Assembly: GCA_012839895.1 (NCBI GenBank)
Contig: DUML01000063.1
Coordinates: forward strand, 1 to 34,852
Source: Peptococcaceae bacterium
GTDB lineage: Bacteria > Bacillota > Desulfitobacteriia > Desulfitobacteriales > Syntrophobotulaceae
DNA: 34,852 bases
Direction: 5' to 3'
Shown: positions 1-34,852 of the stretch, piece by piece
Layout of the letters: every line of letters starts with the position of its first letter
Position numbering within the stretch: position 1 is the first letter of the stretch
Notes under the pieces: generated by a model
The model's input: the letters and a program-made list of their open reading frames with translations, nothing else
What the model was told of the DNA's origin: nothing
Database searches by the model: none
Position numbers and translations under genes: made by a program

Positions 1-24
1 GGTATGCTTCTTATTAAGAGCCAT
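1..24 (-). CDS. Start of a leftward gene, cut by the window edge
   Basis: On the minus strand an ATG at 24-22 opens the frame MALNKKHT and runs off the left edge. A strong GGAGG (positions 37-33) lies 8 bases upstream of the ATG, which is the main reason to believe it. It is divergent from hdrC. Eight residues are too few to name the protein. Confidence 0.55.
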
Positions 25-37
25 AGCAGAAACCTCC

Positions 38-268
38 GTATGTTGATTGATTGGTCACCAATATCATACTCGGTTTCTTGCTGTGGTTCTATAGTTTATT
101 GTTGCATTTCATTTTACAATGAATCATTCCTTTTTTATTTACTATTTTTGTTGCATAATTGAAATTCTTAAGGTAATATTTTTTGGAGAATGAGAATTTT
201 GTACTTCAAAATATTTCCTTTGTGAAAATATTATTAAAAATATCCCAACATGAAGGGAAGAGAAGTTA
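38..268. promoter_or_regulatory. Divergent intergenic region upstream of the hdr-flox operon
   Basis: This AT-rich stretch separates the leftward partial gene from hdrC and must hold both promoters. It contains a perfect 11-base palindrome TTGGTCACCAA at 51-61, close to the leftward gene. At 220-232 it has TTGTGAAAATATT, which resembles the left half of a Rex site (TTGTGAAA-type); the right half is poor. No sigma-54 site (GG-N10-GC) was found on either strand, and no convincing sigma-A -35/-10 pair stands out. Regulation by Rex is inference. Confidence 0.4.
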
Positions 269-841
269 ATGAAAAATATCAAGTTTAGTCCTGGTAGAGA
301 GGAAAATAACTTAAGCAGTATGCAGGCTATTAAAGAAGAATGCGGTGTGGAAACAGCGAAATGCTATCAATGCGGCAAATGCAGTGCCGGCTGTCCGGTT
401 GCTTTTGCCATGGATCTTACCCCAAGACAAATTATCAGGCTTTTGCAATGGGGTCTCGCTGAAGATGCTCTGAAGTCCAAAACTATCTGGTTATGTGCCG
501 GATGTCAGACCTGTACGGTACGTTGCCCGCAGGAAGTGGATATTGCCAAAGTCATGGAATCTTTAAGAATTAGCGCTAAACGACAAGGTTACATCGGCGA
601 CAAGAAAATAGACCTTTTCCACCGGTTGTTTTTAAAGTCAGTGGAAAGGAACGGCCGCGTCCATGAAATGGGCCTGATTGTGGGGGCTAACCTTTTAGGG
701 TTTGAGCCCTTGAAAGATGTGGAATTTGGGTTGCCGATGCTTAGCAAAGGAAAAATTACTCCCTTGCCCCATAGAATCAAAAATATAGAGGAAGTTAAGA
801 AAATTTTCGCTAACGTCCGCAAGAAGGGGGGAAAAGTATGA
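269..841 (+). CDS. hdrC: Heterodisulfide reductase subunit C (HdrC)
   Basis: HdrC is the small iron-sulfur subunit that passes electrons between HdrA and the catalytic subunit HdrB. The 190-residue protein has two CxxCxxCxxxC motifs, CYQCGKCSAGCP near residues 32-43 and CAGCQTCTVRCP near 76-87, each ligating a [4Fe-4S] cluster. The length fits the family. The ATG at 269 has AAGGGAAG 8 bases upstream. Its end overlaps the hdrB start as ATGA, so the two are translationally coupled. It is soluble, with no membrane segment. It heads a seven-gene operon hdrCBA-floxDCBA. Subunit identity is firm. The physiological disulfide or other acceptor cannot be told from sequence. Confidence 0.93.
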   Translation: MKNIKFSPGREENNLSSMQAIKEECGVETAKCYQCGKCSAGCPVAFAMDLTPRQIIRLLQWGLAEDALKSKTIWLCAGCQTCTVRCPQEVDIAKVMESLRISAKRQGYIGDKKIDLFHRLFLKSVERNGRVHEMGLIVGANLLGFEPLKDVEFGLPMLSKGKITPLPHRIKNIEEVKKIFANVRKKGGKV

Positions 842-1725
842 AGTACGCCTATTTCCCAGGCTGTTCTCTCGCCACTACCGGACGCGAGTACGATATGTCT
901 ACGAAAGAGATAGCTGAAGTGTTAGGAATTGAATTATGGGAAATTCCGGATTGGAACTGTTGCGGAGCTTCCAGCGCCCACCTTACCGATTACCGGCTGG
1001 CTCTGGCCTTGCCGGCCAGGAATATGGCAATTGCCGAAGAAGCCGGACTGGATGTAGCTATCCCCTGTGCAGCCTGTTATGCCCGCAGTAAAGCGGTGGA
1101 AGCGGCTGTCACCTCCTCTGAAGAGACAAGAGAAGAAATCGAAGAAATTATTGAACGAAAATACAGCGGGAAGTCGAAAGCCAAAGCCTTGTTGGATATT
1201 ATGGCTAACGATGTTCCTGAGTCTTTAATTACTAAACAAGTTGTCAATCCCTTAAAAGGTATTAGGGCTGCTTGTTATTATGGTTGTCTTTTAGTCCGTC
1301 CTTTAAACACCGGTTTTGATGATCCTGAGGATCCCCGGTCCATGGATAAGTTAATTAAAGTTTTAGGCGGGGAAACTGTGGACTGGGCCTATAAAACAGA
1401 ATGCTGTGGAGCTTCCCACCCTACCACCAAGAGGGGAGTAGGATTTCAGATGCTTGATAGGATTTTGGCTAATGCCAAAGAAGCCGGAGCCAATTGCCTG
1501 GTTACAGCCTGCCCGCTATGTTTGAATAACCTGGATATGCGCCAAGGTCAAGTTGAAAAGGCTTACCAAAAGAAATACGGCCTGCCTGTTTATTATTTTA
1601 CCGAGCTTATGGGTCTGGCCTTTGGAATTGAACCGGCTAAATTGGGACTCAATAAACATTTTGTGGATGCCATGCCCCTTGTACAGGAAGTTCTTAAACT
1701 GAAGAGCGGGAGGGAATCGGCATGA
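838..1725 (+). CDS. hdrB: Heterodisulfide reductase subunit B (HdrB)
   Basis: HdrB carries the catalytic non-cubane iron-sulfur clusters that reduce a disulfide such as CoM-S-S-CoB in methanogens. In bacteria without these coenzymes the substrate is unknown. The 295-residue protein has the two CCG domains: CPGC near residue 9, then WNCCGAS near 40 and PCAACYAR near 80 in the first half; YYGC, TECCGAS near 188 and ACPLCLNN near 222 in the second. All CCG cysteines seem present. It overlaps hdrC and hdrA by 4 bases each, which indicates translational coupling and fixed stoichiometry. It is a soluble protein. Confidence 0.93.
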   Translation: MKYAYFPGCSLATTGREYDMSTKEIAEVLGIELWEIPDWNCCGASSAHLTDYRLALALPARNMAIAEEAGLDVAIPCAACYARSKAVEAAVTSSEETREEIEEIIERKYSGKSKAKALLDIMANDVPESLITKQVVNPLKGIRAACYYGCLLVRPLNTGFDDPEDPRSMDKLIKVLGGETVDWAYKTECCGASHPTTKRGVGFQMLDRILANAKEAGANCLVTACPLCLNNLDMRQGQVEKAYQKKYGLPVYYFTELMGLAFGIEPAKLGLNKHFVDAMPLVQEVLKLKSGRESA

Positions 1726-3704
1726 AACGAGTAGGAGTATTTGTTTGTCATTGCGGCACAAATATCGGAGCGGTTGTGGACTGCCCTCAGGTGGCCGAAA
1801 AAGCCATGGATTTTCCGGGTGTGGTCTATTCTGTAGATTATAAATATATGTGTTCCGAGCCCGGCCAAGAAATGATTAAAAAAGCGGTGCAAGAACACCG
1901 CCTGGACAGGGTTGTAGTAGCTTCCTGCTCTCCCAGGATGCATGAAAGGACTTTTCAGCGCTGTGTGGAAGGTGCCGGTCTTAATTCCTATTTTGTGGAA
2001 ATGGCCAATATCCGGGAACATTGTTCTTGGGTGCATGCGGGTGAACCGGAGAAAGCTACGGAAAAAGCCATGGACTTGGTGAAAATGGCTGTGGCCAAAG
2101 TTGTTAAGAATAAACCTTTGCAAAAAGCCACTATCCCGGTTACCGACCGGGCTCTGGTGATCGGCGGCGGGATTGCCGGTATCCAGGCTGCCTTGGATAT
2201 TGCCAATGCCGGTCATGTGGTTGATATTGTGGAGAAAGAACCCTCCATCGGCGGCAAAATGGCCCAGATTGATAAAACTTTCCCCACCCTGGACTGCTCG
2301 GCTTGTATTTTGACCCCGAAAATGGTGGAAGCGGCCAGCCATCCCAATATTAATCTTTTGACTTATTCCGAAGTGGAAAAAGTGGAAGGGTTTGTGGGTA
2401 ATTTTGATGTCACCATAAAGAAAAAAGCCCGCTCCGTCAATATGGATGTCTGCACCGGCTGCGGCCTTTGTATGGAAAAATGCCCGAAAAAAGTGGACAG
2501 TGAGTTTGAACTTAAGATGTCCAAACGCCGGGCGATTTACACTCCTTTCCCCCAGGCTATTCCTAATAAGCCGGTTATAGACAGGGAGAATTGCACTTAT
2601 TTTAATACCGGCAAATGCGGGATTTGTTCCAAGGTTTGCCCCGCCGGCGCCGTTGATTATACCCAGGAAGATGAATATCTTACCAGGCGTTACGGGGCTA
2701 TTGTTGTGGCGATAGGTTTTGAGCTCTTTGATTATTCGGTTATCGGGGAATATGGCTATGGCAAATATCCGGATGTTATTACCGGCTTGCATTTTGAAAG
2801 GCTGGTTAATGCTTCCGGGCCGACCCTGGGCAAGATAAAAAGGCCTTCCGACCATAAGGAACCGAAAAATGTTGTTTTCATTAAGTGTGTAGGTTCCCGG
2901 GATCCGGCCAAGGGTAAAAGCTATTGTTCCAAAGCCTGCTGCATGTATACTGCTAAGCATGCCACTTTGGTCCGGGAGAAAATCAAAGACTCCAATATTT
3001 ATATTTTCTATATGGATGTCCGGACACCGGGGAAAGGTTATGACGAGTTCTATAATCGGACCCGGGAGCAGTACGGCGCCAATTATATCCGTGGCAGGGT
3101 CTCTAAGATTTATCAACAAGGAGAACGGCTTATTGTCCGCGGGGAAGATACCTTGCTGGGCCGTCCGGTGGAAATCGAGGCCGACCTGGTTGTCTTGGCG
3201 ACAGCGATGGTTGCTCAGCCCGGGGCCGGTCAACTGGCCCAGAAATTGGGTATTGGCTATGACAAAGACCATTTTTATACCGAAGCCCATCCTAAGCTGG
3301 CTCCGGTGGAAACCCATACTCAAGGTGTTTATCTGGCAGGGGCTTGCCAGGGGCCGAAAGACATCCCGGAATCGGTAGCCCAGGCCAGTGCGGCTGCGGC
3401 TAAAGTCTGCGGCCTTTTATCCAAAAGGGAAATGCTCACCGAGCCGATTGTTTCCGAAGTGAATGAAAGCATTTGTGCCGGCTGCGGTATGTGTGTGGCT
3501 ATATGCCCTTATAAAGCGATTGAACTGAAAACCATCAGTGAGCGGATTCAAGGCCAGACTGTAGAGAGACAGGTTGCCAGTGTGAACGGCGGCCTGTGCC
3601 AGGGCTGCGGGGCTTGTACGGTGGCTTGCCGTTCGGCTGCTCTGAATCTGAAGCACTTTACGGATCAACAAATCTTGGCGGAGGTGAATGCTTTGTGTCT
3701 GTAA
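1722..3704 (+). CDS. hdrA: Heterodisulfide reductase subunit A (HdrA), flavin-bifurcating subunit
   Basis: HdrA holds the FAD at which electrons are bifurcated between ferredoxin and HdrB. In the 660 residues are an N-terminal HdrA domain (VCHCGTNIG, then YMCSEPGQ), a Rossmann FAD motif GGGIAG near 148-153, a ferredoxin insert with CTGCGLCMEKCPKK near 244-257 and CGICSKVCP near 301-309, the HdrA-specific CVGSRD...YCSKACC cluster region near 387-408, and a C-terminal ferredoxin pair, CAGCGMCVAICP near 585 and CQGCGACTVACR near 626. The last motif has Arg where Pro usually follows the fourth Cys. The ATG overlaps the hdrB stop. Length matches the standard single HdrA, not the fused long forms. 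Identity is firm. Confidence 0.94.
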   Translation: MKRVGVFVCHCGTNIGAVVDCPQVAEKAMDFPGVVYSVDYKYMCSEPGQEMIKKAVQEHRLDRVVVASCSPRMHERTFQRCVEGAGLNSYFVEMANIREHCSWVHAGEPEKATEKAMDLVKMAVAKVVKNKPLQKATIPVTDRALVIGGGIAGIQAALDIANAGHVVDIVEKEPSIGGKMAQIDKTFPTLDCSACILTPKMVEAASHPNINLLTYSEVEKVEGFVGNFDVTIKKKARSVNMDVCTGCGLCMEKCPKKVDSEFELKMSKRRAIYTPFPQAIPNKPVIDRENCTYFNTGKCGICSKVCPAGAVDYTQEDEYLTRRYGAIVVAIGFELFDYSVIGEYGYGKYPDVITGLHFERLVNASGPTLGKIKRPSDHKEPKNVVFIKCVGSRDPAKGKSYCSKACCMYTAKHATLVREKIKDSNIYIFYMDVRTPGKGYDEFYNRTREQYGANYIRGRVSKIYQQGERLIVRGEDTLLGRPVEIEADLVVLATAMVAQPGAGQLAQKLGIGYDKDHFYTEAHPKLAPVETHTQGVYLAGACQGPKDIPESVAQASAAAAKVCGLLSKREMLTEPIVSEVNESICAGCGMCVAICPYKAIELKTISERIQGQTVERQVASVNGGLCQGCGACTVACRSAALNLKHFTDQQILAEVNALCL

Positions 3705-4135
3705 ATGAAGTAACTTGGCAGCCTAAGATTTTAGTTTTTGCTTGCAACTGGTGCACTTACGCCGGTGCGGATTTGACAGGTTTAAGTCGCCTGCAGTATC
3801 CCGCGACGGTGAGGATCTTAAGGGTGCCTTGCTCAGGCAGGATTAATCCGCAATTTGTGCTGAAAGCATTTCAAAAAGGTGTTGACGCCGTGCTGGTAGC
3901 CGGCTGTCACCCCGGAGATTGTCATTATACCACAGGCAATTATTTTACCAGGCGCAGGTTTTTAATTATGAGGCGCTTGATGGAATACGTCGGCTTGGAA
4001 CCGGAAAGGCTCCAGGCTCGCTGGATATCGGCTGCCGAAGCCCCCAAATTCCAGCAGGTTATCACGGAAATCAGCGAACAAATCAGAGCTTTAGGGCCAA
4101 ACAGGAAGTTGAGGGATGAAGAGTGGAAGATTTAA
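3695..4135 (+). CDS. floxD: MvhD/FlpD-family [2Fe-2S] electron adaptor (FloxD)
   Basis: Proteins of this family pass electrons from a hydrogenase, formate dehydrogenase or Flox module to HdrA. I chose the GTG at 3695 because GGAGGTG (3680-3686) lies 8 bases before it and translation then begins MSVNEVTWQPKILVFACNWC. This gives 146 residues, the usual size of MvhD; the longer open frame is hdrA read in another phase. It has FACNWCTYAGADLTG near the N terminus and VAGCHPGDCHYTTGN in the middle, both typical. The start overlaps the hdrA end by 10 bases. In Flox clusters the homologous gene is called floxD. Confidence 0.88.
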   Translation: MSVNEVTWQPKILVFACNWCTYAGADLTGLSRLQYPATVRILRVPCSGRINPQFVLKAFQKGVDAVLVAGCHPGDCHYTTGNYFTRRRFLIMRRLMEYVGLEPERLQARWISAAEAPKFQQVITEISEQIRALGPNRKLRDEEWKI

Positions 4136-5013
4136 CCTTAGTGCTAAGGCGTACAGCTAAAGAAATCCTGGAGAAGGGCGAGGCTCAAATGGTAATTGGC
4201 TGGGAAAAGGGCGCTTTCTGGTATTCCTCTACCTCTGCCTTTATTTCCAAACCCGAAGATACGGAGCGTCTTATCTGGGACGAATATTGTGTCAATAACT
4301 TAGCCAAGTATTTATTGGATTACCGTCATAAAGAAGGCAAAGTGGCAGTTTTCGTTAAAGGCTGTGATTCCCGGGCATTAAATGTCCTTTTGCAAGATAA
4401 GCAATTAAAGCGGGAAAAGATTCTTATTATCGGCCTGGCCTGCCCGGGAATGAAAGATGAAGTTGAAGCCAGAAAGCTGGGCCGGGGCTCATCGATCCCC
4501 CTTTATAAAAAGTGCCGGGAGTGCCGCTATCCTAATGCCTTAAATTATGATTTTTTTATCGGGGAAGATAAAGTTATTAAAGAAATACCTGCCCAGGATG
4601 ACTTTTCTGAGGTGCAGGCTCTGGAAAGCTTAAGCCCCGATGAAAAGTATAATAAATTCGTCGCCAATTATGAAAGATGTTTGCGTTGCTATGCCTGCCG
4701 CAATATCTGCCCGGCCTGCAACTGCCGGGAATGTATTTTTGACCGGACTGCTTCCGGCTGGTCGTCTAAAGCCAACAATGTTTCCGAGAATATGTTTTTT
4801 GCGTTAACCCGTGCTTTGCACGTTGCCGGCAGGTGCGTGGGCTGCGGTGAATGTGAAAGGGCTTGTCCTGTTAATATCCCCATAATGCTTTTAAACAAAA
4901 AAATTATTCAAGATATAAACGCGCTCTTCGGGGAATACGAAGCCGGGACAGATGTTACGGCTAAGCTTCCCTTAGGAGGTTTTGAGTTTACTGATCCGGA
5001 AGAATTTATGTAA
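4123..5013 (+). CDS. floxC: Flox iron-sulfur subunit with FrhB-like and dicluster ferredoxin parts
   Basis: The 296-residue protein starts at GTG 4123 with AGGGATG just upstream, inside the end of floxD. The N-terminal half resembles the F420-dehydrogenase/FdhB beta type (KGCDSRALNVLLQD near 84-97, GLACPGM near 109). The C-terminal half has two [4Fe-4S] motifs, CLRCYACRNICPAC near 187-200 and CVGCGECERACP near 238-249. It should relay electrons within the Flox module, between the NAD(P)H-oxidising subunit and HdrABC. The flox letter is assigned by order and domain type and may differ from published naming. It is soluble and cotranscribed with its neighbours. Confidence 0.75.
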   Translation: MEDLTLVLRRTAKEILEKGEAQMVIGWEKGAFWYSSTSAFISKPEDTERLIWDEYCVNNLAKYLLDYRHKEGKVAVFVKGCDSRALNVLLQDKQLKREKILIIGLACPGMKDEVEARKLGRGSSIPLYKKCRECRYPNALNYDFFIGEDKVIKEIPAQDDFSEVQALESLSPDEKYNKFVANYERCLRCYACRNICPACNCRECIFDRTASGWSSKANNVSENMFFALTRALHVAGRCVGCGECERACPVNIPIMLLNKKIIQDINALFGEYEAGTDVTAKLPLGGFEFTDPEEFM

Positions 5014-5028
5014 GAGGGGGGTGGAGAA

Positions 5029-6021
5029 ATGCTTGTTGCTCAGAAAGCCAAGTTAAGAGAGATCCTTAATGCTTTGAGTGAGGAGTACCAGGTTGCAGTC
5101 CCCGTTCAGCGTGAGGGAACTTCAGCCTTTGAATTATACCGAGATGGTATCGAAGTAATGTTTAACGGGAATACCAGTATCTCGCCGAAAGGAATGTTTT
5201 TCCCACAGACGGAAAAAATGTACGGCTTTAAAACCGTAAAGAATACTACTGAATTTGTTTCTCTACCTGTGGAGCAGGGAAAAAGACTGCTCTTCGGTGT
5301 CCGGTCCTGCGACATGAAAAGCTTGGATTGCCTGGACCAGGTTTTCCTGACCAAAGGTTATATTGACGAATTCTATAAGCAAAAAAGAGAGCGGACGGTA
5401 ATAGTGGCTTTGGGTTGTAATGAGCCAGGAGAGACCTGTTTTTGCGCTTCCCTGGGCCTTGATCCCCAGAAAGCGGCAGGAGCAGATGTCCATGCTTATG
5501 ATTTGGGAGAGGTTATTGGGTTTGAAGCCGTTACGGAGGCAGGCCAAAAAGTTCTGGACTTGCTGAAAAATCATTTAAGGGAGCAGCAATTTGCCCTTCC
5601 CCCGGTTGGCGAGTTTTATCTAAAGCCTGAGGTGGCCGGGGTACCGGAGAAGCTTAAAGGCATGTTTGAAAGCCCGCTCTGGGAAGAAATAGCCCGCAAG
5701 TGTTTAAACTGCGGGGCTTGCACCTATGTTTGCCCAACTTGCCACTGTTTTGACATCTCCCAGGATGTCCGGGGTGAAAAGGGCATTAAATACCGCTGTT
5801 GGGATTCCTGTATGTTCGGGGAATATACCCAGATGGCCGGCGGGCATAACCCCAGGCCTACCAAGAAAGAAAGAGTCCGCAACAGGTTTATGCATAAGCT
5901 GAATTATTTCCCGGAAAGGTACAATATGCTGCTCTGTACAGGTTGCGGCAGATGTCTGGATGTTTGTCCGGTGAAGATGGATATTACCTCCATTATTCAG
6001 CAAATAAAGGAGGCGAAGTAA
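5029..6021 (+). CDS. floxB: Flox iron-sulfur subunit, sulfhydrogenase beta-like dicluster protein
   Basis: The 330-residue protein belongs to the 4Fe-4S dicluster family found as the beta subunit of archaeal sulfhydrogenases and in Flox clusters. It has GVRSCDMKSLDCLDQVF near residues 87-103, a cysteine-rich GCNEPGETCFCAS near 129-141, and two ferredoxin motifs, CLNCGACTYVCP near 225-236 and CTGCGRCLDVCP near 304-315. The ATG at 5029 follows an AGAGGGGGGTGG stretch. It lies 15 bases after floxC and 1 base before floxA. Its partner floxA is the gamma-like NAD(P)H subunit, so the pair should oxidise NAD(P)H or be reduced in reverse. Confidence 0.8.
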   Translation: MLVAQKAKLREILNALSEEYQVAVPVQREGTSAFELYRDGIEVMFNGNTSISPKGMFFPQTEKMYGFKTVKNTTEFVSLPVEQGKRLLFGVRSCDMKSLDCLDQVFLTKGYIDEFYKQKRERTVIVALGCNEPGETCFCASLGLDPQKAAGADVHAYDLGEVIGFEAVTEAGQKVLDLLKNHLREQQFALPPVGEFYLKPEVAGVPEKLKGMFESPLWEEIARKCLNCGACTYVCPTCHCFDISQDVRGEKGIKYRCWDSCMFGEYTQMAGGHNPRPTKKERVRNRFMHKLNYFPERYNMLLCTGCGRCLDVCPVKMDITSIIQQIKEAK

Positions 6022-6022
6022 G

Positions 6023-6904
6023 ATGTGTGCTTGTAATTGTGATTGCAACCATGATCATGACTATGACCATAACAGCGTTTCTTCAACTGTGACTTCTAAC
6101 CCCTTGATCCCCATGCGGGCTAAAGTAATTAATATTGTTCAGGAAACCGTCGATACCAAGACTTTCTATATCAGTACTTTGGACGGGGAGAAACCCTTTG
6201 ACCCTCAGCCCGGCCAATTGGGTATGCTTTCCTTGCCGGATATTGGGGAGGCTATGTTTTCCGTTACCAATAAGGGCGAAAAACATATTGAGATGGCGAT
6301 TAAGGCTGTCGGTGAGCTGACCAATGCTTTACACGAAATCGAAGTCGGCCAGGAAGTAGGAATCAGAGGGCCGTATGGCAACGGCTTTCCTTTGGATTAT
6401 TGCCGGGGTAAGGATTTGCTTTTTATCGGCGGCGGTATTGGTTTGGCACCGGTGCGCAGCCTGATTATGCACTGTATCCGTAACAGGGAAGACTACGGTA
6501 AACTGACCGTAGTTTACGGAGCCAGATCGAAAGGAGACCTGTGCTTTAAAGAAGACCTTTTTGAAAACTGGCCTAAAGTCCCCAATATGGAGTTATTTAT
6601 AACTATCGACAAGGAAGAAGAAGGCTGGGACGGCCATGTGGGTTTTGTGCCTTCCTATGTGGAAGAGTTGGCCTTTAAGCCCCAGGTTACTGTTCTTTGC
6701 GGGCCGCCGGTGATGATAAAATTCACTTTGCCTGTTTTGCAAAAAATGGGCTTTGCCGAGAAGGATATTATCACTACTCTGGAAATGCGGATGAAATGCG
6801 GTGTCGGCAAATGCGGCCGCTGCAACATCGGCTCCAAATATGTCTGCTTGGACGGCCCGGTCTTTACCATGGAAGAATTAAAAGACCTCCCGCCGGAATA
6901 CTAG
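6023..6904 (+). CDS. floxA: Flox FAD/NAD(P)H-binding subunit, sulfhydrogenase gamma-like
   Basis: This is the ferredoxin-NADP reductase-like subunit that exchanges hydride with NAD(P)H through FAD. After an unusual Cys/His-rich N terminus (residues 2-16) come the FAD-domain stretch GQLGMLSLPDIGEAMFSV near 65-82, the nucleotide motif GGGIGLAPVRS near 136-146, the C-terminal CGPP near 231, and a [2Fe-2S] motif with CGVGKCGRC near 261-269 and a fourth Cys near 277. The ATG at 6023 has AAAGGAGG (6006-6013) about 10 bases before it. A start at 6113 would remove the Cys/His tail but has no comparable ribosome binding site. It is the last gene of the operon; a small hairpin (arms 6904-6908 and 6915-6919) follows the stop. 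Confidence 0.86.
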   Translation: MCACNCDCNHDHDYDHNSVSSTVTSNPLIPMRAKVINIVQETVDTKTFYISTLDGEKPFDPQPGQLGMLSLPDIGEAMFSVTNKGEKHIEMAIKAVGELTNALHEIEVGQEVGIRGPYGNGFPLDYCRGKDLLFIGGGIGLAPVRSLIMHCIRNREDYGKLTVVYGARSKGDLCFKEDLFENWPKVPNMELFITIDKEEEGWDGHVGFVPSYVEELAFKPQVTVLCGPPVMIKFTLPVLQKMGFAEKDIITTLEMRMKCGVGKCGRCNIGSKYVCLDGPVFTMEELKDLPPEY

Positions 6905-6979
6905 AAGCTATCTCGCTTCAATAATAATCAGCCCTTCATAGTAGTCTATTTTAGTTAGCTAAGAAATATCTACTAGTTT

Positions 6980-7160
6980 AGTATATTTTTGCCTTACCCG
7001 TTCACCACGCGCCGAAGCTGTTCGCTTGCTGCTACAGCGACTGCACCTAAACCTCTGGGTATTTTACCCGCTGTGAACCACGGTGCAGTTTATCGCTGTA
7101 GCAGTTGCGCTCACGACGCTTCTCTGCTTAACGGTTCGCTAAGTAAGGCAAAAATATACT
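6980..7160. repeat. 181-bp imperfect inverted-repeat element
   Basis: The ends are perfect 18-base inverted repeats: AGTATATTTTTGCCTTAC at 6980-6997 and its reverse complement at 7143-7160. Inside, further arms match imperfectly, for example CTGCTACAGCGA on the left with TCGCTGTAGCAG on the right, and both arms continue to GGTGCAG/CTGCACC. The apex is a small hairpin GGGTA-TTT-TACCC at 7057-7069. It lies between the convergent floxA and RNase J genes. It has no coding content. It could be a MITE-like mobile element remnant, a palindromic intergenic repeat, or a bidirectional transcription stop. A clear target-site duplication was not seen. Confidence 0.75.
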
Positions 7161-7181
7161 TTTTAAATTAAAGAAAAAACC

Positions 7182-8521
7182 TTAAATCTCCTGGATTATA
7201 GGGATAATCATGGGGCGGCGGCCTGTTTTAGTGTAAAGCAAGTTACCGATGGAATCTTTGAGGAGGGTTTTTATTGCCGACCATTGGCTGATGTCTTCCC
7301 GTTGGCAGCGGTAAATGGTATCTTTGATGACACTTTTTACTTCCTCGATTATTTCTTCGGAATCCCGGACATAGATAAATCCTCTGGTGACTACATCCGG
7401 GCCTATGGCAATGGTTCTGGACTCTTTATTTATGGTTACGACCGCAATTAAAATCCCTTCCTGGGACAGCTGTTTGCGATCTCTTAATACAGTGGTGCCC
7501 ACATCGCCTACGCCTAAGCCGTCAATGAGAATTCTCCCTCCGGGAACTGGTTCTACCATTTTAGCAGTATTATCGGAATACTCTATCACACTGCCTATTT
7601 CGGCGATAAAGATATTTTCCGGCGGTATTCCAAGATTCTGCGCCAACTGGGCATGTTTGACCAGCATCCGGTATTCGCCGTGGACGGGAATAAAGTATTT
7701 GGGACGGTATAGAGGTAGCCCAGTTCAGCGGCAATATTAATGACATTAACAATACTCCTGCCGGCAGCGGCGACTTTGCGGTCGTATTTAACAGCGGCAG
7801 TAATAGCTTGCTGTAAGCGGTGAATATTAGATGCAAAAGTGGCAAAAATAATTCTTCCTTTGGCATTAAAAAAGACTTGGTCAATATTTTCCCCCACTGT
7901 GCGTTCCGACTTGGTAAAACCGGGGCGTTCCACATTGGTGCTGTCGGAAAGCAGGAAGAGGACTCCCTTATAACCTAGCTCGGAATATTTGTGGATATCA
8001 AGGATGTCTCCGCTGACCGGGGTATGATCAAGTTTAAAATCCCCGGTATGGACAATTGTGCCTAACGGGGTGTGGATTGCCAAGCCCAGAGAGTCGGGGA
8101 TGCTGTGGCTGCCATTAATAAATTCTACTTTTAAAGTTCCCAGTTTGATGCTGTCACCGGCCTTGATTTCAATTAAGGTGGCTTTCTTGACATTGGCTTC
8201 TTCCAGCCTGGCTTTAATGATCCCGATGGTCAGTTTTGTACCGTAGACCGGGACATTAAGATCTTTTAGCAAGTAAGGCAAAGCCCCGATGTGATCCTCA
8301 TGCCCGTGGGTAATAAGTATAGCGCTGACCATTTCTTTGTTCTCCAAAAGATAAGAATAGTCGGGAATAACCAGGTCAATACCCAGCATGTCTTCGTCAG
8401 GAAAGGAAAGGCCCGCATCAATAACCAAGATTTCTTGGTTATATCGGATGACAGTCATGTTTTTTCCGATTTCCCCGAGTCCTCCCAAAGGGATGATTTG
8501 TAGTTTTTTTGTTCTGCTCAA
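7182..8521 (-). pseudogene. rnj: Ribonuclease J, disrupted by an internal frame-shifting deletion
   Basis: RNase J is the metallo-beta-lactamase/beta-CASP nuclease (5'-exonuclease and endonuclease) central to mRNA decay in Firmicutes. The gene starts at TTG 8521 with GGAGG upstream. The first part has LGGLGEIGKNM, the metal motif THGHEDHIG and HTGDFKLDH. It reads correctly to AAELGYL near 7715. There the frame breaks: the correct continuation RPKYFIPVHGEYRM lies in another frame from about 7706, and from there the C-terminal part runs intact to TAA at 7182. Compared with the usual length of about 555 residues, roughly 110 residues are missing at the junction, including the beta-CASP GSQGEP and SGH motifs. 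As written the product would stop after 308 residues with about 40 foreign ones. The loss is either a real deletion or a collapsed assembly. Confidence 0.88.
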
Positions 8522-8826
8522 TTCTTGAAACCTCCGTTAGGTAAGTTCCGGGAATCAATTTTTTTTAATTTGTTTAATGTTTATATTTGTTGGAAGACTA
8601 TTATTAAATGATTATTAGAAGTATTGCCGGTTGCCGTTTATTAGTTTGTCTCTAATTATTGGGTTCAATTCTTATTCCTGACGGTTAAAAAATAACTTAA
8701 TACAAATATCCAACAAATATCTTTAGATAATCTGGTGTATATTAAGATAAACTAATGACATCTACCGAAGAAGATGTTATATTTCTATTTAAAGAATATT
8801 CGGAGATCAAGGAGGATTTTTGAATA
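8522..8826. promoter_or_regulatory. Divergent region between RNase J and the aldolase gene
   Basis: This 305-base AT-rich stretch carries both promoters. It holds three copies of an ACAAATAT element: inverted at 8583-8594 (ATATTTGTTGGA) and in two direct copies at 8702-8710 and 8713-8721, the latter 11 bases apart, one helical turn. The 12-base arms ATATTTGTTGGA (8583-8594) and TCCAACAAATAT (8709-8720) are perfect inverted repeats 114 bases apart. A small hairpin, ACATCT/AGATGT, sits near 8758-8778. No GG-N10-GC sigma-54 site was found. The aldolase ribosome binding site AAGGAGGA is at 8809-8816. Confidence 0.45.
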
Positions 8827-9588
8827 ATGTTGCTCAAAGAAAAACTATTAGCCGGCCAAAAAATTTATGGAACAATGTTAAGGGTTGTTCAGAATCCTGC
8901 CGTTTGTTATATAGCTAAAAACAGTGGCTTGGATTTTGTGATGTATGATTGCGAACATACCAGTTACAGCATGGAAACCTTGCATAACTTATTTATTACC
9001 GGCAATGCTTTGGGGCTGGAAAGCTTTTTGCGTGTACCAGATTTATCCAAAGACTATATTTCCAGGGCGCTGGATCAAGGTGCTCATGGTGTGATGGTTC
9101 CTATGCTGGAAACTGCTGAAATGGCAAAAGATTTGGTCAAATACTCCAAATATCAGCCAATTGGCGGAAGAGGTTTTGCAGGAGGGCTCGCCCACGATAA
9201 TTACTTACTCAGCGGCAAGCATTCTCAAATAATGGAAGATGCCAATAAAACTATAATTTCCATAGCTCAAATCGAAACTAAACTTGCGGTGGATAATGCC
9301 GAGGCTATTGCAGCTACACCAGGAATTGATGCCCTGCTAATCGGACCGAACGATCTTTCTCTTTCCCTAGGCATACCCGGAGATCTATTCAATCCTATAG
9401 AATTAGAGGCGATTGCCCATGTTGGCGCTGCCTGCCAAAAATATAAGAAAGCCTTTGGTCTGCATGCCGGACCTAAGCTTTTAGAAAAATTTATTAAGGA
9501 TTTGACCTTAATTATGATGGATTCGGACATCGTTGTCCTAACTAATGGTTTTAAAAACATTAAAGAAACATGCCAAAATTTAAAATAA
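8827..9588 (+). CDS. HpcH/HpaI-family aldolase (2-oxo-acid class II aldolase type)
   Basis: Members cleave 2-oxo-4-hydroxy acids to pyruvate and an aldehyde with a divalent metal, in aromatic and sugar-acid breakdown. The 253-residue protein has the family signatures in order: DFVMYDCEH near 38-46, LRVPD near 68, GAHGVMVPMLET near 88-99, GGRGFA near 117, the metal-binding AQIET near 147-151, and LLIGPNDLSLSLG near 171-183. The Glu in AQIET and the Asp in GPND fit the metal ligand and active-site positions. The length is normal. The ATG at 8827 has a strong AAGGAGGA. The activator gene follows 102 bases later. The exact substrate is not deducible. Confidence 0.85.
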   Translation: MLLKEKLLAGQKIYGTMLRVVQNPAVCYIAKNSGLDFVMYDCEHTSYSMETLHNLFITGNALGLESFLRVPDLSKDYISRALDQGAHGVMVPMLETAEMAKDLVKYSKYQPIGGRGFAGGLAHDNYLLSGKHSQIMEDANKTIISIAQIETKLAVDNAEAIAATPGIDALLIGPNDLSLSLGIPGDLFNPIELEAIAHVGAACQKYKKAFGLHAGPKLLEKFIKDLTLIMMDSDIVVLTNGFKNIKETCQNLK

Positions 9589-9613
9589 AGGATATAAATC
9601 ATAGTTCATATTA

Positions 9614-9654
9614 CCCTTATTTAACGGTTAAACCTGACTATAACCGTAAAAGGG
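9614..9654. promoter_or_regulatory. Interrupted inverted repeat before the first sigma-54 activator
   Basis: Two nested pairs of arms, CCCTT (9614-9618) with AAGGG (9650-9654) and ACGGTT (9624-9629) with AACCGT (9642-9647), can form one hairpin in the 102-base gap between the aldolase and the activator. No U-tract follows, so it is not a typical terminator. It may be an operator or an attenuating hairpin. Confidence 0.35.
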
Positions 9655-9690
9655 ATTACAATTTACTGCCTTCCGGAGGCCATTTGTTAT

Positions 9691-11559
9691 ATGATTAATA
9701 TTATCTATGCTGTTCCTGAAGATATTGAAGTTGTAGAAAAAATTGCTCAAAGTATCGGTAATAAGGATGTTGTGTTTAAAGCGGTCGGCGAAATAGATAT
9801 GAATGTAGTTAATATTATGGAAGAGGGATGGGATAGCGAAAATACCATTATAATCGCTAGAGGGATTACCTATTTAACCATAAGAAAAAAATTCAAACAT
9901 GCCCATGTTCTAGAATTAACTGTTACGGGCTATGACATAATGCGGGGCATAGAAGAATGCAAAAACAAGTATAAGGCCAAAAAAATTGCTGTTATCCTTT
10001 CGGAAAGTATTGTTATTGAGAAAGAGTTCATTGATCGGATAATGGATGTTGAAGTTTCTGTTTTTCCTGTTCGCGATCATACCCATGTAGTTGATGTTTA
10101 CAATAAGGTAAAAAATATGGATATCGATGTTATCTTAGCCGGTCTGACTGTGTCCCGCTTAGCCGAAAAAGATAACCTTCGTTGTGTAGTAATTTCTAAC
10201 AGTTATGAAACCAACAAAATTGTGATTGGCGAGGCTTTTAATATTGCCAAGGCTATTATTGAAGAACGCAAAAGGAATGAACTAATTAAAATCATTTTGG
10301 AGAATACAAATGACGGGATTATTGCCGTCGATAATATGGGAGTTATCACCGCTTACAATGAGGCATTTTTTAACATCTTGAATATACCTAAAAAAACCGT
10401 CCTAAAAGGGAAAACAATTTCTTCGATATCGCCTAAGCTGGAGCAAATCCAGTATTCTTTGCTGGATTATCAAGAAGCAAATATTGTTAAAAGAGTTAAT
10501 AATAAGATGGTTGTTATTAATACCAAGCCAATTGTTATTGATAATAAAACACTGGGTACTGTTTTGTTTATTCAAAACATTGATGTTTTACAAAAAACAG
10601 AGATTGATATTCGCCAAAAATTAAGTAAAAAGGGTTTAGTCGCCAGGTATAATTTCAACAGTATTATTGGAAACAGTGAGGCTATTCGTAAAACTATCCA
10701 GGTAGCTAAAAAGTACGCCGAGGCCAGTTCGAACGTTCTTATTATCGGGGAAACCGGGACGGGAAAAGAACTATTTGCTCAAAGCATACACAACAGCAGC
10801 AAGAGAAGTTCTCAACCATTTGTGGCTATTAACTGCGCTGCTTTGCCGGAGCATTTGTTGGAAAGCGAGCTTTTTGGTTATGTAGAGGGGGCCTTTACCG
10901 GTGCAGCCCGGGGGGGTAAAACCGGGCTTTTTGAATTGGCACATAGAGGAACGCTGTTTTTGGATGAAATATCTGAACTCCCACTCGGTTTACAAGCCAA
11001 ATTGCTCCGGGTTCTTCAAGAAAAGGAAATACGCAGGCTTGGTGACGATAAAATTATACCTGTTGACATCCGGATTATTTCTGCTTCCAACGTTGATCTT
11101 ATGCAAAAAGTAAAAGAAAATAAATTTCGTCAGGATCTCCTTTACCGGCTTGATATATTAAGGCTTACAATTCCTCCCTTACGCCAACGCAAAGAGGATA
11201 TTAAGGAAATAGCCCAGCTGTTTGTTTCCAATTTTGCCGAAGACAAGGGGGATATACGGCTTACAGAGGATGCCATTGTCGAACTTGTGAAATATGACTG
11301 GCCTGGAAATATTAGAGAACTTAAAAATATCTGTGAAAGATTGACGGTATTATGTACGAATAACGAAATAACCGGACAAGATGTCCGGGACATCTTTGAG
11401 CAGAATTTAATTAAAAACTTTGAATACAGTAGCAGCGATAAACTGACAATTGACAAAGCAGGCAAGAAAAAGATGACCCAACAGGATATTGCCAAAATGC
11501 TGGGAATCAGCCGAACCACTCTTTGGCGTAAAACCAGGCAAAAAAACGCTATAAATTAA
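9691..11559 (+). CDS. Sigma-54-dependent activator with PrpR_N, PAS and AAA+ domains
   Basis: The 622-residue protein is a bacterial enhancer-binding protein. Residues 1-190 look like the PrpR_N sensor domain, known to sense 2-methylcitrate in propionate regulators. About 200-310 form a PAS domain (NTNDGIIAVDNMGVITAYNE). The AAA+ domain has Walker A GETGTGKE at 353-360, the sigma-54 contact loop GAFTGA at 400-405 and Walker B FLDE with D425/E426. The C terminus carries a Fis-type helix-turn-helix (QDIAKMLGISRTTLWRK). GGAGG lies 11 bases before the ATG. No sigma-54 promoter was found beside it, so its targets are probably elsewhere. A paralogue is at 28063. The ligand is unknown. Confidence 0.92.
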   Translation: MINIIYAVPEDIEVVEKIAQSIGNKDVVFKAVGEIDMNVVNIMEEGWDSENTIIIARGITYLTIRKKFKHAHVLELTVTGYDIMRGIEECKNKYKAKKIAVILSESIVIEKEFIDRIMDVEVSVFPVRDHTHVVDVYNKVKNMDIDVILAGLTVSRLAEKDNLRCVVISNSYETNKIVIGEAFNIAKAIIEERKRNELIKIILENTNDGIIAVDNMGVITAYNEAFFNILNIPKKTVLKGKTISSISPKLEQIQYSLLDYQEANIVKRVNNKMVVINTKPIVIDNKTLGTVLFIQNIDVLQKTEIDIRQKLSKKGLVARYNFNSIIGNSEAIRKTIQVAKKYAEASSNVLIIGETGTGKELFAQSIHNSSKRSSQPFVAINCAALPEHLLESELFGYVEGAFTGAARGGKTGLFELAHRGTLFLDEISELPLGLQAKLLRVLQEKEIRRLGDDKIIPVDIRIISASNVDLMQKVKENKFRQDLLYRLDILRLTIPPLRQRKEDIKEIAQLFVSNFAEDKGDIRLTEDAIVELVKYDWPGNIRELKNICERLTVLCTNNEITGQDVRDIFEQNLIKNFEYSSSDKLTIDKAGKKKMTQQDIAKMLGISRTTLWRKTRQKNAIN

Positions 11560-11568
11560 TTTATGTTT

Positions 11569-11598
11569 TTGGGCAGAAAATAGACGTTCTTGGGCAGA
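11569..11598. repeat. Two direct copies of TTGGGCAGA, 21 bases apart
   Basis: TTGGGCAGA occurs at 11569-11577 and 11590-11598, both preceded by a T/C-rich run, in the gap between the activator stop and the valS promoter. The period is two helical turns, so a protein-binding site is possible. It may equally be a chance duplication. Confidence 0.3.
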
Positions 11599-11613
11599 CA
11601 GGACAGATATTTT

Positions 11614-11643
11614 TTGACTTTTTCTTAAGGTTTAAAGTATAAT
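11614..11643 (+). promoter_or_regulatory. Sigma-A promoter of the valS transcript
   Basis: TTGACT at 11614-11619 and TATAAT at 11638-11643 are separated by 18 bases. Transcription should begin near 11650, about 65 bases before the T-box core. A small hairpin TTGGC-TGTT-GCCAA followed by ATTTTTA lies at 11656-11675, at the very 5' end of the transcript. Confidence 0.75.
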
Positions 11644-11715
11644 AGTATATCAGAATTGGCTGTTGCCAAATTTTTATAGCTTTTGATGAAAAATTTCCTA
11701 ATATGACAACCCTAT

Positions 11716-12035
11716 GATGGTGAGGAATGATTAACCGGCCGTTTAAGAGAGGAAATCCCCCTATTATTGGCAGGCGGGAGCCTGGGTTAACGGGGTGCTG
11801 CGAGATTTTCCGGCAAGGGATCAGGGTCGCACAGGAGGGGCAGGAAGGAAAAACAGTACCGCAAGGAAAGTGAGTACTTCCTGACGGGTTAGCCCGTTAC
11901 AGCTGCTTAAAGTGCCGGAAAGTTTAAGCCTTTTTTGGAGTGCAAATCTTCAGGGGGCAAAAGTGGTTGATGATTCCGGAAAAAAGGTGGTACCGCGAGT
12001 CTTTTCGTCCTTTTGGGCTTAAAGGCTTTTTTTAT
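11716..12035 (+). ncRNA. T-box leader, presumably valine-specific, controlling valS
   Basis: The conserved T-box sequence AAGGTGGTACCGCG is at 11984-11997, followed by CTTTTCGTCCTTTTGGGCTT, AAAGG and a run of seven Ts up to about 12035, the terminator side. Upstream, an AGAGAGGAAATCCCC stretch near 11748 pairs with GGGG...GATTTTCC near 11790-11811 as stem I; a stem CAGGAAG/CTTCCTG and a hairpin ACGGG-TTAG-CCCGT follow. T-boxes bind uncharged tRNA at a specifier codon and at the T-box bulge, preventing termination. Valine specificity is inferred from valS downstream. A GTC at 11826-11828 is one possible specifier, but I could not place it in a convincing loop. Confidence 0.88.
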
Positions 12036-12119
12036 CTAATTTAGGCTTAACATAGTTTTAAGAAGATTTTCCATGTAAGATTTAATATTTTAGGTTTTAG
12101 TAGAAAGGAGCCTCTTAAG

Positions 12120-14771
12120 ATGACTCAGGAAAACCAAATGGCTAAGGTCTATGATCCCAGCAAAGTTGAGGAGAAGTGGTATAAGTATTGGGAGGAAAAC
12201 GGTTTCTTTACCCCCAAGGTAGAGCCGGAGCAAAAGCCTTTCAGTATTGTCATGCCTCCTCCGAATGTGACCGGTTCACTTCATCTTGGCCATGCAATGG
12301 ACAATACTTTGCAGGATATTTTAATCCGTTTTAAAAGAATGCAAGGGTACAATACCCTTTGGGTTCCGGGGACAGACCATGCCGGAATTGCCACTCAGGC
12401 CAGAGTGGAAGAACAACTGGCTAAAGAAGGAACGAATAAGCACGAACTGGGAAGGGAAAAATTCCTGGAACGGGTTTGGGCTTGGAAAGAAGAATACGGG
12501 GGAACTATCACCCGCCAGCTGCGCAAACTGGGCGCTTCTTGTGACTGGTCCCGGGAAAGGTTTACCATGGACGAGGGTTGTTCCCGGGCGGTGCGGGAAG
12601 TTTTTGTCAAACTTTATGAAAAAGGGCTTATTTACCGGGGCAATTATATTGTCAACTGGTGTTCCAAGTGTCATACCACAATTTCAGATATTGAGGTCGA
12701 GCATAATGAGCGAGAAGGTAATTTGTGGCATATTCGCTATCCCGCCAAAGACGGCGGTGAAGGGGTAGTCGTGGCTACCACCAGGCCGGAGACCATGCTG
12801 GGGGACGTGGCTGTTGCCGTCCACCCGGAGGACGAGAGATACCGGGACCTTATCGGGAAAACTGTCATCTTGCCGTTGATGAATAGAGAGATTCCGGTCA
12901 TAGCTGACGAATATGTTGATCGGGAATTCGGCACCGGAGCGGTCAAGATTACGCCTGCCCATGATGTTAACGACTTTGAAATGGGCTTAAGGCATAACCT
13001 GGAGCAAATTAATATCATGAACAGTGACGCCACTATTAACGAAAACGGCGGCAAATACCAGGGCTTGGACCGCTATGAGGCCCGCAAGCAGGTTGTTAAA
13101 GACCTGGAAGATTTAGGCTTATTAGTTAAAGTGGAGCCCCATACCCATGCCTTAGGGGAATGCTACCGTTGCTCCACAGTTATCGAACCGCGAGTCAGCA
13201 AGCAGTGGTTTGTGAAGATGAAACCTTTGGCTGAGCCCGCGATTAAAGTAGTCTTAGACGGTTTATTGAGATTTGTGCCGGAACGGTTTGCCAAGATTTA
13301 TATCGGTTGGTTGGAGAATATCCGGGATTGGTGTATTTCCCGTCAGCTCTGGTGGGGTCACCGTATCCCTGTTTGGTATTGCCAGGACTGCGGAGCTGAA
13401 ATTTGTGTAAAAGAAGACCCGACGAAATGCCCAAAATGCGGGAGCGCTCAATTAGAGCAAGATCCCGATGTTTTGGATACTTGGTTCTCTTCGGCCCTCT
13501 GGCCATTTTCCACCATGGGTTGGCCGGAAGAAACCCCGGAGCTTAAGCATTTTTATCCTACGAGTGTCTTGGTTACCGGACGGGATATTATCTTTTTCTG
13601 GGTGGCACGGATGATCTTTATGGGGTTGGAATTCATGAAGGATGTGCCTTTCCATGAAGTGATGATTCATGGTCTAATCCTGGATTCCCAAGGCCGGAAG
13701 ATGAGCAAATCTTTAGGCAACGGTGTTGACCCTATTGAAGTCATTGAACAGTACGGTGCGGACACTTTAAGGTTTATGCTGATTACCGGCAATACCCCCG
13801 GCAATGACCTTCGCTTCCATTTCGAGAAGCTGGAAGCGACCAGGAACTTCCTCAATAAGATTTGGAACGCTTCCCGCTATGTGCTTATGAACCTGGAGGA
13901 TTACACCGCTAAGCCTCGGGGAGAGCTTGAACTGGCTGATAAATGGATACTGTCCCGTTATGAGGATACCGCTCAAAAAGTGACAAGGGCCCTGGAACGC
14001 TATGATCTTGGGGAAGCAGGAAGACTTCTTTATGAGTTTATCTGGGACGAATACTGTGACTGGTATATCGAGCTTACCAAGAAAAGGCTTTATAACAAGG
14101 AAAAACCGGAAGAGCGTCACACTGCCCAGAGTGTTCTTCTGGAAGTGCTGGAAGGTACTCTTAGGCTGCTCCATCCCTTTATGCCTTTCCTGACGGAAGA
14201 AATCTGGCAGCACTTGCCTGTCGAGGGTGAGACTATTATGCTCTGCTCTTGGCCGGAAGTTAGCGGCTACCGTGATGAACAGGCCGAAAAGGATATGCGT
14301 ATTTTGATGGATGTAATTAGAGCTGTGCGCAATATCCGGGCGGAAGTAAATGTTGCCCCCGGCCGTAAAGCCGATCTCCTCTTGGTGGCTCCCCAAGAGA
14401 AAACCGCTCTTGTCCTGGAGAAAGGACTGGATGATATCAGGCAGCTGGCTGCGGGTGAAAATATCACCATCTTAACCAATTTGGATAAGAAACCACCCCA
14501 ATCTGCCAGCGCGGTCTTAGATGAGGTTACTGTTTATTTGCCCTTGAAAGGTTTGCTGGATTTAGACAAGGAGATAGCTAAAATCCGCAAAGAGATTACC
14601 GCCGCTTTAGAAGAACAGAAGAGGCTGGAAGGGAAGCTTAACAATCCCGGCTTTATCAGCAAAGCACCGGCGGAAGTTGTCGCTAAAGAAAAAGAAAAGC
14701 TGGAAGCTGTTTTAAGCAGGTTACATTCCTTGAAAATTAGGCTTTCAGACTTGAGCGAAGATATGGAGTAA
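12120..14771 (+). CDS. valS: Valyl-tRNA synthetase
   Basis: ValRS charges tRNA-Val in the cytoplasm and edits misactivated threonine. The 883-residue protein is full length. The class I HIGH motif appears as HLGH at 55-58 ([13 protein letters not shown]), the KMSKS motif at 527-531 ([11 protein letters not shown]). The editing insertion lies between, with [10 protein letters not shown] near 222. A zinc-type CQDCG...CPKCG pair lies near 421-442. The C terminus ends in the coiled-coil arm typical of ValRS, rich in [13 protein letters not shown] and KEKEKLEA. The ATG at 12120 has AAAGGAGCC upstream; an internal ATG at residue 7 is also possible. Expression should follow valine-tRNA charging through the T-box. 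Confidence 0.97.
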
Positions 14772-14923
14772 ACGTCTTAGCCGGCCCCTTGCCGACAAAG
14801 GCTAAACCTCTCTGGATATTTAGCCTTGATGGCATCGGGGCTTCAGCAGACTCCACTGTTGCCAAAAAGTTGCAGTGGCTTGGCTTGGTGGAACCCTTGG
14901 ATACTTTGAAAATACCGAAATAA
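14741..14923 (+). pseudogene. Possible remnant of a lost gene between valS and folC
   Basis: A 60-codon open frame overlaps the end of valS in another phase and ends with TAA at 14921-14923, directly at a strong hairpin. The translation looks protein-like (KAKPLWIFSLDGIGASAD, then LQWLGLVEPLDTLKIPK) but has no ATG or GTG start and no ribosome binding site. It may be the 3' end of a gene whose front was deleted, or chance. No family was recognised. Confidence 0.25.
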
Positions 14924-14949
14924 GCCGGGAAAAGTTTGTTTTCCCGGCT
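14923..14949 (+). terminator. Strong hairpin after valS
   Basis: AGCCGGGAAAA (14923-14933) and TTTTCCCGGCT (14939-14949) form a perfect 11-base stem with loop GTTTG. The following GTATTTATAAA is only a weak U-tract, but the stem strength suggests a terminator or a processing barrier between valS and folC. Confidence 0.65.
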
Positions 14950-14990
14950 GTATTTATAAAAAAGCCTGCTAAAGAAAGGAGATTATTGAT

Positions 14991-16409
14991 TTGGAAGAAA
15001 CGGCTTATCAGGCTGCTCTTGAGTATTTAAAAAGTTTGACCAAATTCGGCATTAATTTGGGTTTAAGCCGAATTCAAAGCTTATTGCAAAGGTTGGGTAA
15101 TCCGGAGGACAGCTTAAAAATAATCCACATCGGCGGGACTAACGGCAAAGGTTCCACGGCGGCTATGCTGCACAGCATCCTGCAGGAGGCAGGCTTTAAG
15201 GTTGGCCTTTTTACTTCTCCCCATTTGCATAGCTACAGAGAAAGGATCAGGATTAACGGAGAACTAATTTCTAAAATAGAAGTTGTCCGCTGTCTGCAGG
15301 AGATGCGGCCGGTCCTTGATGCCCTGGTGGCCGAAGGGGTGGAACACCCGACGGAATTTGAAGTCAGTACGGCCCTTGCCTTGTACTATTTTGCCAGGGA
15401 GAAACCGGATTTTGTTATTCTGGAAGTAGGTTTGGGAGGAGCGATAGATTCCACCAATGTTGTCAAGCCGCTTATTACGGTTCTTACCAGTATTGGCATG
15501 GACCACATGGATTATTTAGGTAATACCTTGGAAGAAATTGCCCGGGTAAAAGCGGGAATTATTAAGGAAGGGGTTCCGGTAGTGACTTCTGTTGAGAAGC
15601 CGGCAGCCCTCCGGGTAATAGAAGAAGAGGCTTCCCGCAAAAACGCCAAAATAGTTAAGGTAGGCCAGGATGTCCGCTGGTTAAGGAGGGAGATAGGTGG
15701 AAATTTATTAAAGGATTTTGATTCGAAGGATGTTTCAGGAGACTTTAGTGCCGCAAATATTTTTGATTACCACGGCCTTAACCAAAATTACGAGGATCTG
15801 GAACTAGCCCTTTTAGGAAAACATCAGCTGGGCAACGCTTGCACAGCTTTGGCGGTTTGCGAAATCCTTAAGTCAGACTATCATGTTGAGCTGCCGGAAA
15901 AAGTCATTAGAGAAGGCTTAAAAAAAGTCCGCTGGCCGGGGAGGCTGGAACTTATATGCCGCGAACCCAAGATCCTACTGGACGGTGCCCATAATGTTGA
16001 CGGAATGAAATCCTTAGCTCAGGCTCTTCAAGATTACGCCGGCAGCCTGCTAAAAAGAGAGAGATTGTTCTTATGTCTGGGAATGCTTCAGGATAAAGAA
16101 AGGGCCAAAGCGGTAGAAATTATTGCCCCGTTGGCCGCGGAAATCATGGTCACAAAGCCGGACTCACCCCGGGCGGAAAAATGGGAGGAAGTTGCTCTAC
16201 TTGCTCAGAAGTACCTGCCGGAGGATAAAGTGTTGAAAGTTGAAGACCCGTTAGAGGCCTTGGAGAGAATTCTAGCGAGGGTAGGACCTAAAGACATGCT
16301 CTTAGTGGCTGGGTCCTTATACCTTATTGGACAGATCCGTCAATATCTCCTTGAGAAGGTTATTCCTCGTTTGATAACCTGTACAGAACGTAGTGAAGGT
16401 CTGTCCTGA
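14991..16409 (+). CDS. folC: Folylpolyglutamate synthase / dihydrofolate synthase
   Basis: FolC adds glutamate to dihydropteroate and to folates, using ATP. The start is TTG 14991 with AAAGAAAGGAG upstream. The P-loop GGTNGKGS is at 48-55, followed by GLFTSPHLHSYRERIRING, then LGLGGAIDSTN-type residues (EVGLGGAIDSTNVV) and SIGMDHMDYLGNT. A second domain contains LLDGAHNVDGM near 325. The protein is 472 residues, a little longer than usual. The last 10 or so residues (TCTERSEGLS) are encoded by a short-repeat array that begins at 16379 and supplies the TGA, so the native C terminus was probably replaced. The valS-folC order is common in Firmicutes. Confidence 0.95.
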   Translation: MEETAYQAALEYLKSLTKFGINLGLSRIQSLLQRLGNPEDSLKIIHIGGTNGKGSTAAMLHSILQEAGFKVGLFTSPHLHSYRERIRINGELISKIEVVRCLQEMRPVLDALVAEGVEHPTEFEVSTALALYYFAREKPDFVILEVGLGGAIDSTNVVKPLITVLTSIGMDHMDYLGNTLEEIARVKAGIIKEGVPVVTSVEKPAALRVIEEEASRKNAKIVKVGQDVRWLRREIGGNLLKDFDSKDVSGDFSAANIFDYHGLNQNYEDLELALLGKHQLGNACTALAVCEILKSDYHVELPEKVIREGLKKVRWPGRLELICREPKILLDGAHNVDGMKSLAQALQDYAGSLLKRERLFLCLGMLQDKERAKAVEIIAPLAAEIMVTKPDSPRAEKWEEVALLAQKYLPEDKVLKVEDPLEALERILARVGPKDMLLVAGSLYLIGQIRQYLLEKVIPRLITCTERSEGLS

Positions 16410-16488
16410 GCGAAGCAAAAGGCTTGTCCTGAACAAGTGAAGGCTTGTTTTGAGCGAAGCGAAGGCATGTCCTGAACGTAATGAAGGA
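16379..16488. repeat. Array of five degenerate 21-23-bp repeats
   Basis: Five tandem units share a core like TGTCCTGAGCGAAGCGAAGG: 16379-16400, 16401-16423, 16424-16444, 16445-16466 and 16467-16488. The best-preserved is the fourth. Units are contiguous with no spacers, so this is not a CRISPR. Repeats of this kind recur as intergenic elements in many bacterial genomes. The first unit lies inside the folC reading frame. Confidence 0.8.
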
Positions 16489-16505
16489 ACTTAACTAAGA
16501 CTAAA

Positions 16506-16533
16506 GACCCTTCGGGCTTTGCCCTCAGGGTGA
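16506..16533. repeat. Short imperfect palindrome beside the repeat array
   Basis: GACCCTTCGGGCTTTGCCCT followed by CAGGGTGAC forms an imperfect hairpin (CCCT with AGGG, and GGGC with GCCC inside). The sequence resembles intergenic palindromes often found with GAGCGAAGCGAAGG repeats. A terminator role for folC is possible, but no U-tract follows. Confidence 0.5.
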
Positions 16534-16608
16534 CAATAACGGTAGATTTTGATGGGAAATTTATTGTAAAATAAAACTAAACTTCCGGGAAAAGAAAGGG
16601 TGGTAATA

Positions 16609-17367
16609 GTGAATAAAAATACTGGAAAAGTTAGGTGGCTATTTCAAGCGATTCTGGTCTTAAGTCTGGTTTTCAGCTTGATACTCGCCGGCTGTACTTC
16701 CAGCAAATATAAGACTAAGCCTGATTATAATGTTACGGAACAAGTCACTCTGAGCTTTATGGATGCTTATATGCAGGGAGATCTGGCTAAAGCAATGGAA
16801 CATGTGGCCGAAGAATGTGTCATTTCCACCGACAGCGGACAGATGAAAGGTAAGGCTGCTATTTCGGAAATGCTTAAAATTAATATTGAGAAAGAAAATA
16901 AGATGGAAATTGCTGAAAAGAGAAAAGTAGATAACAGCAAAATCTCCCTTACTATTATTAATAGGATTCCCCTTTTTCAATTAGCGGGAGTGGATATGGT
17001 AAAAACTTTAGAAAAGTTTGAGGTTCAGGATGGAAAAATTGTGGAATGGGAAATTAAGCACCTTAAGGAATCGGTAGATTTGATTGAGAAGGTTTCCTCC
17101 GGTACCACCGGGCTGGAAGCGGAAGTTAAAGACGGAAAAATTGTTGTAACGAAAGTACTTCCTCAGTCTCCGGCTGCTTTCGAAGATATCCGGGTAGGGG
17201 ATATAATATTAGAAATAAATGGCACAAAGTTTGAGGATATGAAGTATGGTGCTGAAGAAATTCCCTACAGGTTAATAGGCGAACCTGGTTCAGTGGCTCA
17301 ATTCAAAATCGATAACGGGACAGAAATTTTTGATGTTAAGTTAAAAAGAATTAAAGTGAACAATTAA
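16609..17367 (+). CDS. Lipoprotein with a SnoaL-like and a PDZ domain
   Basis: The open frame can begin at GTG 16600, but I prefer GTG 16609 because AAAGGGTGG (16595-16603) is better spaced for it. The protein then has about 252 residues. A signal peptide ends in the lipobox LILAGC, so it should be lipidated and held on the outer face of the membrane. Residues of about 40-150 resemble the NTF2/SnoaL fold (VTLSFMDAYMQGDLAKAMEH, KGKAAISEM, VDMVKTLEKFEV, GKIVEWE). Residues of about 165-250 are PDZ-like (VLPQSPAAFEDIRVGDIILE, then INGTKF). No catalytic residues were recognised. A role in binding an extracellular peptide or protein tail is inference. Confidence 0.7.
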   Translation: MNKNTGKVRWLFQAILVLSLVFSLILAGCTSSKYKTKPDYNVTEQVTLSFMDAYMQGDLAKAMEHVAEECVISTDSGQMKGKAAISEMLKINIEKENKMEIAEKRKVDNSKISLTIINRIPLFQLAGVDMVKTLEKFEVQDGKIVEWEIKHLKESVDLIEKVSSGTTGLEAEVKDGKIVVTKVLPQSPAAFEDIRVGDIILEINGTKFEDMKYGAEEIPYRLIGEPGSVAQFKIDNGTEIFDVKLKRIKVNN

Positions 17368-17482
17368 AAAATTATTATTTCGGGGTTCCCTGAAAGAAGA
17401 TAAGTACTAAATATTTCCAATCCCTCATATTCTGGAATTAAGTTAACTTAAACAATTCTGGAGTATTAAGAGGGGTTGGACA

Positions 17483-18187
17483 ATGAGAAAAAAAAATTAT
17501 TTAAAGGTTTTGATAACCGTTTTTGTGGTAATACTAGGTATTAGTGGGATAGGTTGGTTTACCTGGCATCTTGGCCAAATTTTCGTCGGCTTGGTTTCGG
17601 CTGCAGATGCAGGAGAAAAGCAAACGGCTCAGAACAGCAGTGCTATCCTAAATCTGCCCCAAATAACCTTTTGGACTTGTCAGGTGGGAGTATACGAAGA
17701 TAAGCAAAATGCCGACCGTCTGGTGGAAAGCCTCAGGGCCAAGGGCTGGAAAGCCGAAATGATTAAAGAAAACCCTTATATTATTGCCATAGGTGTATTT
17801 CCTGCGAAAGAAGAAGCTGTTCTACATAGCAAGGCCTTAATTAAGGATGGCATTGAAGCCTGGGTGAGGGAGGAGGTCTATCCGTCATTAAGTTATAAGG
17901 TTAGCGGCGGGAATGTTAAAAAGACAACCTTTCTTTTACAAACTGCAAATGCTTTACTTGGAGGAAAAGACATTAATGAGGTTAAAGCGGTTTTAGCCGG
18001 TGATAAAGATTTTTTGCTGGGGGACTTTTCGCCAACCTTCCAGACGTTGCAAAGTACCCTGCTTGCTATTCTGGATACAAATTATCAACAAACAGAATCG
18101 AATAACCAGTACTATCAGGATCTGCTGGGCTTATATCGGGAATATCAACTTCTGACAACAAAATTTTTGACAAATAATAATACTTGA
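17483..18187 (+). CDS. SPOR-domain membrane protein
   Basis: The 234-residue protein has one N-terminal membrane segment (about 8-32, VLITVFVVILGISGIGWFTW) and then a SPOR domain at about 58-128 (WTCQVGVYEDKQNADRLVES, IAIGVFPAKEEAVLHSKAL). SPOR domains bind denuded peptidoglycan at division septa or in sporulation. The remaining C-terminal part has no recognised domain. GAGGGG precedes the ATG. It sits between the PDZ lipoprotein and rex and could be transcribed with the lipoprotein. A role at the septum or in sporulation is inferred from the domain only. Confidence 0.8.
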   Translation: MRKKNYLKVLITVFVVILGISGIGWFTWHLGQIFVGLVSAADAGEKQTAQNSSAILNLPQITFWTCQVGVYEDKQNADRLVESLRAKGWKAEMIKENPYIIAIGVFPAKEEAVLHSKALIKDGIEAWVREEVYPSLSYKVSGGNVKKTTFLLQTANALLGGKDINEVKAVLAGDKDFLLGDFSPTFQTLQSTLLAILDTNYQQTESNNQYYQDLLGLYREYQLLTTKFLTNNNT

Positions 18188-18243
18188 CTAAAATACTAAA
18201 ATTTTCAAAAAAAGCGTTGTATCTTCAATTATCTCTTATTTAT

Positions 18244-18297
18244 TTGCTTTTTCTTTAGGTAGTGATATAATTAACTTGTTATCAGCTAATTGTTAGC
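18244..18297 (+). promoter_or_regulatory. rex promoter with candidate autoregulatory operator
   Basis: TTGCTT at 18244-18249 and an extended -10 TGATATAAT (TATAAT at 18266-18271) are separated by 16 bases. At and just after the expected start lie TAACTTGTTA (18272-18281) and the palindrome GCTAATTGTTAGC (18285-18297). The element TTGTTA occurs at 18276-18281 and 18290-18295. TTGTTA is the core half-site of Rex operators (TTGTTAA-N4-TTAACAA in clostridia), so autoregulation is plausible, though no full canonical site is present. Confidence 0.6.
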
Positions 18298-18313
18298 GAA
18301 ATGGGGGATATAC

Positions 18314-18946
18314 TTGAAAATATTAAAGATTCCTGAGGCAACTATTATGAGGCTTTCGGTATATTCACGCTATTTGACGGAAGTCGATCGGAGAGGGATC
18401 ATCACTATTTCTTCAGGGGATATTGCTGAAGGGGTAGGAGTAAGCCCAGCTCAAGTGCGTAAGGATCTGGCTTATTTTGGAGAGTTTGGAATTAGAGGCG
18501 TTGGCTATAATGTCAAAGACCTTCATAGGAATATCCTAAGAATCCTTGGCCTCAGTAATGAATGGAGCGTCTGTTTGGTTGGCCTTGGTAACCTGGGGTT
18601 GGCTTTAACTACTTACAGGGGATTCAGGGAACGTGGATTTCATATCACAAGTATTTTTGATAATGATCCGGCTAAAATTGGTACGTTTGTTAATGGCGTG
18701 GAAGTATTGCCGGTGGAAATGATCGAAGAGGTTGTTCCCCAAAGACATACTCAGATCGGGGCTATCACTGTGCCTGCTTCTGCCGCCCAAACTATTGCGG
18801 ACAAACTGGTTAAAGCAAACATCAAGGCTATTCTTAATTTTGCCCCCGTGGTTTTAAATGTTCCCCCGGAAGTGGAATTACGCAATGTTGATTTATCTGT
18901 TAATCTCGAAGTATTGACCTTTAACTTAGGCGGAAAAATGGCTTAG
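18314..18946 (+). CDS. rex: Redox-sensing transcriptional repressor Rex
   Basis: Rex represses fermentative and respiratory genes and leaves the DNA when NADH/NAD+ is high. The open frame extends up to TTG 18290, but TTG 18314 has GGGGGA 5 bases before it and gives the family's usual start ([20 protein letters not shown]). The protein is then 210 residues. The winged-helix part includes [20 protein letters not shown] and [14 protein letters not shown]. The Rossmann part has [22 protein letters not shown] and [12 protein letters not shown], typical of NADH-binding Rex. Likely targets in this window are its own gene and perhaps the hdr-flox operon. Confidence 0.95.
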
Positions 18947-19260
18947 ACCAAGGTCCGAGATTTGAGTTTTAACTTTAAAAGCCAGAAGTAAAAAAATGTT
19001 ATGGAACGTTATTCTTCGGAAAGAGAATAACGTTTTTTTGTAAATAAATTCTATTCTAGAAATGAAATTCAAAAAAATGCTATAATGGTAAAGGATAAAA
19101 CAATGTTGTGTCGAAACTATTATAAATTCGGCACTGCATCTAACCTCTTAGTGTTAATTTGCCAAAGCGTGGTGTTATTGGGAGAAAGAAAAATAAGGAA
19201 TATCATCTGTAATTTGGGGAAAAAGTAAATTAATGCATTTAACTGGGAAGTGATGAGGAG
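18947..19260. other. Intergenic region between rex and maf
   Basis: The 314 bases hold the rex terminator (19005-19039), then an extended -10 TGCTATAAT at 19078-19086 that probably serves the maf-radC-mre genes, although its -35 is weak. A hairpin GTGTCGAA/TTCGGCAC (19108-19115 and 19127-19134) follows in the leader. No gene is seen in the remaining 120 bases. Confidence 0.55.
19005..19039 (+). terminator. rex: Rho-independent terminator after rex
   Basis: AACGTTATTC (19005-19014) pairs with GAATAACGTT (19025-19034), followed by a run of Ts to 19039. Confidence 0.88.
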
Positions 19261-19869
19261 ATGCTGGTATTGGCTTCATCGTCCCCTCGGAGGAGTGAGC
19301 TTCTCCGCAAATGGGGATATGAATTTCGCTTAGTGTCTGCCCCGGTTTCCGAAGAGCTTGAAGAAGGAATTCTCCCGGAAGAAGCAGTCCGGAGTTTGGC
19401 CAAGCGCAAAGCTCTGGCCGGATATCAAGCTTGGCAGAGGGAAAATGGGTCGGCTAATGACTTGATTCTAGGCGCTGATACCATCGTTGTTCTAGAAGAT
19501 AAAATCCTGGGTAAGCCAAGTGATGCCGAGGATGCTGAGCGTATGCTTCAAGCGTTAAGCGGCAAAACCCACCGAGTCATGACTGCTATTGCTTTAGTAG
19601 CCCGGAAAGAAGAACAGGATTTAAACATTGAGACCGCTGTTGACAGTACTACCGTTACTTTTCGCCAGCTTAGCAGGCAGGAGATTAGGGATTATGTTGC
19701 CACAGGGGAACCTATGGATAAAGCTGCCGCTTATGCTATTCAAGGCGGGGCGCGGGATTTTGTCCTAAAAATCGAGGGATCTCCCACTAACGTTATTGGC
19801 CTTCCCATGGAACTTTTAACGGCAAAACTTCAGGAGAGAGGAGTTTTTCCTACTTTAAAGCAGCTATAA
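19261..19869 (+). CDS. maf: Maf-family nucleoside triphosphate pyrophosphatase
   Basis: Maf proteins hydrolyse non-canonical or modified nucleoside triphosphates (dTTP/UTP class) to monophosphates and affect septum formation when overexpressed. The 202-residue protein has SSSPRRSELL at 6-15, GADTIV near 74, LGKPSD near 88, KTHRVMTAIAL near 102-112 and a C-terminal KIEGSPTNVIGLPM. The usual YAIQGxGA stretch reads YAIQGGARDF. The ATG at 19261 follows GATGAGGAG. It starts the maf-radC-mreBCD cell-shape cluster common in Firmicutes, and radC begins 42 bases later. Confidence 0.94.
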   Translation: MLVLASSSPRRSELLRKWGYEFRLVSAPVSEELEEGILPEEAVRSLAKRKALAGYQAWQRENGSANDLILGADTIVVLEDKILGKPSDAEDAERMLQALSGKTHRVMTAIALVARKEEQDLNIETAVDSTTVTFRQLSRQEIRDYVATGEPMDKAAAYAIQGGARDFVLKIEGSPTNVIGLPMELLTAKLQERGVFPTLKQL

Positions 19870-19911
19870 CAATAGGTTATAAGGTAAGTCCGGAGGAGAG
19901 CAGATAAAGGG

Positions 19912-20598
19912 ATGAATTATCGGCGACTTAAGGATTTACCCGAGGACCTACAGCCCCGCGAACGTATGCATCAACTTGGTCCGGAGGTACTTTCCAATAA
20001 GGAATTGTTAGCCATCCTTTTAAGGGTGGGTGTTCAAGGAGAAAATGTGCTGGACCTGGCTGAGAGAATTTTGGTCGAGTGCGGTGGCATTTCCGGCCTG
20101 GCCAGGATGTCACTGCCTGAATTGGAACAGGTCCGGGGGATCGGGCCCGCTAAAGCCGCTCAAGTTAAAGCCGCTTTAGAATTGGGCAAACGCAGTGTTT
20201 GTGCTAACCCTGCGGTGAGGCCGGTGATCAATTCCCCGGCTGATGTTGCCGACCTGGTTATGGAAGAGATGAGGTTTCTGGACCGGGAGCATTTCCGGGT
20301 TATGTATTTAAACACTCGCAATAACGTTTTGGGGATCAGCCCGATTTCGATTGGTTCCTTGAATTCTTCCATCGTTCATCCTCGTGAATGTTTTAAAGAG
20401 GCTATTCGCCGCAATGCCAATACGATTATCCTTTTGCATAACCATCCCAGCGGCGATCCCTCTCCAAGCAGGGAAGACCTGGAAATTACTAAAAGGTTGG
20501 TTGAAGGCAGCAAAATTTTAGGGATTGATATTTTGGATCATGTTATCATCGGGGATAAGCGTTATGTGAGTCTCAAGGAGCAAGGGATTATCACTTAG
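19912..20598 (+). CDS. radC: RadC-family JAB/MPN metalloprotein
   Basis: The 228-residue protein has an N-terminal helix-hairpin-helix-like part (ARMSLPELEQVRGIGPAKAA near 63-82) and a C-terminal JAMM domain with the zinc motif HNHPSGDPSPSRED near 175-188. RadC was named for DNA repair, but its biochemical role is still unclear. Length is standard. GGAGGAG precedes the ATG. It stands between maf and mreB as in many Clostridia. The 154 bases after it contain no gene. Confidence 0.94.
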   Translation: MNYRRLKDLPEDLQPRERMHQLGPEVLSNKELLAILLRVGVQGENVLDLAERILVECGGISGLARMSLPELEQVRGIGPAKAAQVKAALELGKRSVCANPAVRPVINSPADVADLVMEEMRFLDREHFRVMYLNTRNNVLGISPISIGSLNSSIVHPRECFKEAIRRNANTIILLHNHPSGDPSPSREDLEITKRLVEGSKILGIDILDHVIIGDKRYVSLKEQGIIT

Positions 20599-20752
20599 AA
20601 AAATTTTGAAAGGCATTTCTCTATGACATCCTGTTGGGAAGTAAAAGATGGTAATCTTTTGAAGATATTAAAGGTACAAGCATTAAAACTCTATATAGTG
20701 GTAAACTAAGCAAGGTTTGGATATTTTTGACGATGAAAGGAGCGTACTAGGC

Positions 20753-21769
20753 ATGTTTTTTTCCAAAGATTTAGGAATTGATTTAGGGACAGCCAATACT
20801 CTTGTGCATGTTAAGGGTAAAGGGGTAATTGTAAGAGAACCGTCAGTTGTAGCTATGGATGTGGAGAAAAACGAGCTCTTAGCTGTAGGCGACAGGGCGA
20901 AAGAAATGATCGGGCGTACTCCGGGGAATATTGTGGCGATTAGGCCCCTTAAGGACGGTGTTATCTCGGATTTTAACGTTACCCAGAAGATGCTGAAGTA
21001 TTTTATTAACAGAGCCACAGGTTCAAAGTTTCAGTTGGCGCGCCCGAGAGTTGTGATCTGCGTTCCTTCCGGAGTGACTGCTGTTGAAGAGAGGGCTGTG
21101 AAAGAAGCAGCCTTGGCAGCGGGAGCCAAAGATCCAATTATTATGGAGGAACCGATGGCTGCAGCTATCGGTGCCGGGCTTCCGGTCAGTGAACCAACAG
21201 GTAATATGATTGTGGATATTGGGGGAGGAACAACTGAGGTAGCTGTATTGTCCTTGGGTGGAATTGTTACTTCCGGCTCCATCCGCGTAGCAGGGGACGA
21301 AATGGACGAGGCAATTATTGCTTATGTTAAAAAGACCTATAATTTATCTATTGGTTATCAAACTGCTGAAACTATTAAAAAGGAAATAGGCGCAGCTTAT
21401 ATGCCTACAAAAGGGGCCAGCTATTCGGTTAAAGGTCGTGACCTTTTGACCGGCTTACCTAAAACTGTCGACATAACTTCTGAAGAAATTGTTGAAGCTT
21501 TAAGTGAACCGGTATCGGCAATTGTGGATGCCGTAAAATCATGTTTGGAGAGGACCCCGCCTGAGTTGGCAGCCGATATTATGGATCGGGGAATTATTAT
21601 GGCCGGAGGAGGATCTTTACTTAAAAATTTGGACAGGCTGATTGCCGATCAAACCGGTATCCCTGTGCATATGGCCGAAGACCCCCTGTCTTGCGTAGCT
21701 TTAGGGACGGGAAAAGTTTTGGAAAACGAAGAGATTTTAAGGAAGTTGGCCGCTTTGCAGAAAAGCTAG
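20753..21769 (+). CDS. mreB: Rod-shape-determining protein MreB
   Basis: MreB is the actin-like filament that guides lateral wall synthesis. I chose ATG 20753 ([20 protein letters not shown]) with AAAGGAG at 20736-20742 over an upstream TTG, because it matches the normal N terminus. The protein is 338 residues. The ATPase motifs are DLGTANT (phosphate 1), [13 protein letters not shown] (phosphate 2) and [11 protein letters not shown] (adenosine). The short phenylalanine-rich N terminus may help membrane binding. mreC follows after 18 bases. Confidence 0.97.
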
Positions 21770-21787
21770 AAGCGGGAGGAGAATTAG

Positions 21788-22654
21788 GTGGGGAAAAAGT
21801 TGAACCCTATGGGAATAGCAGTTGTAATCTTTGCTTTGGTGCTTATCACTATGACTGCTATTCGCCTGACGGGCATGGGCAGCGAATTTCCGAACCCTGT
21901 TGGTCAAGCTATGCACAGAATTTTAGTTCCTTTAGAAAGAACAATTTGGTACATAGGGGACGGAATTAAGGATAATCTCAGAGCAATTTTTAGTTTTCGA
22001 ACTGTAAAAGCAGAGAATGAAGAATTGCGACGTCAGGTTGAGCAACTTAAAAGCGATAACTTAGAGCTAAAGCAAAAAATCTTGGCAGGTTTAAGATATG
22101 AGGAGTTAGACAAGGGTGTTTTTCAAAGCCCTACTTTGGACAAGTACGAAAAAATAGGAGCAGTAGTCATAAATCGCAATCCCACGGCTTGGTACCAGAC
22201 TATTACGGTCAACAAAGGGAGTAAGGATGGAGTTAAAGTTAATGATCCGGTAGTCGCCAATTTGGGTCTGGTGGGAAAAGTAATCTCCGTTTATCCTACT
22301 TCTGCCGACATCCTGCTTATTTTAGACGGGGAAGGCCAAGTAGGCGCTTTGGTTAGAAATAATAAAGGCAAAGCAATTTACGGGGTTTTAAGCGGGACCT
22401 ATAAAAGAGAGGGTAGGTTAACTTCTTCCGGAAGTTTAGAAATGGACTTTCGGCAAGATGATGAAGTTAATGTGGGTGATTTGGTCCTTACTTCCGGGCT
22501 AGGGGGAGTTTATCCCAAAGATATCCCAATAGGGGTGGTAGTCGGGACCAGATTGGACCCCAGCGGGCTTTTAAAAACAGCTCTTATTGACCCAATTGTG
22601 GATTTTGATTCCTTGGAAGAAGTTTATTTGGTTAGTATCCCGGAGGGCAGCTGA
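21788..22654 (+). CDS. mreC: Rod-shape-determining protein MreC
   Basis: MreC is a bitopic membrane protein that links MreB to the wall enzymes. The 288-residue protein starts at GTG 21788 after GGGAGGAG. It has one membrane segment at about 7-26, a coiled coil at about 65-100 (VKAENEELRRQVEQLKSDNL), and the MreC beta-barrel domain (VVINRNPTAWYQTITVNKGS, LVGKVISVYPTSADILLI, GDLVLTSGLGGVYPKDIPIG). Its stop shares a base with the mreD start. Confidence 0.95.
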   Translation: MGKKLNPMGIAVVIFALVLITMTAIRLTGMGSEFPNPVGQAMHRILVPLERTIWYIGDGIKDNLRAIFSFRTVKAENEELRRQVEQLKSDNLELKQKILAGLRYEELDKGVFQSPTLDKYEKIGAVVINRNPTAWYQTITVNKGSKDGVKVNDPVVANLGLVGKVISVYPTSADILLILDGEGQVGALVRNNKGKAIYGVLSGTYKREGRLTSSGSLEMDFRQDDEVNVGDLVLTSGLGGVYPKDIPIGVVVGTRLDPSGLLKTALIDPIVDFDSLEEVYLVSIPEGS

Positions 22655-23166
22655 TGAAACGGTATTTTATCATGTTTGTTATTTTCTTAGTAGCTTTAAG
22701 CCTTCCAGGGACACTTTTTCACTATTTGTCATGGGCTGGAATTAAGCCCGACTTGCCTATGCTTTGGGCGATTTACCTGGCTCTTCACCACCGGCCAAGC
22801 CAGGGAATAGGTTACGGCTTTATTGTAGGGTTATTTACAGATTTGTATATTGGCAGGTATATAGGTTTAAACACAATTACTTTTGCTGTTGTCGGCTTTT
22901 TGATCAGCTTTTTGCAACAGCGCTGGTATAAAGAAAATATCCCTTTGACTATGGTGCTAGTTTTTATTGCCACAGCCCTAGGGCAAACCTTGCTGGTCCT
23001 TATAGCTAAAGCAGCCGGTCTTCACTGGTTTGTGGGCGAGGCTTTGCAAATTATTATTGGTATAGCTTTTTATAATTCCCTGCTTGTTCCTATCACTTAT
23101 CCATTAATCCACCGCGCTTTTACCAGTGGTTGTTTGTACAAAAAAACGGAGTTTGAGCAGCGGTGA
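22654..23166 (+). CDS. mreD: Rod-shape-determining membrane protein MreD
   Basis: MreD is a small polytopic membrane protein of the elongasome. This 170-residue sequence has about five hydrophobic segments and the family stretch GFIVGLFTDLYIGRYIGLNT. The ATG overlaps the mreC TGA (TGATG). CGGAGGG lies just upstream in mreC. PBP2 follows after 20 bases. Confidence 0.93.
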   Translation: MKRYFIMFVIFLVALSLPGTLFHYLSWAGIKPDLPMLWAIYLALHHRPSQGIGYGFIVGLFTDLYIGRYIGLNTITFAVVGFLISFLQQRWYKENIPLTMVLVFIATALGQTLLVLIAKAAGLHWFVGEALQIIIGIAFYNSLLVPITYPLIHRAFTSGCLYKKTEFEQR

Positions 23167-23186
23167 TTCGACGGGAGTGAAATTGA

Positions 23187-25250
23187 ATGGAAAAAAGAGA
23201 ACTGGGACCTTATCAGCGCAGGATGACAGGATTAGCCATTGCAGTTGTTATTGTTTTTTTAATCTTGGTATTTAATTTATGGCGGCTGCAGATTGCTAAT
23301 GCTGCTTATTATGCGGAAAGGGCAGCCGGCAATGTTATGAAAGATGTGGTTACTCCCGCCGTCCGAGGAGAAATAGTTGATGCTAAGGATAGAGTGTTAG
23401 TCCGCAATGAACCAAACTTTGTATTAATGCTGGACTGGACGGACTTGCAAAAAGTTAATAAAGAATGGAGAGAGGTAGTGGCTAAGCTGGCGAAATATAT
23501 CAAGCCATATTGGCCTTATGAAAACCAGTCTGTTGAGCTTATTACGGAAGATATCTTTGTTATGATTCGAAATCAACAATGGAAGAGTTACAAGCCGGTA
23601 GTTATCCTGGAAGACGTTCCTCCTGCTTTACAGGCCGTTATTGCCGAACACAGCGATGAATTGCCGGGGGTAAGTATTGTCCCTCAACCCGTCAGAGTTT
23701 ACCAACAGGGCACTTTATTGGGGCAAGTTTTAGGTTATGTGCGGGAAATAAGCGAACAGGAGATTGAAGAGTTTAACAAAAAGGCCGAAGAACTCGGTGA
23801 CAGTTATAGATACGTCCCGGGCGACCTGGTAGGTAAAATGGGTGTGGAAAAAAGTTATGACTTCTGGTTAAGGGGCGAGCATGGAATTGATCGCGTGGGT
23901 GTAGATATTGACGGCAGGCCTGTGGAGAGAGTAACCGTAAAGGAAGCAAAGCCGGGATATACCGTCAAACTGACTATTGACAGCGAACTGCAGCGGGTTG
24001 TGGAGAACAAACTCGATGAGATAATTAGAGGAATCGAAAAGAAACACCCTGATGCTCAAGCCGGTGCTGCTGTGGTTATTGAGGTTAAGACAGGCAAAAT
24101 CTTGGCAATGGCCTCCAGGCCTTTTATGGACCCTAATGACTTAATAGGTATTATCTCTGATGAAACAGCGGAGAAATACTTTAACAGTGAAGATGCCGCT
24201 TCATTTAACCGGGCTTTGACCGGTCTTTATCCCCCAGGCTCGACTTTTAAAATGATTACAGCCATGGCAGCCTTGGAAGCCAAGGTAATAAAACCGGAAG
24301 ATACTTTTTCCGGCTCTTATTCTTCCCTTGGTTCAGGGGGAATAGCTGAATGGGGCGGTAATAATTTCGGTATGCTAAATCTTTATCGCGGCTTGGCCAA
24401 ATCGTCTAACATTTATTTCCAAATTATTGGCCGCAAAGTTTTTGAAAAAGAACCTGAGTTGATACGGAAAATTGCCAATGAATTTGGCTTGGGAGTGAAA
24501 AGCGGTATTGATATTCCGGGGGAAGGGATTGGGATAGCTCCTTCGCCGGCATGGAAGAAAGAATATTTTAAACCTTACTATGACCAGAGAAGAGAGAATC
24601 AACTCAAAGAAATCGATGAGAAATACACTGCCCTGTTAGAAGCTGCCAAGGACCAAAAGGAACGGGACAAACTCCTGAAGCAAAAGCAAAACGAAATAAA
24701 CCTTGTGGAACAAGACTATAAAGAGAAAATCGATTTCTATGTAAACTGGCGGCTTTTTGACAGCTACAATAACTCCATCGGCCAGGGTTATAATTCTTAT
24801 TCTCTGCTTCAGCTTGCCAATTATGTAGCCACTATTGTTAATGGCGGCAAACGTTATAAACCCTATGTGGTAGATAAAATTATTGATCCGGTGACTAAAG
24901 AAGTGGTTTTTGAAAATACCCCGGAGGTTTTAAATGAGGTTTCAGTGTCCAAGGAGAACCTGGAGGTTATAAAGAAAGCTATGGCTGGGGTGACCAGCGG
25001 CGAAGGAACGGCTAACTGGCTATTTGCGGATGTTCCGGAATTTTCCGGGGGCGGGAAAACAGGTACTGCTCAGCTTGGTTCCAAAGGTACGGCTCAAGGG
25101 GAAAACTATAACGGTATGTTTGTAGCCTTTGCGCCTTATGACGATCCCCAAATTGCTTTTGCCGGCGTAGTGGAATATGGAGGACACGGTGGAGATACGG
25201 CAGGTTATGTCGCCAAAGAAGCATTTAAACATTATTTCGGTTGGAAATAG
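23187..25250 (+). CDS. mrdA: Penicillin-binding protein 2 (elongasome transpeptidase)
   Basis: This class B PBP is the transpeptidase partner of RodA in side-wall synthesis. It has 687 residues, one N-terminal membrane anchor (about 14-34), a dimerisation domain with RGEIVDAKDRVL near 59-70, and the transpeptidase motifs STFK at 352-355 (PPGSTFKM), SSN at 406-408 and KTG at 624-626 (GGGKTGTAQ). A very charged stretch at about 463-518, predicted coiled coil (QLKEIDEKYTALLEAAKDQK, ERDKLLKQKQNEINLVEQDY), is inserted before the conserved SIGQGYN segment. This makes the protein longer than the Escherichia coli PBP2. A terminator follows. Confidence 0.95.
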   Translation: MEKRELGPYQRRMTGLAIAVVIVFLILVFNLWRLQIANAAYYAERAAGNVMKDVVTPAVRGEIVDAKDRVLVRNEPNFVLMLDWTDLQKVNKEWREVVAKLAKYIKPYWPYENQSVELITEDIFVMIRNQQWKSYKPVVILEDVPPALQAVIAEHSDELPGVSIVPQPVRVYQQGTLLGQVLGYVREISEQEIEEFNKKAEELGDSYRYVPGDLVGKMGVEKSYDFWLRGEHGIDRVGVDIDGRPVERVTVKEAKPGYTVKLTIDSELQRVVENKLDEIIRGIEKKHPDAQAGAAVVIEVKTGKILAMASRPFMDPNDLIGIISDETAEKYFNSEDAASFNRALTGLYPPGSTFKMITAMAALEAKVIKPEDTFSGSYSSLGSGGIAEWGGNNFGMLNLYRGLAKSSNIYFQIIGRKVFEKEPELIRKIANEFGLGVKSGIDIPGEGIGIAPSPAWKKEYFKPYYDQRRENQLKEIDEKYTALLEAAKDQKERDKLLKQKQNEINLVEQDYKEKIDFYVNWRLFDSYNNSIGQGYNSYSLLQLANYVATIVNGGKRYKPYVVDKIIDPVTKEVVFENTPEVLNEVSVSKENLEVIKKAMAGVTSGEGTANWLFADVPEFSGGGKTGTAQLGSKGTAQGENYNGMFVAFAPYDDPQIAFAGVVEYGGHGGDTAGYVAKEAFKHYFGWK

Positions 25251-25263
25251 GCAAAAACTTAAG

Positions 25264-25293
25264 AAAAACCGAGGAATTTAACCCTCGGTTTTT
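25264..25293 (+). terminator. mrdA: Rho-independent terminator after PBP2
   Basis: AAAAACCGAGG (25264-25274) pairs with CCTCGGTTTTT (25283-25293), and the T-run continues past 25293. It separates the mre-PBP2 genes from minDE. Confidence 0.88.
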
Positions 25294-25339
25294 TCTTATC
25301 TCTAAAGGAAAAATAAAGGCTATGTAGAATAAACTTTTA

Positions 25340-25420
25340 TATAATTCCAAGGTTTACCAATCTTGGGATATATTCCAGGTTCAAGTTACATTTTACATAT
25401 CTAATGATAAATAAACCTGG
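25340..25420 (+). promoter_or_regulatory. Promoter region and inverted repeats before minD
   Basis: A TATAAT at 25340-25345 is the best -10 in the gap, with a weak -35. Just downstream are two inverted repeats: CCAAG (25347-25351) with CTTGG (25362-25366), and CCAGGTT (25375-25381) with AACCTGG (25414-25420). These could be an operator or a leader hairpin. No minC gene is present in this 228-base gap. Confidence 0.4.
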
Positions 25421-25478
25421 ATTGGATTAATACTGGATGATAATCATTATTAGATTATGATGAAAGGTAGGCTTGGAT

Positions 25479-26273
25479 ATGGGTGAAGCAATTGTTGTTA
25501 CTTCTGGAAAAGGTGGCGTCGGGAAGACTACCACAACGGCCAATCTGGGAGCAGCCCTGGCCTTTGCCGGGTATAAAGTCGTCCTTATAGATACGGATAT
25601 CGGTCTGAGAAACCTGGATGTTGTCATGGGGCTGGAAAACAGAATTGTGTATGATATTGTGGATGTCACCAGTGGAAATTGCCGTTTAAGGCAAGCATTA
25701 ATTAGAGATAAACGTTTTGACAGTCTTTATTTATTGCCGGCTGCCCAGACTAAAGATAAAACAGCTGTCAGGCCCGATGAGATGGAAGCTCTTTGTGATG
25801 AATTAAGAGAAGATTTCGATTATATTATAATAGATTGCCCTGCCGGCATCGAAAGAGGATTTTATAATGCTATTGCCGGTGCGGACAAGTCTATTGTGAT
25901 TACCACTCCCGAAGTAAGTGCGGTGCGTGATGCTGACCGGATAATTGGGCTTTTGGAGAGCCATGAATTGCGCAATCCTAAACTGATTATTAACAGAATT
26001 CGCCCTAAAATGGTTAGACAAGGAAATATGATGGATATTGACGATATAATTGATATCTTGGCTGTTGATCTTTTAGGAATTGTTCCCGAGGATGAAAAAA
26101 TTATTGTCTCTACCAACCGGGGAGAACCGGCAGTTATGGATGCCGTTTCCCAATCGGGTGAAGCTTATCGAAGAATAGCCCAGCGAATTAGAGGGGAAGA
26201 AGTACCTTTAATGAATCTTGATGCCCCAATTAGTATTTTTGACAAGCTAAAGAAGATAGTCGGCCGCAGATAG
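25479..26273 (+). CDS. minD: Septum site-determining ATPase MinD
   Basis: MinD is the membrane-binding ATPase that places the division site with MinC and MinE. I prefer ATG 25479, giving MGEAIVVTSGKGGVGKTT; a TTG at 25473 is also possible. The protein has 264 residues with the deviant Walker A GKGGVGKTT near 10-18, DTDIGLRNLD near 38-47 and DYIIIDCPAG near 115-124. The C-terminal amphipathic helix ISIFDKLKKIVGRR is the membrane-targeting sequence. minE follows after 29 bases. Confidence 0.96.
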   Translation: MGEAIVVTSGKGGVGKTTTTANLGAALAFAGYKVVLIDTDIGLRNLDVVMGLENRIVYDIVDVTSGNCRLRQALIRDKRFDSLYLLPAAQTKDKTAVRPDEMEALCDELREDFDYIIIDCPAGIERGFYNAIAGADKSIVITTPEVSAVRDADRIIGLLESHELRNPKLIINRIRPKMVRQGNMMDIDDIIDILAVDLLGIVPEDEKIIVSTNRGEPAVMDAVSQSGEAYRRIAQRIRGEEVPLMNLDAPISIFDKLKKIVGRR

Positions 26274-26302
26274 CTCCGCACGGTACGGAAGGGGAGATAA
26301 TT

Positions 26303-26587
26303 ATGTTTTGGGAGATGTTATTTCGTGTGGTGGGCAGAGACAGCTCAAGCAGCCGGTTTCAAGCCAAGGAACGGTTGCGTTTAGTGTTGGTGCATGATCG
26401 GGCTAAGATATCTCCTTACCTCATGAACAGGTTGAAAGAAGACCTTATTAGCGCAATTTCCAACTATATGGTTATTAATGAAGAGGCAATGGAAGTACAC
26501 TTTAATCAGGATGAGCGAGAAGTAGTTTTGGTAGCCAGTATTCCCATCAAAAAAATAAAAAGGGATTATTTGGAAAAAGCCCAATAG
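26303..26587 (+). CDS. minE: Cell division topological specificity factor MinE
   Basis: MinE stimulates MinD ATPase and drives Min oscillation. The 94-residue protein has the MinD-contact part (SRFQAKERLRLVLVHDRAKI near 18-37) and the dimerisation domain (LMNRLKEDLISAISNYMVIN, then VHFNQDEREVVLVASIPIKK). The length is typical. GGGGAGA precedes the ATG. A strong terminator follows at 26614. Confidence 0.94.
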   Translation: MFWEMLFRVVGRDSSSSRFQAKERLRLVLVHDRAKISPYLMNRLKEDLISAISNYMVINEEAMEVHFNQDEREVVLVASIPIKKIKRDYLEKAQ

Positions 26588-26613
26588 CCCCATCTTTTAG
26601 GATCTCAATCTAA

Positions 26614-26640
26614 AGCATCCCGAGACGGGATGCTTTTTTT
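26614..26640 (+). terminator. minE: Rho-independent terminator after minE
   Basis: AGCATCCCG (26614-26622) and CGGGATGCT (26626-26634) form a 9-base stem with loop AGA, followed by a T-run to 26640 and beyond. Confidence 0.92.
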
Positions 26641-26654
26641 TAGGCTATTTTTTA

Positions 26655-26663
26655 TGCTATAAT
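26655..26663 (+). promoter_or_regulatory. Extended -10 promoter of rodA
   Basis: TGCTATAAT, an extended -10 box, begins 14 bases after the minE terminator. No good -35 is visible. Transcription would start near 26670, so the TTG at 26665 is unlikely as the rodA start and ATG 26701 is favoured. Confidence 0.65.
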
Positions 26664-26700
26664 TTTGCTACTAAGATTATATTATGAGGAAAAAAGGCGA

Positions 26701-27873
26701 ATGTTAAAAAAGAGTGATAAAAAAGTACTGCATGGTTTCGATTTTGGGATGCTTTTAGCTCTGGTCTTGCTCCTTGGCGCCAGTTTGCTTATTTTAAGTA
26801 CGGCTTCAATTAATGTTGTACCGTCTGATCCCTATTATTACGTCAAGAATCAAGCAATTTGGATTGTAACCGGACTGGTAATAGCAGCTGTAGCCGCTGC
26901 TATTGATTATGAACACTGGCGAAAATTTAATTGGTGGATTTATGGTTTTAATATTTTCATGCTCATCCTCGTTTTTCTTATAGGGGATACGGCCAAAGGA
27001 GCACAGCGCTGGATTCCTCTTGTCGGCGGGTTCAGTATCCAACCTTCGGAATTTGCTAAAGTTTTGCTCATTCTTACTTTCGCTGATTTTCTTGCCGAGC
27101 GCAAAGGCAAACTGAACAATGTTAAGGATTTTATTGTCCCGTTATTATTTGTGCTTCCCCCAACGCTTTTAGTCTTTCTACAACCGGACTTGGGAACGGC
27201 TTTGGTTTTCGGTGCTATTTTTGTCGGCATGATGTTTGTAGCCGGCGCTCATCCTTTAAAATTCGGCGCTATTATTATTGGGGCGATTACTACTGCCATT
27301 ACAGCTGTTTATTTGCATTTCGCGGAAAATTTGCCCGGCCCCTTAAAGTATTTGGAAGGCTTGCCCCTTCCTTTGGAGGACTACCAGTTAAATCGTCTCT
27401 TGGTTTTTATTAATCCCGCTGCCGATACTTCGGGAGACGGTTATCACGTTATCCAATCCGTTTGGGCCATAGGTTCAGGAGGCTTATGGGGAAAAGGGTT
27501 CCGGGCAGGGACCCAGGGCCAGTTGAATTTCCTGCCGGAGCATCATACTGACTTTATTTTTTCGGTGGTAGGAGAAGAGTTCGGTTTTATTGGTACTTCC
27601 GTTTTACTTTTTATTTTCTGTCTTTTCCTCCTTAGGATTATTAGCGTGGGAATGAAAGCCAGGGATAATTATGGCCTCTTAATTACCGCCGGCGTTGTTT
27701 CCATGTTGGCTTTTCATATTTTGGTCAATGTCGGTATGGCTTCCGGCATTATGCCGGTAACCGGTATTCCCCTGCCCTTCATTACTTCCGGCGGAAGCTC
27801 TATGTGGGCAAATATGTTGGCGGTGGGATTGGTTTTAAGTGTCAACTTGCGCGGGGAAAAACCCATGTTTTAA
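26701..27873 (+). CDS. rodA: SEDS peptidoglycan glycosyltransferase RodA
   Basis: RodA polymerises lipid II in the elongasome together with PBP2. From ATG 26701 (AAAAGG upstream) the protein has 390 residues and about ten membrane segments. Family motifs are RWIPLVGGFSIQPSEFAK, LQPDLGTALVFGAI, the catalytic-loop AADTSGDGYHVIQSVWAIGS, GLWGKGF, HTDFIFSVVGEEFGF and the C-terminal GIPLPFITSGGSSM. FtsW is the alternative, but the position beside mreBCD-PBP2-minDE favours RodA. It has its own promoter. Confidence 0.92.
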   Translation: MLKKSDKKVLHGFDFGMLLALVLLLGASLLILSTASINVVPSDPYYYVKNQAIWIVTGLVIAAVAAAIDYEHWRKFNWWIYGFNIFMLILVFLIGDTAKGAQRWIPLVGGFSIQPSEFAKVLLILTFADFLAERKGKLNNVKDFIVPLLFVLPPTLLVFLQPDLGTALVFGAIFVGMMFVAGAHPLKFGAIIIGAITTAITAVYLHFAENLPGPLKYLEGLPLPLEDYQLNRLLVFINPAADTSGDGYHVIQSVWAIGSGGLWGKGFRAGTQGQLNFLPEHHTDFIFSVVGEEFGFIGTSVLLFIFCLFLLRIISVGMKARDNYGLLITAGVVSMLAFHILVNVGMASGIMPVTGIPLPFITSGGSSMWANMLAVGLVLSVNLRGEKPMF

Positions 27874-27908
27874 GCTTATATAGCTAAGAACAATTAAATT
27901 TAGCACTG

Positions 27909-28005
27909 AAAAGATGTCTAACAAGTTTCAAGGATGAAGTACGCCCCGATTGTTAGATTTTAGGTGTAACTTTTAGGGGTTAGTACGGATGAAGACATCT
28001 TTTTT
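27909..28005 (+). ncRNA. Structured RNA or complex terminator after rodA
   Basis: AAAAGATGTCT (27909-27919) pairs perfectly with AGACATCTTTT (27993-28003), and a T-run ends at 28005. The 73 bases between hold a second perfect helix, TCTAACAA (27917-27924) with TTGTTAGA (27950-27957), sharing three bases with the outer stem. They also hold two similar segments, AAGGATGAAG and ACGGATGAAG, each beside GTAC. A plain terminator does not need this interior. It could be the rodA terminator, a regulatory leader of the downstream activator, or a small RNA. No known riboswitch class was recognised. Confidence 0.5.
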
Positions 28006-28043
28006 AATATTTAATTGATAGAGTTAATATTTAATTGATAGAG
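28004..28043. repeat. Perfect tandem duplication of 20 bases
   Basis: TTAATATTTAATTGATAGAG occurs at 28004-28023 and again, identical, at 28024-28043, just upstream of the activator's GAGGAGG (28041-28047). It overlaps the end of the T-run of the previous element. It is probably a recent slip duplication; it lengthens the activator leader. Confidence 0.85.
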
Positions 28044-28062
28044 GAGGTTTAAAAAAGCAATT

Positions 28063-29985
28063 ATGATTAATATTGTGGTGATCAAACCCTACGACGGAAT
28101 AGAGAAGGTTATAAAAGAAGCTTTTGAAGAACATCCTCTAAGGAATAGCTTGTCTTACGAGATTATTGACACTCTTGCGCCCCTTGCTTTAGAAAAAGCT
28201 CAGCCCTTTAATTATGTTTTTTCGCCTCAGACCGATGTGGTTATTGCCCGTTATTTTTCGGCACAGCATATTAGAAACCAAAAGATTACCTGTATCGAGA
28301 TTGCTCTTACCGGCTATGATGTGGTAATTGCGATTAATGAATGTATAAAATTATACAACCCAAAGAAGATAGCGGTTTTTACCCCTAAAGACACGCTTTA
28401 TGAAGCAAGCAATCTTATAGAAATATACAAGCAGCAGGAAATAATTTTGATGGAAATTACGGATCTGGATACTCTTCAGGAACAGCTAAACCAAGCCAAG
28501 GCTAATGGCGTTGATGCAGTAGTCGGCGGCTTGATAGTCGTTGAGTCAGCCAGAAAACTCGGCATGCAAGGCGTACTAACGCGCTTAAGTAAAATGAATA
28601 TCACAAAAGCAATAAATGATGCCATTCAAATCGTTGAAATCACCCGCAAGAAAAACGAAGAAAACAAAAGACTAAGGGGTATCATGGACTATTCTTTTGG
28701 TGGTATTATCTCAACAGATTCGGATGGAAATATTATTCTAATAAATCGTCATGCCCAAGAATTTTTTGGCTATGATGTGCAAAAAGCGGGCCCCAAAACC
28801 ATTTGGGATTTGCTGCCTGACTTGTCTCGGGACGCAATTAAGAACGGTGATGTAATTGAAGATGAATTAATGAAAATAAAAGGAACATTAATTACTTTTA
28901 ATATGGTTCCTATTTCAGGGAAAAACGGTAATAGCGGTGTTGTGATTACCTTTCAAAAAGTAACTGCCATTCAGAAACTGGAAGGAAAAATTCGTAATAA
29001 AATTCATGAAAAAGGATTTTACGCTCGCTATCGCTTTTCTGATATTATTACCAAAAGTCCAACAATGTTGGAATGCATAGAAAGGGCTCGTCGTTTTAGC
29101 AAAGTTAACTCAAACGTATTATTAATCGGTGAAACCGGAACTGGTAAAGAGATGTTCGCCCAAAGTATACACAATGAAAGCCAGCGCCGTGACGGACCCT
29201 TTGTCGCTATAAATTGCGCGGCATTGCCGGAAGCTCTTCTGGAAAGTGAGCTATTCGGTTATGTAGACGGTGCCTTTACCGGAGCGGCCAAAGGCGGCAA
29301 AGCCGGCCTGTTTGAGATCGCTCATAACGGAACAATTTTTTTAGATGAGATACAGGATATTTCAGCAAAATTGCAAGGACGTCTCCTTAGGGTCATCGAA
29401 GAGAGAGAAATAATACGGCTTGGGCATGACCGGGTAACATCTATTGATGTAAGAATTATTTCAGCTTCAAATCAGGATTTGTGGCGAAAAGTGGAACGGG
29501 GTGAATTTAGGAGCGATTTGCTCTATCGCTTAGACGTTCTTCAATTGGAAATTCCACCTTTGGCCCAGAGAGACCAAGATGTTTTGCTTCTTGCGGAATA
29601 TTTCATTGCCAACCATGATTTCGGCTTCAAATCCACTGTTAAGGAAATATCACCGGAAGGTAAATTGCTTCTCATGGAATACACTTGGCCCGGCAATATA
29701 CGGGAATTACGCAATTTTTGCGAACGTTTATGTGTTACATGCGACAAACCCATAGCTGATGCCAAAGATGTAAAGAGAGCGCTTTATGGCGGAAATATAA
29801 TTCCTATAAACCTTTCTGAAAAACCCAAGCAAGCAGGGCCGTCGGTAACTATGAAAGAGATGGAGAAGAAAATTATTCTTGACACTTTGGTATTATGTGG
29901 TGGTAGTAAGAAGATGGCAGCCCGAGAATTAGGGTGGTCAAAAAGCACCTTGTGGCGGAAAATGAAAGAACATGGAATTAGTTAA
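28063..29985 (+). CDS. Second sigma-54-dependent activator with PrpR_N, PAS and AAA+ domains
   Basis: The 640-residue protein has the same plan as the activator at 9691. A PrpR_N-like sensor covers 1-200 (CIEIALTGYDVVIAINECIK, AVVGGLIVVESARKLG). A PAS domain covers about 210-310 (MDYSFGGIISTDSDGNIILI). The AAA+ domain has Walker A GETGTGKE at 356-363, GAFTGA at 403-408 and Walker B IFLDE near 426-430. The C-terminal Fis-type helix-turn-helix is MAARELGWSKSTLWRKMKEH. GAGGAGG lies 15 bases before the ATG, rather far. The sigma-54 promoter at 30281 in front of tctBAC is its obvious target; the ligand is probably the transported carboxylate or a metabolite. Confidence 0.93.
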   Translation: MINIVVIKPYDGIEKVIKEAFEEHPLRNSLSYEIIDTLAPLALEKAQPFNYVFSPQTDVVIARYFSAQHIRNQKITCIEIALTGYDVVIAINECIKLYNPKKIAVFTPKDTLYEASNLIEIYKQQEIILMEITDLDTLQEQLNQAKANGVDAVVGGLIVVESARKLGMQGVLTRLSKMNITKAINDAIQIVEITRKKNEENKRLRGIMDYSFGGIISTDSDGNIILINRHAQEFFGYDVQKAGPKTIWDLLPDLSRDAIKNGDVIEDELMKIKGTLITFNMVPISGKNGNSGVVITFQKVTAIQKLEGKIRNKIHEKGFYARYRFSDIITKSPTMLECIERARRFSKVNSNVLLIGETGTGKEMFAQSIHNESQRRDGPFVAINCAALPEALLESELFGYVDGAFTGAAKGGKAGLFEIAHNGTIFLDEIQDISAKLQGRLLRVIEEREIIRLGHDRVTSIDVRIISASNQDLWRKVERGEFRSDLLYRLDVLQLEIPPLAQRDQDVLLLAEYFIANHDFGFKSTVKEISPEGKLLLMEYTWPGNIRELRNFCERLCVTCDKPIADAKDVKRALYGGNIIPINLSEKPKQAGPSVTMKEMEKKIILDTLVLCGGSKKMAARELGWSKSTLWRKMKEHGIS

Positions 29986-30083
29986 AAAGTTCTTTTTTTC
30001 TATTTGCCTATCAGCCTATTAAACTATTAGTCTATATAAACTCTTAGCCAGCAAATTTGAATAGCCTATTAGTCTATAGATTT

Positions 30084-30124
30084 AAACAGGGTGATTTTAC
30101 TAAAGGTTTCACTCTGTTTTATTA
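30084..30124 (+). terminator. Terminator after the second activator gene
   Basis: AAACAGGGTGA (30084-30094) pairs with TCACTCTGTTT (30109-30119) with one G-U pair, followed by TATTATT. The loop is 14 bases. It isolates the activator from the tct operon. Confidence 0.7.
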
Positions 30125-30280
30125 TTGCATTATAATGGTTCATAATTGAAATGACTGAAACTTTATCGAACCTTTCCGAATTGAACATTTACTGAATTTT
30201 ATGACTTTTTCCTAGATGGTTTATAGATTTATCAAGGGATTGGCCAATTAATTATTATAAAAAATCGGGATTGAGATTTT

Positions 30281-30296
30281 TGGCATAGAATTTGCA
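30281..30296 (+). promoter_or_regulatory. Sigma-54 (-24/-12) promoter of the tct operon
   Basis: TGGCATAGAATTTGCA matches the sigma-54 consensus TGGCAC-N5-TTGCA, with the invariant GG (30282-30283) and GC (30294-30295) exactly 10 bases apart. Transcription should start near 30307. The activator gene upstream supplies the required ATPase. Confidence 0.88.
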
Positions 30297-30330
30297 CTAT
30301 AAAAAAATAGTTCCGGAGGAATTTAGACGA

Positions 30331-30378
30331 ATGAGGGAAGAATTGTGGAAAAGAAGGGGGGATAATTTCGCAGAATGA
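30331..30378 (+). CDS. 15-codon leader ORF coupled to tctB
   Basis: ATG 30331 has a strong CCGGAGGA (30313-30320) and opens MREELWKRRGDNFAE. Its TGA (30376-30378) overlaps the tctB ATG (30375-30377) as ATGA. It is the first ORF after the sigma-54 start. The tctB ATG itself has only a distant purine-rich tract (30348-30361), so tctB may be translated by coupling to this leader. No protein family is recognised; the peptide may have no function of its own. Confidence 0.5.
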   Translation: MREELWKRRGDNFAE

Positions 30379-30815
30379 AATCTGACAAAATTGGCGGATT
30401 GATTGGTATTATAATCGGGTTATTCTCTATATCAGAAGCCTTTAGGATGTATCCTTACAGGGTCAATAACGCAGTAGGAGATCATGTTATGCCTGCAGTT
30501 GTAGGAGGCTTGTTAATTCTGTTGGGGGTGATAATGATAATCTTCAAGACCGAAAAATTTGAGGTTAAATTTCCTGAACGGTCTATGATTATCAAAATCT
30601 CATCGACACTTGGGGTGCTTCTACTATATTGGGTCATGCTGCATTTCTTAGGTTACACCCTCAGCACTTTCTTGGCAGGTTTGCTTCTCTTTAGAATTAT
30701 TGGCTCCTATAGCATTCTGAAAACCATTTCTTTCGCCGCTCTAACCATCGCTGCGCTGTATCTGGTGTTTATCTACTGGCTGAATATGCCCTTTCCAGCA
30801 TGGATATGGGGTTAA
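30375..30815 (+). CDS. tctB: Tripartite tricarboxylate transporter, small membrane subunit TctB
   Basis: TctB is the small four-helix membrane subunit of TTT transporters, which import citrate-like and other carboxylates using an ion gradient. The 146-residue protein has about four hydrophobic segments at roughly 7-20, 38-58, 77-100 and 108-138. An early RMYPYRVNNAVGDHVMPAVV stretch (about 24-43) precedes the second. Sequence of TctB is poorly conserved, so the call rests on size, topology and the adjoining tctA. It is coupled to a leader ORF. Confidence 0.85.
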   Translation: MKSDKIGGLIGIIIGLFSISEAFRMYPYRVNNAVGDHVMPAVVGGLLILLGVIMIIFKTEKFEVKFPERSMIIKISSTLGVLLLYWVMLHFLGYTLSTFLAGLLLFRIIGSYSILKTISFAALTIAALYLVFIYWLNMPFPAWIWG

Positions 30816-30827
30816 GGAGGTATCTGC

Positions 30828-32348
30828 GTGGAACAATTGAGTATGCTTCTGGATGGATTTATGGGAGCCTTAACACCAATAAACTTGGCCATGGCTGTTC
30901 TTGGTTCCTTAGTTGGAACTTTAGTTGGGGTTCTTCCCGGCTTGGGACCTACCTCCGCTATCGCTATTCTTTTACCCTTAACCACAGTATTGGGTCCTAT
31001 CCAAGGTCTGATCATGCTGGCGGCTATTTATTACGGGGCCATGTATGGAGGGTCTACCACCGCAATTTTATTAAATATTCCCGGTGAGGTTGCCGCTGTC
31101 CCTACTTGTCTGGATGGTCATCCTTTAGCTAAACAAGGGCGGGGCGGACCGGCTTTAGGTATTGCAGCCATCAGTTCCTTCGTTGCCGGTACCATAGGTG
31201 TGGTAGGTTTGGTATTTTTTGCGCCTCTCTTAGCCGATCAGGCTTTAAAATTCGGTCCGCCGGAATATTTTGCTTTAATGCTCCTGGCAATCACGATTAT
31301 CGTGAATTTATCAGGAAGCTCTATCATTAAGGGACTGCTTATGGGTTTGTTGGGATTTGTCCTCTCAATGATAGGTATTGCCCCGGTAGGCGGACAGGTA
31401 CGTTTTACCTTTGGAATACCCGTCCTGGCCGGGGGCCTGGATATGATCAGCATAGTCATAGGTTTGTTTGCCATCAGTGAAGTGCTTAAAGGACTGGAGA
31501 GTAAACAGGTTACCATATCAAAAGGCAATATTGGCAGCATTTATCCTACCAGAAAGGATTTGAAACAAAGTTTTCCTGCCATGCTACGGGGCGGATTTGT
31601 CGGTTTTTTGCTTGGGCTTCTGCCTGGTTGTTCACCGGCAGTGACCACCTTTATGGCTTATGACCTTGAAAAGAAAGTATCAAAAACTCCGGAAAGGTTT
31701 GGTAAAGGGGCGATTGAAGGTGTAGCCGCCCCGGAAGCTGCAAATAATTCCACAAGTTCAGCGGGCTTTATCCCCTTATTCGCTCTTGGCATACCTACTA
31801 CACCTGCTTTAGCCGTTCTATTGGCGGGATTAATGATTTACGGACTGCAACCCGGGCCTCTTCTTTTTGAACAGGGGGAAAGTTTTGTCTGGACGATTAT
31901 TGCCAGTATGTTTATCGGCAATGCTATGTTGTTGATTTTGAACTTACCGTTAATCGGCATTTGGATACAACTTACCAGAATACCTTACGGAATTATGGCG
32001 CCGATTATTCTATTGTTAAGTATCATCGGCGGGTATACCGTCAGAAACAGTATGTTTGATGTCCTGGTCGCCATAATTTTCGGCGTTCTCGGTTATTTCT
32101 TTAATAAATACAGATGGCCGGTAGTTCCCTTGATTTTAACCTTTATATTAGGACCAACCCTGGAAAAGTCTTTCGTTCAATCTATAGCCCTTCCGCCGGG
32201 AGGATTTGGGATTTTCTTTACCCGCCCCATATCCTTAGCTCTTATCCTAATGGCTGTTGCCCTTCTGGTGGTTTCTTTGTTCTTGATTAAAAGAACTAAA
32301 CAGCAAGCCCAGGCAGCAGTGGGGGAAGAAGTGGATATTTCTGAGTAG
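30828..32348 (+). CDS. tctA: Tripartite tricarboxylate transporter, large membrane subunit TctA
   Basis: TctA is the main permease, with about 10-12 membrane segments in 506 residues. Family motifs are GVLPGLGPTSAIAILLPL near 28-45, GAMYGGSTTAILLNIPGE near 68-85, and the repeated half GLLPGCSPAVTTFMAY near 262-277 with FIPLFALGIPTTPALAVLLA near 310-329. The start is GTG 30828 with TTAAGGAGGT just before it. It ends in a hairpin shared with the gap before tctC. The substrate cannot be inferred from TctA. Confidence 0.95.
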   Translation: MEQLSMLLDGFMGALTPINLAMAVLGSLVGTLVGVLPGLGPTSAIAILLPLTTVLGPIQGLIMLAAIYYGAMYGGSTTAILLNIPGEVAAVPTCLDGHPLAKQGRGGPALGIAAISSFVAGTIGVVGLVFFAPLLADQALKFGPPEYFALMLLAITIIVNLSGSSIIKGLLMGLLGFVLSMIGIAPVGGQVRFTFGIPVLAGGLDMISIVIGLFAISEVLKGLESKQVTISKGNIGSIYPTRKDLKQSFPAMLRGGFVGFLLGLLPGCSPAVTTFMAYDLEKKVSKTPERFGKGAIEGVAAPEAANNSTSSAGFIPLFALGIPTTPALAVLLAGLMIYGLQPGPLLFEQGESFVWTIIASMFIGNAMLLILNLPLIGIWIQLTRIPYGIMAPIILLLSIIGGYTVRNSMFDVLVAIIFGVLGYFFNKYRWPVVPLILTFILGPTLEKSFVQSIALPPGGFGIFFTRPISLALILMAVALLVVSLFLIKRTKQQAQAAVGEEVDISE

Positions 32349-32360
32349 AAACTCAGAAAT
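32337..32360 (+). other. Perfect intercistronic hairpin over the tctA stop
   Basis: ATTTCTGAGT (32337-32346) and ACTCAGAAAT (32351-32360) pair over 10 bases around loop AGAA, and the tctA TAG straddles the stem and loop. No U-tract follows. Such hairpins often protect or separate mRNA segments so that the binding protein gene is expressed more than the permease. Confidence 0.7.
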
Positions 32361-32410
32361 TTCACGATAAATAATAAAATTAAAAAATTAAAGGGAGAGT
32401 GGGAGTATTT

Positions 32411-33424
32411 ATGAGCAAAAAGATTCTAAGTTGTATCTTGGTGACGTTCCTTATTCTTACACTGACTATTGCCGGTTGTTCTTCAGCGCCGTCAGGCAAC
32501 GCTCCACAGGAAAAGGAGAACCCTCCTTATCCCGAAAAACAGATTGATATCATAGTTCCCTTCGCAGCAGGCGGCGGACTTGATCTGGTCGGACGCGCTA
32601 TTGCTGAATACATGACTAAAGAATGGGGACAGGCCGTAAATGTTATCAATAAGCCAGGTGCAGCCGGTGCTATCGGTAACACAGAAGCTTTAAAAGGATC
32701 TAAACCCGATGGCTATACAGCCTTAATCGCAGGGCTGAACAATTCCTCGGCACTATAGGCCGGCACTCCGAATTTGGAGTTTACTATGGATGACTTTAAA
32801 TGGGCAGGAAAGCTGGTAGAAGATCCAATTGCTGTAATCGTCAAAGCGGATGCTCCTTGGAATAGCCTTGAAGAGTTCGCTGAATGGGCCAAAGCCAACC
32901 CGGAAAAGGTTACTTACGGCACTACAGGACCTACAGGACGGCCTACATTCTCCATTGCAGAGCTTTTCGACAAATTAGGTATTGATTTCAGCAAGACTAA
33001 CATGATTGTAACAAGCGGCGCGTCAGAAATAATATCACAAATTGCGGGCGGACATGTGCATATAGGAATGAATTCCGTAAGCGAAGTATCCAATATGGTC
33101 AAAGCCGGAAAAATAAAAATGCTGGCTGTAACAACCAAAAGCTCCTATTTCCCGGATGTTCCTACCATGGAAGAGCTCGGTTATAACGATTTTAAAGTGA
33201 ATTGGTGGTTAGGGGTCGCTTTCCCCAAGGATACCCCGGACTATATAGTGGAAAAATGGGAAAAAGCTATGGAAAAAGCTTCAACAGATACGGAATTCCT
33301 GAAGAAATTAGAATCCTTTAACTCTGAAGTATCCTATCTTAGTGCTGCCGAGGTTAAAAAACTTGCTGATGAACAGTATCGTGAACTCACTGATTTGGCA
33401 ATTAAATTTGGTCTGCGCAAATAA
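32411..33424 (+). pseudogene. tctC: TctC substrate-binding protein with one in-frame TAG
   Basis: TctC is the extracytoplasmic binding protein that delivers substrate to TctAB. Start ATG 32411 with GGGAG (32401-32405); a lipobox LTIAGC follows a signal peptide. The domain begins IDIIVPFAAGGGLDLVGRAI. TAG at 32756-32758 (codon 116, after GLNNSSAL) interrupts it, and the same frame resumes AGTPNLEFTMDDFKWAGKLV to TAA at 33424. The whole frame is about 337 codons, the normal TctC size, with no other damage. The likely cause is a point mutation such as CAG to TAG. A sequencing error or suppression of the codon is possible. Without it only a 115-residue fragment is made. Confidence 0.9.
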
Positions 33425-33458
33425 TTTGTTTTAAACTTGTGAATTATGTAAAAGCCAA

Positions 33459-33504
33459 GAAGGAAGGGTTCATAGTCAAAAATATAAACATGAACCCTCC
33501 CTTC
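33459..33504 (+). terminator. Long hairpin between tctC and the amidohydrolase
   Basis: GAAGGAAGGGTTCAT (33459-33473) pairs with ATGAACCCTCCCTTC (33490-33504) with one mismatch over 15 bases and a 16-base loop. No U-tract follows, so it may be a partial terminator or an mRNA stabiliser rather than a full stop. Confidence 0.6.
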
Positions 33505-33554
33505 AAAGCACAAGACCCTGTTTAACTAAGTAGCTTAAATTGAAAGGATTACTT

Positions 33555-34727
33555 ATGAGCAATCTACTTATTTATGCAGAAACTATACTATTCGGCAAAG
33601 AATTGACCGTCAAAAAGGATCATTGCCTGATCATAAGTGATGGTAAAATCAAAGAGATATTGCCCAAAAGGGACGGCTTAGCCAAAATTCAGCCGGGATG
33701 GGAAGTAATTGATCTTGGCAAAGTTACTTTGATGCCGGGAATGATTGAAAGTCACAATCATCTGGCATTAGATGCCAGGCTCCATGGCCACCTTGAAATG
33801 ATGGACAGTGAACCGTCCAAGTTAACGATTCTGGCCTTAAATTCCCTGAAAGACGATTTGCTGTCAGGTGTTACCACAGCCAGGTGCATGGGTGATCGGC
33901 ATTATATTGACACCACTCTCAAGGAAGAAATAGCCAATGGTCGAGTAATAGGCCCTAATCTAATTGTCAGTGGTATAGGCATGCGCGGTCGCCATGGGCA
34001 TGGATTTGTGGGCATCCCTCATTCCGGTGTAGAAGAAATTAGAAAAACCTGTAGAGAAAACCTTTTCAGAGGTTGCGATCATTTGAAAGTGTTTATCACC
34101 GGTGGCGCACCTCCTGAAAATAGCACCCATATCCCCTACTATTTATCTTTCGAGGAAATAAAGACAGTTGTTGATGAAGGAGCGCAACTTGGAGTTACGG
34201 TATCATCACATTGTATTGGCGGACAAGGGCTTAAAGTAGCCGTTGCAGCTGGAGTACATGCTTTCGATCATTTGTATTGTGCATCTGATGAGGAAATTGA
34301 ACTTTTAATAAAAAACGATAAATGGGCTGTTCTTACGTCCGGTGTTTTTCTGGATCCTGCACGAGAAGAATTTTGTCCCCCTAAAAAAGTTGCTGCTGTT
34401 AGAAGGTGCAGGGAACAAGTTAGGGAAAGAATGAAGACATTGATTAAAAGCGGTATAAAGTATGCTTTAGGGACTGACGGTAACCATACTTTCTTATATA
34501 AGGAAGTGGTATATGCCCGGGAACTGGGCGCCTCTGCAGTTGATGCCTTAAAAGGCGTCACAGTCCGAGCAGCTGAGCTGTGCGGCATTTCCCATAAAAC
34601 CGGCTATATACACGATAATATGGATGCAGATATCATCGCCGTTAAAGGAAACCCCCTTGAGGATGCTAATACCTTAAAGAATGTTTGTTTTGTAATGAAA
34701 AATGGTGTTATTTATAAGCGGTTTTAA
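33555..34727 (+). CDS. Metal-dependent amidohydrolase
   Basis: The enzyme belongs to the amidohydrolase superfamily, near imidazolonepropionase-like and aryldialkylphosphatase-like members, which hydrolyse C-N or related bonds of cyclic or linear amides. I chose ATG 33555, with GAAAGGA 6 bases upstream, over TTG 33540. The protein has 390 residues. The metal ligands all seem present: H67 and H69 in ESHNH, K178 (probably carboxylated) in DHLKVFITGG, H219 in SSHCIGG, H239 in AFDHLY and D308 in LGTDGNH. The C-terminal barrel strand DADIIAVKGNPLED is typical. It lies after tctBAC, so the imported compound may be its substrate. The precise substrate is unknown. Confidence 0.88.
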   Translation: MSNLLIYAETILFGKELTVKKDHCLIISDGKIKEILPKRDGLAKIQPGWEVIDLGKVTLMPGMIESHNHLALDARLHGHLEMMDSEPSKLTILALNSLKDDLLSGVTTARCMGDRHYIDTTLKEEIANGRVIGPNLIVSGIGMRGRHGHGFVGIPHSGVEEIRKTCRENLFRGCDHLKVFITGGAPPENSTHIPYYLSFEEIKTVVDEGAQLGVTVSSHCIGGQGLKVAVAAGVHAFDHLYCASDEEIELLIKNDKWAVLTSGVFLDPAREEFCPPKKVAAVRRCREQVRERMKTLIKSGIKYALGTDGNHTFLYKEVVYARELGASAVDALKGVTVRAAELCGISHKTGYIHDNMDADIIAVKGNPLEDANTLKNVCFVMKNGVIYKRF

Positions 34728-34745
34728 TTCCAGGAGGTGTTGAAC

Positions 34746-34852
34746 TTGAAAATAAACGAAGAATTATGTATAGGCTGCGGAGAATGCCTGCCTTATTGCC
34801 CCATGGGAGCAATTAAGCTGGAATCCGATACAGCTGAGATTGATTGGGATGA
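34746..34852 (+). CDS. Start of a [4Fe-4S] ferredoxin-type protein, cut by the window edge
   Basis: TTG 34746 follows AGGAGG (34732-34737) by 8 bases and reads KINEELCIGCGECLPYCPMG, with a CxxCxxCxxxC motif. The frame runs off the right edge after 35 residues. It is 18 bases after the amidohydrolase and probably in the same operon. It may be a small ferredoxin or the N-terminal part of an oxidoreductase. A TTG at 34740 is a less likely start. Confidence 0.75.
   Translation, partial: MKINEELCIGCGECLPYCPMGAIKLESDTAEIDWD

Follow-up and report, generated by a model that had tools for sequence, protein, structure and literature searches.

The tctC-type solute-binding protein gene of a TTT operon in a Peptococcaceae genome is a single reading frame with one in-frame TAG at codon 116, and it is probable that this TAG is a real nonsense mutation by which the operon has lost its binding protein. 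The window, that is, the whole stretch of 34,852 nucleotides that was analysed, corresponds to contig C62, one of the 132 contigs of a draft genome of 2.84 Mb that is estimated to be 98.66% complete and 2.89% contaminated. From ATG 32411 to the TAA at 33422-33424 there is one frame of 337 positions, which is intact except for the single internal stop. The features of this region are as follows.

28063..29985, plus strand: sigma-54 activator gene with PrpR_N, PAS, AAA+ and Fis-type HTH domains (Pfam)
30281..30295, plus strand: sigma-54-type promoter-like site TGGCATAGAATTTGC, a motif match with one mismatch
30375..30815, plus strand: tctB, intact (PF07331)
30828..32348, plus strand: tctA, intact (PF01970)
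32411..33424, plus strand: tctC-type solute-binding protein gene, interrupted, with a PF03401 match across both halves
32756..32758, plus strand: in-frame TAG, codon 116 of tctC, in a column that is not conserved among relatives
33128..33148 (approximate), plus strand: two-codon in-frame gap at the 'ER...PDVPT' motif, as compared with all aligned TctC relatives
33540..34727, plus strand: amidohydrolase gene, intact, with a TTG start at 33540 (PF01979)

The 115 amino acids before the TAG score 27 bits against Pfam TctC, the 221 amino acids after it score 130 bits (E 1.6e-37), and when the TAG is read through the whole frame scores 165 bits over positions 2-266 of the 274 in the PF03401 profile. 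Since both halves match the family, the interrupted frame is not due to chance. A lipoprotein-type signal was recognized by eye, and PFAAGGGLD near residues 50-58 agrees with the domain 1 signature P-F-x-A-G-G-x-x-D that is given in a review of TTT systems (PMC5812351). In this signature, in the fold-wide match and in the tctB/tctA operon, the gene is like those of the TctC/Bug proteins (PF03401; BugD 2f5x, TctC 4x9t); it is unlike them in that the TAG at codon 116 leaves it without an uninterrupted open frame and in that two codons and an invariant Arg are missing near residue 243. An earlier note on this DNA had described a continuous frame of about 337 codons with one TAG and a TctC fold that continues after it, and both statements are borne out by these matches. 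Its further claim that there is no second lesion holds for stops and frameshifts and goes no further than that, because of the two-codon gap at the conserved 'ER' motif.

The TctC relatives with which the gene was compared are at most 47% identical to it. The nearest of them came from a search of 398 genomes in the phylum; it shows 47% identity and is ended by the end of its contig, and the best match in the public genome collection is a protein that is 32% identical. Alignment of homologues at codon 116, the check that the earlier note had proposed, gave a residue that is not conserved (V, A, N, H, Y or E, with a gap in some relatives and E in the nearest one), and no aligned relative has a stop, every one being a single open frame. 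Neither Lys nor Cys is found at this position in any of them. The two-codon gap falls at about residues 242-244, where the invariant Arg is gone and Lys stands in the aligned column; the Arg of 'ER...PDVPT' or a similar motif is kept in 26 of 26 relatives, and the five solved-structure alignments listed (including BugD, 4x9t, Bug27 and 2dvz) need a two-residue insertion at the gap. Judged from these alignments, the gap could stem from an in-frame deletion while selection was relaxed, or could be harmless natural variation, and together with the missing Arg it would be consistent with relaxed constraint on tctC. This Arg is one of two departures among the 42 columns in which at least 75% of the relatives agree; the other 40 are kept (17 of 18 before the TAG and 23 of 24 after it), and thus decay of the gene is slight at most. 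A stop would result from 4.3% of single substitutions in tctC, and from the lack of a second one it follows that the gene can have taken up no more than roughly 70 neutral substitutions since it was inactivated (95%, from stops only). With such a bound the age of the mutation is only weakly constrained, and the proposal in the earlier note that it is very recent is therefore unproved.

The rest of the operon is intact, as had been claimed before, with tctB, tctA and the amidohydrolase gene complete, the last having ATG 33555 as an alternative start, and with the sigma-54-like site present. This site lies between the sigma-54 activator gene and tctB; however, matches of this type number 4 in the window as against 1.7 expected, and therefore the site is weak taken alone. 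The product of the activator gene at 28063..29985 is likely to be the regulator of the tct operon. This gene, with its PrpR_N domain assigned by Pfam, directly precedes the operon, and a second sigma-54 activator of similar make-up is found in the window at 9691-11559. Elsewhere in the genome there are four other TctC genes, all open, two of them on contig C67 and one each on C75 and C77, and those on C67 and C77 are adjoined by TctA/TctB-like ORFs as judged by sequence and gene order. On C67 (L078) two TTT-like sets lie next to each other, both of which contain a TctC gene and a TctA-like ORF, and they are apparently a tandem duplication.

It is likely, then, that tctC was inactivated by a real nonsense mutation; that it no longer functions and that the stop arose by mutation is what we infer from the gene and its surroundings. 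The operon would consist of the sigma-54 activator, tctB, tctA, tctC and the amidohydrolase, and the nonsense mutation in tctC would remove its binding protein. Translation would stop at codon 116, in the transition region between domains 1 and 2, and the product would be a fragment of 115 residues without domain 2. With only such a fragment, the cognate transporter would either be inactive or depend on a binding protein borrowed from another system. Because the genome has four further TctC genes that are intact, the loss of this one is plausibly tolerated.

An error in base calling or in assembly could not be told apart from a nonsense mutation here, and this, together with the fragmentation of the assembly into 132 contigs, counts against the preferred reading, as does the retention of 40 of the 42 strongly conserved TctC positions. 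It is possible, though rather unlikely, that the real tctC is intact and that the TAG arose in sequencing or assembly, or belongs to only one allele in a mixed population. The draft state of the genome and its contamination of 2.9% would fit such an error, as would the intact remainder of the tctC frame with its domain 1 signature. On the other hand, when a genome sample of about 311 kb was scanned by codon usage for single in-frame stops in coding frames, a scan that covers in-frame stops only, tctC was the sole long protein gene with a single in-frame stop and no evident gene boundary, which argues that in-frame stop errors are not frequent here. Most of the other candidate interruptions in the sample, for example L101:3312 and L098:17157, appeared on inspection by eye to be ordinary neighbouring genes. 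The sample also has an in-frame TGA in a short HesB/IscA-like frame, '...EYEGYG-TGA-GGPKFRLALDE...', on the minus strand (L091:1876, contig C131 near 31876), which is probably a HesB-like selenoprotein (named by eye; the genome has a tRNA-Sec with anticodon TCA). A further broken gene on the same contig as tctC bears on both explanations.

7182-8521, minus strand: RNase J paralogue, broken, as compared with an intact copy on contig C1

This paralogue lacks about 100 codons and has a frame change near 7690-7712, which would suit a fault in the assembly of this contig. However, an intact RNase J is found on contig C1 (L087), and so the broken one may also be a real pseudogene, in which case it would support nonsense inactivation of tctC. 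Thus, tctC and RNase J could both be pseudogenes or both be assembly faults. In the intergenic region after the broken RNase J, at about 6950-7130, there is a long inverted-repeat-like stretch on the minus strand, TTTTTGCCTTAC... ...GTAAGGCAAAAATA; an Rfam search of the window, this stretch included, gave no match.

That the TAG is read through, whether by pyrrolysine, by another amber suppressor or by leaky termination, is very unlikely. In favour of read-through, the 221 codons after the TAG keep their frame, and Pyl genes are present in the lineage: of 74 genomes from the order, 29 have a PylS above the cut-off of its model, two of them of the same family. The model thus does detect PylS in this lineage, and in the present assembly the gene is absent, the best score being 35.6 bits where the cut-off is 178.15. 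Neither PylD (best 19.2 bits against a cut-off of 150.05) nor MttB, the usual pyrrolysine protein, was found in the genome. Among its 35 tRNAs ARAGORN reads none as CTA, a result to be taken with the caution that a general tRNA model could overlook tRNA-Pyl and that the list also lacks several of the standard tRNAs, such as all of those for isoleucine; the draft is thus without some tRNA genes and an absent tRNA alone is weak evidence. A UAG-selenocysteine reading was rejected because the tRNA-Sec has the anticodon TCA and not CUA, and UAG is therefore not its codon. TAG is also a common stop: when non-overlapping ORFs with 200 amino acids or more are counted, it terminates 42 of 173 in the 311 kb sample and, in the window, 8 of 24, in keeping with the at least eight genes ending in TAG that had been counted before. 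The RNA around the TAG folds no better than shuffled sequences (z -0.8 to -1.3), and transporter binding proteins are not among the known Pyl proteins. Because the tested machinery was not found, TAG is often used as a normal stop, codon 116 is unconserved with no TAG, Lys or Cys in relatives, and the RNA shows no more folding than shuffled sequence, programmed recoding is unlikely, and pyrrolysine was rejected for tctC. Regular translation of codon 116, giving full-length protein at a low level, is extremely improbable, whether through leaky termination under regulation or through an amber-reading tRNA that escaped detection. The idea that the two halves are separate functional genes, the second re-initiated at TTG 32774, is hardly credible and was also rejected: this TTG, five codons past the TAG, does start an ORF of 216 amino acids, but it has no clear ribosome-binding site ahead of it, the second part is without a signal peptide, and all aligned relatives are unsplit. 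The earlier note saw no pyl gene in view, which now extends genome-wide to PylS and PylD over their cut-offs, and we agree with it that a nonsense mutation or an error is likelier than suppression. With the tested TAG-reading machinery absent, an ordinary broken gene is most likely and a sequence error is less likely.

Truncated tctC genes beside tctA are known from four other genomes (PMC5812351), and the present case is like them in that a broken tctC lies beside an apparently intact tctA; it is unlike them in that the break is a single nonsense codon and that four more tctC genes, all intact, are present. In strain DCMF, a related bacterium, true pyrrolysine genes are accompanied by a full pyl cluster and code for methylamine methyltransferases (PMC6778437). 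As in its mttB, an in-frame TAG splits a gene here in a related group; unlike strain DCMF, this genome has no pyl genes or MttB that could be found, the codon is unconserved, and tctC does not code for a methylamine methyltransferase. Since a truncated tctC beside tctA has already been described, the finding is an ordinary one with little significance beyond this genome. A lone in-frame TAG is no evidence of recoding, even when pyrrolysine is common in the lineage concerned, and a genome-wide check of PylS, tRNAs and methyltransferase targets settles most of the recoding question. For this organism, the broken tctC is a caution against annotating its TTT system as functional.
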